A stretch of DNA of 64,000 nt. Source: Natronococcus sp. CG52. Its GTDB lineage: Archaea > Halobacteriota > Halobacteria > Halobacteriales > Natrialbaceae. Positions 1 to 64,000 of this stretch are shown here, one piece after another. How positions within the stretch are numbered: the stretch's first letter is position 1; every line of letters begins with the position of its first letter. Below the pieces are notes generated by a model. That model saw only the letters and a program-made list of their open reading frames with translations. It was not told the DNA's origin and did no database searches. The position numbers and the translations under genes were made by a program. The DNA is taken from contig NZ_CP099391.1 of assembly GCF_023913515.1 (NCBI RefSeq), positions 2,232,001 to 2,296,000 on the forward strand. The letters run 5' to 3'.

Positions 1-2
1 GC

Positions 3-1019
3 ATCCGCGAGCCCATCGTCATCACAGAGGAGAGTAATTTCGATGACAGCGAGGTGATTATCAGCGGTCACCGCCGCCATGATGCCGCAATGAAAGCCGG
101 ACTCGAGGAGGTCCCGGTTAGGTTCGAGGAGTACGAAACAGCGGCTGAGGAACTTGAGGCGTTGGTCGATTACAACCAGCAGCGAGAAAAGAACTTCAGC
201 CAAAAGATACGAGAAGCCCTCGAACTCGAGTCTGTAGAGCGTTCTCGGGCGAAAGGGCGTCAAGGAACTCGAACTGACCTCGACCAAAATTTTGGAGGAA
301 GTCAATTCGGGACGTCCGCCGAGAAAGTCGCAGAGATGGTTGGCTTCGGAAATCCCGAAACGTACAGACAGGCACGGAAGGTCTGGGTCAAGAAAGAGGA
401 GGGATACGACTGGGCAGAGGAGCTAGTCGAATCGCTGGACGAGGGCAAAGAATCCGTATACGGGGCCTTTCAGGAGGTCGAAAAGCGAGAGCAGTGGGCG
501 GAGAACCGCGAAGCCGTCGAATGGGAAGAACTTGAAGGATTGGAATACGTCTATACTCCTGCTGACCTTGTACGCCTGTTCGATGAACTCCAGAGTGAAT
601 CCAAGGAAAATGACTGGTGGGCTACGGTCGACTCGTTGTATGCCGAATTGGCGGATAGACACGAAGATCTCGATGGTGGATTCCATTTTGCCGTTGACCG
701 TGGGAAGTATGAAGTATTTCAGGCGTTCCTCTACCTGCTCGAAAAAGAGGGTAAAGTGACGTTCGACGGAGACACTTCGAGTCCTGAACCGTCGTCCTTG
801 GTCGATAAGAAACCGGATGCTGAAACCCTCGAAGAACTGTACTGGGATGAAGATATGCGCCGAGGAGAAATCGGACTACGGTATAACGTTCATCCGCTAC
901 TCGTTGGCATCTGGATGTACGAGGAGGATATCCCAAGGAAACGAGGAGGCTTGAACGAGAGTACTCAGGAACGGATCGATGAGCAACGAGGAGATGCCGA
1001 GAATACCGATTCTTCGTAG
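3..1019 (+). CDS. ParB-like nuclease/partition domain protein (5' end outside window)
   Basis: The reading frame is open to the left edge, so the true start lies outside the window; the GTG at 54 is internal to the domain. The first residues in frame (REPIVITEES... VIISGHRR) match the core of the ParB/Srx N-terminal domain, whose GHRR box binds and hydrolyses CTP in ParB proteins. The remaining ~300 residues are acidic with no second domain I recognise. It sits in an integrated element upstream of a restriction-modification gene, so a role in element maintenance or regulation is inferred. The canonical ParA partner is not visible here and may lie further left. Confidence 0.75.
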   Translation: MREPIVITEESNFDDSEVIISGHRRHDAAMKAGLEEVPVRFEEYETAAEELEALVDYNQQREKNFSQKIREALELESVERSRAKGRQGTRTDLDQNFGGSQFGTSAEKVAEMVGFGNPETYRQARKVWVKKEEGYDWAEELVESLDEGKESVYGAFQEVEKREQWAENREAVEWEELEGLEYVYTPADLVRLFDELQSESKENDWWATVDSLYAELADRHEDLDGGFHFAVDRGKYEVFQAFLYLLEKEGKVTFDGDTSSPEPSSLVDKKPDAETLEELYWDEDMRRGEIGLRYNVHPLLVGIWMYEEDIPRKRGGLNESTQERIDEQRGDAENTDSS

Positions 1020-1234
1020 GCGGCACTCACGCGCCGTATGAGCAGCGATAATATTTAGCAGACTACCACGCTGCCTCTGATGGAGAAATTGTTCTCACGG
1101 CATTCTCATTCGTCTGACGCGATTCTGACCCTGCTACTTGATGATAGGCGTGCTTGATTCCGGTATTGTTTCTCGGAGGGACACCGACCAGTACATTCGT
1201 CACTATTTTGATGGCTGGATATCACCTATGACGT

Positions 1235-4180
1235 ATGTCCGCTAAGGAGGCCAAATTTCACGGGATTCTCTACACCCGACTTCTCGACTATATCGACGAG
1301 AACGAGACGCTATTCGAGGAGCCAGTGTCAGAAAAGACGACCGAATCTGGGTTCGCTGATATCTACATTCCCAGTGCACTGAACGGCGAAGTCGTGATCG
1401 AGGTCAAGCGGGACGATATCTATCCTCGAGAGCACGAAGTCGTAAAGCAGGCGCGAGGATACGCAGATGAGTTAGATGCCGAGTTCTACGCCACCTGCAA
1501 CTCAAACGACCTCTTTCTGTACCACGATCAAGGGGAGATCGAGATGCAGGACGTCGACTTCTACTACTTCAACCTCCGCGAGGTCCAACTCGAGGAGGCT
1601 ATCCCGCAACTACTTGGCGTCGTCGAGCACGTCCACGAGGAGCAGTCGCTACCGGATCAGTCAGAGCGTGAGCGAGTTGTCGGGGTCCTGCGCTCATTCC
1701 ATTCGTCGATTTGGCCGTCGTATGCAGCACTCGCCGAGAAAAAGCACGGTCGAAACGAACGCTTCACCCAACAGTTCGACGAATGGGTAGCAGAGAACGA
1801 TTACGGTAGTCTCGATGAGGATGAGCAGTTCGAGATTGCAGGTAAGCAGTACGCCTATCTACTCACCAACAAGGTCCTGTTCTACGAGGTCGTCAGGGAA
1901 AAGACGAAACCCCAGTACGATCCTGAAGTTGGAGATACGGTAGTTGAGATAGAGACGGAGAGTGGTTTTGAACTCGACTCGCTACACGAGCATACGACGC
2001 TCTCGAACCTCGAAAATCATCTTCAGAACCAGTTCGAGACCATCATTGAGGAGATCGACTACGAACCAATCTTCAACAGTGGAAGCAGTCTATTCGCCGA
2101 TTTCCCGCAGAACAAGAAGACACTGCGAACGCTGGAGGACTTTCTCTCGAACATTGAAGCGGAGGAGATCGTTGCGCTGGACGAGGACCTCCTCGGAGAA
2201 ATTTATGAGGAACTCATTCCGATAGATGAACGAAAGGCCCTCGGTCAATTCTACACCCATCCCAAGATCGCCGAAACAATTAGCGATTGGTCGATTCAGC
2301 CGAAGGAGGATGGTCACCCTCGTGTGCTCGATCCAGCGTCAGGGAGCGGAACCTTCACCGTTGAAGCGTACAAGCAAGTCGCGGATATGGCACCAACCGC
2401 GTCCCATCAGGAGATTGTCGACCATCTCGTTGCCGTCGATATCAACCGCTTCCCGCTCCATCTGACGGCGCTCAACGTCGCCAGTCAGAACATTTCAGAG
2501 CGGACTGACCGGCTTCACCTGTTCCACGATAGTTTCTTCAATATTGACCCAGAGACGGCGTTCTTGGAGACGTCGAGGGTCGACGGTGGAGAGCAGGAGG
2601 TACTGGGAACCTTCGACGCTGTAATCGGGAATCCGCCATATATCGATCAGGGGAGCCTCTATCCGACCAAGGAGCATTTCCGAAGCCATCTGAAAGAGTT
2701 CGGAAGTGGTAAATCGCCGTATCACGACGGAAACAAGCGTCTGAGTAAGCGATCTGACGCCTACGTCTACTTCGTGACTCATGGGACTCAGTTCCTCGAT
2801 GACGGCGGTCGTCTCGGGTTCATTATTCCGACGAAGTGGATGATGACGGGCTACGGTGAGGACTTCCAAGAGTTCGTCTTCAGTGAGTATAAACTCGAGG
2901 CAGTCGTCGGCTTTGGCGCTCGTGCATTTGAAGATGCGTTCGTAGACGGCGCGCTAATCCTACTCGAGAAATGCGAGGATGAGGAAGAACGCCGGCAGAA
3001 CACGACCAAGTTCATCCAGATTCGGGATTCGATGGAAGTCGAGGACATACTCGATACGGTCAACTTCGACTACGGGCTGGACACTGACCGGGAAATCCTC
3101 GTCCAGAACCGAGAGGCCTACCGAACAGTGGCAGTCAATCAGGGGACGTTGATGGACAAGGAGACAAAGAAGGTTCGATACTATCTGACGGCCCCGAAAG
3201 CCTTCATTGAACTTCTGGAGAACCCGAATATGGTACAACTCGACGAGCTGTTGTCCGACTGCCGCTATGGTCTGAAATCCGGCGCAAACGGCTTCTTCTA
3301 TATCGAGGAGGAGAATCTCGAGCAGATCGGAATCGATGATCGATTCGTGACGCCACTGGTGAAATGGATTAAGCAGATGGAGAAGGGGGTCCCACTGACG
3401 GAGGAAACGACAGACCTCTACGTCTTCCATCTTCACGACTATATCGAGGAAGTACGTACGCGTGATGATGTACGCGGTGGTGACCTTGAGCAGCGAGTAA
3501 AGAATGCGCTCAAGCAGGATGGATACGAACGAGCGCTCGCTTACATCAAAGAAGGTGAAGCACAAGGATACAACGAGAACCGTACCTGTGCTACACGTGA
3601 GGTCTGGTTTGACTTAGGAGACGTCGAACCTGCGGACATCGTTCACCCAAAGGGATTCAAGTATCGGGTCTTCGCCAGCCGGAACGAGGGACTCATCGTC
3701 AATGATAGACTGTACTGCCTCGACGTCAAGTCGGAGGTCGACGAGTACGCTCTCCTCGGATACCTGAACTCGACAGTGTATCAGGCAGTCGTAGAGACTT
3801 GGGGGCGTAACGAAGGGCGTGGAATGCTGGAGATGATGACCTACGAGACGCAGCAAGTTCCCGCTCTGAATCTACCAGAGATGTCAGAGGAGGTCGTCGA
3901 AGAATTGCGGGATGCATACATCGCTTTCGAGAACGGGGAGGAAGGCGCACAAGACCGGCTCGACGAGTTGGTATTATCAGCAGCCGGGATTGAGACTAGC
4001 GTTGAGGACTTCCAAGAGTTGACTATGGGTGTGACGAACCGGAGAAACGAGAAAGGTATGTCGTCCGAGATAATGGTCGAGGACGTGGATACTCTGGAGG
4101 AACTCGGAACTCATACATTCGAGATCGGCGGTGGACCCGATGAGCAGGAGGCCAACTCTGAACTCTCCGAGTTTATGTGA
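1235..4180 (+). CDS. Type IIG-like restriction-modification enzyme (nuclease plus N6-adenine methyltransferase in one chain)
   Basis: This 981-residue protein should cut and methylate DNA at one recognition site. The N-terminus has a PD-(D/E)xK nuclease signature (D42, then E56-V-K58). The methyltransferase follows: motif X GQFYTHP near residue 337, the AdoMet-binding motif DPASGSGTF near 366 and the catalytic N6-adenine motif GNPPYI near 464. The last ~350 residues would hold target recognition. A TATA-like CTATTTTG at 1203-1210 fits a leaderless ATG at 1235. The stop overlaps the next gene in a TGATG arrangement, so the two are probably co-translated. BREX PglX also has this methylase fold, but no BREX partners are present and PglX lacks such a nuclease head. 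Confidence 0.85.
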   Translation: MSAKEAKFHGILYTRLLDYIDENETLFEEPVSEKTTESGFADIYIPSALNGEVVIEVKRDDIYPREHEVVKQARGYADELDAEFYATCNSNDLFLYHDQGEIEMQDVDFYYFNLREVQLEEAIPQLLGVVEHVHEEQSLPDQSERERVVGVLRSFHSSIWPSYAALAEKKHGRNERFTQQFDEWVAENDYGSLDEDEQFEIAGKQYAYLLTNKVLFYEVVREKTKPQYDPEVGDTVVEIETESGFELDSLHEHTTLSNLENHLQNQFETIIEEIDYEPIFNSGSSLFADFPQNKKTLRTLEDFLSNIEAEEIVALDEDLLGEIYEELIPIDERKALGQFYTHPKIAETISDWSIQPKEDGHPRVLDPASGSGTFTVEAYKQVADMAPTASHQEIVDHLVAVDINRFPLHLTALNVASQNISERTDRLHLFHDSFFNIDPETAFLETSRVDGGEQEVLGTFDAVIGNPPYIDQGSLYPTKEHFRSHLKEFGSGKSPYHDGNKRLSKRSDAYVYFVTHGTQFLDDGGRLGFIIPTKWMMTGYGEDFQEFVFSEYKLEAVVGFGARAFEDAFVDGALILLEKCEDEEERRQNTTKFIQIRDSMEVEDILDTVNFDYGLDTDREILVQNREAYRTVAVNQGTLMDKETKKVRYYLTAPKAFIELLENPNMVQLDELLSDCRYGLKSGANGFFYIEEENLEQIGIDDRFVTPLVKWIKQMEKGVPLTEETTDLYVFHLHDYIEEVRTRDDVRGGDLEQRVKNALKQDGYERALAYIKEGEAQGYNENRTCATREVWFDLGDVEPADIVHPKGFKYRVFASRNEGLIVNDRLYCLDVKSEVDEYALLGYLNSTVYQAVVETWGRNEGRGMLEMMTYETQQVPALNLPEMSEEVVEELRDAYIAFENGEEGAQDRLDELVLSAAGIETSVEDFQELTMGVTNRRNEKGMSSEIMVEDVDTLEELGTHTFEIGGGPDEQEANSELSEFM

Positions 4181-4722
4181 TGCCAGAGGTCGTCAACGTC
4201 GTCGCTGCTGGCAATGTAGGACGGGAACTCGAGATTCGCGCCGTCGGTGAGGATATCGATGCGACGGAGGTCAAGGGTGCGAGTGACGAGTATCAGACGC
4301 CAACGCTCTACCTACGCGATCAGGAAGACAGTCCGCTCGTAACCGTCTACGAGTCTGGGTCTTACCATATCTCGGGCGCAACGTCCATTGAGGAGGCAGA
4401 GAAAGCGCAGAACTGGCTAATAGACTCGTTGGAGTCTCTCGACATTAGAGGTTTAAACCCGACGTTCGAGGTCAAGAATGTCGTTGTAGTAGGCGACCTT
4501 GAGCAGAGCGTAGACTTGAACGAGTTAGTAGTACGATTTGGGTTTGAGCAGACCGAGTACGAACCCGAGCAATTTCCGGGACTGGTATACCGTCCGTCCG
4601 ACATTCAAGCAGTGCTCCTCATCTTCGCATCTGGACGAGTAGTAATTCCCGGCTCATCAGACGTCGAGACTGGGTTCGCAGCGTTCGAGATGCTCCGAGA
4701 TCGACTGAACGAATACGACTAA
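4180..4722 (+). CDS. Divergent TATA-binding-protein (TBP) paralog coupled to the R-M gene
   Basis: The protein (180 residues from ATG 4180) has the two-repeat layout and length of archaeal TBP. Repeat 2 keeps the signature almost intact: EPEQFPGLVYR, then LLIFASGRVVI. Repeat 1 begins like TBP (NVVAAGNVGRELEI) but its core is lost: the FPGLVYR position reads TPTLYLR and the LIFxSG position reads TVYESG, so both Phe residues that would wedge into the DNA minor groove are missing on that side. TBP recruits TFB and RNA polymerase at promoters. An asymmetric form linked to a methyltransferase could be an element-specific promoter factor, a repressor or a DNA-bending partner of the enzyme; that is inference. 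A GTG at 4177 is an alternative start. Confidence 0.85.
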   Translation: MPEVVNVVAAGNVGRELEIRAVGEDIDATEVKGASDEYQTPTLYLRDQEDSPLVTVYESGSYHISGATSIEEAEKAQNWLIDSLESLDIRGLNPTFEVKNVVVVGDLEQSVDLNELVVRFGFEQTEYEPEQFPGLVYRPSDIQAVLLIFASGRVVIPGSSDVETGFAAFEMLRDRLNEYD

Positions 4723-4869
4723 CCTCGAGTAACCCGATCTCGTCAAAGCGGGTAGGACGCGATTTGAGGGACGAAAAGTCGGCACTCGAGGCGCTCCGAT
4801 GCTTTCCGCTGCTCCAGGATCGAAATTCGTTCTACGAGCATTCTCGAGCCGTAGAAAGCAACTCGACGA

Positions 4870-5109
4870 TTAGCGCCCTTCGGAGCCGACCTGAATCAGA
4901 AAGATAGCAGCTGCGAGGACGAGAGTTAGACCGATAGCGGGGACTAGTGCCTGTACGATCGACTCCATCCCCGCATTGAACGCAGCGGTCATGTCGTACT
5001 CGGGGTTAGTCATGTTCCGAGTCATCGCGAGGACAATGAACACTGCAGGGAGGAGTCCGATGAGCGTGATAATCGCGCCAGCGTCCTCGAATGCCTGTGC
5101 GAATCCCAT
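4870..5109 (-). CDS. Small two-helix membrane protein of the integrated element
   Basis: The 79-residue protein has two clear hydrophobic segments (about residues 11-29 and 54-73) joined by a polar loop with conserved-looking NMTNPEYD. A TATA-like CTTATCT at about 5132-5138 lies ~26 bp before the ATG, supporting this start and a leaderless transcript. It is transcribed convergently with the R-M/TBP operon and divergently from the next gene. I do not recognise a family. Small two-helix proteins of this kind are frequent in haloviral and plasmid elements, so a membrane role in the element's life cycle is possible. Confidence 0.6.
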   Translation of the reverse strand: MGFAQAFEDAGAIITLIGLLPAVFIVLAMTRNMTNPEYDMTAAFNAGMESIVQALVPAIGLTLVLAAAIFLIQVGSEGR

Positions 5110-5270
5110 ACTCGAGATTACTACGAGTCAACAGATAAGTCATTCTCCAAAATTGCCTCGTTCTCGGTTTGTCTCACTGCTGAATACCTGCTATTCCATC
5201 GACGAGATCCAGTAACCGATACTGATGTTCGTTAGAAAAGCATTTACTTATACAGTGACTTGTTGCTGCT

Positions 5271-6065
5271 ATGCCAAAGGCAAAATATCGATTTGGGGAG
5301 GTCGAAACTACGGAGGGGATTCCGCCGATGGACGCCATCGCGGAGGAGATTGATGGAATCTACGGATACGAGGGGGAGAAGCGGGGTGTTTCTGTCGAAT
5401 CATCTGAAGACGAGTACGTAGTTGGCGATGACTACATCTTCGCTCGGTTTGTTCAGGAGGTCACCGAGGAACGACGAGAGATCGAAGAAGGGGAAGTCGT
5501 GATTGGCGAGGGTAACATCGCTCGGATTATGCGTTTCCTCCTTACTCGAGACGGTGACTATGCGTACGAGTCCACTTCTGGCGTCTACGATGATGATGCC
5601 CTCGAGTATTTCATCGGGGAGGATTCATTCGAGATCGGCTTCGAGTGTAACCGCTACAACCGATTCACGCGAGAACAGATGTGGGACTTCTACGAGAGCG
5701 CATTCCGCGTTCGGGGCATGAAACTCGAGGAGATCGCCGAACTCGATAGGGATGAAGCAGACGTTGACTCGGACGTCGAGGAGCATGTCGAGGACGCTGG
5801 TGAAGATACGATCCGGGCCGAGTTCAGTACGGGCTCTCGGGACAATAATCTCAAATCGCCCGATATCGTTGACGGATTCGCGCAGCAATCCGAGATCGAC
5901 TACATTCGTATGAAGGATTCGGAGGGGCAGATCAACGAGGCGTATCAGAGCGGTCGATACGTCTACAGTTACCCTGCGGATCTTAGTCTGGAGGAGCAAG
6001 CAGAACGAACGAGACAGGTGCTCTCGGACGTGAAGTCTGGACTCGTTCAGGAAGACGAGGATTAG
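5271..6065 (+). CDS. Uncharacterised acidic protein of the integrated element
   Basis: The 264-residue protein is strongly acidic (runs such as DEADVDSDVEEHVED near residue 155) and soluble, with no signal peptide or membrane segment. A TATA-like TTTACTTATA at 5243-5252 lies ~25 bp before the ATG, so the transcript is probably leaderless. I recognise no family. The N-terminal half is rich in aromatic and acidic residues and looks like a mixed alpha/beta fold, and the C-terminal ~80 residues look helical. Its position between the R-M/TBP operon and the integrase makes it element cargo. The gene is followed by a perfect 7-bp hairpin. Confidence 0.6.
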   Translation: MPKAKYRFGEVETTEGIPPMDAIAEEIDGIYGYEGEKRGVSVESSEDEYVVGDDYIFARFVQEVTEERREIEEGEVVIGEGNIARIMRFLLTRDGDYAYESTSGVYDDDALEYFIGEDSFEIGFECNRYNRFTREQMWDFYESAFRVRGMKLEEIAELDRDEADVDSDVEEHVEDAGEDTIRAEFSTGSRDNNLKSPDIVDGFAQQSEIDYIRMKDSEGQINEAYQSGRYVYSYPADLSLEEQAERTRQVLSDVKSGLVQEDED

Positions 6066-6077
6066 CGACGATCTCGT

Positions 6078-6096
6078 GAGCGGCACTCAGCCGCTC
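6078..6096 (+). terminator. Hairpin after the 264-residue gene
   Basis: GAGCGGC and GCCGCTC form a perfect 7-bp stem with a 5-base loop, 13 bases after the stop codon. No strong T-run follows. Archaeal termination depends mainly on U-tracts, so this is a candidate 3'-end structure only. Confidence 0.35.
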
Positions 6097-6209
6097 GTCA
6101 TGCCGATTAGTTAGAAGGCAGACCATTCCCTCAGTGAATCTCGTCGGATCGCAGAGGACGGGAATGAAGCGGCCTCAAATCGCAGTGGAAATGAGGGGGT
6201 CGTCTCGAG

Positions 6210-7226
6210 TCAGATGTTCTCCAAGTACCCCTTCCGAAGTTCCCGCTTCTCTGTCTCTGAACGGGCGTCATAGTGTTTGTCCAAGACCTCGACGCTGACA
6301 TTGACCCGGTCAGCGGTGATCTCCTTGGGGACGTCTGCGTTCAGATGAGCAGTGATCGCGCTCCGTCGAATCGGATGGGGACTGACGCTCGAAGGGCACT
6401 TGCTTGCGTGGTCGAATGTACTCGCTTCACACTCCTCGAGATCTCGATCATGGGGACACTCGCCCGTATAGTGGCAGGGTCGAGTCAGAGTATAGATGTG
6501 CTTCTGGATCTGGGACTTGTAGACGCGACCACTTTTGGTCGAGAATAGCGGCTCGCGTCCATGGTCGTCTTCGACCTCGCAGCGTTTCATCTGAATATAG
6601 TCGTCGAGTACTTCGCAGACTTCCGCTTTCAGATTGACCTCGCGCTCGCCGCTCTGCTTGTTCTTGAGTCGAGTGCCCTGCTCCGGGCGATGGCGAACCT
6701 CGAGATATTGCTCATCGGGATGGTAGTCGTCGAGATCGAGCGAGTGAACGCTCCCAGTACGCATGCCAGTGTGCCAGAGCACGTAGAATAGGGCATGGCG
6801 GAGCGTCGCGTATTCAAACTTCGTCAGGTAGTCGAGTATCTCATCGGCCGTCTCCGAGTCGATAGCGATGTCTCGGGCGTTCTCACCGGGGTCGATGTCC
6901 GGCATCATCACGCTCTCCGCTGTCCCCTTCTCGACGAAATCGAGCTTCTCACAGAAGCGTAAGAAGACTCGAAAGGTGCTGAGTTGGTTCGAGAGCGTGA
7001 CTGAATTGACGTCTCCCTCGTCTCGACGGTAGACCTTGTACTCGTAGATACGCCTCCCGGTCATCTCGCTCATATCGTCGAACTCGTACTCGTCGCACCA
7101 CTCGAGGAAGCGCTTGAGATGGTACTTGTGGTTTCTGTACGTCGACTTGGTGACCTCGGCCTTGCGATCTTTCAGGTAGAGGTCGATCGCTTCATCTGGC
7201 GCGATTGATTCGGGCATGGTTTTCAT
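6210..7226 (-). CDS. Tyrosine-type site-specific integrase
   Basis: The 338-residue protein has an N-terminal SAM-like core-binding domain (about 8-100) and a catalytic domain with the expected residues: R156 in HTGMRTG, the H284-x-x-R287 box (HPIRRS) and the nucleophile Y319 in HYDARS. It would recombine the element's attP with a chromosomal tRNA site. The start codon is only 38 bp from the tRNA-Val 3' fragment at 7264-7301, the usual haloarchaeal arrangement. An unusual cysteine cluster (C251, C258, C266, C277) just before the HxxR box could bind zinc. ATG 7217 is an alternative start. Confidence 0.93.
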   Translation of the reverse strand: MKTMPESIAPDEAIDLYLKDRKAEVTKSTYRNHKYHLKRFLEWCDEYEFDDMSEMTGRRIYEYKVYRRDEGDVNSVTLSNQLSTFRVFLRFCEKLDFVEKGTAESVMMPDIDPGENARDIAIDSETADEILDYLTKFEYATLRHALFYVLWHTGMRTGSVHSLDLDDYHPDEQYLEVRHRPEQGTRLKNKQSGEREVNLKAEVCEVLDDYIQMKRCEVEDDHGREPLFSTKSGRVYKSQIQKHIYTLTRPCHYTGECPHDRDLEECEASTFDHASKCPSSVSPHPIRRSAITAHLNADVPKEITADRVNVSVEVLDKHYDARSETEKRELRKGYLENI

Positions 7227-7263
7227 CTCCGAATCGCGCCACAGCGGGGCTCTCCGACTGAAT

Positions 7264-7301
7264 CACGGAGGAAGTCGGCAGTTCAAATCTGCCCCAACCC
7301 A
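7264..7301 (+). other. Attachment site: 3' half of tRNA-Val at the element's right end
   Basis: The T-arm GGCAGTTCAAATCTGCC and acceptor strand CCAACCC plus discriminator A match the 3' half of haloarchaeal tRNA-Val. The match begins in the anticodon loop (C-A-C before GGAGG). The 5' half is absent: upstream lies the integrase start. This is the displaced original 3' end after integration, so the intact tRNA-Val should sit left of the window, the element spans to its left and the ancestral chromosome resumes at 7302. Which valine isoacceptor is involved cannot be told from this fragment. Confidence 0.85.
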
Positions 7302-7353
7302 TTTTTGAGCGACAAATTACGAGGAGCGAAGCGACGAGTACGTCGCCCAAAAA
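7302..7353 (+). terminator. Inverted repeat/T-rich 3' flank of the original tRNA-Val gene
   Basis: TTTTTGAGCGAC (7302-7313) and GTCGCCCAAAAA (7342-7353) are near-perfect inverted repeats directly after the tRNA fragment. The T5 run immediately after the acceptor stem is a good archaeal tRNA terminator. Confidence 0.6.
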
Positions 7354-7400
7354 TTGTTACGGCAAATAGAAGAGGCGCGCGCAGCGCAAGTGAAAACGTC

Positions 7401-7428
7401 TCGGCGTAGTTCAAATCTGCTCAATCCG
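7401..7428 (+). other. Decayed second tRNA-Val 3' fragment
   Basis: The bases AGTTCAAATCTGC followed by TCAATCC align with the T-arm and acceptor of the fragment at 7264-7301 but with substitutions (CTCAATCC for CCCCAACCC) and an extra base before AGTTC. It looks like a relic att site left by an earlier integration at the same tRNA. Confidence 0.5.
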
Positions 7429-7536
7429 TTCGTCCTATACACGGTTACTCTCGGGACGTCTCTGACAGCACTATTACGGTAACGGGATTTACATTCTGCC
7501 TTTCGAATGCTTTTCTAACTCCGAAGCAGGTCGCCG

Positions 7537-7914
7537 TCACGACTCCTCGAGTGTCGACGTTTTCGCCGGCCCCTCCCGAAGCGCCGTCGCGGACACGTCT
7601 CGATGTCCCTGGACGAAGGCGACGCCACGATCGGATTCGTTGGCGGTTTTGTCGCTCTGAACCGGGCTCTCGAGGGAAAATCCAGCCTCAGCGTCGAGAA
7701 AGACCACCTTCTGTTCGCTGCCGTACCGATCAGCGTCAGCGTCCCGGAGTTGCTGGACAGCGGCGACTAACTCGTCTTTCTGACGAGGTGTGAGGAACCC
7801 CGCGTTCGCTACTGCGTCCTCGGTGAGTTCGACGCTCTCGAGGGAAGCGACCAGGGACTCACTCGAGGGAATTCCGTAGACGAAATCCGAGACTGGTCGC
7901 TCATCGGAGTCCAT
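7537..7914 (-). CDS. Conserved-looking haloarchaeal hypothetical protein
   Basis: The 125-residue soluble acidic protein has no recognised domain. A helical central part (residues ~30-65, with TPRQKDELVAAVQQLRDAD) suggests a small helical bundle. It is the first chromosomal gene right of the attachment site and diverges from the receiver-like gene at 8041. Its composition fits a real haloarchaeal gene, but the function is unknown. Confidence 0.55.
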   Translation of the reverse strand: MDSDERPVSDFVYGIPSSESLVASLESVELTEDAVANAGFLTPRQKDELVAAVQQLRDADADRYGSEQKVVFLDAEAGFSLESPVQSDKTANESDRGVAFVQGHRDVSATALREGPAKTSTLEES

Positions 7915-8010
7915 CCGGACTCAACTGGAGGCGACGAGGATCGATTTCCGTCCCTTTTCACAGGTACTAACTACCGGATGAAAAGACTGTCCACCGCGAG
8001 TAACCTCGTT

Positions 8011-8018
8011 GTTTTAAA
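8011..8018 (+). promoter_or_regulatory. TATA box of the receiver-like gene
   Basis: TTTTAAAC lies about 25 bp before the ATG at 8041, placing the transcription start on the start codon. Confidence 0.6.
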
Positions 8019-8040
8019 CTTGTACGCATAACGGTCTCAG

Positions 8041-8490
8041 ATGGGGACGTCAGATGAACAAATTGACGACATGATTGACATTTTGCTGATCGAACCGAAT
8101 CCCGGAGACAGCCGCCTCTTCACGGAGAATTTCAACGACGCAAAACTTCTGAATACAATTCACACCGTCTCCGACGCGGAATCGGCTCTCGATTTCCTGT
8201 ATCAACGGAACGACCACTCGGACAAACCTCGTCCCGATATCGTCTTACTCGAGCCTCAGTTGCCTGGAAAAAATGGTATGGACGTATTATCGGAACTGAA
8301 AAACGAATCGGCTCTGAGTGAAATCCCGGTCATCGTGCTCACGAGTTCGGAGGTGGGAGAAGATATCATCCAGTCGTACGGGATCGATGCCGATTCCTAT
8401 ATTCAGAAACCGGTCGAGCCCGACGAGTTCGTTGAGTTCGTCCAGTCTATCGAGGACTTCTGGTTCGCTATCGTTCAGAAGTCACCGTAG
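8041..8490 (+). CDS. Single-domain receiver-like protein with Glu at the phospho-acceptor site
   Basis: The 149-residue protein has the CheY-like fold pattern common among haloarchaeal stand-alone receivers: ILLIEPNPGD (beta1), IVLLEPQLPGKNG (beta3), VIVLTSS (beta4), YIQKP (beta5 Lys123). The aspartate normally phosphorylated at the end of beta3 is Glu71, and the acidic pair after beta1, normally Glu-Asp, is Glu18-Pro19. It therefore probably cannot take a phosphate conventionally and may be locked in an active-like (phosphomimetic) state or act as a binding module. No kinase gene is adjacent; the histidine kinase at 26550 is 18 kb away. Confidence 0.85.
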   Translation: MGTSDEQIDDMIDILLIEPNPGDSRLFTENFNDAKLLNTIHTVSDAESALDFLYQRNDHSDKPRPDIVLLEPQLPGKNGMDVLSELKNESALSEIPVIVLTSSEVGEDIIQSYGIDADSYIQKPVEPDEFVEFVQSIEDFWFAIVQKSP

Positions 8491-8777
8491 TGATCATCAT
8501 CTGCTCGCTCTATCCGATTACTGAACTGGGGTATCGGAACCATCTCTGAGTAAGCTCGTTTTATCAGCACTGAGCGGTTACCGCTATGGCTCCCTCGTCC
8601 GCTTTCTATTCGTAACGTTCTGTTACAGAGAGACGTAGATCCTCGGTCAATCCTGATTCTCGTTCCGAATTGGTGACGGACTGAACGCTCTATTATGAAC
8701 AAACTGAGTAGTGGAGTGGCAAAGCCACCCCACGAGAGCGCACCCGCTGGTGGATGCGAAGAGTTGCAGTATGAGTG
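8491..8777. other. Intergenic space between receiver gene and 5S rRNA
   Basis: No gene is seen. I see no tRNA-Cys here, although one often follows 5S in haloarchaeal rRNA operons. A hairpin at 8711-8733 probably marks the end of the rRNA transcript. Confidence 0.5.
8711..8733 (-). terminator. Hairpin downstream of the rRNA operon
   Basis: GTGGAGTGGC and GCCACCCCAC form a 10-bp stem with one mismatch and an AAA loop, about 45 bases after the 5S 3' end. A T-containing stretch (TTTGTTCATAATA) follows on the minus strand. Confidence 0.5.
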
Positions 8778-8898
8778 GAGGCGGCGAATCGGATTTCCCA
8801 GAGGCTCGCGCACTCCAGTACTGACCGAAACGCAGGCAGGCTTATCTTCCGTGTTCGGGATGGGTACGGGAGGAACCCCGCCGCTGTGGCCGCCGTAA
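8778..8898 (-). rRNA. rrf: 5S ribosomal RNA
   Basis: Minus-strand sequence beginning TTACGGCGGCCACAGCGG and ending in the complementary TTCGCCGCC matches haloarchaeal 5S rRNA, including the CCCATCCCGAACACGG core. Ends are set from helix I pairing and are accurate to a few bases. Confidence 0.93.
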
Positions 8899-8947
8899 CG
8901 CCGATTCACGGAATCGAACCGTGATCATGCCAATATCGGTGGCTTGT

Positions 8948-8995
8948 GACCGTGTGTATGTGTAGTCCAGTTTGCGTCCGGACCCGTTCGCGGGT
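8948..8995 (-). repeat. 3' arm of the pre-23S processing stem
   Basis: This 48-bp stretch is the near-perfect inverted copy of 11980-12027. The two arms flank 23S rRNA and would pair in the precursor with an internal mismatch suited to the archaeal bulge-helix-bulge endonuclease. Confidence 0.8.
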
Positions 8996-9015
8996 ACTGT
9001 TGATCCGAATGCGGT

Positions 9016-11934
<2,919 letters not shown>

Positions 11935-11979
11935 GTTCGTCGGATCGGGGTTGCAACGCGGCGTTGCAACCGTAGAGTG

Positions 11980-12027
11980 ACCCGGGAACGGGTCCAGTGG
12001 ACGCCTGGACTACACGTACACACGGTC
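11980..12027 (-). repeat. 5' arm of the pre-23S processing stem
   Basis: Inverted partner of 8948-8995, located in the 16S-23S spacer between tRNA-Ala and 23S. Confidence 0.8.
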
Positions 12028-12169
12028 TCATTTGCACGCTTGTAGACGGCAAGCCTGCATTAACCCTTCCCAGCCACACTTGCGCGGGCTGGTGCATCGG
12101 TTCGTTCGGATTCAATCCTCGGAACCGGACCCACTTAAGGGGAACGATTCGAGGGTTTCCTCCGAGTGA

Positions 12170-12241
12170 TGGACCCACAGGGATTCGAACCCTGGGCATC
12201 CTCCTTGCAAAGGAGGCACTCTACCACTGAGCTATGGGCCC
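12170..12241 (-). tRNA. tRNA-Ala (anticodon TGC)
   Basis: The 72-nt minus-strand cloverleaf has acceptor stem GGGCCCA/TGGGTCC, a T-loop with GGGTTCGAATCCC and an anticodon stem CCTCC/GGAGG whose loop shows TGC (complement at 12207-12209). CCA is not encoded. It is the standard spacer tRNA of euryarchaeal rRNA operons. Confidence 0.96.
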
Positions 12242-12280
12242 ATCCCTTCGAACCCATGATGGCTCGAAGGGAGCGAAGCA

Positions 12281-12342
12281 TTAGCTTTGACAGTTCAAAG
12301 GTGCTCGATCGGCCAGTTGAGCGCCGATCGAACGTGGAACCG
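12281..12342 (-). repeat. 3' arm of the pre-16S processing stem
   Basis: GCTTTGACAGTTC here is the exact inverse complement of a 13-bp block near 13966-13978, and CGATCGAACGTGG pairs with the block near 13921-13935. Together they form the long precursor stem enclosing 16S. Confidence 0.8.
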
Positions 12343-12381
12343 CTGTTAGGTGGGCTGGGGCAACGCCCCAGTCCCGGTCTG

Positions 12382-13854
<1,473 letters not shown>

Positions 13855-13918
13855 GCTCTATCCCCGGCAGAGCCGGGGGGTTTGGCGGAGTATGTAATGA
13901 ATACACACTCACTTGCTA

Positions 13919-13980
13919 TGGTCCACGTTCGATGACGTGATCGACGACCGATCGAGCGTCACCGAACTGTCAAAGCTAAC
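13919..13980 (-). repeat. 5' arm of the pre-16S processing stem
   Basis: Partner of 12281-12342; it lies in the 16S leader about 65 bases before the mature 5' end. Confidence 0.8.
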
Positions 13981-14055
13981 ATCAGATCCCATCTGTACGG
14001 AAGACCGCAGGGGTGGGATCCTCATTTCCTTCGTATTACTTTGTAATCGCTGGTT

Positions 14056-14064
14056 GGTACTTAA
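14056..14064 (-). promoter_or_regulatory. Proximal rRNA operon promoter (TATA box)
   Basis: The minus-strand box CCTTAAGTACC resembles the TTAA/TTTATGTACC boxes of haloarchaeal rRNA promoters. Initiation would fall near 14030, just before the 16S processing stem. Confidence 0.55.
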
Positions 14065-14140
14065 GGCCTGCGAACCGCGTCGCCAAAGGTAGGTAGTACC
14101 AAGCGTTCGCAAGCACCTTTTGGCGGTTCTTCCGTCACAG

Positions 14141-14146
14141 TTATAA
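14141..14146 (-). promoter_or_regulatory. Possible distal rRNA operon promoter
   Basis: Minus-strand TTATAA inside GTGTTATAACTG, 80 bp upstream of the proximal box. Haloarchaeal rRNA operons commonly use tandem promoters; this one is tentative. Confidence 0.35.
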
Positions 14147-15279
14147 CACGAAGTTCACCGCCAATCGGTTGGCGAAGGGGAAAGCGACTCTCCGAAACAG
14201 TCTGCTCGCCCACGCGGTAAGTCGGGGTTAGCAGGAGCCCAGATCCAGATGCTCGTCCTGACATCGATACTGGTCCGACTGAATTATAGTAGCTACTGAA
14301 AGTCAATGCATATCAGATCGCACGACGGGTGCGCGGGTCGGAGCGAGCGAAGCAAGCGAGAACCGCGGACAGTGTGGTCGGTGTGTAAATCGTTTTAGTT
14401 GTTACTATACCGATTTGAGTCTGGTTCGGTTCGTGCAGTCAAGGAAGTGTGTACAGCGCCACTCCTGCAATCACGGTCGAAGGCTGAGAAGTGTCGCGGT
14501 TCATTTCGGCAGTATTCCTTCCACTACCGTGAGCTCACTGACTCCGCCGATCGGCGAATCAGCACCCGTTGCGACGAGCAATGGTTCACCGCCAACTACG
14601 AAAGGCCTGGTATCCGGGCCCGGGAGTGAGAGGGTCCGTTTCGCCACGACGAGTGGGTTCGTTCTGCGAGAACCAGCCGCAGTCGGGAGCGAATTTACTA
14701 CCGGTCGGAGTGTCGTAGTATCCAAAGCTTCGGCATCCGTCGCGTACGTAAACTACATTAGTAGTCTGGAACGACCGAGTGTGATACCGAGAACTCGCGA
14801 TACCTTCTGTGGCACCGACTATGCGAACCCCCTCCGGCCTCGAGCCTCCTCAAGCGTCTTTCCGTCTGCGACGCTCTGGTAGCAGTATCTGACGAGCATC
14901 TCGAGACGGTACTGACCTCCTCGGCCTGCGCCGACTCGATTCCGACGTCGGATCGTCCAGAATGAAGAACGTATGATATGTCTGTGTGGATCGTGGTCAA
15001 CGGAACGAGAGAATCGGTGACACCATACATGTTTGGTACGGTCTTTATTACAGACATCGGCAAGCGAATCGTAGCCGGTTCGAGAATCGCAACTCGAAGA
15101 GGGGTTCGAATAACCGTTCTGGAGAGCGAACAACGGCGCACTCTTGCGATTTTGGTCGAGGAGAAGCTGCTCTCGGCGCGTAGCCGAACAGTCCAGAACG
15201 TAGTTGCAGTATCGGAGAGTGTCTGGAATCGGTATAAGTCTCATAAAGTCATGATAAGGAAGAATAACGGCGGAATTGA
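14147..15279. other. Gene-poor interval upstream of the rRNA operon
   Basis: About 1.1 kb with only short frames whose compositions (Arg/Ser-rich or lacking acidic bias) do not look haloarchaeal. I see no tRNA or structured RNA I can name. Its left part may hold further rRNA promoters. Confidence 0.5.
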
Positions 15280-15288
15280 TTTATAATA
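15280..15288 (+). promoter_or_regulatory. TATA box of the DsbA-like gene
   Basis: TTTATAATA lies 23-31 bp before ATG 15311, so the message is leaderless or nearly so. Confidence 0.65.
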
Positions 15289-15310
15289 CCCCCGTGAGGA
15301 TCACCGACCG

Positions 15311-16414
15311 ATGCGACGGAAGCAAACGACACGTCGAAGCGTACTCACAGCTACAGGGACCCTTTCACTACTCGGTATCGCCGGCATCACGTCGGCGAAC
15401 TCATCGTCACCGGTCGCTAACGCGCCCGTCCCGGACGATGCGGATAGTCGGACGTACCCCACAATGGGGACCAACGGCGATGCACCGACGGCGAAAATCT
15501 ACGGGAACTTCAAGTGTCCGGTCACCGAGGGCTTCGTCTTCGGCAACCTCGGGCCGATTATGGAGGAGTTCGTCGTTACGGGACGGCTCAACCTCGAGTT
15601 CCACAATCTGACGTACGAACCGGGAACTACCTCGAGTTACTTCATCTCCGATAGTGACCCGCGTATCGCGGCCGTCGGGCTCGCAGTCTGGGACGAGGAC
15701 CCGGACAACTACTGGCAGTTCTACTACGAGACGTTCGCGGACAGACCGTCGGGCTACGTCGATTACGACGAACTGGCGTCGCGAGTTCGGTCCGCCGACG
15801 TTTCGAACGCCGACGCGACCGTCGACCGTGCCGAGGACGGGCAGTACGACGCGGCAGTCGAGCAGATCGCTGCCACAGCTGCCACCGACGGAGTCGCGTT
15901 CACACCGCAACTGGTACTCGCGGGCGAGACGGCCGCACCACACCATGGTACGCAATCGATCCTCAACTGGATTGAAGCGCGAATCGAGGACGCGCCCGCA
16001 GAGACGAGCGAACAGGAGGAGCCGGAAGCGGACGACGATACTGAGCCCGAAGCGGAACCGGAAGACGATCCGGAGGAGTCACCGGACGACGTCGAGGAGG
16101 ACGAAGAATCCGACGCTGAAACTGAAGACGACCAGTCCGGCGGCGAAAGCGAAGACCCTGATACCGAGACCGAGGAGGAATCAGCGGGCGGGGCCGACGA
16201 ACGGCCCGAAGACGACGAAACCGAAGCTGAAGACGAGGATTCGAAGTCCGAATCACAACCGGACAGTGAAGAGCTCGACGACGAACCGGACGAGAAATCG
16301 GCGTACGGCTCCGCGGACGAGTCGACGAACTCGGAGGAAACCGACGGTTCGAGCGATGACGAGTCCACGCAGTTCCTCGGAAAAATGGGAACTGAGGACT
16401 GTCCGTTCCTGTAA
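15311..16414 (+). CDS. Secreted DsbA/thioredoxin-fold protein with a long acidic tail
   Basis: A twin-arginine signal peptide (TTRRSVLTATG, then a hydrophobic stretch to about residue 29) sends the folded protein out. Residues ~55-230 resemble the DsbA/Frnh-type thioredoxin fold: KIYGNFKCPVTEGF at the active site and the cis-Pro loop FTPQL. The active site has only one cysteine (C69-P-V-T), so a normal disulfide cycle is unlikely. Residues ~232-355 are a low-complexity Glu/Asp/Ser tail, and the protein ends in DCPFL with a second lone cysteine (C364). The two cysteines could pair with each other or with partners. An acidic spacer is common in exported haloarchaeal proteins. Confidence 0.75.
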   Translation: MRRKQTTRRSVLTATGTLSLLGIAGITSANSSSPVANAPVPDDADSRTYPTMGTNGDAPTAKIYGNFKCPVTEGFVFGNLGPIMEEFVVTGRLNLEFHNLTYEPGTTSSYFISDSDPRIAAVGLAVWDEDPDNYWQFYYETFADRPSGYVDYDELASRVRSADVSNADATVDRAEDGQYDAAVEQIAATAATDGVAFTPQLVLAGETAAPHHGTQSILNWIEARIEDAPAETSEQEEPEADDDTEPEAEPEDDPEESPDDVEEDEESDAETEDDQSGGESEDPDTETEEESAGGADERPEDDETEAEDEDSKSESQPDSEELDDEPDEKSAYGSADESTNSEETDGSSDDESTQFLGKMGTEDCPFL

Positions 16415-16495
16415 TGCTGCGTTGGCCCCACGAAGCTCCGTCGCACGGTCTGACGGGGTAGCGGTGAGACACGAATCGGTCGTCGCGGGGCGAAC

Positions 16496-16834
16496 TCAGT
16501 TCGCCGGGAGTCGATCGTTTTCGAGCGCGGTCGTCACGCGCTCGAGCAGGTGCTCGATGCGGGATCGCTCGAGTTCCCACCAGTCGGTCGACCGCTGGTA
16601 CTCGGCGAGCACGTTCTGGATTGCCTCGAGCTGGGCGTCGGTAAAGCGAAGTTCCCCGTCGTCGACCGTGTCGAACGACTGATAGAGTTCTAGCGGCGGC
16701 GAGTCGACGTCGGTTGCGTTCGTAGCGGTTTCTTCTTGCTCGATTCTGTGGAGCAACACGTGGTGGAGCGTCCAGCGTTCTTCGAGCGAGAGCGAGAGGG
16801 AAGTTGATCGGAACGGTCGGGGCCTGGATGACAT
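16496..16834 (-). CDS. Small haloarchaeal protein of unknown function
   Basis: The 112-residue soluble protein is mostly helical, opening with SLSLEERWTLHHVLLHRIE and closing with a second helical run (DWWELERSRIEHLLERV). A TATA-like CCATATGC at about 16856-16863 fits ATG 16834; a longer frame starting at 16873 would include a non-acidic extension. It resembles short haloarchaeal DUF proteins I cannot name with certainty. It is convergent with the DsbA-like gene. Confidence 0.6.
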   Translation of the reverse strand: MSSRPRPFRSTSLSLSLEERWTLHHVLLHRIEQEETATNATDVDSPPLELYQSFDTVDDGELRFTDAQLEAIQNVLAEYQRSTDWWELERSRIEHLLERVTTALENDRLPAN

Positions 16835-16992
16835 ATCGGTGTGTACATCGAGGCATATGGACGCACACACCATAAGGGTTGCTAGCAGTTATCAAAGTGA
16901 AGTCGACGCGTTAGCGAACAGGGGACTCGAGCCCCGCAGCTGCGTTGTAGAACGGAGACGGCCGAGAAGTCGGAAGAAGCCGTTCGTTCGCG

Positions 16993-17298
16993 TCAGCGTC
17001 GCGGCTCGTCGTTCGAGGCGGTCTGGAACTGCTCGCGAAACAGTTCGTACCCGTAGCCGACGGTGACGGCGACGCCGTAGCAGCCGACGAGAAACGGGAT
17101 CCAGTAGACCCAGAAGGCAAGCCGTGAGGCGAAAATGTTGCCGATGGCCGTTCCGATCACGTAGATCAGGTACCCCGGGAGGGCGAGCGGCGATAGCAGC
17201 GACGTCTTGAGCCAGCCGAGCGCCAGCGGAACGACCAGCAGGAGGTAGGTGGCGATCGTCACGGGTGCCGTTAGTACGCGGCGCAGCGGGACGGTCAT
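16993..17298 (-). CDS. Small membrane protein coupled to the aspartoacylase-like gene
   Basis: The 101-residue protein has three hydrophobic segments (about residues 10-30, 36-55 and 60-82) and a polar C-terminus. Its ATG overlaps the stop of the upstream enzyme in an ATGA arrangement, so the two are co-translated. No family is recognised; the linkage suggests an anchor or transport role linked to that enzyme. Confidence 0.7.
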   Translation of the reverse strand: MTVPLRRVLTAPVTIATYLLLVVPLALGWLKTSLLSPLALPGYLIYVIGTAIGNIFASRLAFWVYWIPFLVGCYGVAVTVGYGYELFREQFQTASNDEPRR

Positions 17299-18107
17299 CG
17301 GTCGTCCTCCGTCTCGAGCAGGCCGTGGCGCTCGAGCAGGGCTGCGGTCACTACGCGCGTCATCTCGTTTTTGGTCTCGCGGTCGAGAAGGTAACTGGTC
17401 GTCTCGAAGAGGTACGTCGTAGCGTCGAGTTCGCGTGCGGCTTCGTGAAAGAGCAGCGGGCCCGAAAGGTGGCTCTCGTTCGCGACGAACCGGTGCATCG
17501 GCAGGTACCACGGGACGGCGTCGTCGTTGAGTACGGCTGCGAGTTCGTCGCCGTAGGCGTCCGGCGAGTGAAAGATCGCCTGACCGACGTACTGCTGGTG
17601 GACGCCGTAGATGCCGAGCGAACGGTGGAGATCGAGGACGACGTCCGGATCGTGTCGGTCGACCGCTTCCCAGACGCCTCGGGCGAGTTCGCTTTCCGGT
17701 TCGCCGTCGGCCGGAAAGTGGCGGTTCAGATCGCCGTCGGTCCCCTCGCGCTCGTCGTTTTCGACGGCCACGCGGTCGGTCTCGGGGACGACGACGAGCG
17801 TCCCGGCGTCGGGGTACCACTCGTCGGCGACCTCGTGTCCGACGTCGATCCCGTTGTACTCGTCTCCGTGGATGCCGCCGAAAACCATCGCAGTGGGGCC
17901 GTCCTGTGGCGCATCGATCTCGTATAGTGTCGTCTCGTGGACTGTGTCCGACAGAATCGACTCCGTGTTCGTCTCCGGTTCGTTCCCGTCGCCGGGGTGG
18001 CGGACTGCCGACACCAGTTCGTGCTCGTTCGACGACCCACTCGCCACGCCGGCGACGGCCGTACCGACGAGAACTCCGCCGGCGGCCAGAATACGACGTC
18101 GCCTCAT
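17295..18107 (-). CDS. Succinylglutamate desuccinylase/aspartoacylase-like zinc hydrolase, exported
   Basis: The 270-residue protein begins with MRRRRILAAGGVLVG, a short Tat-like signal, so it acts outside the membrane. The zinc site of the M14-like AstE/aspartoacylase family is visible: GGIHGDEYNG (His and Glu ligands) near residue 77, then DLHRS with the third His near 153. These enzymes cleave amide bonds of acylated amino acids or peptides; the substrate is unknown. It forms an operon with the membrane protein at 16993. Confidence 0.8.
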   Translation of the reverse strand: MRRRRILAAGGVLVGTAVAGVASGSSNEHELVSAVRHPGDGNEPETNTESILSDTVHETTLYEIDAPQDGPTAMVFGGIHGDEYNGIDVGHEVADEWYPDAGTLVVVPETDRVAVENDEREGTDGDLNRHFPADGEPESELARGVWEAVDRHDPDVVLDLHRSLGIYGVHQQYVGQAIFHSPDAYGDELAAVLNDDAVPWYLPMHRFVANESHLSGPLLFHEAARELDATTYLFETTSYLLDRETKNEMTRVVTAALLERHGLLETEDDR

Positions 18108-18277
18108 TGTTCGTGGAGAGGACGCGCTGGTTAAAGCGCCTTCCCATCCCGGAAGAGAGTTCGTCCCCGGTGACAGATCCTCCTGAGAGATCGTTCTTGG
18201 CGGCCGCGGTTACCTCCGGAGACGGTCGCTGACACTCACAACGAACGTTTAAGAGAGCGTGTGGCGTATGGTAATGC

Positions 18278-18418
18278 ATGGCATACAAGCTACAGTGTGA
18301 CGGGTGTTCTCTCGATCGAGAGTTCGCCGACTGGGCCGACGCCAATTGGTACGCCAGTACCCACGAGGCCGAACATCCCGACCACTGGGTGAGTATCTAC
18401 GAGTTCCCAGAGGTCTGA
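18278..18418 (+). CDS. 46-residue zinc-finger microprotein
   Basis: The frame ATG 18278 to TGA 18418 encodes a 46-residue acidic protein with C7-x2-C10 near the N-terminus and H29, H33, H36 later, a plausible single zinc site. TTTAAG at 18247-18252 lies ~28 bp before the ATG, supporting a leaderless message. Such zinc microproteins are common in Halobacteria and mostly uncharacterised. Confidence 0.7.
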   Translation: MAYKLQCDGCSLDREFADWADANWYASTHEAEHPDHWVSIYEFPEV

Positions 18419-18648
18419 GTGTAACCGATGCGAGTGATGCCGTGTTGTCATCCCCCTGACCACCGCTGAACGCAGTGTCAGCCGAAGACGTCGAAGTGAG
18501 TAGTGTTCCGCTCGACCAGCCTCCGTCGGGCCAGAAGCAGCGTGTCCGCCTTCGCACTCGAGCGCGCCGGGATCGTGATCCCGGAACCACACGCTTTGCG
18601 GATCCAACACACCCGTTACCGCTCACGCCTGTGATCCACTGGTGGCAC

Positions 18649-18777
18649 TCAGAACTCGTAGTGGGCGATCTCACCGGTGCCGCAGTTGGGACACGCGGAC
18701 CGCTCGCACTCGAGTTTCGTCCCGCAGTGACGACACTCGTACAATCCGGGTTCGGTCCCGATGACGCGCCGAAACAT
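18649..18777 (-). CDS. 42-residue zinc-ribbon microprotein
   Basis: The frame encodes 42 residues with two knuckles, CRHCG and CPNCG, a classic zinc ribbon similar in layout to haloarchaeal rubrerythrin-like small proteins. It lies downstream of the formate-dehydrogenase operon on the same strand. Two TGTTCGAA-type palindromes stand 31-73 bp before the start, with an AT-rich TATA-like stretch between them, so it is probably regulated on its own. Confidence 0.75.
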   Translation of the reverse strand: MFRRVIGTEPGLYECRHCGTKLECERSACPNCGTGEIAHYEF

Positions 18778-18807
18778 GTTCACTACCCCCATCCCACTCC
18801 CTGGTTC

Positions 18808-18850
18808 TGTTCGAAACACTATCAATCAAATTGCCGTCATTGTTCGAACA
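18808..18850 (-). promoter_or_regulatory. Paired TGTTCGAAxA palindromes before the zinc-ribbon gene
   Basis: TGTTCGAAACA (18808-18818) and the perfect palindrome TGTTCGAACA (18841-18850) are spaced 33 bp and flank an AT-rich TTGATAG at 18817-18824, the likely TATA box. This looks like an operator pair around a promoter. Confidence 0.4.
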
Positions 18851-18915
18851 TTAATACCGTGCCGCGATGCTCACTACGTCGACGGCTCGTCGCGGCGGCC
18901 GCGCTCCAGCCCCGA

Positions 18916-19095
18916 TTACAGGACGAAGCCGCCGATCATTGCGGCGATGAATACCGTGGCGACGATCGTCAGGATCTCGTATCGATAATCGGAGCGGCCT
19001 TCGACGTCGGGGGTTCCGAAGACGACGGCGAGGAGTCCGGCGGCGGCCACGACCAGGACGGCGATCGCGTACGCTGAGTACAGGATTCCTGGCAT
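18916..19095 (-). CDS. 59-residue two-helix membrane protein at the end of the formate-dehydrogenase operon
   Basis: The frame from ATG 19095 encodes two transmembrane helices (about residues 4-26 and 41-58) joined by a short acidic loop. It follows the cytochrome b gene by 89 bp on the same strand. It may be an accessory membrane subunit of the dehydrogenase complex; I recognise no family. Confidence 0.6.
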   Translation of the reverse strand: MPGILYSAYAIAVLVVAAAGLLAVVFGTPDVEGRSDYRYEILTIVATVFIAAMIGGFVL

Positions 19096-19184
19096 AACAT
19101 AACACACCACGTACGATACCGTAAAGTCCCGGATCCGTCGGGAATTCGACGGTATCCGGTATCCGTTCCCCGAAAATGGGGGCA

Positions 19185-20252
19185 TCAGCTGTCGAATCGG
19201 TCGTCGTCTCCTCGAGCGTCGACCTCGCCGCCGTCGGTCCGACGAGGATCGCGGTCCCGCTGACCGCCGGCGGCGGCCGGCGTCTCGGGAACGGGCCGTT
19301 CCTGACGTTGGCGCAGGTATCGCGCCCGCAGGACGTTGCCGTACACCGAGAGGAGCAGCCCGATAAGCAGGACCAGCATCCCGATGTTGATCCCGATCGT
19401 CCGAAGGACGCTCCCCTCGGCGAACACCAGCGTGTCCGGGATCGGATACCCGCCGTAGTCGAGGCTGGCGAGCAGAACGCTGACGATACCGACGACGACC
19501 AGCACCGCCATCACGTTCGTCGCCCACCGCCAGGAGGGTTTGAGCCGAAGGCGCTCGATTCCGGTCGTCTCGTACTCGTCGGGATCGCCGTGGAAGTTCG
19601 GCGTCTGGTCCTTCGGCAGGAACGCCTTCATCTCGACCGGGTAGAACGCGGGATGGAACCCGTGCTCGAAGGTGTGGAACATCACGCCCATCAGCATGAT
19701 GATCCCGAGCAGTCCGTGGAATGCGACGAACGCCATCGCGACCGACTGGGAGTTGTAGACGTCGATCAGCCACGCCTTCCGCCAGATGAGCAGCCCCGAG
19801 ATCATCAGGAGGATGAGTTCGACCGTAAAGATCCAGATCACACCCTTGCCGACGTACGACAGCAGCGGCACCTCGTCGGCCTTGTACCCCGCGAACTGGC
19901 GGGCGGCCGGGTGTCGCTCATCGACCCGGCCGAGTGCGAACTTGACATCCTGGATAAACGCCGCCACATCGGCCCGCAGATCGGGCAAGACCGAGCCGAA
20001 GTTCGCCCTGCTCGTCGAGCGCAGGAGCATGTACGGCACCCAGAACCCGGTCAGGACGATCAGCGCGAAGCCCGCGATCCGGTGAATCGCAAGCACGCCC
20101 TGGTTGCCGCCCATCAGTTCGACCATCCACCACAGTTCGGTGTTGAACGCGATGGCGTACCCCGTAAAGAAGAGAACGAACACCGTCAGGGCTAACAGCG
20201 AGTGAAACGTCGTCGTCGTCCGCGAGAACTTGCCGTGGTCGAGATTCGTCAT
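19185..20252 (-). CDS. Formate dehydrogenase cytochrome b (gamma) subunit
   Basis: The 355-residue membrane protein matches the FDH-N gamma/cytochrome b556 family: four main helices with haem-ligand histidines (FHSLLAL near 17, AIHRIAGF near 57, FHGLLG near 190, FHTFEHGF near 207) and one further C-terminal hydrophobic segment. It would pass electrons from the iron-sulfur subunit to the quinone pool. It overlaps the preceding gene by 4 bp. The charged C-terminal ~45 residues are a haloarchaeal extension. Confidence 0.88.
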   Translation of the reverse strand: MTNLDHGKFSRTTTTFHSLLALTVFVLFFTGYAIAFNTELWWMVELMGGNQGVLAIHRIAGFALIVLTGFWVPYMLLRSTSRANFGSVLPDLRADVAAFIQDVKFALGRVDERHPAARQFAGYKADEVPLLSYVGKGVIWIFTVELILLMISGLLIWRKAWLIDVYNSQSVAMAFVAFHGLLGIIMLMGVMFHTFEHGFHPAFYPVEMKAFLPKDQTPNFHGDPDEYETTGIERLRLKPSWRWATNVMAVLVVVGIVSVLLASLDYGGYPIPDTLVFAEGSVLRTIGINIGMLVLLIGLLLSVYGNVLRARYLRQRQERPVPETPAAAGGQRDRDPRRTDGGEVDARGDDDRFDS

Positions 20253-20905
20253 GCTGAGTCACCACCCTCGGTCTCTGTCGTCTCCGAACGGGGCTCCCTC
20301 GAGCCCCCGTCGGTCGCCGCGGCCGGATCCGGTTTTCGGCTCGTTCCGCCGGGCGGTTGCATCCGCGCGGCGAGGCGACGGAACGCCGCCCAGTGGATGA
20401 ACACGATCACGAGAATGAAGATTCCCATGACGACGTCGGCGAAGTGAACGAGCACGATCAGCCACTCGAGCATCGGTTCCGTGTTCCCGACGACCCAGCC
20501 CGCGCCGATGCCGCCGCCCTCGACGGTGGGGCGTACCCGGAGCAGGTCCTCGAAGAACGGTGCGCGACCGGAGACGAGCGCGGCGGAACCGATCGCGAGC
20601 GCGACGCCGAACGCGAGGCTGATCCAGAACGCGGCGCGATCGGAGAGCCCGTCGTCCGGATCGCGGTCCACTTCGGTGTGTTCGCCGTCGCCGGAGGGAT
20701 CGGTGGGTGGTGTATCGGCGGATCCGGCACCGGTGCCGGCAGTGCTCGCACCCGATTCGTGACCGGCCGACTCGCCGGGCGGACGGTCGGTACTCGTCGG
20801 CTCGTCGCGCCTGGCGTCGGCTCGAGGGGCGTCGCTCGAGTCCCCGTCTACGGCGCCGTTTCGACCGCGGTCAGCAGGGTCGTCCGATGGTCTCTCGTCG
20901 TTCAT
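20249..20905 (-). CDS. Accessory membrane protein of the formate-dehydrogenase operon
   Basis: The 218-residue protein has a long disordered acidic N-terminus (about 1-85, rich in Asp, Gly, Ser), two membrane helices (near 92-115 and 145-167) and a basic/proline tail. It lies between the iron-sulfur and cytochrome b genes with a 3-bp gap and a 4-bp overlap, so it is part of the transcript and probably of the membrane complex. No family is recognised. Confidence 0.7.
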   Translation of the reverse strand: MNDERPSDDPADRGRNGAVDGDSSDAPRADARRDEPTSTDRPPGESAGHESGASTAGTGAGSADTPPTDPSGDGEHTEVDRDPDDGLSDRAAFWISLAFGVALAIGSAALVSGRAPFFEDLLRVRPTVEGGGIGAGWVVGNTEPMLEWLIVLVHFADVVMGIFILVIVFIHWAAFRRLAARMQPPGGTSRKPDPAAATDGGSREPRSETTETEGGDSA

Positions 20906-20908
20906 GAG

Positions 20909-21583
20909 TCACTCGAAGAGTCGGGCGTCTTCCGCCCCGAAGATGATTTCCATGGCCTGTTCGTTGAAGAACGGGCCGCTGTCGCGTTTCTCGAGTTCGT
21001 CGGCAATCTCGCCGGCGCCGCCGACCAGGATCGCGTTCGTCGCACACTCCTCCGCGCAGGCGGGCCCCTTCGCGGCCTCCTGGCGCTCGCGACAGCCGGT
21101 ACACTTGTCCATGATACCGCCGGTGCCGAAGATCTGGGCCGTGCCGTCGTCGCTGTCGGGGAACTGCGGCGCGCCGAACGGACAGCCCGAGAGGCAGTAC
21201 TGACAGCCCACGCAGAGGTCTTCGGTCACCGTGACGAAGCCGTCGTCTTCCTTCTGCAGGGCGTCGGTCGGGCAGACCGAGACGCAGGGCGCCTCCGCGC
21301 AGTGGTAGCACTGCATCGGCAGGCTCGTCTCGCCGGGGTTCTCCCCGGCCTCGAGCTGGGCCGTCTTCTGTGCGTTCTCGCCCTGGGCGCCCGCGGTTCC
21401 CTCGAGCATCGTCGTGATGTCGATGCGCTGGTTGCTGATCTCGCGGTCCCAGGTGCGCTTGCACGCGACGACGCAGCCGCCGCAGTCGATACAGGCCTCG
21501 ACGTCGGGAAAAATCCGCATCCCCTCGCCGGTGCTCATGACGCCCTGGCTCATGACGTCGCCGGACGGTTCTTCCTGTGTCAT
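20909..21583 (-). CDS. fdhB: Formate dehydrogenase iron-sulfur (beta) subunit
   Basis: The 224-residue ferredoxin-type protein has sixteen cysteines in four groups (C31/34/37/41, C92/95/100/104, C124/127/130/134, C161/164/176/180), the four [4Fe-4S] pattern of FDH-N beta and DmsB-like subunits. It relays electrons from the molybdopterin subunit to cytochrome b. Its ATG overlaps the catalytic subunit stop (ATGA), so start 21583 is firm. No membrane anchor is present; a cytochrome or the 218-residue protein must hold it. Confidence 0.9.
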   Translation of the reverse strand: MTQEEPSGDVMSQGVMSTGEGMRIFPDVEACIDCGGCVVACKRTWDREISNQRIDITTMLEGTAGAQGENAQKTAQLEAGENPGETSLPMQCYHCAEAPCVSVCPTDALQKEDDGFVTVTEDLCVGCQYCLSGCPFGAPQFPDSDDGTAQIFGTGGIMDKCTGCRERQEAAKGPACAEECATNAILVGGAGEIADELEKRDSGPFFNEQAMEIIFGAEDARLFE

Positions 21584-24500
21584 TGTGTTGTCCCTCCCTC
21601 GTACATGTCCCAGTCGCGGACGTCGTACTGCTTCTGACGCCCGAGCCCGAGTTCGTCCTGCGGGTAGTCGATGAACTCCATGCCGAGATCGTCGACCACC
21701 TCCTCCGTGGCCTTCTGGACGTGGACCACGCCGGACTTCGTCTCCTGCATCTGCGTCTCGGCGTCGAACCCGCTCGGCGTGATGATGTTCGCGCTCTCGC
21801 CGATCGCCAGCGGCTCGGTTCCCTCGGGCCACTCCTCGGAACGGCTCTGTCCGTGGAAGACGCCGCCCCAGTGGTAGGGCAAGAAGAGTTCCTCCCCGTT
21901 GACCCGGTTCGTCACCTTGGCCTTCACCAGGATCGAGCCCTTGTCGGCGGAGGTGACGACCACGTGATCGTCGCCCCCGATAACGTCGAGTTCCTCGGCC
22001 AGATCCGGGCTGATCTCCGCGTACATGTGCGGCTGGCGGTCGGCGGTGTACTTGTTGTTCCGCGTCTCGGAGCCGCCGCCCTGGTGTTCGACCTGCCGAC
22101 CCGACGTCATGATCACGGTCCGGCCGCTCTCGGCGTCGCTGCCGAGTTCGGTGTGGACGGCCTCCGTCGCCTCCTGCTGGACCGAGGCGTTGTTCTGGTC
22201 CAGCCGCCAGAAATTGGTCTGTTCGCCGTTCGCCGGCCACTCCTCGACCAGGTCCGGCCGGGGGCTCTCGATCGGTTCCCGGTGGACTGGAACCGTATCG
22301 AGGAAATTCCAGACCACCGCGCGTGCGCGGCCGCGACCCGTCGGCGGATCCGGCTGCGGGTAGTCGTACTCCTCGTACGCCTCGGGATCCACTTCGACCT
22401 CGTCGCCGTACTCGTCGTCGAGCGCCTGGGCGGCGTCGTAGACCGACTGCTCCTCGTCGAGCGCGTACTCGACGGGCAAGGTCTGCGAGGAGGCGTCGAC
22501 CGGATCGTCCGGCAACAGGGTCGCGTAGGCCGGGTACGACGGCACACCCTGGATCTCCTCGTCCCACCACTCGGTCTCGAACGAGCCGGCGATCAGGTCG
22601 AGGCCGTCCTCGCCGTCCCGGTCGTAGGTCTCCTCGAACGGGTACTCCTTGTCGACGTCGAGGTCCTCCCACTCCTCCCGCGTGGGGCCTCTGACCCCCC
22701 AGTTCTCGCGGAAGTCGTGACCGCCGTCGCGCGGGTCGGACTCCGTCGTCCAGATGATCGGCGAGCCGGGGTGGTCGTCGCCCCAGTGCGGCCAGGGGAG
22801 CATCCAGAAGTCGCCGTCGACCGGGAGCCCCTCGGTGTCGGCCCGCAGCGTGTCCGTGTTGAACGCCCAGTCGTACTCCGCGTGCTCCTGGAGGCGCTCG
22901 GGGGACTGCTGGTAGCCGATCGAACGAACGCCGAGGTTGATCTCCCGGAGCGCGTCCTCGTAGGAACTCTGTCCGTTGTGGATCTCCGGGCCGCTGCCCC
23001 AGTCGAAGTGTTCGCCGAAGCCCATGTGGTGGGCCAGTTCCTGAAAGATCTGGAGATCGGGTTTCGAGTTGTGCGCCGGCGGCGCGGCTCGCTCACTCCA
23101 CTGGACCGACCGGTGGGAGTTCGTCACGGTCCGAACGTGCTCGTACTGACTCGAGGCCGGCAGCAGGAGGACGTTCGCGTCGTCCGGCAGGGTGCCGGCG
23201 ACGGCGGGGAAGACGTCGACGACGACCAGCAGGTCGAGCGCCTCCATCGCCCGCTTCATCTTCTCCATCTCGCTGATGGAGTTCGCCGAGTGTCCCCAGA
23301 AAAACGCCATCTTCAGCGGATCCGGCTGGTAGAGGTCCGACTCGAGCAGCCGATCCTCCTGGCCGAGCGCCGCCTCGTACCAGCGGGCGACGGTCAGCCC
23401 CCGCTGGAACATCATCGAGTTCGGATCCGGATCGTCGAGCGGTGCCTCCTCGTCCAGCGGATCCTCTTCCTCCTCCTGCGGATCTTCCTCGCCCTCGTCC
23501 TCCTCTTCCTCGACGCCGACGCCGCCCTCGTCCCCGGCTTCGACCTCGGCCGGGGTCTCGAGTCCCTCCCACATCTCCTCCTCCATCACCTCGAATCGGT
23601 CGTACATCTCCTCGAAGTCCGTGCTGCCGCTGGTCCACGGGCTCTCGTCCCAGACCTCGGTCCAGTGCTCCCAGGACCCCGGCGAGTCGACGCCGTAGTA
23701 GCCGGGGAGGATACTCGCATCGACACCGAGATCCGTCGCACCCTGGACGTTCGCGTGGCCGCGCATGACCTGGAGGCCGCCGCCCTGGCGGGCCGCGCTC
23801 CCGGTCCCGAGGCTGAACAGCGCGTACGCCCGAATGTTCTGGGTACCGTTGTTGTGCTGGGTGCCGCCCATCGCCCACTCGACCTGAATTCGGGGCGCGT
23901 TCTCGATGATCAGGTCTCCGATATCCTCGAGATCGTCCGCGTCGATCCAGGTGATGTCCGCGACCGTCTCGAGGTCGTACTGGTCGATCTCGGCCTCGAC
24001 ATCGGGCCACCCCATCGTCCGGTTCTCGATGAACTCCTCGTCTAGTTCGTCCTGCTCCCGAACGTAGTGAAGCAATCCCATGATCAGCGCGACATCGGTC
24101 CCCGGACGCAGCCGATAGAAGTAGTCGGCGTGGGCCGACGTCTTCGTGTAGCGGGGGTCGATCGAGACGATCGTGCCGCCGCGGGCCTGCCCCTCGAGGA
24201 TGTGCTGCATCGCGATCGGGTGGGACTCGGCGGGGTTCTGTCCGAGGATGATGAGCAGGTCGAAGTTGCGGTAGTCGTTGATCGTGTTCGTCATCGCGCC
24301 GAAGCCCCAGGTGTTCGCCAGCCCCGTCACCGTCGGGGAGTGACAGATCCGGGCCTGGTGGTCGACGTTGTTCGTGCCCATGAACGCCGCGAACTTGCGG
24401 CTGGCGTAGGCCGCCTCGTTGGAGTGGTGGGCGCTGCCCAGCAGCATAACGCTCTCGCGGCTGTACTCGTCGATCGTCTCCTCCCAGGTGTCCGCGATCG

Positions 24501-24894
24501 TTCGGTAGGCCTCGTTCCAGGAAATCTTCTGCCACTCGCCGTCGACCTTCCGCATGGGATGCTTGAGCCGCTTCGGCGAGTGTTCCGTCTCGAGGATACC
24601 GGCACCCTTCGAACAGAGCGAGCCGTTGTTGATCGGGTTCTCGAACCACGGCTCCATCGCGGTGAACGAATCGCCGTCCTTGACCGCTTTGAAGCCGCAG
24701 CCGACGGCACAGTAGTTACAGATCACCTTCGCCGTCTCCGCGTCGTCGTGAACGCCCTCCCGTTCGTCTTCGTCCTCGCCGAGCACGTGGCCGGTGATGC
24801 CGCCGCCGAGGAACAGTCCCCCGGCGAGCGCGCTGGCTTTCATGAACGACCGCCTGTCAAGGTCGATCGTGACCGGTTCGGAGTCGGCCGTCAT
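21580..24894 (-). CDS. fdhA: Formate dehydrogenase catalytic (alpha) subunit, Tat-exported molybdo/tungstopterin enzyme
   Basis: The 1104-residue protein has a twin-arginine signal (DRRSFMKASAL) and the [4Fe-4S] motif C59-x2-C62-x3-C66 ... C94. The active site reads ARICHSPTV, with Cys184 where selenocysteine sits in E. coli FDH-N, followed by the conserved His185, and then GAMTN. It oxidises formate to CO2, probably outside the membrane. Residues ~450-492 are an insertion made almost wholly of Glu, Asp, Gly and Pro, absent from bacterial relatives as far as I know. The start overlaps the stop of a 25-codon leader ORF. Other DMSO-reductase-family roles are less likely given Cys-His. Confidence 0.88.
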   Translation of the reverse strand: MTADSEPVTIDLDRRSFMKASALAGGLFLGGGITGHVLGEDEDEREGVHDDAETAKVICNYCAVGCGFKAVKDGDSFTAMEPWFENPINNGSLCSKGAGILETEHSPKRLKHPMRKVDGEWQKISWNEAYRTIADTWEETIDEYSRESVMLLGSAHHSNEAAYASRKFAAFMGTNNVDHQARICHSPTVTGLANTWGFGAMTNTINDYRNFDLLIILGQNPAESHPIAMQHILEGQARGGTIVSIDPRYTKTSAHADYFYRLRPGTDVALIMGLLHYVREQDELDEEFIENRTMGWPDVEAEIDQYDLETVADITWIDADDLEDIGDLIIENAPRIQVEWAMGGTQHNNGTQNIRAYALFSLGTGSAARQGGGLQVMRGHANVQGATDLGVDASILPGYYGVDSPGSWEHWTEVWDESPWTSGSTDFEEMYDRFEVMEEEMWEGLETPAEVEAGDEGGVGVEEEEDEGEEDPQEEEEDPLDEEAPLDDPDPNSMMFQRGLTVARWYEAALGQEDRLLESDLYQPDPLKMAFFWGHSANSISEMEKMKRAMEALDLLVVVDVFPAVAGTLPDDANVLLLPASSQYEHVRTVTNSHRSVQWSERAAPPAHNSKPDLQIFQELAHHMGFGEHFDWGSGPEIHNGQSSYEDALREINLGVRSIGYQQSPERLQEHAEYDWAFNTDTLRADTEGLPVDGDFWMLPWPHWGDDHPGSPIIWTTESDPRDGGHDFRENWGVRGPTREEWEDLDVDKEYPFEETYDRDGEDGLDLIAGSFETEWWDEEIQGVPSYPAYATLLPDDPVDASSQTLPVEYALDEEQSVYDAAQALDDEYGDEVEVDPEAYEEYDYPQPDPPTGRGRARAVVWNFLDTVPVHREPIESPRPDLVEEWPANGEQTNFWRLDQNNASVQQEATEAVHTELGSDAESGRTVIMTSGRQVEHQGGGSETRNNKYTADRQPHMYAEISPDLAEELDVIGGDDHVVVTSADKGSILVKAKVTNRVNGEELFLPYHWGGVFHGQSRSEEWPEGTEPLAIGESANIITPSGFDAETQMQETKSGVVHVQKATEEVVDDLGMEFIDYPQDELGLGRQKQYDVRDWDMYEGGTTQ

Positions 24895-24968
24895 GACGGC
24901 CGTATCACCACCTGGATCAGCGAGAGATCCACCCCGTGCAGTTTCGTGCTACTGTCAAACATACTCAT
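24891..24968 (-). CDS. Leader mini-ORF (25 codons) before the formate-dehydrogenase operon
   Basis: From ATG 24968 the frame encodes 25 residues (starting MSMFDSSTKLHG) and its TGA overlaps the fdhA ATG (ATGA). A TATA-like AAATATTC at 24992-24999 is placed exactly for transcription to begin on this ATG, not on fdhA. Translation of fdhA would then be coupled to the mini-ORF. Peptide function is not implied. Confidence 0.5.
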   Translation of the reverse strand: MSMFDSSTKLHGVDLSLIQVVIRPS

Positions 24969-24991
24969 GGTACTTCCTCGTTTACGACCAT

Positions 24992-24999
24992 GAATATTT
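24992..24999 (-). promoter_or_regulatory. TATA box of the formate-dehydrogenase operon
   Basis: Minus-strand CAAATATTC, 25-31 bp before the mini-ORF ATG and ~100 bp before fdhA. It lies at the edge of a very AT-rich 80-bp block (25009-25090) shared with the divergent chaperone gene. Confidence 0.55.
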
Positions 25000-25123
25000 G
25001 CTTCGAGAACCTATTTGAAAATTATCTAGTAACTAGACTATTGTATAGCTATAAAACAAATTAATTAATATATACGATTAATCCGCTCATCTGGCAGACA
25101 CTCACAAACTGAAGACGTAACGC

Positions 25124-25130
25124 TATTATC
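25124..25130 (+). promoter_or_regulatory. TATA box of the TorD-like chaperone transcript
   Basis: TATTATC lies 24-30 bp before ATG 25154 of the leader mini-ORF and ~90 bp before the chaperone start. Confidence 0.5.
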
Positions 25131-25153
25131 GTGCCACGGACTACCACAAGGGG

Positions 25154-25219
25154 ATGTCCGAGAGGAGGTTCGTCCGTTCGTCCGCCGAGACGTCCAGCCG
25201 AGGTGACCGGGAGCGATGA
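25154..25219 (+). CDS. Leader mini-ORF (21 codons) before the TorD-like chaperone
   Basis: The frame from ATG 25154 encodes 21 residues (starting MSERRFVRSSAE) and stops at a TGA overlapping the chaperone ATG (ATGA). The TATA box at 25124 is spaced for leaderless initiation on this ATG. It mirrors the arrangement on the other side of the divergent promoter. Confidence 0.45.
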   Translation: MSERRFVRSSAETSSRGDRER

Positions 25220-25845
25220 GTGTCGACCAGCGCGCCCTCTACGACGCTCGCCTCGAACTCGTGAACTTCCTGATCGACGCGTTCGCCGACGTTCCGACCG
25301 ACGAGTTCGTCGAGACGATCCTGCAGGAACTCGCTTTCCCAGAGGAGTCGGTCAGCGAGGAGCTCGATCGAGGGTTCGACCAGCTCGAGGCGTTCGTCGC
25401 CGCCAACCGGGATCGCGATCCGACGACCGTCCAGTCGGACCTCGAGCGCGAGTTCACGCGACTGTTCGTCGGGCCGCGACCGCAGGTGCTCGCCCACGAG
25501 ACCTACTACCGCGAGGACACGGACTTCAGGGGGGCGGGGCGCGCGAAGGTCACGGCCAGTTACGACGCCGCCGGCTGGTCCCCGTCGGCGGAGTATCCCG
25601 AGGAGAACGATTACATCGCCGTCGAACTCGCCTTCCTCCGGTGCCTCGTCCGCCGACAGCGCAACGGCGACGAGGGGGCCTTTGGCTACCAGCGGGTCTT
25701 CCACGAGGAACACCTCTCCGAGTGGACCGACGACCTCGTCGCGGACGTTCGTGACCGATCCCAGGAACCGTTCTACGAGGCGGTCGCGACGATTCTCGAG
25801 GGGTACCTGGCGTTCGAGGAGGAAATCTCGGTGCAGATGGGCTGA
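25216..25845 (+). CDS. TorD/DmsD-family chaperone for molybdoenzyme maturation
   Basis: The 209-residue all-helical acidic protein carries TorD-family features: LEREFTRLFVGP near residue 75 followed by HETYY, and a helix with EYPEENDYIAVELAFL near 128 corresponding to the family's E-P-D-H-x8-M region. Such chaperones bind the Tat signal of a specific molybdoenzyme and hold it until cofactor loading. Its divergent position next to fdhA makes that subunit the obvious client. Confidence 0.85.
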   Translation: MSVDQRALYDARLELVNFLIDAFADVPTDEFVETILQELAFPEESVSEELDRGFDQLEAFVAANRDRDPTTVQSDLEREFTRLFVGPRPQVLAHETYYREDTDFRGAGRAKVTASYDAAGWSPSAEYPEENDYIAVELAFLRCLVRRQRNGDEGAFGYQRVFHEEHLSEWTDDLVADVRDRSQEPFYEAVATILEGYLAFEEEISVQMG

Positions 25846-25886
25846 GGCGGGACGGCCGCTGTCGACCGATCGCCGCGGGACGACGG

Positions 25887-26057
25887 TTAGTCGTCCCCGT
25901 CTTCGTCGTCGATGAACGGCGCCAGCACCTCCTCGCTGAACTCGACCTCGCCGTCGACTTCGTCGTCGTTGATGTCGTGTGGCGCCCGGTGGTCCCACAC
26001 TTCCCGACCGCGCTTCGTCTCGAGGTTCGGATCCGGTCGCCAGTTCGTGTGCGTCAT
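25887..26057 (-). CDS. 56-residue acidic microprotein
   Basis: The frame from ATG 26057 encodes 56 residues with W6, W21 and a C-terminal acidic tail (PFIDDEDGDD). Codon use and acidity fit a real haloarchaeal gene. It lies 73 bp after the small membrane gene at 26131 on the same strand and converges with the chaperone. The function is unknown; a role near the formate-dehydrogenase locus is only positional. Confidence 0.55.
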   Translation of the reverse strand: MTHTNWRPDPNLETKRGREVWDHRAPHDINDDEVDGEVEFSEEVLAPFIDDEDGDD

Positions 26058-26130
26058 AGACTACTGTGTGTGAGTGACGCGCATATATTTTTGCGGTGAT
26101 CCGCGAACACGTTCGCTAGCTACCGGGAGA

Positions 26131-26388
26131 TCACTCGGGCGGCCACTCCTCGGGGGCCGGATCCGGCTCACCGAGCGCGCTGAAGGCGGCGATCGTCAGC
26201 CCGAGGAAGACCAGCATGACGAGTAGTCCCATCAACCCGCCCAGACCGTGCCGTCCGACCCAGTCGATGCTCGTCGGACTGCCCATCTGGGTCGAGATCT
26301 GCAACCCGATCAGCACGACCCAGCCGATCGCGAACAGCAGGGCGAACGTGACCAGCCCGTTGTGTTCGATCGCGGTTCGAATGCCCAT
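26131..26388 (-). CDS. Small two-helix membrane protein
   Basis: The 85-residue protein from ATG 26388 has two transmembrane helices (about residues 14-33 and 50-72) and a proline/glutamate-rich tail. A TATA-like TTTTTACT at about 26413-26420 supports this ATG over the GTG at 26409. It is possibly co-transcribed with the 56-residue gene. No family is recognised. Confidence 0.65.
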   Translation of the reverse strand: MGIRTAIEHNGLVTFALLFAIGWVVLIGLQISTQMGSPTSIDWVGRHGLGGLMGLLVMLVFLGLTIAAFSALGEPDPAPEEWPPE

Positions 26389-26549
26389 GCGAGTGCGAAC
26401 GACTCCCACAGTAAAAACTCCACACGGAACCGGTTCGAATGGTGACTAGTCACTTAATTTATAATTCGGCGGTCGAAACGGTTCGAGCTGCGGACAGATG
26501 CTAAAACTGTACACGGGGGTCACCGCAGACGGTAGAGCAACTAGTACGG

Positions 26550-27656
26550 CTACCGGGCGCGCTGTGCCGGGAGCGTGAACGTAAAGACCGACCCCTCACC
26601 GGGTTCCGACTCGACCCAGATTCGGCCGTTGTGGCGTTCGACGATCCGCCTGCAGAGGGCGAGTCCGATACCGCTGCCCGCGTGTTCGTCATGGCTGTGG
26701 AGTCGCTGGAACAGTTCGAAGATACAGTCCTGATCCTCGGACCGGATGCCGACGCCGTCGTCGTCGACCGAGATCTGCCACTTCGTGCCGCGTCGCTCCG
26801 CGGAGATGTGTATTCTGGGCCGCTCCTCGCCGCTGTACTCGATCGCGTTGTTCAGGAGGTTCTGGAAGACCTGCCGCAGTTGATCGGCGTCACCCAGGAT
26901 GTGGGGCAGGGGCTCCCGTCCGATCTCGACGTCGCGTTCCTCGATTTTCATCTGCAGATCCTCGAGCGCCTCGTCCAGAACGACGTCCAGATCGGTGGGC
27001 TCCAGCGGGCTCCTCTGGGTATCGACCCGCGAGTACTCGAGCAGTCCGTCGACCATGTCTCGCATCCGGTTCGCGCCGTCGATGGCGAACTCGAGGAACT
27101 CCTCGCCGTCCTCGTCGAGATCCTCCTCGTACCGCTGTTCGATGAGTTGCAGGTAACTCGAGACCATCCGCAACGGCTCCTGGAGATCGTGGGAGGCGGC
27201 GTAGGCGAACTGCTCGAGGGATCTGTTCGACTCCTCGAGTTTCGAGATGTAGTGCATCAGCTCTCGGGACTGCTTGCGCCGAACGAGCAGGGTGTTCAGC
27301 CGCCGAAAGAGGAGGTTGCGATTGAGCGGGGCATCCACGATGTCGTCGACGAGTAGCGGGGGCTCTCGCTCGTTCGGTCCGGGCAGCGTGATCTCTCGCC
27401 GGTTGTCGTCGCGCCGGATGAGCACGACGGGGCAAAACACGGGATCACACTCCTCGACGCGCTCGAGGAGAGTGTCGCGGTACCTGGGAAACGAGTGGTC
27501 GTCGACCAGATACAGGTCGACCTCGTTGACCGACTGGTCCGTGTCGACGTCGTACTGATCGTCGAGTAGCTCCTGGACCGCGTTGCGATTTCCGTCCTCG
27601 GTGATGAGCAGTTGAACCGTGCTCACCTGATCTTCCGTTCCCATGGTGGAAGCCAC
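26550..27656 (-). CDS. Sensor histidine kinase with an N-terminal receiver-like domain
   Basis: The 368-residue soluble protein has an N-terminal receiver-like domain (about 12-120; acidic residues E20/D21 and D52 present, but no Lys is seen at the usual K-P site), a short coiled linker (about 125-150), the HisKA H-box with His156 in ASHDLQEPLR, and an HATPase_c domain with N-box NLLNNAIEYS and G-boxes DDDGVGI and GSGIGLALC. It has no membrane segment, so it senses something in the cytoplasm. It follows the KaiC-like gene by 28 bp on the same strand and is likely co-transcribed. Confidence 0.88.
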   Translation of the reverse strand: MASTMGTEDQVSTVQLLITEDGNRNAVQELLDDQYDVDTDQSVNEVDLYLVDDHSFPRYRDTLLERVEECDPVFCPVVLIRRDDNRREITLPGPNEREPPLLVDDIVDAPLNRNLLFRRLNTLLVRRKQSRELMHYISKLEESNRSLEQFAYAASHDLQEPLRMVSSYLQLIEQRYEEDLDEDGEEFLEFAIDGANRMRDMVDGLLEYSRVDTQRSPLEPTDLDVVLDEALEDLQMKIEERDVEIGREPLPHILGDADQLRQVFQNLLNNAIEYSGEERPRIHISAERRGTKWQISVDDDGVGIRSEDQDCIFELFQRLHSHDEHAGSGIGLALCRRIVERHNGRIWVESEPGEGSVFTFTLPAQRAR

Positions 27657-27684
27657 ATCGCTTCGATAGTCCGGTGTGAGTCGG

Positions 27685-29157
27685 TCATTCGTTTTGCACA
27701 GTCTTACTCGCCTTCCCTACCCGTGGTGTTCCCTGAAGAATACCGTAGAGACCCGTCAGCGGTTCACCGACGCGGATTCCGTCGGACGTGATCTCGAACT
27801 CGCGAAGCGTCTTTTCGAAGTCGCCAGTGCGCTTTTTGAGCACGCCGATGACCTTGCGGAGACTGCCGTCCCTCTCGACGTAGCTGACGAACGCGATGTT
27901 GTCGGCGATATAGCTGAGCTGATTGTCCGTCGCCTCGGAGATGCCGGTAATCTCCGAAATTTCGTTCGTGATCAGCACCGTTATTCCCTGGTTCTTCAGA
28001 TACCGCGTTAGTGCGTGAAGCTTTCGGACGAGAACTCGCTCCCGGCCCTGGATCGAGATGGTGTAACCGTCGATTCCGTCGATCATCACGATGTCCGTGT
28101 CCTGCTCTTCGACCTGCTCTCTGACCATGTGGGCGAACTCCTCGCTGGAGAGCGCGAGCGGTTCGACTTCGGTCACCTGGAGGGTTCCTTGCTGGCGCAT
28201 CTCCGCGACGGGAATGTCGATCGACTCGGCCCGGTGTGTGAACGTCTCGATATTCTCTTCGAACAGGTAGATGGCCGAGTTCAGCCCGTCTTTGGCGGCC
28301 TGGGTCAGCAGTTGCGTCCCGGTTGACGTCTTGCCGGCCCCCGTCGGACCGCTGATAAACGTTACCGTCCGCTGGTCGAATCCGCCCCCGAGCAGGTCGT
28401 CCAGTTCGTCGATACCGGAGTGGATTCGCTGGGATTTGAACGTCTGTTCGCGCGGTTCGGGAACGAGATGCGGAAAGATCTCGAGACCGTTCTCTCGGAT
28501 CGCCATGCCGTGATCACCGCCCATCTGCCCGAGTGCGCGGTGTTTCGTCGCTTCGATCCGACGACCGCTTTCCTCGCGGGTCAGTTTGATGATGCCGTCG
28601 CTGAGCGATCGAAGCTCCGTATCGTACTCCGGTTTGGAGTTCAGTGTTGCCGTTACGAGGACGGTGATCTCGTGCTGTTTGAGAAACCGCATGAACGACA
28701 GGATCCGCTTTCGGAACTGGTACTCGTTGGCCTCGACGTACCTGAGTTGCGAGATCGGATCGAGCACGACGCGCGCCGGATCGATCTCCTTGATCGCTTC
28801 GTGGATCTCCTGTGTATACCGGTCGCGTTCGATGTCGCTCGGCTCGACCAGATCGTAGGAGTTGTCGTCCGCGAAGAAATCGGACTCGGGACCGAGATCG
28901 AGGAACTCCGCGTCGCCGATCTCGATGTTAACTGCGGAGCCGTTGGCCAGGATCTCCCGCCGAGATTCTTCCCCGTGGATGAACAGGACCGTCTCGTCGT
29001 TCCGTAGCCCCTGCTCTAAAAAGTGCATCCCAAGTAGCGTCTTCCCGGTACCGGGCTCCCCGTGAACGAGGTACATCCGGCCTTTGGCGAGCCCTCCGTT
29101 GAAAATCTCGTCCAGGCCGTTGATCCCGCTGTTTATCGGTGTAATGTTGGATGCCAC
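27685..29157 (-). CDS. Double-domain KaiC-like RecA-superfamily ATPase
   Basis: The 490-residue protein has two KaiC domains, each with a Walker A motif (GEPGTGKT at 33-40; GPTGAGKT in the second) and a catalytic Glu pair (HGEESRREI; FEENIETF). Full-length two-domain KaiC homologs in haloarchaea are associated with light or metabolic signalling; clock function is not established. The start is a GTG at 29157, with a TATA-like TTAATAA at about 29182-29189 spaced for a leaderless message. The next gene is a soluble histidine kinase, recalling the KaiC-SasA pairing of cyanobacteria. Confidence 0.9.
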   Translation of the reverse strand: MASNITPINSGINGLDEIFNGGLAKGRMYLVHGEPGTGKTLLGMHFLEQGLRNDETVLFIHGEESRREILANGSAVNIEIGDAEFLDLGPESDFFADDNSYDLVEPSDIERDRYTQEIHEAIKEIDPARVVLDPISQLRYVEANEYQFRKRILSFMRFLKQHEITVLVTATLNSKPEYDTELRSLSDGIIKLTREESGRRIEATKHRALGQMGGDHGMAIRENGLEIFPHLVPEPREQTFKSQRIHSGIDELDDLLGGGFDQRTVTFISGPTGAGKTSTGTQLLTQAAKDGLNSAIYLFEENIETFTHRAESIDIPVAEMRQQGTLQVTEVEPLALSSEEFAHMVREQVEEQDTDIVMIDGIDGYTISIQGRERVLVRKLHALTRYLKNQGITVLITNEISEITGISEATDNQLSYIADNIAFVSYVERDGSLRKVIGVLKKRTGDFEKTLREFEITSDGIRVGEPLTGLYGILQGTPRVGKASKTVQNE

Positions 29158-29418
29158 GTTCGCTCACACGAAATAGGAAGTTATTAATCAATTGATTCCG
29201 GAGAAGCGATTCGTTGGCATTAGGGGTGTAGCTGTCGAATATCGCCCGTACTGATTAAATCGTTGCGGGTGATTTTCGCCGTTTCGAACTCGTCTCCGAT
29301 GGCCGGTAACGGCCCGTTCGAGGGAAAGCGGATCGCCGCCTCCGTCCCCTTCGCAGTCCCTCGCGGTCTGAAGTCGCGTTACGTACACTTTTGTACGCAC
29401 TACGTGTACCGTTGGCGC

Positions 29419-30486
29419 ATGCGAGCTGCAGTCATGGAATCTCACGGCGAACTGCTCGAGATCGAGGACGTCGAGTATCCCGAACCCGGTCCGGACCAGG
29501 TGATCGTCGAGACGAAAGCCTGCGGGGTCTGCCGAAGTGACTGGCACGCCTGGCAGGGCGACTGGGGATGGGTCGGCGCACGGGCACCGCCGGGACAGAT
29601 CCTCGGCCACGAGCCGGCGGGAATCGTCGCCGACGTCGGCGAGGACGTCGAGACGCTCGAGGAGGGTGATCGCGTCACCGTTCCGTTCCACCTCGCCGAC
29701 GGGAGCTGTCCGCACTGTCGTGCCGGCCGAGCGAACGTCTGCGAGACGGTGATCCCGCTCGGCTTTACGAGCGTCTCACCCGGCGCGTTCGCCGAGGCGT
29801 TTCCGGTCAGAGAGGCCGACTTCAACTGCGTCAAACTTCCCGACAGCGTCGAGTTCACGGAGATGGCCGGTCTCGGCTGTCGCTTCATGACGGCGTATCA
29901 CGCGCTCGCCGACCGGGCGGGGCTCCGAGCCGGCGACTGGGTCGCCATCCACGGCTGTGGGGGCGTCGGACTCTCGGCCGTTCACATCGCGAGCGCGCTC
30001 GGTGCCCACCCGATCGCCGTCGACGTTCGGGACGACAAACTCGAGCGTGCACGCGAACTCGGTGCGGTCGAAACCGTCAACGCCGCCTCCGCCGAAAATC
30101 CGGCGAACGAGGTGAAAGCCCTCGCCGACGGCGGCGCGGACGTCTCGATCGACGCGCTCGGAATCGCCGAGACGTGCCGGAACTCGATCGGCAGCCTCGG
30201 CAGGCGAGGCAGCCACGTTCAGGTCGGCCTGACGACCGGCGAGGAGGGCGGCGAGATCGCGCTGCCGGTCGACTCGATGACGATGCAGGAGATCGACTTC
30301 CACGGCTCGTTCGGAATGCCCCTCGTTCGCTACGAGGAACTGTTTCGCCTGATCGCACAGGGAACCCTCGACCCGAGCAAGATAGTCGGCGAGACGCTGT
30401 CGCTCGAGGAACTCCCGGAGACGCTCGCCTCGATGGACGACTACGAGACGATCGGCATCCCTGTGGTAACGGAGTTCGGCGACTGA
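29419..30486 (+). CDS. Zinc-dependent medium-chain alcohol dehydrogenase
   Basis: The 355-residue MDR-family protein starts at ATG 29419 (an in-frame earlier start at 29263 adds an extension unlike the family). It shows the catalytic zinc site ACGVCRSDWH and GHEPAGIV, the structural zinc cysteines (C-PHC-...-C near residues 95-110) and the nucleotide-binding GCGGVGLSAVHIA. It would oxidise an alcohol or reduce an aldehyde with NAD(P). The repeat-like GTAC pattern 20-60 bp upstream may be regulatory. The substrate is unknown. Confidence 0.9.
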   Translation: MRAAVMESHGELLEIEDVEYPEPGPDQVIVETKACGVCRSDWHAWQGDWGWVGARAPPGQILGHEPAGIVADVGEDVETLEEGDRVTVPFHLADGSCPHCRAGRANVCETVIPLGFTSVSPGAFAEAFPVREADFNCVKLPDSVEFTEMAGLGCRFMTAYHALADRAGLRAGDWVAIHGCGGVGLSAVHIASALGAHPIAVDVRDDKLERARELGAVETVNAASAENPANEVKALADGGADVSIDALGIAETCRNSIGSLGRRGSHVQVGLTTGEEGGEIALPVDSMTMQEIDFHGSFGMPLVRYEELFRLIAQGTLDPSKIVGETLSLEELPETLASMDDYETIGIPVVTEFGD

Positions 30487-31361
30487 GCGCCTGGACCGCC
30501 GAACTGTCGGACTGTCGGCTACAACTCAGTGAGACCGATCGCCCGGACTGTTTCGACGTATCTGACACGCAGTTCCAGTCGACGGTATCGGTTCGGAAAC
30601 CCGGGTGGGGGCGGGAGCCCACCCCGGCGTGAGAGACATGAGCGTACTCGAAGCGGGGGCGAGTCCACTTCCGAGCGATCCGGGCACGAACGCACGCAAT
30701 CGGCTGGTCAGCGCAGCGGTGTCTGGGCCGAACGTGTACCCGGCGGGGTTCCATCCCCGCAGATCAGGAATCGGGCGGCCACTCCATTGTTATGCGGTAG
30801 CTTGCCGACATATAGTACACGCAAACTATCGACAGGGACGGTGTAACAACGCCGTAGCACCCGGTTACGAGCGGAGTTCGGGTCGAACCGTCCCGGCAGA
30901 ATCACCCCTCGAGTGCGACGCTTCGACGATCGCTCCGTCGATCAGCCCACTACGACGACAGTCCCGGAGGAGAGGAGACGCGGCTCTCGAGTACGTCCGT
31001 AGCGTCGGCCGGCACTCCGTAGCCGACGACAACATCACACCGCGGTCGAGACGGTACCGAGCAGATCACGAACCATCAGATGACGTTTCCGGAGTCCGTC
31101 AGTATCGGATTCTCCCGGTTTGACGGGGTATCGGTTGTTCGGTAACTAACCCGATCGTTTCACAGCGGGACGATCCCGCCGTAGTCCTGCGGTTATGACG
31201 TGTTTACTTGACTTTCACGACGGCACGATAGCACGCGGTCGGCCGCCCTCTCGGCTCGATCACCCGCGTCCGACCGATTGACAGGTAAGACCTTCATAGC
31301 TCAGTTCTTCCCCGAGGTTACAAGCCGGATAACTACAACCGGTCACCGCCACCACACCGAT
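30487..31361. other. Intergenic interval without recognised genes
   Basis: About 875 bp. Two G/C hairpins are visible: GGGTGGG/CCCACCC at 30603-30624 (possible end of the dehydrogenase transcript) and GCGGGG/CCCCGC at 30744-30761. Short frames here lack the acidic bias of real haloarchaeal proteins. A structured RNA cannot be excluded, but I could not match SRP RNA or RNase P motifs. Confidence 0.45.
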
Positions 31362-31577
31362 ATGATCACCTGTACCAACTGCGAGACCCCCCAGTTCCTG
31401 CAGATCATCCAGAGCCGCGTCTACTTCGAGGACGGGGAGATGATCAACGAGGTCTCCGAGTCCTACGAGTGTACCCTCTGTGGCGGAACCGGCAAGTACG
31501 TCTACGACGAGGAACGAGACGAGGAGACCGTCTCTGGGGACGTCGAACTCACGACGGAGCGACCGAAGTTCGCCTGA
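31362..31577 (+). CDS. Small zinc-finger protein of unknown function
   Basis: From ATG 31362 the frame encodes 71 residues with two CxxC knuckles, CTNC at 4-7 and CTLC near 39-42 followed by GGTGKYVYD, then an acidic tail. The pattern resembles a small zinc ribbon with a DnaJ-like CxxCxGxG knuckle. An upstream in-frame ATG at 31278 would add non-acidic residues and is not preferred. It converges with the gas-vesicle cluster. Confidence 0.7.
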   Translation: MITCTNCETPQFLQIIQSRVYFEDGEMINEVSESYECTLCGGTGKYVYDEERDEETVSGDVELTTERPKFA

Positions 31578-31647
31578 CGGTCGCCTTCCGGTGAGGGTCC
31601 CAGCGACGACTTCGGTGGCGTACCGGCTCCAGTAAGCGAACGGTGAT

Positions 31648-32010
31648 TCACTCCGAGGCCGTCTCGTCGTCTCCCTCGGACCTGTCGACGCTCTTCTGTC
31701 TCTTCCGGCGATCGACCGCGAACTCCTCCAGTTGCGCAAGATCCTCGAGGTCCTCGTCCGGATCGACCCGCTTCTTTCTCTTGCCGTACCGCCGCCGCTC
31801 AACTGCACGGGTTCGCCGGTCGGTATCCCACTCCTCGAAGAGGCCGTACTCGGTCATCGTCTCCATGCCGGCGATCGCTGCCGAGAGCTTGATGCCGACG
31901 AGCGGAATCTCCGCGACGGAGATGATCACGTCTGCGCGAACGATGGCTCCGTCGCGGAGTAACACGTCCAGCACGTCGACGAACGTGTCCTCGTTCTTTT
32001 CTGGTTTCAT
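31648..32010 (-). CDS. gvpM: Gas vesicle protein GvpM
   Basis: The 120-residue GvpA-family protein (from ATG 32010) has the conserved core DVLDVLLRDGAIVRADVII followed by VAEIPLVGIKLSAAIAGMETM, then a charged tail. GvpM is a minor accessory protein needed to start vesicle assembly in Halobacterium and Haloferax. Its start overlaps the gvpL stop by 4 bp; it is the last gene of the minus-strand gvp operon. Confidence 0.92.
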   Translation of the reverse strand: MKPEKNEDTFVDVLDVLLRDGAIVRADVIISVAEIPLVGIKLSAAIAGMETMTEYGLFEEWDTDRRTRAVERRRYGKRKKRVDPDEDLEDLAQLEEFAVDRRKRQKSVDRSEGDDETASE

Positions 32011-32897
32011 GTGTCTCCGTTGCCGCCCAGTTCGGGCGCGAACGTGTACGGTGGCCACGGCCCGCTGAACCGGACCTCGAGTCCGGGCGCCGCCGCGACG
32101 TCGTCGAGCAGCGAGCCGATAGCCTCCTCGTCGTTTTCGTGGGCGAGCAGGGTGAGCCGACAGAGCGTCTCCCCCTCGTCAGTCGCCTCCGAACCGGCGA
32201 CGTCGCCGATGGCCGCGCTTGGCGACCGCTCGAGCGCGTGAACCTCCCGGGTGACGTCCGCGAGCCGCTCCCGGAGGTCGTCGGTGAGCGACTCCCGGCG
32301 CGCCCGCTGGAGTTCTTTCACGCGCTGGTCGTACTGCTTCTCGAGCAGAAACGCCGCCCCCTCCTCGGAGTCGGAAATCTGCTCGTCGAGTTCGCGCAGC
32401 CGCTCGTCGCGTTCGAGCAGCGCCTCGTCGCCGATCGGCTCGGTTTCGACGACCTCGACGCGATACTCCCAGTGGTCCGCGAGTTCCGTCAGCGCTCGCT
32501 CGAGCATCTCCGACTCCTCGCGGAGCCACTCGCGGACGCCGCCGTCGTCGCCGCGGAGGATCGTGTCGAACTGGAACGGGATCGGCGTGCCGAAGGCATC
32601 GCCCGCCTCGTCGACGACGGTCTGGTGGCGGACGAGCCACCGCTTGATCTCGGTGAGGTCGGCGGAGTCGTAGATTTCGTCACACGAGTGGACGACCGCG
32701 CCGATACCGTCGACGGCGACGATCGAGACGGGTTCGCCGTCGACGCCGTCCGTCTCGAAGGTAACGTCTTCGTCAGCCTGGACGATACAGTAGAGGTACC
32801 GCCCCTCGTCGATCTCCGGACGCTCTCCCGCATCCGGATCGTCGATCTCCTCTAAGTCCTCGAGGTCGGGTTCGGGATCTCCAGTGCCGGCGGTCAT
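32007..32897 (-). CDS. gvpL: Gas vesicle protein GvpL
   Basis: The 296-residue protein belongs to the GvpL/GvpF family: N-terminal [12 protein letters not shown], a central coiled-coil region (about 170-225) and C-terminal [13 protein letters not shown], the family's closing motif. GvpL is proposed to bind other accessory Gvp proteins during assembly. The ~25 acidic N-terminal residues before the domain are a halophilic extension. It overlaps gvpK and gvpM by 4 bp each. Confidence 0.93.
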
Positions 32898-33238
32898 TCG
32901 TTATCACCTCCGAACACGGAGTAGCCCGGCTTCCGGTGGGCTGCGGGATCGGCGTCGAGCCGTTCGATCGCGTCCGTGACCAGTCCGTCCAGATCTCCCC
33001 GGAGATCGTCGACGCCGTCCTCGATCCCCTCGTCGCGCTTGAGCTGCTCGATCTCCGCCTCGATCGTCGCCAGCTGACGTCCGAGCCGATCGATCTCCTC
33101 GTCGGAGAGGGCGTCGGACTCCATCCGGCGAACGGCCTCGCGCTCAAGCGCCTCGATCAGGATTTCGACGACCGTTATCACGAGCGTGATGAGCCCATCC
33201 CGCGCCTCTTCGCCGTCGCCGACGTCGATCGCAGTCAT
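32894..33238 (-). CDS. gvpK: Gas vesicle protein GvpK
   Basis: The 114-residue protein has the GvpK signature: [20 protein letters not shown], then a helical segment with [16 protein letters not shown]. GvpK is one of the small set of accessory proteins required for vesicle formation. It sits between gvpJ and gvpL with 4-bp overlaps on both sides. Confidence 0.93.
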
Positions 33239-33798
33239 CGCTCGTTCTCCTCCGCGTCGGATTCGGTCGTTTCGTCGCCGTTCTCACCCTCGTTGGACTC
33301 GCCGTCCGCCTCGTCTTCGCGTTCGTCGCCCTCGGCGTCGTCACTGAGCAGGTTGAAGCCGCCGCCGATCGGCTGTTTGGGGGCGGGCGTAGCGCCGAGA
33401 TGGTCGGAGATGCGGTCGACTTCGATCGTTCCGTCTTCGTCGCTTCCCTCCGTCTCGCTCTCACTGCCGTCCTCCGCCTCGGGATTGGGCGTGACGTTGA
33501 CGCCGCGCGTCGCATCGATCATCGGCTTGGGTCGCTCCATCTCTGCGAGTTCGGGCTCGTCGACGGCCTCGGCGAGCCGGCGCATATCCGTTCCCTCGGG
33601 GAACTCGAGGCCGTATTTCGCTGCGGTCTCGAAGGAGGCGATGGCGGCCCGGACCTGGATGCCGAGCAGTTGCGTGTCGCCGATCGAAACGGCGATGTCC
33701 GCGTTGATGACGATCCCTTTGTCGAGCAACATCTCGACGACCTCGGCGAGGTCGGCCTTCTGTCGGCTGGGCTGGAAATCATTCGGCACGGGTCTCAC
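33235..33798 (-). CDS. gvpJ: Gas vesicle protein GvpJ with a long acidic tail
   Basis: The GvpA-like core lies at residues ~14-68 ([19 protein letters not shown], then [21 protein letters not shown]). The remaining ~115 residues are disordered and rich in Glu, Asp and Ser, longer than in most GvpJ proteins. The start is GTG 33798. It overlaps the 48-codon ORF upstream and gvpK downstream. GvpJ is a minor vesicle component or assembly factor. Confidence 0.92.
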
Positions 33799-33925
33799 CT
33801 CGGTTCGTCGCTTGCTCAGTCCGGGCGATCGGGCCCGGTACGCCTGTGCCTCGATCGAAATCGCTCGATAGTCTCGAGGCGGTCGTCACCCGGTTCTTCC
33901 GTCGGTTGTGTGTGAAATCACTCAT
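33779..33925 (-). CDS. Possible 48-residue basic ORF between the gvpI-position gene and gvpJ
   Basis: The frame from ATG 33925 overlaps the stop of the upstream gene (ATGAGTGA) and runs 20 bp into gvpJ. It encodes a slightly basic, Arg-rich 48-residue peptide. The dense overlap on both sides is how the rest of this operon is built, but basic composition and small size leave coding status open. Confidence 0.4.
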   Translation of the reverse strand: MSDFTHNRRKNRVTTASRLSSDFDRGTGVPGPIARTEQATNRGETRAE

Positions 33926-34835
33926 TGTTCTGTTTTCGTCGTTCTCGTTCGATTTCGAACCGCCGGCCGTAGATGCGCTTGAGAGCCGGCGCCGTCGAGA
34001 GCTTTACCTGCTGCGGGACGGTCGAGTGACGCGCCCCGCCGCCGAGATCGCGTCTGTTCGTCGCTATCGTCGACGCTGCCGTCGGATTTCGGGATGACGG
34101 GGTCGTATCCTGGCGACGCATCTTCTCGCGGTTCGTCTCGTAGAGCTTCTCGAATTTCTCGTGGGTTACGAGCAGCGCATCCCGGAAAGCGTCGATCCCT
34201 TTCATCGCCTGCTGCTGAATGAACGTCTGGTAGGCTTCCGGATCGTTCTCGATGTCGGGTTTGTCGAACGCCTCCTTGGCGGCCTCGGTCGCGTCCATAT
34301 CCGTCCCGAGAAACTCGTCGTCATCGTCGCCGCCGAGCAGGTCCGCTCCCTCGTCGGCGACCGCCGAAGCGGCCTTCTCGACCATGCCGGCGTCCTCGCT
34401 CTCGTCCGCGAGACCGTCGACTGCGTCCTCGAGTTCGCGTTTCTCCTCCCAGATATCGCCCAGATCCGTCGCGTCCCACGCGTTCAGCAGGTTGATCGCC
34501 TTGAACACCTGCGTGAAGTCGACGACGTCGCCGGCGCCCGTCTCCTCGTCCGTCAGCGCGTCCGGGATCTCACCCGTTTCGATCGCCTCGAGCAACTCGC
34601 CGCCGTCGACGGCCTCGGGAAGATCGGTCAGGTCGAGCGCCTCGATTAGCTCGGCGGTCTCCTGGGCGACCCGCGCGAGGGCGTCGATGTCGCCCAACAG
34701 CGACTCGAGGTCGTCGTTCCCGACCCCCTCGAGGTCGTCGACATCGCCGAGGGACTCCTCGACGTTGTCGAGAGCGGCCTCTGCTTCCGAAAGCAGCTCC
34801 GCAAACGTCTCGTCGTCGCCGTTCTCGTCGGTCAT
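33918..34835 (-). CDS. Gas-vesicle cluster protein at the gvpI position (acidic N-terminus, basic C-terminus)
   Basis: The 305-residue protein has a strongly acidic, mostly helical N-terminal part (about 1-235; TFAELLSEAEAALDNVEESL, and FTQVFKAINLLNAWD in the middle) and a basic, Arg-rich tail of about 65 residues containing STAPALKRIYGRRF. In Halobacterium the gene between gvpH and gvpJ is gvpI, a short basic protein; the tail here may be its counterpart fused to a new domain. That match is from memory and position. It overlaps gvpH by 4 bp and ends at the 48-codon ORF. Confidence 0.6.
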   Translation of the reverse strand: MTDENGDDETFAELLSEAEAALDNVEESLGDVDDLEGVGNDDLESLLGDIDALARVAQETAELIEALDLTDLPEAVDGGELLEAIETGEIPDALTDEETGAGDVVDFTQVFKAINLLNAWDATDLGDIWEEKRELEDAVDGLADESEDAGMVEKAASAVADEGADLLGGDDDDEFLGTDMDATEAAKEAFDKPDIENDPEAYQTFIQQQAMKGIDAFRDALLVTHEKFEKLYETNREKMRRQDTTPSSRNPTAASTIATNRRDLGGGARHSTVPQQVKLSTAPALKRIYGRRFEIERERRKQNNE

Positions 34836-35380
34836 CGGTTCTCACCCTCCGAGGGCGTGGAGTCCGTCTCGCGTTCGGGTTCGACCGTCACGGTGAGCAC
34901 GCCGTTATTGATCGTCGCGTCGACCGTTCTGTCGCGCCAGGGGACGTCGACCCGGTCGAGCTCGCTCCCGGAGACGGCGACGACGAGCGTCGAATCGTCG
35001 AATCCGACGGTGACGTCTTCCGGGTCGACTCCGGCGACGTCGGCCGTGACTACCAGTTCGTCGTCGTAGACGGACGTCGCCAGGTGATGCGAGTCCGATG
35101 GTTCTCGGCGATGGCGTCGCTTCCGCGGCCGGTCGGCGACGCCGTCGGTCTCGTCGTCAGACCGGATCGAATCGAATGAATCGCCGATAGAGCGATCGAT
35201 CCCGGTGTCGACGGAGATGTCGTAGTCCATCGTCGTGCGATCGCCGCGCCGTCGTCCCGATAGCCGCCCGTCGTTGCGCTCGAGCGAGTCGAGCGCCGAG
35301 AGCAGGGTCGTGAGCCAGTGCGGCGTCTCGTCGCGGTCGTCGTCCGATTCGTTCGATCTGTCGGTTGGATTGTCGCTCAT
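34832..35380 (-). CDS. gvpH: Gas vesicle protein GvpH (Hsp20-like)
   Basis: The 182-residue protein has a charged disordered N-terminal half and a C-terminal alpha-crystallin-type domain (about 95-170; ATSVYDDELVVTADVAGVD, then DATINNGVLTVTV, the small-heat-shock I/V motif region). GvpH stabilises other Gvp proteins in haloarchaea. Its ATG overlaps the gvpG stop by one base (TAATG). Confidence 0.88.
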   Translation of the reverse strand: MSDNPTDRSNESDDDRDETPHWLTTLLSALDSLERNDGRLSGRRRGDRTTMDYDISVDTGIDRSIGDSFDSIRSDDETDGVADRPRKRRHRREPSDSHHLATSVYDDELVVTADVAGVDPEDVTVGFDDSTLVVAVSGSELDRVDVPWRDRTVDATINNGVLTVTVEPERETDSTPSEGENR

Positions 35381-35634
35381 TATCGTTTCACCTCCACGCG
35401 GCCGCTCGAGAATCGCTCGTGCACTTCGCGTGCGATCTCGATCTCTTCCTCGATCTCTTCCTTGCGGCGCCGGTACTCCTCCTCGGGGCGTTCGCCGAGT
35501 TCGTACAGCAACTGGTTCTCCTTGAGGTCGTCCTCGAGTGCGTTCAGGTCGTACATCTCGTCGAGCGCGATCGAGTGAAGCGCGTCGATGATACCGACGA
35601 ACGGTCGAAACAGGAGGTCATCGAGGACGAACAT
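35380..35634 (-). CDS. gvpG: Gas vesicle protein GvpG
   Basis: The 84-residue protein has a hydrophobic N-terminus (MFVLDDLLFRPFVGIIDAL) and a long charged coiled-coil helix (LNALEDDLKENQLLYELG, then EEEYRRRKEEIEEE), the GvpG pattern. It is an essential accessory protein, and lies 11 bp after gvpF. Confidence 0.92.
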   Translation of the reverse strand: MFVLDDLLFRPFVGIIDALHSIALDEMYDLNALEDDLKENQLLYELGERPEEEYRRRKEEIEEEIEIAREVHERFSSGRVEVKR

Positions 35635-35645
35635 GGCCTACTCGC

Positions 35646-36275
35646 TCACCCCTGAGCACCAATCTCGACGTTGACAAAGCTGTACGGTGCGAACGGCCCC
35701 GTGTACTGGAACATGAGTTCGTCGCCGTACTCGTCTTCGAGGCCGGCGACCGCGTCGTCGAACTCCTCCTGGTCGTCCTCCTCGACGAGGTACGAACGGT
35801 TGAACACGAGCCGGTCGCTGAACAGGTCGTCCGGGACCGACTGCGCGGCGATCGGCTCGAGTTCGTCCGCGACGGCCTCCTCGATCGCCTCGCGATCGAC
35901 GTCGGCGTCCTCCTCGCGAACGAGTTTGAGGCCGAGTTCGATCTTGCCCTCGATGTCGCGCAGCGCGCGCCTGAACGCCGGCTGTGCGCCGCGCAGGACG
36001 TTCTTCAGCTCCCGGTCGCCCTCGAAGGCCATCCCGAACTGCATCGGAACGATCGTCTGGCCGCCGTCGTACTCCATGATTTCCCGGAGGACGTCGTCGT
36101 GGCACTGGGCGTCTTCGTCGGTCTCCTCCGGCTCGGTCGTATCGATGTCGGAGACGACAGCCCCGTATCGGCGGTGAGTGACGGTGTAGACGCGATCGGC
36201 GCCGGCGACGGCGTCGGTTTCGAACTCGATGTCGTCGTTGGCTTCGACGACGCCGTAGACGTACTTGTGACTCAC
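35646..36275 (-). CDS. gvpF: Gas vesicle protein GvpF
   Basis: The 209-residue GvpL/F-family protein has N-terminal KYVYGVVEANDD and C-terminal TGPFAPYSFVNVEI. GvpF binds GvpA and is thought to keep it monomeric before assembly. It is the first gene of the minus-strand operon, and the start codon is GTG 36275. No gvpE or gvpD follows upstream as in Halobacterium; instead gvpA is divergent about 260 bp away. A 26-codon ORF ends on this start. Confidence 0.93.
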   Translation of the reverse strand: MSHKYVYGVVEANDDIEFETDAVAGADRVYTVTHRRYGAVVSDIDTTEPEETDEDAQCHDDVLREIMEYDGGQTIVPMQFGMAFEGDRELKNVLRGAQPAFRRALRDIEGKIELGLKLVREEDADVDREAIEEAVADELEPIAAQSVPDDLFSDRLVFNRSYLVEEDDQEEFDDAVAGLEDEYGDELMFQYTGPFAPYSFVNVEIGAQG

Positions 36276-36432
36276 GGGCGAATCACCGTCCGTTCCGCTG
36301 TCTGTGGGCGCAACCGTACGTCTCGTCCGAACTGGATGTGTATTGATGTCATAGGAACCTCGCGGTGAGATGAGAGCTGGCCAGTCGAATGCTCGTTGAC
36401 AGTAATTCGGCTGCCGCGCGCGTTACCGTAGT

Positions 36433-36493
36433 GCTTGCAGTAGCAGCGTCGGTTCCTTATCCGAAAACAGGTGGCGGGCTTGCAGTAGCAGCG
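36433..36493 (+). repeat. Two 16-bp direct repeats upstream of gvpA
   Basis: GCTTGCAGTAGCAGCG occurs at 36433-36448 and again at 36478-36493, exactly 45 bp apart, in the divergent gvpF-gvpA regulatory region. The second copy ends 39 bp before the gvpA ATG. Candidate activator or repressor sites, since no GvpE/GvpD regulator gene is present. Confidence 0.6.
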
Positions 36494-36532
36494 ACAGCCG
36501 TGTTACCCATCGGTGCTCAACTGCTGAATGCT

Positions 36533-36817
36533 ATGGCAAACCAACGAAGACCCGACGCCTCGAGTCTCGCGGAAGTACTGGACCGCGTCCTCGACAAAGG
36601 CGTCGTTATCGACGTCTGGGCGCGTGTCTCGGTCGTCGGGATCGAACTGCTAACGATCGAAGCTCGTGTCGTCGTCGCCTCCGTCGACACCTTCCTCCAC
36701 TACGCGGAGGAGATCGCAAAAATTGAGCAAGCGACGGCAGAAGGCGACATCGAAGACCTCGAGGAACTCGAGATCGAGCAGCGGCCGGAGTCCTCGCCAC
36801 AGTCCACCTCCGAATAA
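36533..36817 (+). CDS. gvpA: Major gas vesicle structural protein GvpA
   Basis: The 94-residue protein from ATG 36533 has the near-invariant GvpA core: [19 protein letters not shown], then [18 protein letters not shown] and [17 protein letters not shown]. It polymerises into the ribbed vesicle wall. The acidic tail after residue ~70 ([18 protein letters not shown]) is somewhat longer than in Halobacterium GvpA. An earlier in-frame ATG at 36389 lies in the promoter region and is rejected. Confidence 0.95.
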
Positions 36818-36822
36818 TCGAC

Positions 36823-37866
36823 ATGGGGGATTCGTCTTCGCGTGAGCGAAAGGTCCGCGGCCGAAAGATCCGCTCGGACCGCAGCCAGAAGAAGCGTCGG
36901 AAAGCGAAGAAAAAAGCGAAGAAGGAATTCGATCGGACCGCGAACGGAACGAAAAGCGGTGTACAGAGCGGAGGCGCGGACTCCGTTCTCAAGAGTCCCG
37001 AGGAGGTCACTCCCGACCCGTTCGTCGAGACCGACGCAGTCACGTCGCTGCGAGACCGGATCACCGGCTGGCTCGAGGCCGATCAGCCGGTTCACCTGAT
37101 CGGACCGACCGGTTGCGGAAAGACGGCGCTCGCGCTCTCGGCAGCGGCCGAGCGCGGCCGACCGGTCGTCTGGATCAACGGCGACGAGGCCGTCGGCACC
37201 GCCGAGCTCGTCGGCACCCACGCCGGCGGCGAGCGCTACGAGGAGCACGACCAGTTCGTCAGCGGCGTCAACAAGAAGACCCAGATCGTCCGCGAGCGGT
37301 GGGTTGACAACCCGCTCTCGGTCGCCGTCAAGGAAGGCGCGACGCTGGTCTACAACGAGTTCTCGCGGAGCGATCCCGCGGCGCACAACGTCCTCCTCTC
37401 CGTACTCGAGGAGGGCGTCCTCGAGCGGCCGGGCAAGCGCGGCTCCGACCGGACGATCGACGTCCACCCCGAGTTCCGGCTGCTCGTGACCTCGAACGAC
37501 GTCGAGTACGCCGGCGTCCACGAACAGCAGGACGCGCTGCTCGATCGGTTCGTCGGCGTCCACGTCGACTACTACGACGAGGAGACGGAACGCGCGATCG
37601 TCGCCGCCCACTCCGACGCCTCCGACGAAACCGTCGAGGAGATCGTCGGAGCGACGCGCCGACTCCGCGACGAACTCGACGTCGTCGTCGGAACTCGAGT
37701 CGCGATTACGGTCGCGGAGGGACTCACGGTCTTCGCCGAGGACGACGGCAGCGAGTTCGACGACGAGTTGCTGGCCGACGTGTTTACAGACGTTCTCGCG
37801 CCGAAGATCGCCGGCGAAGACGACGATATCGACGAGTTCCGAGAAGCAATTCGCGACGCACTCTAA
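36823..37866 (+). CDS. gvpN: Gas vesicle protein GvpN (AAA ATPase)
   Basis: The 347-residue MoxR-like AAA+ protein has Walker A GPTGCGKT near residue 94, Walker B-like ATLVYNEFSRSDP near 178, a sensor-1 region (FRLLVTSND) and the arginine-finger loop LLDRFVGVH. The first ~40 residues are highly basic (RSQKKRRKAKKKAKK), unusual in a halophile. GvpN strengthens vesicle enlargement. It follows gvpA by 5 bp; gvpC, normally between them, is absent. Confidence 0.93.
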   Translation: MGDSSSRERKVRGRKIRSDRSQKKRRKAKKKAKKEFDRTANGTKSGVQSGGADSVLKSPEEVTPDPFVETDAVTSLRDRITGWLEADQPVHLIGPTGCGKTALALSAAAERGRPVVWINGDEAVGTAELVGTHAGGERYEEHDQFVSGVNKKTQIVRERWVDNPLSVAVKEGATLVYNEFSRSDPAAHNVLLSVLEEGVLERPGKRGSDRTIDVHPEFRLLVTSNDVEYAGVHEQQDALLDRFVGVHVDYYDEETERAIVAAHSDASDETVEEIVGATRRLRDELDVVVGTRVAITVAEGLTVFAEDDGSEFDDELLADVFTDVLAPKIAGEDDDIDEFREAIRDAL

Positions 37867-37881
37867 GTTCCGAGAAGCAAT
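37835..37881 (+). repeat. 16-bp direct repeat spanning the gvpN stop
   Basis: AGTTCCGAGAAGCAAT occurs at 37835-37850 inside gvpN and again at 37866-37881 just after its stop, 31 bp apart. It looks like a recent small tandem duplication that shaped the gvpN-gvpO junction. Confidence 0.6.
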
Positions 37882-37892
37882 AGACACCGACC

Positions 37893-38429
37893 ATGGCCGA
37901 GGCAGACACGAACTCCGCAGATCAGTGCCAGGCGCTCACCGGGGACGGCGAGCGCTGTTCGCGCCCAGCACAGGACGACGGGTTCTGTTATCAACACGAC
38001 GAGAGTGATCAGACCGTGAGCGACAGTCAAACAGCCGAGACGGAACAGGACGAACAGGAACAAGAGCAAGAGCAAGCCGACCAGGACGCGCAGTCCGCCG
38101 ACATGGCCACGGACGAAACGACCGATCCCAGTGACGTCGATACGGACGACGTCGACGAGGACGACGACATCGCCGGCGTCCTCGCGGTCCGACAGACGGT
38201 CGAATCGACCGCCGGACAGATCGTCGGCCACGAATTCGATGGCGTCAGCGAGATTTCGCCCATGGACGAGGGCTGGCGCGCAGTCGTCGAAGTCGTCGAG
38301 CGATCGGCGGTGCCCGACACGCAGGACATCATCGGACGATACGAGATCGAACTCGGCGGAGAAGGCGTCGTCCAGGGCTACCGACGGCTCGACCGCTACC
38401 GTCGCGGAGATACGATGGCGTTCGAGTGA
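37893..38429 (+). CDS. gvpO: Gas vesicle protein GvpO with an N-terminal zinc-binding extension
   Basis: The 178-residue protein has the GvpO domain at its C-terminus (GVSEISPMDEGWRAVVEVVE, then DIIGRYEIELGGEG and GYRRLDRYRRG). Ahead of it are an acidic/Gln-rich linker (about 37-90) and a small cysteine module, C12-x9-C22-x9-C32-x2-H35 (TGDGERCSRPA, then FCYQH), of the type seen in short DUF5763-like zinc modules. GvpO is required for vesicle formation; the zinc module is an addition I do not expect in Halobacterium GvpO. Confidence 0.9.
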   Translation: MAEADTNSADQCQALTGDGERCSRPAQDDGFCYQHDESDQTVSDSQTAETEQDEQEQEQEQADQDAQSADMATDETTDPSDVDTDDVDEDDDIAGVLAVRQTVESTAGQIVGHEFDGVSEISPMDEGWRAVVEVVERSAVPDTQDIIGRYEIELGGEGVVQGYRRLDRYRRGDTMAFE

Positions 38430-38641
38430 CGGATCCCGTCACTCCGCCGACAGACAGCTCCGGCTCGCTCGAGTCACAACCCCGTCTCCCCGCGCCCACT
38501 CGTCCCGACTACCGCAGCACCCCTCGCTGACTGCCTCGCCGCTCTCCGTCGTTTCCTCGGCCACTCTCCTGCCGTCGACTGATTCCGTCCAGCGACGTCG
38601 ATCTCGAAATCTCGAAGTGACCGTGCGTCGTTGACTCGTCC

Positions 38642-38974
38642 GTGCAACTCGTTTCCGGGATCCGCGTCTACGGCGTCGATGTCGGTCCGTCGACTCGCTG
38701 TGCGCACTACCACACCGATCGCGACGTCCTCGCGTTCAAGTTCGACTGCTGTGACCGGTACTACTCCTGTATTCGCTGTCACGACGCTGTAGCGGATCAC
38801 GACGCGGAGCCGTGGCCCCGGCGCCGGTTCGCGGAGCCCTCGGTTCTCTGTGGCGCGTGCGGAACGACACTTTCCGCTCCCGAGTACCTCAAGTGTGACT
38901 ACCAGTGTCCATCCTGCGGAGCACCGTTCAACCCCGGCTGTGAGGCCCACCTGGAGCACTACCTCGAGCAGTAG
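38642..38974 (+). CDS. CHY-type zinc finger protein
   Basis: The 110-residue protein from GTG 38642 has the CHY zinc-finger pattern: C20-x-H22 (RCAHYH), D-CCDRYYSCIRCHD, then CGACG and CDYQCPSCGAPFNPGC, with a closing H-x2-H. The family (including yeast Hot13) binds several zinc ions and is linked to metal delivery or redox. Haloarchaeal members are uncharacterised. It stands alone between gvpO and the membrane-anchored regulator. Confidence 0.88.
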   Translation: MQLVSGIRVYGVDVGPSTRCAHYHTDRDVLAFKFDCCDRYYSCIRCHDAVADHDAEPWPRRRFAEPSVLCGACGTTLSAPEYLKCDYQCPSCGAPFNPGCEAHLEHYLEQ

Positions 38975-39010
38975 CGGTCGTCTCCGGATCCCGACCGGGC
39001 GAATAGGGGC

Positions 39011-40804
39011 TCAGTCGTCCGCCGGGGCTCGCCTCGAGGAAGTCGTGTCGCTCACCGGCTCTCCGAGCAGCGCCGTCTCGGCCTTCGGTGTGAGTTCGTT
39101 GACCATCGCCCGGCCGTCGCGTTCGCGGACGACCAGTTCGTCCTCGGCCAGCGCGGAGAGGTGGTGTGAGACGGTACTGGGGTCGCGGTTCAGTTCGTCC
39201 GCCAGCCGGCCGTTGTGCGCTCGACCGAGTTCGGCGAGCGCCTCGAGCACGTCGCGCTTGGCCGGTTCCTCGAGTGCCGCGTGGAGTTCGACGTCCGTCG
39301 CGTCGAGGTAGTACCGACGCTTGCCGTTGACCTTCACCGCCGTTACCATCCCCTCCTCATCGAGTACGCGAGCGTGGTGGCGAACGGTCGACAGCGACAC
39401 GCCGCTTCGCTCGCTCACCTGCGAGAGATAGCAGCCGGGTTCGTCCTGGATCGTCGCATAGACGGCCTCGCGAACGTCGTTCTCGAGCGGATCGGAGTCG
39501 TCGTACCGGCTGTACCGAAGGATCGCCAGCAGCTCCCACGGGAGATCGGCGACCATTCGTCGAAGCTGTCGGAGCGGGAACTGGTTCGCCCAACTGGCAA
39601 GGGAGCTGCCCGTGGCTCCGGTCGCACCGGCCGCACCGGCGCTTCCGGCGGTTGCCCCGGACGCCGTGACCACACCGAGCAGTCCGATCAGGATCGCGTC
39701 CGTCGTGGTGGACGGCGTCTCACGCTCGTCAGGTGCGCTGGATCGGTCGGTCCCGTCGTCGTCAGCGGTCGTCTCGTTCGTATCCGTTCCGTCGCTGGCC
39801 GTCTCTGCCGGTGAAACGGTGGTCGTCCCGTGATTTTCCTCCGGGTCGCCGACCTCGGTATCGTCTCGGTCGATGGGCTCGCTCGAGCCCGCCGTGTTCT
39901 CGACCGTCCTGGTCGTCCCGTCGATATCGGACCCGGAAGTCACGGCCGTCGAGTATACCGTCTCCTCGACCGAGTCGACCGTCTCCTCGGTCGTGTCGTC
40001 GACGAGGTCTGTGGTCTCTCCGATCGTGTTTTCGACGGTATCGGTCGTCTCGTCTGTCGTGTTTCCAATAGTATCGGTCGTCTCTGAGGTCGTCTTCTCA
40101 ACAGCCTCCGTTGTCCCTTCAGTCGTGTCTTCGACAGTACCCGTCGTCTCCTCGACCGAGTCATCGACCGTTTCGGTCGCATCTTCGGTCGTCCCTTCGA
40201 TTGTTTCGGTCGCGTCGTCGACCGTGTCATCGACTGTTCCGGTCGTGTTTTCGACTGTCTCATCAGTCGTCTCGGTGACCGCCCCCTCGACGGTTTCAGT
40301 CGTGCCTCCGGCTGTGTCTTCGACAGTATCCGTCGTGTTCTCCACCGTGCCGTCGACGGTATCAGTCGCACCTTCGGTCGTCTCTTCGACTGTCTCATCA
40401 GTCGTCTCCAACGTCTCATTGACCGCCTCGTCGATGGTTTCGGTCGTATCGCCGGCTGTCTCAGCCGTGTCGTCGGTCGTTTCCTCGGCTGGTTCAGTAG
40501 ACTCCGTGACCGTCTCGTTCAACTCTTCGGTCGTTTCGGACGACGTGTTCTCCGTCTCGTCGGTCGTGTCATCGACGGTTTCGATCGTGTCGTCCGTTAG
40601 ATCACCAGTCTCGTTCGCCCCGTCGCTCGAGCTCTCGGTCGGCTCGGTGGCCGTCGAGCTATCCCCGTCCGAGTCCAGTTCTGTCGCACTCGAGCCGGCT
40701 TCGTCGATCGCTCCGGCGGCGAGTCCGGCGAGCGGAAGACCGAGTATCAGTACTGCGACCAGACAGGCCACGATTCGGGCCGCGAGCGACGAACGTCGTT
40801 CCAT
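39011..40804 (-). CDS. Membrane-anchored transcription factor with a Thr/Glu-rich external repeat domain
   Basis: From ATG 40804 (597 residues) the protein has an N-terminal signal/anchor helix (about 8-30), a ~300-residue external low-complexity domain of repeated TTETVE/DTVEDTT-like units, a membrane helix (about 365-400; Ala/Gly-rich AILIGLLGVVTASGA) and a cytoplasmic part with two winged-helix domains (first near 445-505: GCYLSQVSERSGVSLSTVRHH; second near 520-575: AHNGRLADELNRDPSTVSHH). Surface state could thus be read directly by DNA-binding domains. A 17-bp palindrome overlaps its likely transcription start. The Thr-rich region is a candidate for O-glycosylation. Confidence 0.8.
   Translation of the reverse strand: MERRSSLAARIVACLVAVLILGLPLAGLAAGAIDEAGSSATELDSDGDSSTATEPTESSSDGANETGDLTDDTIETVDDTTDETENTSSETTEELNETVTESTEPAEETTDDTAETAGDTTETIDEAVNETLETTDETVEETTEGATDTVDGTVENTTDTVEDTAGGTTETVEGAVTETTDETVENTTGTVDDTVDDATETIEGTTEDATETVDDSVEETTGTVEDTTEGTTEAVEKTTSETTDTIGNTTDETTDTVENTIGETTDLVDDTTEETVDSVEETVYSTAVTSGSDIDGTTRTVENTAGSSEPIDRDDTEVGDPEENHGTTTVSPAETASDGTDTNETTADDDGTDRSSAPDERETPSTTTDAILIGLLGVVTASGATAGSAGAAGATGATGSSLASWANQFPLRQLRRMVADLPWELLAILRYSRYDDSDPLENDVREAVYATIQDEPGCYLSQVSERSGVSLSTVRHHARVLDEEGMVTAVKVNGKRRYYLDATDVELHAALEEPAKRDVLEALAELGRAHNGRLADELNRDPSTVSHHLSALAEDELVVRERDGRAMVNELTPKAETALLGEPVSDTTSSRRAPADD
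39950..40640 (-). repeat. Degenerate coding repeat region of the membrane-anchored regulator
   Basis: Many variants of a 24-30-bp unit (reading GTCGTCTCTTCGACGGTATC-like on plus) encode the Thr/Glu/Asp/Val repeats of the external domain. Such arrays can change length by recombination or slippage. Confidence 0.7.
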
Positions 40805-40820
40805 ACCAGTCAAGAGAACA

Positions 40821-40837
40821 TTACAGATACACTGTAA
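40821..40837 (-). promoter_or_regulatory. Palindromic operator before the membrane-anchored regulator
   Basis: TTACAG-ATACA-CTGTAA is a perfect 6-bp inverted repeat with a 5-bp centre. It lies between the TATA box (40852-40858) and the ATG (40804), over the predicted transcription start, a typical autorepression position. Confidence 0.6.
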
Positions 40838-40851
40838 TACGCTTTTCCGTG

Positions 40852-40858
40852 TATTTAA
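40852..40858 (-). promoter_or_regulatory. TATA box of the membrane-anchored regulator
   Basis: Minus-strand TTAAATA in CCGTTAAATACACGG; predicted initiation 24-28 bp downstream falls inside the 17-bp palindrome. Confidence 0.55.
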
Positions 40859-40949
40859 CGGCAGGTTACTAACCAGTCGCTATAGCGCGCTCCGGTGACG
40901 GGACCGGAATCCAGCAAGCTATTTCCCCGTCGAGCGGCGGACTCCTGGT

Positions 40950-43721
40950 ATGGATCCGGCGCTTGGCCCGCCCGACGCGATGGCCGAGAAACCCGACGAG
41001 CTGACGCCGATGATGCGGCAGTATTACGATCTCTGTGTGCGCTACGACGACGCGCTCGTCCTCTTTCAGGTCGGCGACTTCTACGAGACCTTCTGTGGCG
41101 CCGCTGAACGCACCGCGCGGCTGCTCGAGGTGACGCTGACCAGCCGCGAGGACAGCACCGGCGAGTATCCGATGACGGGCATCCCGATCGACAACGCCGA
41201 GTCCTACATCGAGGAGTTGCTCGAGTCCGGCTACCGCGTCGCCGTCGCGGACCAGATCGAGGAACCCGGCGAGTCACCGGGGGTCGTCGAACGCGCGGTC
41301 ACGCGCGTAATCACCCCCGGAACGCTCACGGAGGACGAACTGCTCGCCAGCGACGACAACAACTTCGTGGCCGCGGTCGCCCGCGGCAGCGGCGAGGAGC
41401 ACGCGGAGGCGGACGAGGAACTCGCCATCGCCCTGCTCGACGTCTCGACCGGTGACTTCCTCGCGACGAGTTCTACCTCGAGCGAAGCGATCGCCGACGA
41501 AGTGAGCCGGTTCGATCCCTCGGAGGCCGTCGTCGGACCGGACGCGTCCGTCGACCTCTTCCCCGAGACCTGCATGGTGACGCCGTTCGAGGCCGACGTG
41601 TTCGATCGTGAGCGCGCGGGCGAGACGGTATCGCGATACTTCCGCAATCCCGATGCTCTGCTCGCCAGCGACGCCGAGGTTCGGGCCTGCGGCGCGTTGC
41701 TCTCCTATGCGGAGTACGTTCGCGGCGGCGAACACGAAGGCGAGCGTGACGTAACGGCCGACACCGACATCGACGAAGACGGCACCGAACCCGGCGACGC
41801 GGGCGGCGCTCGCCTCGAGTACATCACGCACCTCACCCGGTACGACCCCCGCGAGTACCTGCTGCTCGACGCCGTCGCCCTGCGGAGTCTCGAACTATTC
41901 GAACCGCGAGCAGTCCACAGCCGCGAGGACGCGACACTCGTCGGCGTCCTCGACGAGACGGCGAGCGCGCTCGGAGGCCGAAAGCTCCGGGACTGGATCC
42001 GCCGTCCCCTGCTCGAGCCCGAACGCATCGAGGCGCGTCTCGACGCGGTCGAAGAGTTGACCGGATCGGTCCAGTGCCGCGAGCAACTCCACGAACTGCT
42101 GCGGGACGTCTACGACCTCGAGCGGCTGATCGGCCGGATCTCTCGCGAGCGAGCTAACGCGCGGGACCTGCGCTCGCTCCGGGACACGCTGGCCGTCGTT
42201 CCCGAGGTCCGCGATCGGCTCGCCGACGCCGACTGCGATCGACTCCGGCAGTTACACGCCGACCTCGATCCGCTCGCCGACGTTCGCGACCTGATCGACG
42301 GCGCCATCGTGTCGGACCCGCCGATCGAGATCACCGAGGGTGGCATCATCGCCGAGGAGTACGACGCGGACCTGGACGAACTCCGCGGGACCGCCCGGGA
42401 CGGCAAACAGTGGATCGACGACCTCGAGGAGCGCGAGCGCGAGCGAACCGGCGTCGACTCGCTCAAGGTCGGCTACAACTCGGTTCACGGCTACTACATC
42501 GAGGTCACGAACCCGAATCTCGAGGCGGTACCCGAGAACTACCAGCGCCGCCAGACCCTGAAGAACTCGGAGCGGTTCGTCACGCCCGAACTCAAGGAGC
42601 GCGAGGACGAGATCGTCGGCGCGGAGGAGCGCGCGGACGAGCGCGAGTACGAACTCTTCTGTGACGTCCGCAGCGAGGTCGCCGGGGAGGTCGAACGCGT
42701 CCAGAACCTGGCTGACGCGCTCGCGACGCTCGACGCGCTCGTCTCGCTCGCGACCGTCGCCGCCCAGTACGATTACTGCCGACCGGAGATCGAATCGCGC
42801 GACGATGGCGAGGGACTCGAGATCGACGTCGATGGCGGTCGCCATCCCGTCGTCGAGCGCACTCAGGAGTCGTTCGTCCCGAACGGTGCCCGACTCGCTC
42901 CCGAGCAGCGACTGGCGGTGATCACGGGGCCGAACATGTCGGGGAAGTCGACGTACATGCGCCAGGTCGCCCAGATCGTGCTGCTGGCGCAGGTCGGCAG
43001 CTTCGTCCCCGCCCGATCGGCCCGGATCACGCCCGTCGACCGAATATTCACCCGCGTCGGCGCCAGCGACGATATCGCCGGCGGGCGCTCGACGTTCATG
43101 ATCGAGATGGACGAACTCGCGACCATCCTCCGGGAGGCCGACGAGGGTTCGCTGGTCCTGCTCGACGAGGTGGGTCGAGGCACGTCGACGGCGGACGGCC
43201 TCGCCATCGCGCAGTCGATTACCGAGCACATCCACGACGCGGTCGGGGCGACGACCCTGTTCGCGACCCACCACCACCCGCTGACCGAACTCGCCGACGA
43301 GCTCGAGGCCGCGTTCACGCTCCACTTCGAGGTCGAGCAAACGGACGGCGAGGTCGTCTTCCACCACGAGATCGTCCCCGGTGCGGCGACGGGTTCCTAC
43401 GGCGTGGAGGTTGCGACTGCGGCTGGCGTCCCCGAGCCGGTCGTCGAGCGCTCGCGGGAACTGGTCGCCGAGAACGCCGACGACGCGGCTATAGATGGAG
43501 AGTCGGTCGACGGCTCCGATACGGACGGGCCCGCGCCCGCCACGGCGACGGCCGACGGCGGCGAGCGAGCCGCGGGGTCACGATCACCATCGAGCCACGA
43601 GGCCAACGCTGACCTGCTAGCCGACATCACGGCCGAGCTTCGGTCCCTCGAGGTTGCTCACCTCACGCCAGTCGAGGCCCTGACGGAGCTCGATCGGCTG
43701 CAGCGGCTGCTCGAGGAGTAA
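40950..43721 (+). CDS. mutS: DNA mismatch repair protein MutS
   Basis: The 923-residue protein has the mismatch-reading Phe-x-Glu motif (F44-Y-E46 in GDFYETF), MutS connector, lever and clamp domains, and the ABC-type ATPase: Walker [10 protein letters not shown] near 660, signature ...[11 protein letters not shown], Walker [13 protein letters not shown] and the His loop THHHPL. An acidic low-complexity linker (about 845-885) precedes the C-terminal helix. A TATA-like GCTATTT at about 40918-40924 supports a leaderless ATG at 40950. No mutL is adjacent. Most archaea lack MutS/MutL; Halobacteria are a known exception. Confidence 0.95.
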
Positions 43722-43727
43722 GCGCCG

Positions 43728-44189
43728 TTAGTCGTGGCGCTGCCCGACCTTCAGGAACGCGAGGGCGGCCCCGAGAAGTGCGGTGTTTTTCAGGAAGTGG
43801 ATGAGCTGCTGTTGTTTCTGTTCGGGATCCTCGAGGTTCCAGAAGTCGTGCATCACCGGGGTGGTACTGACCAGGAATCCCACGATCGCCGCGGCGGCCG
43901 CGGACGGAATCCGCCACAGCACTACGCCGAGCCCGCCGAGCAGGAGGCCCCCGCTCACTGCGGGGACGGCGATCTCCGGAAACGGCGCGTTCTTGGATTC
44001 GGCGTAGCCGATCCGCTCGTCGAGATTCCGAAGGTTATCGAGCGCGTTGAACGCGAGGATGCCACCGAAGAGGACGCGCCCGAGTCGAAACAGCGCGGTT
44101 TCGGCGAGCGGAGACCCGTCCGCGCTCGCATCGGATCGGTCAGTCGCGTCGCTGCTCCGTCGCTGTTGAATTCGAGACGAGAGTCTCAT
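43728..44189 (-). CDS. DoxX-family membrane protein
   Basis: The protein from ATG 44189 (153 residues) has an acidic, Ser-rich N-terminus and four hydrophobic segments matching DoxX: LGRVLFGGILAFNALDNLRN, then PAVSGGLLLGGLGVVLW, a third Ala-rich helix, and HFLKNTALLGAALAFL. DoxX proteins are membrane subunits of quinone-linked redox complexes or of unknown role. Its stop lies 6 bp from the mutS stop (convergent). Confidence 0.8.
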   Translation of the reverse strand: MRLSSRIQQRRSSDATDRSDASADGSPLAETALFRLGRVLFGGILAFNALDNLRNLDERIGYAESKNAPFPEIAVPAVSGGLLLGGLGVVLWRIPSAAAAAIVGFLVSTTPVMHDFWNLEDPEQKQQQLIHFLKNTALLGAALAFLKVGQRHD

Positions 44190-44387
44190 CGTTCGATGAC
44201 AACGTCCCGAACGGGATAGGTGCCGACGTGGCAGTTGCATGTCTCCGGAGCCGCCACTGCAAGATTCTTCGTGGCCGGCATCGAACGCTCGAGTGAGGTC
44301 GACGAGGCGGGCGACGAGCCCGACGATCCACCGCTGGAGTTCGGTATCCGCGCTGAAACTGATGACACACTATCGGAGGTAATCACC

Positions 44388-44846
44388 ATGACAGACTTCA
44401 CCCTCACGAGTAACGCGTTCGACGACGGCGAACGGATTCCCGAAAAGCACGGCCGCGACGCGGAGAACGTCAACCCGCCGCTCGAGGTCAACGGCGTCCC
44501 CGACGAGGCCGAATCGCTGGCGCTGATCGTGGACGATCCTGACGCGGTCGAGCCCGCAGGGAAAGTTTGGGATCACTGGCTCGTCTGGAATATTCCGCCG
44601 GAGACGACGACGATTCCGGAAGACTGGGATCCCGACGATGCGATGGAAGGAACGAACGACTTCGGCGACGTCGGCTACGGCGGGCCGAGTCCGCCGGACC
44701 GAGAGCACACCTACCGGTTCAAACTCTACGCGCTGGACACCACACTCGACCTCGATTCTGACACCAGCGCCGGCGACCTCGAGTCGGCGTTGGACGGCCA
44801 CGTCGTCGCACAGGCGCTGTTCCAGGGAAGGTACCCGACGGCCTGA
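44388..44846 (+). CDS. YbhB/YbcL-family (PEBP-like) protein
   Basis: The 152-residue protein starts at ATG 44388, preceded by GGAGGT at 44376-44381. It has the PEBP/Raf-kinase-inhibitor-like fold signatures DDPDAVEPAGKVWDHWLVWNI and GYGGPSPPDREHTYRF, which form the ligand pocket. The biological role of prokaryotic members is unclear. An in-frame upstream ATG at 44220 adds residues unlike the family. Confidence 0.9.
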   Translation: MTDFTLTSNAFDDGERIPEKHGRDAENVNPPLEVNGVPDEAESLALIVDDPDAVEPAGKVWDHWLVWNIPPETTTIPEDWDPDDAMEGTNDFGDVGYGGPSPPDREHTYRFKLYALDTTLDLDSDTSAGDLESALDGHVVAQALFQGRYPTA

Positions 44847-44896
44847 CCGACAGTCACACCGGCTCCCCGGCGGACTAACCGGTAATTGGGCACCGG

Positions 44897-45640
44897 CTAC
44901 CCGTCCGTCGGCTCGAGCGAGACGAACTCGAGGTCGTGCCGAGCCAGCAGCCGGTCGGCCCGGTCGGTCACCGACGGCGCGACGAGCACGCCGCGAACGG
45001 CGGCGTCGGCGTGGAGATCTCGTGAAAGGGCGTCGACGTACCGCCGAAGCTGACTCACCGCGTCCGGGCCGACGCGACGGCGCTTGAGTTCGACGACGAC
45101 CGATCGGCCCGCCGAATCCTCACCGTAGATGTCGACCGCGCCGGCCGGCGTATCGCGCTCGGTCGCCAACGGGGTAAAGCCGGACTCGAGCAGCGACGGC
45201 TCCTCGAGGATCCGCTGTCGAAGGTCCTCCTCGGTGCCGACGAGCGCGATTTCGTTGGGGTCCGATCCCGCGAACGTCGAGACCTGGAGCACCTGCCGAA
45301 AGGAGACGAGCAGCCGCTCGTCCGGCGTCGATCGCAGGCTCTCAATCACGAGCGCGTCGTCCTCGCAGCGGACGGCGTGCTCACAGCCCGGCGGCTGCCA
45401 GTTGACGGGCTGTTGGCCCTCGTCGGTGTGGACGAGAGCCGCGCCGTCGGGTTTGAGCATCACGTGGCGGTCGCCGGCCTCGAGTCGACTCGAGGCGCGA
45501 CCGTCGTAGTCGACGGTGCAGCGACCGAAGACGGTGATCATGGCCTCGCGTTCGATCCCGTCGGCGATCGCCTCGCGGGCCGTCTCGAGGGCGGGTTGCT
45601 CGAGCGTGGTCGCCTGCGGGGGCTGGATACCGGCTGTCAC
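44897..45640 (-). CDS. nucS: NucS/EndoMS mismatch endonuclease
   Basis: The 247-residue protein shows the NucS layout: N-terminal dimerisation/DNA-binding domain (ITVFGRCTVDYDGRASS) and C-terminal RecB-like nuclease with DIYGEDSAGRSVVVELKRR (Asp, Glu-x-Lys) and QLRRYVDAL. EndoMS cuts both strands at mismatches. The start is GTG 45640: a TATA-like TTTTAT at about 45665-45670 is spaced ~25 bp before it, so the longer frame from 45724 is rejected. It sits 1.2 kb from mutS. Confidence 0.92.
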   Translation of the reverse strand: MTAGIQPPQATTLEQPALETAREAIADGIEREAMITVFGRCTVDYDGRASSRLEAGDRHVMLKPDGAALVHTDEGQQPVNWQPPGCEHAVRCEDDALVIESLRSTPDERLLVSFRQVLQVSTFAGSDPNEIALVGTEEDLRQRILEEPSLLESGFTPLATERDTPAGAVDIYGEDSAGRSVVVELKRRRVGPDAVSQLRRYVDALSRDLHADAAVRGVLVAPSVTDRADRLLARHDLEFVSLEPTDG

Positions 45641-45756
45641 TGGGGACAGATAGCCGGCTGGCGAATAAAAGGTCCCCGAACCGACGGTCGAGCGAGCTTC
45701 GAGAGATGAGGGGATCGAAAACACTTATTTTCGTCGGTCTACGCGTTCGAATACGA

Positions 45757-46380
45757 ATGATCAACGAATACGACCGCCGTCGATTTCTCCGAATCACCGG
45801 AACGGGTACCGCAGCGGCGCTCGCCGGCTGTGCCGCGTTCAATCCGCTGAGCGACGACGGAGACGAACCCGACGACGTGTTGACGGCCGCCGTGGGTCCG
45901 GATCCGGAGGAGATCGAGGATCTCATCGAAGCGGTCGAGGAGGGAGAGATGGACGCGAGGGAGGCCCAGCAGCGCGAGCAGGAACTGATCGACGAGGCGA
46001 CCGAAGCGTTCGAGGCTCGAGTCGAGGACGATTCGGATCTGACGATCGAGGAGTCGAGCGGAGACATCGGCCTCTACCAGATCGACGGTTCGGCGGAAGC
46101 GATCGTGAGCGCGCTCCGGGAAGGCGCGGTATCCTCGTTGCATCGGGCTGCAGCCTACGATCAGTTCCTCGAGCAGCAGGAACAGCAGCCTCAGCCGGAG
46201 CCGGAGCCGGAACCCGACGAGGAGGAAGGAGAGGTGGACGATGGTGAGGAGACGGACGACGGCGAGGAAGCGGACGAAGCGGATTCCGATGAAGACACCG
46301 ACTCGGACGACGGCGAGGACGACACCGGCGAGGAGACGGAGGAGGACGATAGCGAGGACACCGCCGACGGCGAGGCGTGA
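45757..46380 (+). CDS. Tat-exported lipoprotein with an acidic tail
   Basis: The 207-residue protein starts at ATG 45757, with an AT-rich CTTATTTT about 30 bp upstream. It has a twin-arginine signal and lipobox (DRRRFLRITG ... LAGC), so it is lipid-anchored outside the membrane at the Cys. The folded part (about 40-140) is helical (EEIEDLIEAVEEGEMDAREA). After a Gln/Pro/Glu stretch, the last ~60 residues are nearly all Asp, Glu, Gly and Thr. The function is unknown. Confidence 0.8.
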   Translation: MINEYDRRRFLRITGTGTAAALAGCAAFNPLSDDGDEPDDVLTAAVGPDPEEIEDLIEAVEEGEMDAREAQQREQELIDEATEAFEARVEDDSDLTIEESSGDIGLYQIDGSAEAIVSALREGAVSSLHRAAAYDQFLEQQEQQPQPEPEPEPDEEEGEVDDGEETDDGEEADEADSDEDTDSDDGEDDTGEETEEDDSEDTADGEA

Positions 46381-46424
46381 ACTGTCCGTAACGGAGGTCG
46401 ATTCCCGCTCTCTATTTTCTCGGC

Positions 46425-46907
46425 CTACTCGACGCTGAACGGACTCTCTCGTTCGGTCCAGTTCCAGCCGGGGAGCCGTTCCTGGAAGCCGGCGGCCAGC
46501 GCCGCCTCGAGGTCGTCGACGCCCGCGTTTTCGGCGTCGTCGCCGTGGACCTGCAGATCCGCGTAGTGGAAGGTCGCCTCGCCGAGCGTTCGCAGGGGCT
46601 GCGTGCCAGCGATCGTGGCGGCCAGCTCTCGGCCGAGAATTTCGTCGACGATGAACCCCGGATAGTCGTTCGCGACGTCGAGTTCGCGGAGGATCGCGAT
46701 CATCGCCGCGACGTTGACCGCCAGGTCGCCGTCGGCGAAGACGGCGTCGACCTCCTCGAGGTACGCGTCCTCGGTGACGGGATCGACGTCAGTGTCGAAG
46801 ATCGAACCGAGATCGTCGCGCACGTCGTTGATGATCGGCACGACGGCGTCGGCTCGCTGTGCAACCCAATCTCGTTCGGCGACAACGCGGTCCGGTGTCA
46901 GACGCAT
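46425..46907 (-). CDS. Uncharacterised soluble haloarchaeal protein
   Basis: The 160-residue acidic protein from ATG 46907 is predicted mostly helical (RADAVVPIINDVRDDLGSIF, VNVAAMIAILRELDVANDY). A TATAAAAG on the minus strand at about 46948-46955 lies 41-48 bp upstream, implying a short leader. Longer in-frame starts up to 47177 give basic, non-haloarchaeal sequence and are rejected. I recognise no family. Confidence 0.7.
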   Translation of the reverse strand: MRLTPDRVVAERDWVAQRADAVVPIINDVRDDLGSIFDTDVDPVTEDAYLEEVDAVFADGDLAVNVAAMIAILRELDVANDYPGFIVDEILGRELAATIAGTQPLRTLGEATFHYADLQVHGDDAENAGVDDLEAALAAGFQERLPGWNWTERESPFSVE

Positions 46908-46947
46908 ACGTGCGTTTCGAGCGGAACTGTCCTGTGTTTTGCGAAGG

Positions 46948-46955
46948 CTTTTATA
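46948..46955 (-). promoter_or_regulatory. TATA box in the 46908-47261 intergenic region
   Basis: Minus-strand TATAAAAG within GTGGTATAAAAGCC serves the gene at 46425. The remainder of this 354-bp divergent spacer shows no gene; I see no clear TATA box at -25 of the aCPSF1 gene. Confidence 0.5.
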
Positions 46956-47261
46956 CCACGCAAAGAATAGCCACGGGTAAGCGGGTTCTCCCTGGAATCT
47001 TCCCGCACGGACCAGGATAACCGACCTGGGAGCGTCTTCGTCGCGTACGAAGCAGCACACGATGATTTGGGGTACCAGACGGAACGTAAACCGCGTTTTC
47101 CGATGGCATCGTCGTTCAACATCGTCGGCAGTATTGCAGATGCAGCGGTCGACGATCGCCGATCGGCTGGCCGTCACTGACGATCACCCCACTCCTGCTT
47201 CGACGCCGACGGTACGGACGCTCCCTCGTCGGCGAGTTCGCGCAATCGACAACTGGCGATT

Positions 47262-49199
47262 ATGAGCACTGTAGAGCAGCAACTCGACGATTTGAAAGCA
47301 GAGATCACGAGCGAGTTACCGAGCGATATCTCGGTTTCCTCGGTGAAATACGAAGGCCCGGAACTGGTCGTCTACACGCGCGACCCGAAGAAGTTCGCCC
47401 AGCAGGGCGACCTGATCCGGAAACTCGCGAGCAAACTCCGCAAGCGGATTACCGTCCGCCCGGATCCGAGCGTTCTCTCCCGACCCGACGAAGCGCGCGA
47501 GAAGATCATGAACGTCATCCCAGAGGAGGCCGGCGTCACCGACCTCGACTTCCACGCCGACACCGGCGAGGTCGTCATCGAGGCCGAGAAACCCGGCATG
47601 GTTATCGGCCGCCACGGGTCGACGCTCCGCGACATCACGAAAAACGTCGGCTGGACGCCCGAGGTCGTTCGAACGCCGCCGATCGAGTCCTCCACCGTCT
47701 CGAACGTTCGGAGCTACCTCAAGCAGGAACGCGACGAGCGCCGGGATATCCTGGAACGCGTCGGCCGGCAGATCCACCGCGAGGAGATGTCCGACGACGA
47801 GTACGTCCGCATCACGACGCTCGGCTGCTGTCGCGAGGTCGGACGTGCTTCGTTCATCCTCTCGACGCCCGAGACGCGGGTCCTCATCGACTGCGGTGAC
47901 AAGCCCGGTGCCGAGGGCGAGGTGCCGTACCTCCACGCACCCGAGGCGCTCGGCGCGGGCGCCCAGACGATCGACGCCGTCGTCCTCACCCACGCCCACC
48001 TCGACCACTCCGCGCTCATCCCGCTTCTCTTCAAGTACGGCTACGACGGCCCGATCTACTGCACCGAACCCACGCGGGACCTGATGGGTCTCCTGACGCT
48101 CGACTACCTCGACGTCGCCGCCAAGGAAGGGCGCGCACCGCCGTACGAGTCCGAGATGGTCCGCGAAGCGATCAAACACTGCATCCCGCTCGAGTACGGC
48201 GACGTCACCGACATCGCACCCGACGTCAAACTCACCTTCCACAACGCGGGCCACATCCTCGGTTCGGCCGTCTCGCACTTCCACATCGGCGACGGCCTTT
48301 ACAACGTCGCGTTCTCCGGCGACATCCACTACGAGGACACGCGCCTGTTCAACGGCGCGGTCAACGACTTCCCGCGGGTCGAGACGCTCGTTCTCGAGTC
48401 GACCTACGGTGGTCGCAACGACTACCAGACCGACCAGGCGGACTCCGAGCGCAACTTGAAGCAGGTCATCAAGGACACCTACGAGCGCGACGGGAAGGTC
48501 GTCATTCCCGCCTTCGCGGTCGGCCGCTCACAGGAGATCATGCTCGTCCTCGAAGAGGCGATGCGCTCCGGCGACATCCCCTCGATGCCGGTCCACTTAG
48601 ACGGGATGATCTGGGAGGCGACCGCGATCCACACGACCTACCCCGAGTACCTGCGCGACGACCTCCGGGACCGCATCTTCCACGAGGACGAGAACCCCTT
48701 CCTCGCCGAGGAGTTCAATCACATCGACGGCGGCGAGGAGGAGCGCCAGGACGTCGCCGACGGCGGCCCGTGTATCATCCTCTCGACATCGGGGATGGTC
48801 ACCGGCGGACCGATCATGTCCTGGCTCAGCCACCTCGGCCCCGATCCGAACTCGACGCTCGTCTTCGTCGGCTACCAGGCCCAGGGAACCCTCGGCCGAC
48901 GCATCCAGAACGGCTGGGACGAGATCCCGACCAGCGAAGTCGGTGCCATGGGTAACAACGGCGGCGGTCGCGGCACCCTCTCGCTGAACATGGAGGTCGA
49001 GACCGTCGACGGCTTCTCCGGTCACGCCGACCGCGCCGGTCTCGAGAACTTCGTTAAGACGATGAACCCGCGTCCCGAGAAGGTGCTCTGTGTCCACGGT
49101 GACGAACGCTCCACCCAGGACCTCTCCTCCGCGCTCTACCACGACTACAACATGCGGACCTTCGCGCCGAAGAACCTCGAGACGTTCCGGTTCCTCTAA
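47262..49199 (+). CDS. fttA: aCPSF1/FttA, beta-CASP ribonuclease for transcription termination
   Basis: The 645-residue protein has two N-terminal KH-type RNA-binding domains (about 1-145, including GMVIGRHGSTLRDI), a metallo-beta-lactamase domain with THAHLDHSAL (near 244) and the later His/Asp ligands (HNAGHILGSA, FSGDIHYE), and a beta-CASP insertion followed by GFSGHAD and CVHGDE. In archaea this protein cleaves nascent RNA at U-rich sites and ends transcription. The length matches the family. It has no visible operon partner. Confidence 0.95.
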   Translation: MSTVEQQLDDLKAEITSELPSDISVSSVKYEGPELVVYTRDPKKFAQQGDLIRKLASKLRKRITVRPDPSVLSRPDEAREKIMNVIPEEAGVTDLDFHADTGEVVIEAEKPGMVIGRHGSTLRDITKNVGWTPEVVRTPPIESSTVSNVRSYLKQERDERRDILERVGRQIHREEMSDDEYVRITTLGCCREVGRASFILSTPETRVLIDCGDKPGAEGEVPYLHAPEALGAGAQTIDAVVLTHAHLDHSALIPLLFKYGYDGPIYCTEPTRDLMGLLTLDYLDVAAKEGRAPPYESEMVREAIKHCIPLEYGDVTDIAPDVKLTFHNAGHILGSAVSHFHIGDGLYNVAFSGDIHYEDTRLFNGAVNDFPRVETLVLESTYGGRNDYQTDQADSERNLKQVIKDTYERDGKVVIPAFAVGRSQEIMLVLEEAMRSGDIPSMPVHLDGMIWEATAIHTTYPEYLRDDLRDRIFHEDENPFLAEEFNHIDGGEEERQDVADGGPCIILSTSGMVTGGPIMSWLSHLGPDPNSTLVFVGYQAQGTLGRRIQNGWDEIPTSEVGAMGNNGGGRGTLSLNMEVETVDGFSGHADRAGLENFVKTMNPRPEKVLCVHGDERSTQDLSSALYHDYNMRTFAPKNLETFRFL

Positions 49200-49584
49200 C
49201 GGCGATTCGTTCGCGGCGTTCGGCGGCACCGGAATCGTCCAAACCGCTGCGTGAACTCCTCATTCGTCCGTTCAAAGCGTCATCCCGACCACGGTAGTTC
49301 TTCGTGGATTTCGGTCGGTCCTCGCGTCGGATCGTGAGTCACTCGAGAGTCCGTCGACCGTGAAACGAGTCTCCGACTGAACGGGTCCAGCCGAACGGCT
49401 CTGGAAAGCACAGCCCTTGTGTATCCAGCGTCTCCGTTTGTGATCGAATGGTTGGTGACGAGCGATCGAACGCGGAGCGCGGCTCGAGGCGAATCTCACG
49501 ACGGGGACTGTCGATCGCTGCACCGGCGGTTTTCGTCGGACCCACGGCGATTTTCGCGAACCGGAGTCGAGCGGTGATCGAGCG
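49200..49584. other. Intergenic region with one possible small ORF
   Basis: About 385 bp. A 46-codon frame (ATG 49448, TGA overlapping the next ATG at 49585) contains an RRISRRGLSIAAPAVF-like stretch recalling a Tat signal, but there is no good TATA box and composition is basic. Nothing else is recognised. Confidence 0.35.
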
Positions 49585-50556
49585 ATGATCGCAACCTGGC
49601 TCGTCTACGCGGTCCTCACGGCGACGATCTACGCCGGTATCGCCCTGCTCTCGAAGGTCGTCAGCGGCGCGTCGATCGATGATCCGATCACCCTAATGCT
49701 CTACACCTGCGCGCCGTTCTACGCGGTCTACGTCGTCGCTGGACCGCTACTCGAGTGGGGAGCGATACGCGGGGCGGGCGGAGCCTCGGCTCCGGCGGCG
49801 ACAGTCCTCACGGCGGTCGCGTTCGGCGTCGTCTCGACGCTCGGCTACGGCGTCTACTACTGGGGGCTCGTCGTCGGCGACGTCTCCCGATTCGTGCCGG
49901 TCCTCGCGATCGAAACGATCTTCGTGTTGATACTGGGCGTGCTCCTGCTGGGCGAGTCGTTCCCGGCCAGCGTTTACGCGGGGATCTCGCTCGTCGTCTT
50001 CGGGGCGCTGTTCATCTCGGTCGAGCGCGGCGAGGGGTCGGTCCACCCTCGTGTCACCCCCTCGATAATCGCGATCGCAGTGCTGGCTGCGGCCGCCTTC
50101 GCCGTCCTCAACACGGGAATGAAGGCGCTCACGACGAGCCTCGGAACCGTCGAGTTGCTCTTCTGGATCAGTCTCGGGGGGCTTCTCTCGCTGGGTGCGG
50201 CGGTACCGTTCCGGACCGGCGGACGCTTCCGACCACGGCTAGACCCCGGCGCGGTGGCCGACCTCCCGACGGGCGAGACGAAACTGCCGGCTGGCACCGC
50301 CGTGTTGCTCGCCGCCGGCTTGCTGAACGCGCTCGCCCTGTTTACGTTCATCCGGGCGCTCGAGCACGGCCCGGTCTCGCTGGCCACCGCGATCACCAAA
50401 CTCGACGTCATGCTCGTATTCGTCGGCGCGCTCTCGCTGTCGAAACTCGCGCCCGAACTCCTGAGCGAGCAGTTCGACCGGTTCACGCTGCTCCAGAAGG
50501 GATCCGCGTCGGCGACCATCCTCGTCGGCTGCGTGCTGATTCAACTCGGCTACTGA
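49585..50556 (+). CDS. EamA-family (DMT superfamily) transporter
   Basis: The 323-residue membrane protein has ten predicted helices in two EamA halves, opening with AVLTATIYAGIALLSKVV and with the second repeat beginning near IIAIAVLAAAAFAVLNTGMK. Each half closes with the family's typical Leu/Gly-rich helices (ILGVLLLGESFPASVYAGI). DMT transporters export metabolites such as amino acids or nucleotides; the substrate here is unknown. It stands alone and converges with the deacetylase gene. Confidence 0.88.
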   Translation: MIATWLVYAVLTATIYAGIALLSKVVSGASIDDPITLMLYTCAPFYAVYVVAGPLLEWGAIRGAGGASAPAATVLTAVAFGVVSTLGYGVYYWGLVVGDVSRFVPVLAIETIFVLILGVLLLGESFPASVYAGISLVVFGALFISVERGEGSVHPRVTPSIIAIAVLAAAAFAVLNTGMKALTTSLGTVELLFWISLGGLLSLGAAVPFRTGGRFRPRLDPGAVADLPTGETKLPAGTAVLLAAGLLNALALFTFIRALEHGPVSLATAITKLDVMLVFVGALSLSKLAPELLSEQFDRFTLLQKGSASATILVGCVLIQLGY

Positions 50557-50629
50557 GTCGACGATTCACGGTACGCGAGCGACGCGACTCGAGACCGTCC
50601 GCTTCCCGTAGAAAGCCCTCCGCTCGTTC

Positions 50630-51892
50630 TCAGTTCCCGTCCATCGTCCCGTCGATCAGATCAGAGGGCGTAATCACGTCGAGGCCCCGGTTCTCGATGT
50701 GATCGAGAAGGTGCTCGAAGTCCTCGAGCGACATGCTGTTTTCACCCGCGTTCTCGCCCTCGACGATCGGGGGGATCCGAATTACCGTGAGCTTCCGGTA
50801 CTGATCGCAGAGGTTGATGTGGCGACGAACGCCGTTGTATAGGGCGGGCCCCCAGATCACCGGCGTCGTGTGAATTCCGGTCGGTGGTGCACCGGTCGGG
50901 CAGGATCCGAACAGGAATCCCGACTCGTGATAATCCCGGACGATCGAGAGCGTGGTCGGACTCATCTGTCGCCACTCGGGAGCGAAGAAGTGTCGCGAGC
51001 CGTCCGAGAAACCGCGGTCGGTGAGAGATTCCCGGGTATTTTCGACGACCGTCCGCTGTCGATCCTCCGGCTGCTCGGTGAGGTCGGCGTCCGCTCGCGG
51101 GTACGAGCAAACGTCCCACTCCCGATCCCGAAGCTGCTGTAACTCGTCGAAATCCATCCGGTCCCCGCTGCCGACGCGCCTGGGATCGACCGGGACCGCA
51201 CCGGACCATCCCCGTTCGTCTAACAGCTTCGCCGCGACGTCGAAGTGCGACCGGTGGCCGTCGTAAAACGCGAGGATCGCCTTTCCGTTGTCGACGGCTT
51301 CGGTTCGGCGGAGGTCGTCGACCAGCAGTCGAGTCGACCCGTCCTCGGGTCCGGCAGCGACGACGTTCAACTGGGTGACGTTCGAAGGGTCCGGCTCGTC
51401 CGCCGGCTTGTGTTCGTAGCCGCAGTCGAGACGGAACCAGCCGTCGTGGCCGTCCGGCACCGATCGGACGGTGGTGAGCCGTTCGTCCCGGCTCGGGGCG
51501 ATGAATTCGACGATGATCCGACTCGCGGATTCCGGCTTGACCGCCATCGAGACGTCCCACGCCTCGAGATCGAGGCCGTCGGAGAAGGATATGCCCGCCC
51601 CGGCCGTCCCCTCGTCACTCTCGATGACCGCCGCCTGCGAGCCGGCCCGCACCTCGTCCGGCGCGGGTTCGATCCGTCCGGTGTGTTCCGTCCACTGATC
51701 GAGCTCCTCGAAATCGGAGATGACTTCGCCCGCCTCGATGGCGGGCCACGTTCGGTGGTTTCCGCCCCCGTCGGACCCGTTCGCTTTGCTCTTGGAGGAC
51801 CCGTCGGGAAGCACCCCGAGACAACCGGCGACAGTAGTAGAGGCCACACCAAGGGTAGCCAACGCGCGCCGTCTGGAGAAATCTTGGTCCAT
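50630..51892 (-). CDS. Exported polysaccharide-deacetylase-like lipoprotein
   Basis: The 420-residue protein has a Tat signal with lipobox (FSRRRALATLGVAST ... VAGC), a beta-sandwich-like N-terminal domain (about 50-195, carbohydrate-binding type) and a NodB-like domain (about 205-415) beginning AILAFYDGHRSHFDVAA. The catalytic first motif reads F-Y-D-G rather than the usual F-D-D-G, so one Asp of the metal site is replaced by Tyr and activity is uncertain. A TATA-like ATAAATG at about 51919-51925 supports the ATG. Confidence 0.82.
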   Translation of the reverse strand: MDQDFSRRRALATLGVASTTVAGCLGVLPDGSSKSKANGSDGGGNHRTWPAIEAGEVISDFEELDQWTEHTGRIEPAPDEVRAGSQAAVIESDEGTAGAGISFSDGLDLEAWDVSMAVKPESASRIIVEFIAPSRDERLTTVRSVPDGHDGWFRLDCGYEHKPADEPDPSNVTQLNVVAAGPEDGSTRLLVDDLRRTEAVDNGKAILAFYDGHRSHFDVAAKLLDERGWSGAVPVDPRRVGSGDRMDFDELQQLRDREWDVCSYPRADADLTEQPEDRQRTVVENTRESLTDRGFSDGSRHFFAPEWRQMSPTTLSIVRDYHESGFLFGSCPTGAPPTGIHTTPVIWGPALYNGVRRHINLCDQYRKLTVIRIPPIVEGENAGENSMSLEDFEHLLDHIENRGLDVITPSDLIDGTMDGN

Positions 51893-52257
51893 GCTGTTCG
51901 TCCGTCTCGACTCGAGTCATTTATTGATGATCCCCTTAAACGAGATTCGACTCTCGGAGTCGCCGGTGAATCGGTTCGGCTCGCTGCAAGAGTACGTTAT
52001 CGATTTCGTAACCGCGCCCCTGATGGTCGGACTCGAACCGGTGCTGAGATCAGCGATCGATCCTGCTCCGCGACTCCCCGTCCGTTCTCGATTCGGCACG
52101 CGTTTATCGAGCGGGAAACGGCGGTGACGGCGGGCGGCCCGTCGGATCGACGAGGTTTCGGAGGCGACCGAGACCGCGCGCCGCGACGGGAGCGATGGCC
52201 GCCGGTAATCTCCTCCGGTTGCGGACGCCCGCCGGAGCGATCGTCGCGGCGCTCCGG
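51893..52257. other. Intergenic region, no gene recognised
   Basis: About 365 bp between the deacetylase promoter and the end of the ABC permease gene. Short frames have no acidic bias. Apart from the TATA box near 51920 I see nothing to report. Confidence 0.5.
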
Positions 52258-53061
52258 TCAGGACAGCTGCTTCGAGACCCACTCCAGGTTCGTCGCGAGC
52301 GTCGCGAGCGCGAGAGCCAGCAGCGAGATGAGGATCAGGAACGTCGAGACGACGCTCACCATCGGATCCAGCGACTGGCGCAGTTCGCTCCAGGCCAGCA
52401 CCGGAATCGTCCGGGTGCCGTGACTCGAGAGGAACAGCGCCATCACGAACTCCTGGAGGCTGACGATAAAGGCGAGCAGCGCGCCGACGAAGATCCCGTG
52501 TTTCACGTTCGGCAGGACGACGTGGGCGAACGAGGAGATCGGTCCGGCGCCGAGGTCGCGGGCGGCGTCGAGTTGCTGCCAGTCGAACCGGCTGAACACC
52601 GACCGCATGACGAAGTAGACGAGCGGGGTCGCCCACAGCGCGTGGGCGAGGATGATGCTCGTGTAGGTCGCGCGGAGTCCGATCTCGTTGAAGTAGACCA
52701 GCAGCGTGATCCCGAGGATGACCGGCGGGATCAGCAGCGGCAGCAACACGAGCGGCGCGAGCAGACTCCCCAGCCGGCCGTCGTCGAGCTCCTGCCCGAA
52801 CGCGGCCGTGACGCCGAGCGTCGTTGCGAGGGCCGTCGTGCCGAATCCGACGACGATGCTGTTGTCGAACGCCTGCAGCCAGAGGTCGCTCGCGAAGAAC
52901 TCGCGGTACCAGACCAGCGAGTAGTTCTCGGGCGGGAACGCGAGCTGGCCGGACGCCGAGAACGACGTCACGACGACGACGACCAGCGGCAGGAGCAGGC
53001 ACGCCATGATCGACAGGTAGCCGGCCCGGAACGCGACGTTCTCTACGGTTTCTCTATGCAT
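52258..53061 (-). CDS. ABC transporter permease, PotC-like
   Basis: The 267-residue protein has six membrane helices and the EAA loop typical of importers (LDAARDLGAGPISSFAHVVLP). It belongs to the spermidine/putrescine (PotC) branch. It is the last gene of a four-gene operon in the order binding protein, ATPase, permease, permease. ATG 53061 overlaps the previous stop by 8 bp; GTG 53073 is the alternative. Confidence 0.9.
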   Translation of the reverse strand: MHRETVENVAFRAGYLSIMACLLLPLVVVVVTSFSASGQLAFPPENYSLVWYREFFASDLWLQAFDNSIVVGFGTTALATTLGVTAAFGQELDDGRLGSLLAPLVLLPLLIPPVILGITLLVYFNEIGLRATYTSIILAHALWATPLVYFVMRSVFSRFDWQQLDAARDLGAGPISSFAHVVLPNVKHGIFVGALLAFIVSLQEFVMALFLSSHGTRTIPVLAWSELRQSLDPMVSVVSTFLILISLLALALATLATNLEWVSKQLS

Positions 53062-53977
53062 ACTCGAACTCACCTCCGAAGCGGTTGAGCGCGGCGAAGA
53101 GGAGCGCCACGCTGACGACCATCGCCAGGATCATCACGACCGACAGCGCGGTGGCAGTCGGCCACCGGAAGCCGGTCAGCATCTGCTCTTCGACCTGAAT
53201 CGCGAACGTCTGGTCTCGGCCGCCGCCGAGCAGCGCGGGCGCGGCGTAGGCGCCGACGCTCCAGGCGAACGAAACTACGGCGCCGACGATGATGCCGGGC
53301 ATCGCCTGCGGAACCACGACCTCGAGGAACGAACGCGGACGGCTCGCCCCGAGGTCGCGCGCGGCCTCGACGATCCCCCAGTCCATCGTCGCCATGACGC
53401 TGTAGATCGCGAGCACGGCGTAGGGCAGGACGATGTAGACCTGCCCGACGATGACGCCGGCCGTCCCGGGGACGATCTGGAGCGGCGAGGAGATGAGGTT
53501 CAGCGACAGAAGCACGTCGTTGAGCGTCCCGCTGGGCGCGAGCAGGGGTACGAACGCGTAGGTCTTGATGACCAGCGTCGTCAGGAGCGGTAGGACGACC
53601 GAGAACAGCAGCGCGGACTTGATCAGCCCCTCGGCGCGCCAGATCGCGTACGCGTACAGCAGTGCGACCGCGACGGTGATGACCGTCACGGCGAGGCCCA
53701 TCAGGAACGAGTAGACGACGATACTCCTGAACAGGTCGCTCGTGAACACGTTGGCGTAGGCGCCGAGCGACCAGGTCCCCTCCGCGAACGCCGACGCCGA
53801 GGCCCCCTCCGCGACGCTGATCCGCAGGAGGATGAGAAACGGCGCGAGGAAGATCAGTAGCTCGAACGCCACGAGGGGCAACATGAGCAGGAGCGATCGC
53901 TTCGATCGCGACCGCTCCCGAAGCGGCTCCCAGACGCGCTCGAGTCCGCCGGGAAGTGACGATGCCGTATCGGACAT
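53054..53977 (-). CDS. ABC transporter permease, PotB-like
   Basis: The 307-residue protein has six helices after a charged N-terminus and the EAA loop VEAARDLGASRPRSFLEVVVP. It pairs with the PotC-like permease to form the translocation channel. It starts 2 bp after the ATPase gene stop. Confidence 0.9.
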   Translation of the reverse strand: MSDTASSLPGGLERVWEPLRERSRSKRSLLLMLPLVAFELLIFLAPFLILLRISVAEGASASAFAEGTWSLGAYANVFTSDLFRSIVVYSFLMGLAVTVITVAVALLYAYAIWRAEGLIKSALLFSVVLPLLTTLVIKTYAFVPLLAPSGTLNDVLLSLNLISSPLQIVPGTAGVIVGQVYIVLPYAVLAIYSVMATMDWGIVEAARDLGASRPRSFLEVVVPQAMPGIIVGAVVSFAWSVGAYAAPALLGGGRDQTFAIQVEEQMLTGFRWPTATALSVVMILAMVVSVALLFAALNRFGGEFEYA

Positions 53978-53979
53978 GG

Positions 53980-55125
53980 TTACAGATCGACCCGCGTTCC
54001 GTCCTCGCGGAACGCGAGCACGTCGCCCCCGTTCCAGCCGATGCGGATGTCGTCGCCGGCCTCGAACGCGCCGGGATCCGCGGTGGTGCGCTCGGCGAAC
54101 ATCGAGGTGCCGTCGACCGACACCGAGTAGCGGACCGTCGACCCGCGGTAGATCACGTTCTCGACGGTTCCGACGGCGAAGTTCGCCGTGCTTCCGTCGG
54201 CGAGGGCCGGCTGCGATTGGTCCGCGTCGTCGGTCGCTTCGTCTCCGTCACCGCCCTCGATGGAGAGAATCTCTGGGCGAAGCGACAGCGTGAGCGACGT
54301 TCCCACCTCGAGGTCCTCCTCGGTCGCCGACGGGAGCACGATCTCGCGACCCAGTTCGGTGTCGACGTGGATCGCGTCGGCGATCGTCCGTTCGACCTCG
54401 CCCGCGACGAAGTTCGTGTCGCCGAGGAAGCCCTCGATGAATCGGTTCTTCGGCGACTCGTACACCTCGTGGGGATCGCCGATCTGGATCAGTTCTCCCT
54501 CGTGCATGATGCCGATCCGGTCGGCGAGCGTGAACGCCTCGTCCTGGTCGTGGGTCACGTGGACGAACGTCTTCTCGAACTCGTCGTGGATCTCCCGGAT
54601 CTCGATCTGCATGTCCTCCCGAAGCCGTTTGTCGAGGTTCGACAGCGGTTCGTCGAGCAACAGCACTTCGGGGTTGACCGCGAGCGACCGGGCGAGTGCG
54701 ACCCGTTGCTTCTGGCCGCCGCTCAGGGTGGTCGGATCCTCGTCCGCGTGATCGCCCATCTCGACGCGCTCGAGCATCTCGCGGGCCCGCTCGCGTCGGG
54801 CCTCGGTCGGAACGTCGTCCATCTTCAGCCCGAAGGCGACGTTCTCGAGCACCGTCTTGTGCGGGAACAGCGCCCAGTCCTGGAAGACCGTCGAGGTAGC
54901 GCGCTCGTAGGCCGGGCGGTCGGTGACGTCCTCGTCGCCGATCCGGATCGCGCCGCCGGACGGCGTATCGAGTCCGGCGAGCATCCGCAGCGTCGTCGAC
55001 TTGCCGCTGCCGCTCGGACCGAGCAGGCAGAGCAGTTCGCCGTCCTCGATCGTCGCCGAGACCTCTTCGACGGCGAGGGTATCGCCGTATCGCTTCTCGA
55101 GACCTGAAAGCTCTATTTCTGACAT
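53980..55125 (-). CDS. ABC transporter ATP-binding protein, PotA-like
   Basis: The 381-residue ATPase has Walker A GPSGSGKST near 36-44, signature LSGGQKQRVALARSLA, Walker B VLLLDEPLSNLD and the switch HVTHD, then a C-terminal TOBE domain (about 270-370). The layout matches PotA/FbpC-type importers. An acidic insertion (GGDGDEATDDADQS) interrupts the TOBE region. It powers the neighbouring permeases. Confidence 0.93.
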   Translation of the reverse strand: MSEIELSGLEKRYGDTLAVEEVSATIEDGELLCLLGPSGSGKSTTLRMLAGLDTPSGGAIRIGDEDVTDRPAYERATSTVFQDWALFPHKTVLENVAFGLKMDDVPTEARRERAREMLERVEMGDHADEDPTTLSGGQKQRVALARSLAVNPEVLLLDEPLSNLDKRLREDMQIEIREIHDEFEKTFVHVTHDQDEAFTLADRIGIMHEGELIQIGDPHEVYESPKNRFIEGFLGDTNFVAGEVERTIADAIHVDTELGREIVLPSATEEDLEVGTSLTLSLRPEILSIEGGDGDEATDDADQSQPALADGSTANFAVGTVENVIYRGSTVRYSVSVDGTSMFAERTTADPGAFEAGDDIRIGWNGGDVLAFREDGTRVDL

Positions 55126-55134
55126 CGTGCTGGA

Positions 55135-56301
55135 TCAGGCGGTCTCGATTTCGGTGAACTCGTTGGAGAACTCGTCGTAGTACTCCGTGAGATACTCCCA
55201 GTCCGGGAACGCGATGTCCTCGACCTCCTCGCCGCTTCCCGGCAGTTCCTCGCCGAGGTCGCCCGCGTACTCCATGTTCTCGTTCGAGAACATCACGGGC
55301 AGTTCCTCGGACCACTCGCTCTGGACCTCGGCGTCCATGAGGAAGTTGAGGAACTCCTCGGCGGTGTCCCGCTTGTCGGTCCCGTCGACGACGCACCAGT
55401 GGTTCATGTAGCCGGTGTTCACGTCCGGCGTCGTGTGAGAGAGCTCCTCGAGATCGTCGATATCGAACTCCGTCTGGTCGAAGTACCACTGCGCGACGTC
55501 GATAACGTCGTTGTCGAAGTCCTGCCAGACGTCCTCGCCGGAGCTGGCCCAGCTGGTGATGTTCCACTCCCGGAGCTGGTCGAAGACCTCGTCGTGGAGT
55601 TCCTCCTCGTAGAGTTCGCCGGCGCCCTCGCGTTCATCGAGTTCGATCGCGGCGGCGTGCAGCGGGTACCACCAGAAGCCGGTGTCGACGCCGATGCCGG
55701 CGCTCCCCTCGACTTCGTCCGTCGAGAAGTCGCCCCACAAGTCCGGTTCGACGTCGAGATCGTCGCGGTAGACGAGCGTACACGGAGCGCCGTCGGCGGG
55801 CACGCCGTACTCCGCGGTGCGGAACTCCTCCTCGTCGACGTAGAAGTCGATCGCTTCGTCGAGGTTGGGGACGTTCTCCTCGCGCAGCGGCAGGAAGAGG
55901 TCCTCGTTCCGACCCGTGTGATACATCTGTCCCTCGGTGACGGTCACGTCGTAGGGCGGATCGTCGTCCGGCGCCTGCCGGATGTTCGTGAGGATCTCGT
56001 TCCAGCCGCGGTGGGTCTGAACGGTGACATCGAACTCCTCTTCGAACATCGGAACGACGGAGTTCTCGAACCGTTCGCCGTAGTTACCACTCCAAACGCT
56101 TACATGAAGCGTCTCGTCGCCACCGTTGGCGGTATCGCTTCCGAAGATTTCGGCACAGCCGGCGGTTCCAGCCGTCGATCCGGCCGCTGTCGCGGCCAAC
56201 AATTTGCGACGTGAGACAGAATCAGTGGGTGGTTCGGTCGTCGAATCGTGCGCGGACTCGGCTTCGATGGTCTCTGCATCCCGTGTCGGGCCTGCAGCCA
56301 T
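55135..56301 (-). CDS. Tat-exported substrate-binding lipoprotein, PotD-like
   Basis: The 388-residue protein has a Tat signal with lipobox (VSRRKLLAATAAGS ... TAGC) and a periplasmic-binding-protein fold of the spermidine/putrescine type (LHVSVWSGNYGERFENSVVPMF at the start of the mature protein, AEEFLNFLMDAEVQSEWSE near the end). ATG 56301 is chosen because TTTTAT at about 56331-56336 fits a leaderless start there; ATG 56331 lies within that box. The real substrate could be polyamine, thiamine, iron or another solute. Confidence 0.85.
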   Translation of the reverse strand: MAAGPTRDAETIEAESAHDSTTEPPTDSVSRRKLLAATAAGSTAGTAGCAEIFGSDTANGGDETLHVSVWSGNYGERFENSVVPMFEEEFDVTVQTHRGWNEILTNIRQAPDDDPPYDVTVTEGQMYHTGRNEDLFLPLREENVPNLDEAIDFYVDEEEFRTAEYGVPADGAPCTLVYRDDLDVEPDLWGDFSTDEVEGSAGIGVDTGFWWYPLHAAAIELDEREGAGELYEEELHDEVFDQLREWNITSWASSGEDVWQDFDNDVIDVAQWYFDQTEFDIDDLEELSHTTPDVNTGYMNHWCVVDGTDKRDTAEEFLNFLMDAEVQSEWSEELPVMFSNENMEYAGDLGEELPGSGEEVEDIAFPDWEYLTEYYDEFSNEFTEIETA

Positions 56302-56626
56302 TGGTACACCGCTTTTCCTGGTTGGCGACATAAAACCGTTGTGAACTCTGGAGTGCGTCTCAACGAGGACGAGCGCCACGCTTTCCGGGAAAGTACGGTA
56401 GCGGACATCTCACACGCAGTGACTTACTGTTCACGACGAATGCGGAGGGATAGAACCCCCCGAATACCGCCGGTCACCGCGACCGTGGCTCTTCGATCGG
56501 ACGCCGAACGGCGATGCGATCAGTTACCGTCTTTGTCCGCACTCGAGGCTGTTTCGTCGTCGCTCGCGTCGTCGTTTGACTCGTTCGTCTTCTCGTCCGC
56601 AGGTGACGGGTCAGTAGGGGCGTCAG
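56302..56626. other. Intergenic region, no gene recognised
   Basis: About 325 bp between the binding-protein start and the end of bluB. It holds the binding-protein TATA box near 56333. A stretch at 56520-56600 looks like eroded acidic coding sequence but has no intact frame I trust. Confidence 0.4.
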
Positions 56627-57295
56627 CTACTCCGCGTCGGCGATCTGTTCGCCCTCCCAGCATCCCTCGTGGACGAGTTCGTCCGCGTCGAGGCGCTCTC
56701 GCCACCCCTCCTGCTGGAGGACCGGCTCGTCCGGAAACCCGCATTCGGGATAGCCCAGGCAGAGATACGCGATCGGTTTGACGTGCGGCGGAATGTCCAG
56801 CACCTCCCGAACTTCGGCAGGATAGAGGACGCTCACCCAGCCGACGCCGACGCCCTCCGCACGGGCGGCCAGCCAGAGGTTCTGGACCGCGAGACACGCC
56901 GAGTAGACGTCCGTTTGGCGCATCGAACTTCGCCCGAGCACGTGGGGCGCCCCGCGCGTCGGATCGCAGGTCACGCAGACGTTGACCGGCGACTCGCGGA
57001 TTCCCTCGAGTTTCAACGCGGCGAACTCGGATCGCGTTGGCTCCTCGTACCCCTCTCGGGCGGCCGCGATAGCCCGGTCGGCGATCGACGCGATCTCCGC
57101 TTTCGTCTCGTCGTCCCGGACGATCACGAGGTCCCACGGCTGCGAGAAGCCGACGCTCGGCGCGTGGTGGGCGGCCTGAATCAGTCGCTCGAGAACGTCC
57201 TCGGGGATCGGATCGTTCCGAAACCGTCGGATATCTCGACGGGCGTAGATCGTCCTGTAGACCGCGTCTCGTTCGGCGTCCGTGAACGCAACCAT
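56627..57295 (-). CDS. bluB: 5,6-dimethylbenzimidazole synthase BluB / nitroreductase-family flavoprotein
   Basis: The 222-residue protein from ATG 57295 matches BluB: YARRDIRRFRNDPIPEDVL, HHAPSVGFSQPWDLVIV, and the lid region SMRQTDVYSACLAVQNLWLAA followed by GVGVGWVSVLYP. BluB fragments reduced FMN with oxygen to make the lower ligand of cobalamin, which Halobacteria produce. A TATA-like CTTTATAC at about 57321-57328 supports this start; a longer frame to 57373 is rejected. A different nitroreductase activity is possible. Confidence 0.88.
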   Translation of the reverse strand: MVAFTDAERDAVYRTIYARRDIRRFRNDPIPEDVLERLIQAAHHAPSVGFSQPWDLVIVRDDETKAEIASIADRAIAAAREGYEEPTRSEFAALKLEGIRESPVNVCVTCDPTRGAPHVLGRSSMRQTDVYSACLAVQNLWLAARAEGVGVGWVSVLYPAEVREVLDIPPHVKPIAYLCLGYPECGFPDEPVLQQEGWRERLDADELVHEGCWEGEQIADAE

Positions 57296-57369
57296 AGTTT
57301 CAGACGATAAAATATACTCGTATAAAGCCGGTGGTCGGGACAACTCGCGCCGCTCGAGATCGACGCTCG

Positions 57370-58224
57370 TCACTCGAGCGTCTCGGCTGGGTCGACGACC
57401 TCGCCGGTCTCGGGATAGACGCCCGCCTGCTCGCAGAGATCACCCATCGGACAGGCGTCCGGATCCTCGAGACAGGTCGGCTTCCGCGCCGTGCAGTACT
57501 CGCGGCCGAACTGGATCGTCGCCGTGTGTCCGAAGCCGCACTTCGCGGCGGGCACGTCGCGCTCGAGGACCGCCCGAACCGCCTCGTGATCGGCGTCCGG
57601 TTCCGCGATGCCCAGCCGTCGATAGATCCGGTGGACGTGCGTGTCGACGGGGAAGACGCCGCCGCGACCGCCCGCGAACAGCAGGACGCAGTCCGCTGTC
57701 TTGGGTCCGACGCCGCGGACCTCGAGCAGCGTCTCGCGGACGGTGTCGGGATCCTCGTCCCTGACGAAGGCGTCGAACTCGGCGGCGGAGCCGAACTCCT
57801 CGAGCACCCACTCGGCGGCCCCGATCAGCATCTCGGACTTCTGGTTGTACAGCCCCGCGGAACTGATCGTCTCGGCGAGCGTCGACTGCTCGGCGTCGGT
57901 CAGGGATGCCGCGAGGTCGACGCTCTCGGATCGCGGCTGGTCGCTCGCACCGTCGTCGCGCTGGGACGCGCCGCCGTAGCGCTCGAGTAGCGCGTCGTGG
58001 GCCGGCTGACTCGCCTCGTCGCTCGTGTTCTGGCTCAGGATCGTCCGGACGAGACAGGTGAACGCGTCCTGTCCGCCGTAGCTCTTCTGCCAGTACAGCT
58101 CTCCGAGTCGGTCGACGACGCGCTCGGCGCGGGTGTCGGCGGTCGCCGGATCGAACCGGGCGGCGGTGCCGCCGCCGGTCTCGCCGCCGCTGATGTTGAC
58201 CGACGGCTCCGGATCGTCGCTCAT
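57370..58224 (-). CDS. nth: Endonuclease III (DNA glycosylase/AP lyase)
   Basis: The 284-residue protein has the helix-hairpin-helix with catalytic Lys (EVRGVGPKTADCVLLF), the catalytic Asp in FPVDTHVHRIYRRLG and the C-terminal [4Fe-4S] loop C-x6-C-x7-C-x5-C (YCTARKPTC ... ACPMGDLC). It removes oxidised pyrimidines. Two acidic or Gly-rich insertions (N-terminus; about residues 90-105, SQRDDGASDQPRSE) are halophilic additions. Confidence 0.93.
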   Translation of the reverse strand: MSDDPEPSVNISGGETGGGTAARFDPATADTRAERVVDRLGELYWQKSYGGQDAFTCLVRTILSQNTSDEASQPAHDALLERYGGASQRDDGASDQPRSESVDLAASLTDAEQSTLAETISSAGLYNQKSEMLIGAAEWVLEEFGSAAEFDAFVRDEDPDTVRETLLEVRGVGPKTADCVLLFAGGRGGVFPVDTHVHRIYRRLGIAEPDADHEAVRAVLERDVPAAKCGFGHTATIQFGREYCTARKPTCLEDPDACPMGDLCEQAGVYPETGEVVDPAETLE

Positions 58225-58306
58225 ACGCTCGGGTTCGGGCTCGAGAAGCAAAACCGCCGCGGAGTCGGAACCGGTTCGAAGCCGGTCTCGCTCGCGACCT
58301 CACGGT

Positions 58307-58720
58307 TCACTCGACGGTGATCGTCACCGTCGCCTCGGCGCCGTCGGCCAGCGCGTCGATCAGGTTGCGATCGAACCCCTCGGCGGCGAACTCGGCGCCG
58401 ACCACGATCGTGCGGTCGTCCACGTAGTCGCTGGTTCGACCGACCGCGCTGCGCTCGTTCGCGAACTCGAGGTCGGGATGGCCCCGCCCCGTCACCGATT
58501 CGCGGTGGCCATCGGCTTCTATCGCGACCGTGATCGTCGCGTCGGAGTCCTGGCAGGCCTCGACGAACTCGGGATCGAAGTCGGCGGGCGTCCGGTCGGC
58601 CTCGATCGCCAGAATGCAGTCCCCCGCGGGGGTGAGGTAATCGTCGGTCGTCACCTCGAACGTGCTCGCGTGTTCGGCGCTGACGTGCTCGTGACCGCGA
58701 GCGCGGATGACTTCGTTCAT
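58307..58720 (-). CDS. DUF371 domain protein
   Basis: The 137-residue protein matches the archaeal DUF371 family: an N-terminal IRARGHEHVSAEHASTFEVT, a central CILAIEADRTPADFD and RGHPDLEFAN, and an acidic end. Members are conserved across Euryarchaea without a known function. It lies 83 bp upstream of nth on the same strand and may be co-transcribed. Confidence 0.85.
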   Translation of the reverse strand: MNEVIRARGHEHVSAEHASTFEVTTDDYLTPAGDCILAIEADRTPADFDPEFVEACQDSDATITVAIEADGHRESVTGRGHPDLEFANERSAVGRTSDYVDDRTIVVGAEFAAEGFDRNLIDALADGAEATVTITVE

Positions 58721-58920
58721 GAAGAACGGTTCGTTGCCGGCCGGAAAACGGGATCGAATTCCGGTCCGGAACGTCCGCCGACACCGACCGTTTCAGCGCT
58801 CGATACTGATCTTCTCAGCGACAATTCCTGGATCGTATTCTCGCGTTTCAGGGCCTGTAACGTTCGTAATCTCGGCTTTCCACCCGAACAATTATGTCCG
58901 TCTCTCTGGGACCAGATTCT

Positions 58921-59793
58921 ATGGTTGATATTACCAGCGACCACATAACTCGCAGGGAGACCCTCCGCTACGGAGGAACCACCGCAGTCGCGTTGCTCGC
59001 CACAGGGTGTCTCGGCCAGGACGATACGGGCGAAGCCGACGAGGACGCCGAGAATAGCGAGGCAGACGCCGGAACTGGCGCCGCCGAGAACGGTGAAGAG
59101 AACGGGGAGGTCGAGAGCGTCGTCGTCGGAACGGAAGCGGGATTCCCGCCGTTCGAGATGATCGAAGACGGCGAGATCGTCGGCTTCGACGTCGATCTGA
59201 CCGAAGCGATGCTCGAGGAGGCCCAGGGGTACGAGCTCGAGGAGTGGCGGGACCTGGAGTTCGGATCGCTGATCCCGGCGCTCGAGGACGGCAGCATCGA
59301 CGTGATCGCCGCGGCCATGACGATCACGGAAGAGCGCGAGGAGCAGATCGCCTTCACGGATCCCTACTTCAGCGCCGACCAGTCCGTGCTGGTCGCCGAG
59401 GGCGGCGACTTCCAGCCGGAGTCGCTCGAGGACTTCGACGGACAGTCGGTCGGCGCGCAGGTCGGGACCACCGGCGAGGGCGTCGTCGAGGAGGAGTTGA
59501 TCGAGGCCGGACGCATCGGAGAGGGGGATTACGCCTCGTACGACAGCTACATCCTGGCGGTCGAAGACCTGGAACGGGGGATCGTCGACGCGATCGTCAT
59601 CGACGAACCGGTCGGCGACACGTTCGCCGACGAGCGAAACGTCGAAGTGGCGCTCACGCACGAAACCGGCGAGGAGTTCGGCCTCGGCGTCCGACAGGAG
59701 GACGACGACCTGCGGGAGGCCCTGAACGAGGGGCTCGAGTCGATCGAGGAGTCGAGCGAGTACGAGGAGCTCCTCTCGGAGTGGTTCGGCTGA
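58921..59793 (+). CDS. Amino-acid ABC transporter substrate-binding lipoprotein (SBP family 3)
   Basis: The 290-residue protein starts at ATG 58921, with TATA-like CAATTAT at about 58889-58895. It has a Tat-type signal and lipobox (TRRETLRYGG ... LLATGC), an acidic linker and the family-3 fold: VVVGTEAGFPPFEMIEDGEIVGFDVDL, then TITEEREEQIAFTDPYF. Family-3 proteins bind polar amino acids. It is first in a four-gene operon. Confidence 0.92.
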   Translation: MVDITSDHITRRETLRYGGTTAVALLATGCLGQDDTGEADEDAENSEADAGTGAAENGEENGEVESVVVGTEAGFPPFEMIEDGEIVGFDVDLTEAMLEEAQGYELEEWRDLEFGSLIPALEDGSIDVIAAAMTITEEREEQIAFTDPYFSADQSVLVAEGGDFQPESLEDFDGQSVGAQVGTTGEGVVEEELIEAGRIGEGDYASYDSYILAVEDLERGIVDAIVIDEPVGDTFADERNVEVALTHETGEEFGLGVRQEDDDLREALNEGLESIEESSEYEELLSEWFG

Positions 59794-59794
59794 C

Positions 59795-60547
59795 GTGACG
59801 AGCGTTTCGGCGGTCGGCGGGGTAGCGACGCCGGTCGCGCTGTCGTGGCTCGAGCCGATCGCATTCTCCGCCTCCGAGGACTGGCTGTTCGTCCTCGACA
59901 ACTACGAGTACTTACTCGCCGGGGCGGTGATCACCGTCGCGCTGACGGCGACGAGTATCGTGCTCGGGCTCCTGCTCGGTTTCCCGGCCGGAGCGATCGA
60001 GCTCTACGGCGGCCGCTTCTCGAGCGGCGTCGTCCGGAAAGTCGGCGTCGCAGTGAGGGGAACGCCCATTCTCGTGATCATGGTGTTCACGTTCTTCGTG
60101 TTCCCGCTCGAGTGGGTGTATGTGCTTCCGGCCAGCGAGCCGTTCCAGGCCGCCGTACTCGCGCTGGGCGTCCGCAGCGCCGCCTACCAGTCACAGATCT
60201 TCCGCGGCGCGCTCCAAAGCATCGACCCTGGACAGCTCGAGGCCGCCGAGTCGATCGGCATGTCCAGGCGGAAAGCGATCGGTTACGTGCTGGTCCCCCA
60301 GGCACTCCGGCGGAGCGTCCCGGGGTTCCAGAACGAGTTCACCATCGTGCTCAAGGACACCAGCATCGCTTTCGCCATCGGGCTCGGCGAACTCCTCAGA
60401 CACTCCCACGACCTGATGACCCAGCAGACGACCGCGGCGCTGGAACTGTTCGTCTTCGCCAGTCTGATCTACTTCCTGCTCACGATTTCGACGAATCGCA
60501 CGCTCGACTACGTGAACGATCGGTACGCGATACCGGGTGAGGGATGA
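59795..60547 (+). CDS. Amino-acid ABC transporter permease 1
   Basis: The 250-residue protein from GTG 59795 has a His/Glu/Gln-transporter type permease domain with GTPILVIMVFTFFVFPL and the EAA loop IDPGQLEAAESIGMSRRKA. It starts one base after the binding-protein stop. With permease 2 it should form the channel. Confidence 0.9.
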   Translation: MTSVSAVGGVATPVALSWLEPIAFSASEDWLFVLDNYEYLLAGAVITVALTATSIVLGLLLGFPAGAIELYGGRFSSGVVRKVGVAVRGTPILVIMVFTFFVFPLEWVYVLPASEPFQAAVLALGVRSAAYQSQIFRGALQSIDPGQLEAAESIGMSRRKAIGYVLVPQALRRSVPGFQNEFTIVLKDTSIAFAIGLGELLRHSHDLMTQQTTAALELFVFASLIYFLLTISTNRTLDYVNDRYAIPGEG

Positions 60548-60548
60548 C

Positions 60549-61322
60549 ATGACGGCACAACGAACCGACGATCGGCGACGATCGGAGAGCGAACCGCTGT
60601 TGCGTATCGAGAACGTCTGGAAGTCCTTCGGCAGCGAACAGGTGTTCCGCGGGATCGACCTCGCGGTTGATCGGGGCGACGTCGAGGTCCTGGTCGGCCC
60701 CTCCGGGAGTGGCAAGTCGACGCTCCTGCGTTGTATCAACCGGCTGACGGAGGTCGACGACGGCGAGATCTATCTCGACGGCGAGTGCGTGACCGCCGCC
60801 GACGCCGACGTCAACGAGTTGCGCCAGCAGGTCGGAATGGTCTTTCAGGATATCAACCTCTTCGCCCACCTGACCGCGCGCGAGAATGTCACGCTTGGAC
60901 TCCGCCGCGTCCGCGGCTTCAGTAAAGGCGAGGCTCGCGAGCGAGCGGACCGGGAGCTGGAAAACGTCGGACTGAGCGATCAGGTCGACTCCTATCCGGC
61001 GCAGCTCTCGGGCGGCCAGAAACAGCGCGTCGGAATCGCCCGCGCGCTCGCCATGGATCCGAAGCTGATGCTGTTCGACGAGCCGACGAGCGCGCTCGAT
61101 CCCGAACTCTCGAACAGCGTCCTCGAGGTGATGGAACAACTCGTCGAGGCAGGGATGACCATGATCGTGGTGACCCACGAGATGCGCTTCGCCAGGTCGG
61201 CCGCCGACAGCATTACGTTCCTCGAGGGCGGTCGAATCGTCGAGCGCGGCCCGCCCGAGCGGCTGTTCGAGAACCCGGAGCGAGAGCGAACCCGCGAGTT
61301 CCTCGAGAGCATCTATGGATAG
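60549..61322 (+). CDS. Amino-acid ABC transporter ATP-binding protein (GlnQ-like)
   Basis: The 257-residue ATPase has Walker A GPSGSGKST, signature LSGGQKQRVGIARALA, Walker B LMLFDEPTSALD and the switch VVTHE. Start ATG 60549 lies 2 bp after the permease 1 stop; GTG 60537 is an alternative. It is unusually placed between the two permease genes. Confidence 0.93.
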   Translation: MTAQRTDDRRRSESEPLLRIENVWKSFGSEQVFRGIDLAVDRGDVEVLVGPSGSGKSTLLRCINRLTEVDDGEIYLDGECVTAADADVNELRQQVGMVFQDINLFAHLTARENVTLGLRRVRGFSKGEARERADRELENVGLSDQVDSYPAQLSGGQKQRVGIARALAMDPKLMLFDEPTSALDPELSNSVLEVMEQLVEAGMTMIVVTHEMRFARSAADSITFLEGGRIVERGPPERLFENPERERTREFLESIYG

Positions 61323-62319
61323 TTCGACCGACGCCCGGAAGCTGACGGTGCCCGAGATTCGCGTCGGACGCGTCCTCGCCATCCTCGCTGCGGTCGCGTT
61401 CTGGGGCTGGCTCCTCACTCGATGGATCAACGACTGGGTACTCGCACGAATCGGGGTCGGACCGGGTGCCGGAGCGCACTTCCTCGAGTCCGAGCCGTTC
61501 GACGCGGCCGCCGAGCGACTCGCGGCGTCGGCGGATGCCTACGGCCCCTTCGCGGGCGTCGTCGACTGGATCGGCTCGGTCGTCGGCGGCGTCGGCGTGG
61601 CAGTCGACCTCGCGCCGGTGCTCGCGGTCGGGGCGTGGTACACGATCGTCCTGACCGTCGTGAGCATCGTCCTCGGGTTGCTCATCGCCGTTCCGCTGAG
61701 CGTAGTCCGGGTCTACGGCGGCCCGTTTCGGTGGCTCGCGCTGGGATACATCGAACTCATCAGGGGGACGCCGCTGCTCGCCCAGCTGTTCGTACTGTAC
61801 TTCGGGCTCCCGCTCGCCGTCTGGCTCCACGGCGTCGAAACCGTCGGTCGGGGACCGATTCCCGATCAAGCGTTCATCATCGCCGTCGTGGGGTTTACCA
61901 TCAACAGCTCCGCCTACCAGGCGGAGTACATCCGCGGCGCGCTCGAGAGCGTCGACCGCGGCCAACTCACCGCCGCGCGGTCGGTCGGGCTCTCGCAGCT
62001 CGATGGACTCCGATACGTCGTGATGCCACAGACGCTCCGGTACGCCATTCCCGCCTGGACGAACGAACTCGTCTACTTGATCAAGTACTCGTCGCTGGCG
62101 GCGTTTATCACGGTTCCCGAACTCTACTACCGGGCGTCCCGGATCGCCTCGCGAACGTTCGAACACACCGCTATCTACGCCACCATCGCGATCGTCTATC
62201 TCGCGATCGTCCTGACGGCGACGGTACTGATGAGCCGCGTCGAACGGGAGGTCGCTATCCCCGGCCTGGGTCAAGCTGAGGGGCGCTACCAGGGGAAAAC
62301 CGAAGGCGAGCGGGAATAA
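61315..62319 (+). CDS. Amino-acid ABC transporter permease 2 (long form)
   Basis: The 334-residue protein has an extra N-terminal membrane helix and a ~50-residue external loop (about 40-95) before the standard permease domain, which carries RGTPLLAQLFVLYFGLPLA and the EAA loop VDRGQLTAARSVGLSQLDG. It overlaps the ATPase gene by 8 bp. Confidence 0.9.
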   Translation: MDSSTDARKLTVPEIRVGRVLAILAAVAFWGWLLTRWINDWVLARIGVGPGAGAHFLESEPFDAAAERLAASADAYGPFAGVVDWIGSVVGGVGVAVDLAPVLAVGAWYTIVLTVVSIVLGLLIAVPLSVVRVYGGPFRWLALGYIELIRGTPLLAQLFVLYFGLPLAVWLHGVETVGRGPIPDQAFIIAVVGFTINSSAYQAEYIRGALESVDRGQLTAARSVGLSQLDGLRYVVMPQTLRYAIPAWTNELVYLIKYSSLAAFITVPELYYRASRIASRTFEHTAIYATIAIVYLAIVLTATVLMSRVEREVAIPGLGQAEGRYQGKTEGERE

Positions 62320-62332
62320 TCGAGAGCGGAAC

Positions 62333-63649
62333 CTATCGACCGTGGGGGTTCTCCAGGTACGGGAACTCGCGGACCGACATCTCGTCGAAGTACCGCGTCT
62401 CGTCGAGGTCGTGAATCGCCCCGCTGGCGATGCGTCGGAACGTCTCCACGTAGACCGTGACGGTCGCGTTGATCGTCGTTCCGACGGCCATCTGGCCCCG
62501 GTCTTCGCTCTGGTGGGCGACCTCGTAGAGGAGCGCCGCGGCGTCGGTCTGTGGCGGCAGAGCTTCCTCGTAGGATCCCCAGAGCGGGCCGTACGGATAC
62601 CGGTTGATCTTGTCGAGCTTCCCGCCGCCGCGGGCCTGCATCGCGTCCTTCGCGAGGATTCCGAGCTGGAGCGAGCGCTTCTGTGCGTCCTCGCTCAGGA
62701 AGACGTTGCCGCCTCCCTCCTCGATGTCGTCGGAGATGTCGGCGTAGGCCGGCCCCTGTGGCGCCATCACGCTCATCACGGTCTGCCAGTCCGGACCGGA
62801 CTCGTCCGTCGAATCGGGATCGATGGCCGCTCCCTGGTGGTGGTGGGTGAACGCCCAGTCAGGATCGGCCTCGAGATACGACTCCGTTATCGCGCGGGTT
62901 TCGGGATTGAGACGCAGGCCGTGATTCCGAACGGTTTCCGGCGGGTCGTCGATCGTCGGCTCGAGCGGGATCTCCTCGGTCGGCAGGTTGTACGACGACC
63001 CCTCCCACCACTCCTCGCGTTCGTCCTCGATCGGCGTGAAGTCGGGGTCGACGCTGAAGTCGCGATTGAGGTCGTAGCCGCCGCCAGTGGGGTACTCGTA
63101 GAAGTAGTTCGGCTCGGAAAGGGAGTCGCCCTCCTCCCACTCGGTCGTGTTGATCCGTCGCTGGATGCGATCGCCCTCCTCCGCGAGTCCGCTGTCACCC
63201 CGGAACTCGCTCCCGTCGGGGTTCGCGTCGGGAATGATCGTCAGCGTGAGATTGTCGAGGATCCCCTCGATTTCCGGCGAGGTGCCCCGTGCGAATTGCT
63301 CGATGACCTTGACGGTGGCTTCGACGCCGGCCGGTTCGTCGCCGTGGATCCCGTTGATCATGTGGACGTTCTCATCGCCGTCGCCGAGCGTTACCTCCCA
63401 GATCGGATCGTTCCGGCCCGCCGATCGGCCTCTCTCGGCGAGTTCGACGCGATCGCTTCGGCGATCGATCCGCTGGAGCCGCTCGGCTAGCTGCTCGTTA
63501 TCGAGGAACGACTCGTAGTTAACCGCGTTCTCGTTGGGTGCCCACGGACCGCCCGGTCGATACCGATCGTCGTCCGCACTGCCGACGCCGACGAGTCCCA
63601 GTGCCGAAAGCGATACACCTGTCGACTTGATGAACATCCTCCGGTCCAT
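62333..63649 (-). CDS. Exported M14-family zinc carboxypeptidase
   Basis: The 438-residue protein has an N-terminal signal beginning MDRRMFIKSTGVSLSALG, weakly Tat-like, and an M14 metallopeptidase domain: zinc ligands His and Glu in INGIHGDEPAG near residue 100, DANPDGSEFR, and THHHQG carrying the third His near 265. It would trim C-terminal residues from peptides or proteins outside the cell. A TATA-like GATAAC at about 63671-63676 supports the ATG. It is convergent with the amino-acid transporter, which suggests peptide scavenging but does not show it. Confidence 0.85.
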   Translation of the reverse strand: MDRRMFIKSTGVSLSALGLVGVGSADDDRYRPGGPWAPNENAVNYESFLDNEQLAERLQRIDRRSDRVELAERGRSAGRNDPIWEVTLGDGDENVHMINGIHGDEPAGVEATVKVIEQFARGTSPEIEGILDNLTLTIIPDANPDGSEFRGDSGLAEEGDRIQRRINTTEWEEGDSLSEPNYFYEYPTGGGYDLNRDFSVDPDFTPIEDEREEWWEGSSYNLPTEEIPLEPTIDDPPETVRNHGLRLNPETRAITESYLEADPDWAFTHHHQGAAIDPDSTDESGPDWQTVMSVMAPQGPAYADISDDIEEGGGNVFLSEDAQKRSLQLGILAKDAMQARGGGKLDKINRYPYGPLWGSYEEALPPQTDAAALLYEVAHQSEDRGQMAVGTTINATVTVYVETFRRIASGAIHDLDETRYFDEMSVREFPYLENPHGR

Positions 63650-63792
63650 TGAATTAATCTCGGCCGGGCGTTATCAGTGGGCCGAAAAGTAGTCTGGGAG
63701 CCGGGACAACATCTGCAACTGACCGAAATCCATATACCGAAACAACGAAGTGACAGGTAACGTTCGGGTGGAGACGAGTCGATCGGACGGCG

Positions 63793-64000
63793 TCAGATCA
63801 GACTCGCGCCGTCGAACTCGCCGCGGCTGTACTCGATGTCCAGCAGGTTGAGGATCGTCGGCGTAATGTCGAAGAGGTCGGCGTCGCCGATCGACGCGTC
63901 CGGATCGTCGATGTACAGCGAGGTGTCGTCGAAGCTGTGCATCCCGTTGCGCGGTCCGGTCGTGAACACCTCGGAGTCGGCCTTGAATCCGGACTTGAGG
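63793..64000 (-). CDS. Phosphodiesterase/alkaline-phosphatase-superfamily protein (C-terminal end only)
   Basis: The frame is open to the right edge of the window, so the start lies outside. The visible 68 C-terminal residues include RNGMHSFDDTSLYIDD and DLFDITPTILNLLDIEY, typical of the end of type I phosphodiesterase/nucleotide pyrophosphatase proteins, where metal-binding residues lie further upstream. Substrate and full domain layout cannot be judged. Confidence 0.65.
   Translation of the reverse strand, partial: LKSGFKADSEVFTTGPRNGMHSFDDTSLYIDDPDASIGDADLFDITPTILNLLDIEYSRGEFDGASLI

Follow-up and report, generated by a model that had tools for sequence, protein, structure and literature searches.

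Introduction

In Halobacterium, GvpI is a basic and nonessential gas vesicle protein whose deletion leads to very long vesicles, according to the passages on this gene in four papers (PMC7688916, PMC4390858, PMC9501494, and PMC9372576). Three of them describe binding of GvpI to GvpH, GvpL, and GvpF and also to GvpC (PMC7688916, PMC9501494, and PMC9372576), and GvpH is given there as its strongest split-GFP partner. The Halobacterium salinarum protein is short, with 113 residues on pNRC200 and, for the protein of the published studies, a mass of 15.8 kDa. Haloarchaeal GvpC is described in this literature as nonessential, built of helical repeats, and influencing vesicle shape, and the archaeal experiments they report used gvpC-type clusters of Halobacterium or Haloferax. 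A long GvpI has been in print since 2012, when Nmag_0338 of Natrialba magadii and Htur_2370 of Haloterrigena turkmenica were reported, and the basic observation of a long form is therefore already known; the passage of that paper on the two proteins mentions neither unlinked paralogs nor a link with gvpC across clades (PMC3403918).

Here we analyze a long GvpI from Natronococcus sp. CG52, encoded in a 64,000-nucleotide stretch of DNA (the window). Judging by the published description of Nmag_0338 and Htur_2370 (PMC3403918), it is probably the same form. New here are the mutual exclusion of gvpC and long GvpI in a chosen set of clusters, the off-cluster relatives GvpI2 and GvpI3, and the way in which this family tracks GvpK. 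For the family surrounding GvpI (GvpI2, GvpI3, and X1 to X3), a search of the open-access literature gave no account, which at that scope is not proof of novelty.

The gvp cluster of the window

The 305-residue open reading frame (ORF) named in the preliminary description is present with an ATG start and lies on the minus strand, which had not been given. Its ATG is at 34835, so that its first bases overlap the 3' end of the gvpH frame. With gvpH and gvpJ as neighbors, it sits in the H-I-J slot where haloarchaeal GvpI is found, as had been proposed. The minus strand carries gvpF-G-H-I-J-K-L-M, and the plus strand carries gvpA-N-O (Table 1). The only Pfam or NCBIfam match of the window GvpH is Hsp20. 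gvpN follows gvpA directly, with no gvpC in between, and profiles built from Halobacterium genes found no gvpC, gvpD, or gvpE in the cluster. The gvpA frame has a long N-terminal run-in, and its true start is probably the internal ATG.

Table 1. Coordinates of the gvp cluster, of the parts of GvpI, and of the unlinked operon in the same genome
Feature	Position	Strand	Basis or remark
gvpM	31648..32058; start may be 32010	-	Pfam and/or NCBIfam
gvpL	32007..32897	-	Pfam and/or NCBIfam
gvpK	32894..33238	-	Pfam and/or NCBIfam
gvpJ	33235..33798	-	Pfam and/or NCBIfam
gvpI, long form, 305 aa	33918..34835	-	ORF and homology
GvpI, basic tail, residues 243-305, rest of GvpI core	33921..34109	-	NPTA, three ST-x-(P/A), RIYGRRF
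GvpI, conserved predicted long helix, residues 198-242, GvpI core start	34110..34244	-	mean pairwise identity 0.79
GvpI, variable acidic linker, residues 146-197	34245..34400	-	mean pairwise identity 0.47 over 141-197
GvpI, N-terminal domain (acidic, all-helical by prediction), residues 1-145	34401..34835	-	common to GvpI2 and GvpI3
gvpH (Hsp20-like)	34832..35380	-	homology to annotated gvpH in L047 and L048
gvpG	35380..35634	-	Pfam and/or NCBIfam
gvpF	35646..36275	-	Pfam and/or NCBIfam
gvpA	36389..36817; likely start ATG 36533	+	Pfam and/or NCBIfam
gvpN	36823..37866	+	homology to a gene annotated gvpN in L046; AAA domains are the sole Pfam match
gvpO	37893..38429	+	Pfam and/or NCBIfam
X1	own genome, C1 1132243-1133274		
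X2	own genome, C1 1133277-1133744		
X3	own genome, C1 1133790-1134488		
GvpI3	own genome, C1 1134531-1135334		

Two features lie beside the cluster. A small cysteine-rich, zinc-ribbon-like ORF (31362-31577, plus strand) is convergent with gvpM, and a very similar ORF occupies the same position in another locus (L107, 10602-10817). A few kilobases past gvpM on the same strand are genes for a KaiC-family ATPase and a histidine kinase (26550-29157), a possible regulator pair; the ATPase has a GvpD P-loop match just below the cutoff.

The protein is a long GvpI

The preliminary description saw in this ORF a protein that replaces gvpI. Pairwise searches gave E values of 0.2 to 0.3 (tblastn of plasmids, against Halobacterium genes annotated gvpI) and 6.5e-7 (phmmer, among the frames of the loci examined). 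A profile made from 34 long Natrialbaceae forms alone recovered all 14 short GvpI proteins at E values from 7.5e-13 to 0.003, with 0.027 for the best other frame of those loci and 0.47 for the best of 700 shuffles; profiles that also contained short forms had been used to choose the 14, and the scores of L046 and L052 were alike. In hhalign, residues 208-293 aligned with residues 19-106 of Halobacterium GvpI (96.2%, E value of 2.2e-9). An unrelated protein in place of gvpI is ruled out by the long-form profile and by this alignment, and replacement gives way to homology: judged by these comparisons, the ORF is gvpI itself in a long form, and the tail with the helix preceding it, about 100 C-terminal residues, is the GvpI core. 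No Pfam or NCBIfam model gives a match above its cutoff for either the window protein or Halobacterium GvpI; a PF04652 match at an E value of 0.24 was disregarded.

The two proteins share the H-I-J gene order, a core of about 85 to 100 residues with the motifs N-P-(T/A)-A, ST-x-P, and R-(I/L)-Y-G-x-R, and the basic character of that core (pI of 11.9 for the short Halobacterium GvpI and 10.66 for residues 204-305 of the window protein). They differ in that Halobacterium GvpI does not have the N-terminal domain, that its cluster contains gvpC, gvpD, and gvpE, and that the long protein as a whole is acidic (net charge of -52, pI of 4.05).

Because homologs of the ORF occur in 61 of 100 genomes, its own included, and dN/dS values against three relatives of the genus are below 1, the ORF is real and more than a chance frame. 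These values were 0.25 to 0.33 for the whole ORF, 0.30 to 0.37 for residues 1-140 (purifying selection), 0.42 to 0.82 for residues 141-197, and 0.10 to 0.16 for residues 198-305. A frameshift or misassembly as the source of the two-part protein is ruled out by the full-length frame, which is open in most homologs, and a viral origin was dismissed since a viral_contigs search returned no related locus.

Domain layout and a proposed adaptor role

The acidic and then basic layout proposed in the preliminary description holds: net charge is -55 for residues 1-180 (pI of 4.05) and +9 for residues 237-305 (pI of 11.55). The 10 other Gvp proteins of the window cluster are all net negative, GvpM by just -3. 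The tail is basic and carries the motif pointed out there, STAPALKRIYGRRF, with STAP at 280-283 and RIYGRRF at 287-293. Over the 34 rows, invariant core sites are NPTA 250-253, T256, TVP 272-274, STAP 280-283, and RIYG 287-290. The "long acidic helical part" is acidic as described, and its helices are predicted by low-confidence models (mean pLDDT of 52.5 for the full length and 66.7 for the N-terminal part alone). Foldseek with these weak models returned nothing at an E value of 0.001 or below, and a PDB sequence search gave no significant match (best E value of 0.0013, without a significant stretch).

From homology, domain layout, selection, and genome association we infer that GvpI is probably a two-headed adaptor in gvpC-less vesicles, within a larger and partly dispersed gas vesicle gene set. 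By analogy with Halobacterium, the basic tail would clamp the acidic accessory proteins GvpH, GvpL, and GvpF and so restrain vesicle elongation. The N-terminal domain would offer another docking surface, of importance in the absence of GvpC, and might in gvpC-less systems supply part of what GvpC contributes in Halobacterium.

The charge pattern could also be read as an intramolecular shield unrelated to GvpC, in which the acidic N-terminal domain folds onto the basic tail and keeps it from nonspecific contacts with RNA or acidic proteins until GvpH or GvpL competes the domain away. A charge of -55 against +9 within one chain fits such a shield, as does the variable acidic linker, which would permit folding back, and GvpI3 likewise has a short basic tail after an acidic N-terminal part. 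Proteins of halophiles are generally acidic anyway, however, and the hydrophobic and aromatic residues L53, P73, P91, L116, and W120, invariant in all 34 rows, exceed what a charge shield needs, which leaves us regarding the shield as unlikely.

Long GvpI and gvpC exclude each other in the clusters compared

We mapped gvp genes in the window and in loci taken from genomes and from plasmids. Among 69 clusters containing F, I, and K, which were chosen (the clusters of all 12 short-GvpI genomes, pNRC200, and selected long ones) rather than drawn at random, GvpI was short in 13/13 clusters with gvpC and long in 56/56 without it, and none of the GvpI proteins examined from clusters with gvpC had the N-terminal domain. 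gvpN accompanied all 13 gvpC clusters and 17 of the 56 gvpC-less ones, and gvpD 9/13 and 0/56, respectively. One genome (G042) carries both types, a long GvpI in L017 (F to L seen) and a short GvpI with gvpC in L212, and all its gvpC matches are confined to the second cluster.

In a quick joint tree of GvpF and GvpL, the 13 gvpC clusters form a single clade on the GvpF side (SH-aLRT of 99) and require two changes on the GvpL side. Since they are one clade for GvpF, the link between gvpC and short GvpI may go back to a single event, with which both loss and gain of the N-terminal domain would fit. That clade also speaks for taking the domain as a lineage marker with no vesicle role of its own, its association with gvpC being hitchhiking from one ancestral loss or gain. 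We think this improbable: purifying selection acts on residues 1-140, whose pairwise identity over the 34 Natrialbaceae rows still averages 55%, and the domain has been retained in two paralogous branches.

A GvpC-GvpI fusion was ruled out, as the two proteins have no detectable homology (hhalign of 2.1%, the sole pairing being 19 columns of helix). For the same reason, that the long GvpI takes over from GvpC, as the adaptor reading has it in part, can only be conjectured.

A search for hidden gvpC covered 101 of the 138 genomes with GvpK and gave a match in 16, namely, the 12 short-GvpI genomes, G042, G247, and weakly G036 and G024. In G247 gvpC is followed directly by gvpK in an odd cluster in which no gvpA and no F to J were found; judged by eye, the G036 match is a GrpE-like coiled-coil protein encoded next to a DnaK-like gene. 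Among the 101 genomes, hidden gvpC in long-GvpI genomes is thereby dismissed beyond L212, the G247 cluster, and the two weak matches. The Natrialbaceae long-GvpI clusters examined here have no gvpC. This is at odds with table 1 of PMC9501494, which gives gvpACNO for Natrialba magadii and others, and the pertinent passage of PMC3403918 says that GvpC is lacking.

Relatives outside the gvp cluster

The N-terminal domain and the core recur together outside gvp clusters as GvpI2 and as the more distant GvpI3. The genome that holds the window has a GvpI2, a second full-length, two-domain relative of GvpI, directly downstream of pdxS (C1:3219405-3220184; L031 7406-8185), with no gvp gene within the 16 kb examined around it. 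pdxS was present in 13 of the 28 GvpI2 loci examined. A quick tree put all GvpI2 rows but L125 (27 of 28) into one branch (SH-aLRT of 100), with L125 elsewhere, and the branch also holds the cluster-borne GvpI of L034, L035, L072, and L088. In one genome (G290), GvpI2 adjoins a lone gvpA homolog apart from the main cluster (L119, 6949-8438).

GvpI3 matches residues 1-122 of GvpI with its N-terminal domain (hhalign of 97.4%, E value of 9.6e-12) and ends in a basic tail that is short and contains two ST-x-(A/P)-like motifs and no RIYGRRF. It is the last gene of an operon, X1-X2-X3-GvpI3, which in the genome of the window is unlinked to the gvp cluster (C1:1132243-1135334; L150 4244-7335). None of the four proteins has a Pfam or NCBIfam match above the cutoff. 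X1 contains a domain of about 50 residues, DLxGLFLDLLGLEV...LLGNLL; X2 and X3 look glycine-zipper-like by eye, the Pfam matches for X2 being below the cutoff.

Distribution of the family follows GvpK

We investigated 341 haloarchaeal genomes, with counts not corrected for relatedness; Fisher p values, likewise uncorrected for phylogeny, are given no weight. GvpK was found in 138 and a GvpI family member in 140, with both in 137. The family occurs without GvpK in G023 (a GvpI3) and in G156 and G336 (each with remnants of a decayed GvpI2 directly downstream of pdxS), and GvpK occurs without GvpI in G247 alone, the genome with the odd cluster. Short GvpI and nothing else was seen in 12 of the 138 genomes with GvpK. 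The long GvpI is the form in most gas vesicle haloarchaea of the sample and the gvpC type is the minority form; the two-part protein is not a fusion private to this genome.

X1 was present in 112 genomes, 111/138 with GvpK versus 1/203 without (G023). In hand-assigned sets, the figures were 89/138 versus 1/203 for GvpI3 and 42/138 versus 0/203 for GvpI2, the decayed remnants in two GvpK-negative genomes aside. X1, GvpI2, and GvpI3 were each found in 0/12 short-GvpI genomes, and X1 was missing from 15 of the 126 other genomes with GvpK. The GvpK-negative genomes G039 (genus g5) and G113, G156, and G336 (g8) are without X1, GvpI2, and GvpI3, and their relatives with GvpK mostly carry them. G023 (g16), without GvpK, retains the whole operon; G236 (g8), with GvpK, lacks X1 and keeps X2, X3, and GvpI3. 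The preliminary description had raised the occurrence of the N-terminal half outside gvp clusters in an unrelated role. It does occur there; the unrelated role was not borne out, as the host genomes in the sample carry GvpK with few exceptions.

In several families, X1/X2 or the whole operon is linked to gvp clusters: gvpH and gvpI are separated by X1 and X2 in L037, L040, L081, and L086, the operon adjoins gvpO in L064, L075, L163, L164, and L165, and X1 is part of the cluster or no more than about 3 kb away from it in 14/56 gvpC-less loci versus 0/13 gvpC loci. In Natrialbaceae, most GvpI2, GvpI3, and X genes are far from the gvp cluster. Because their distribution across genomes tracks that of GvpK, we take GvpI2 and the GvpI3 operon as probable additional, partly dispersed gas vesicle genes.

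These genes might instead serve another process that shares a lineage with gas vesicles, e.g., a stress or surface function. Their distance from the cluster in Natrialbaceae, the operon kept by G023 without GvpK, and counts uncorrected for relatedness all agree with that. Against it stand the 111-to-1 co-occurrence of X1 with GvpK, the absence of X1, GvpI2, and GvpI3 from four GvpK-negative genomes whose relatives with GvpK mostly have them (with GvpI2 remnants in two), the linkage to gvp clusters in several families, and the GvpI2-type GvpI inside four clusters. We hold such a separate process to be quite unlikely.

Beyond the adaptor role of GvpI, we tentatively propose that most gas vesicle haloarchaea use a gvpC-less variant in which GvpI, GvpI2, and GvpI3 together with X1 to X3, partly encoded off-cluster, do the shape and strength work of GvpC; we give this wider proposal somewhat less than even chances. 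Should the dispersed family have a role in vesicles, the parts list accepted so far would fall short for most species, and a gvp cluster transferred by itself from one of them would leave components behind. It would also permit a direct test of how vesicle shape is kept up without GvpC. Gas vesicles also find use as contrast agents in ultrasound, for which the strength of the shell is important.

Two further loci have unusual features. In a gvpC-type cluster from Natrialbaceae (G013; L061, 10184-11431), GvpC is divergent, and its terminal motif resembles the C terminus of X3 by eye. In a draft genome (G003; L045), gvpI is split by a stretch reading SEMCIRDR and RDVYKRQ in two frames, which looks like a leftover sequencing adapter.
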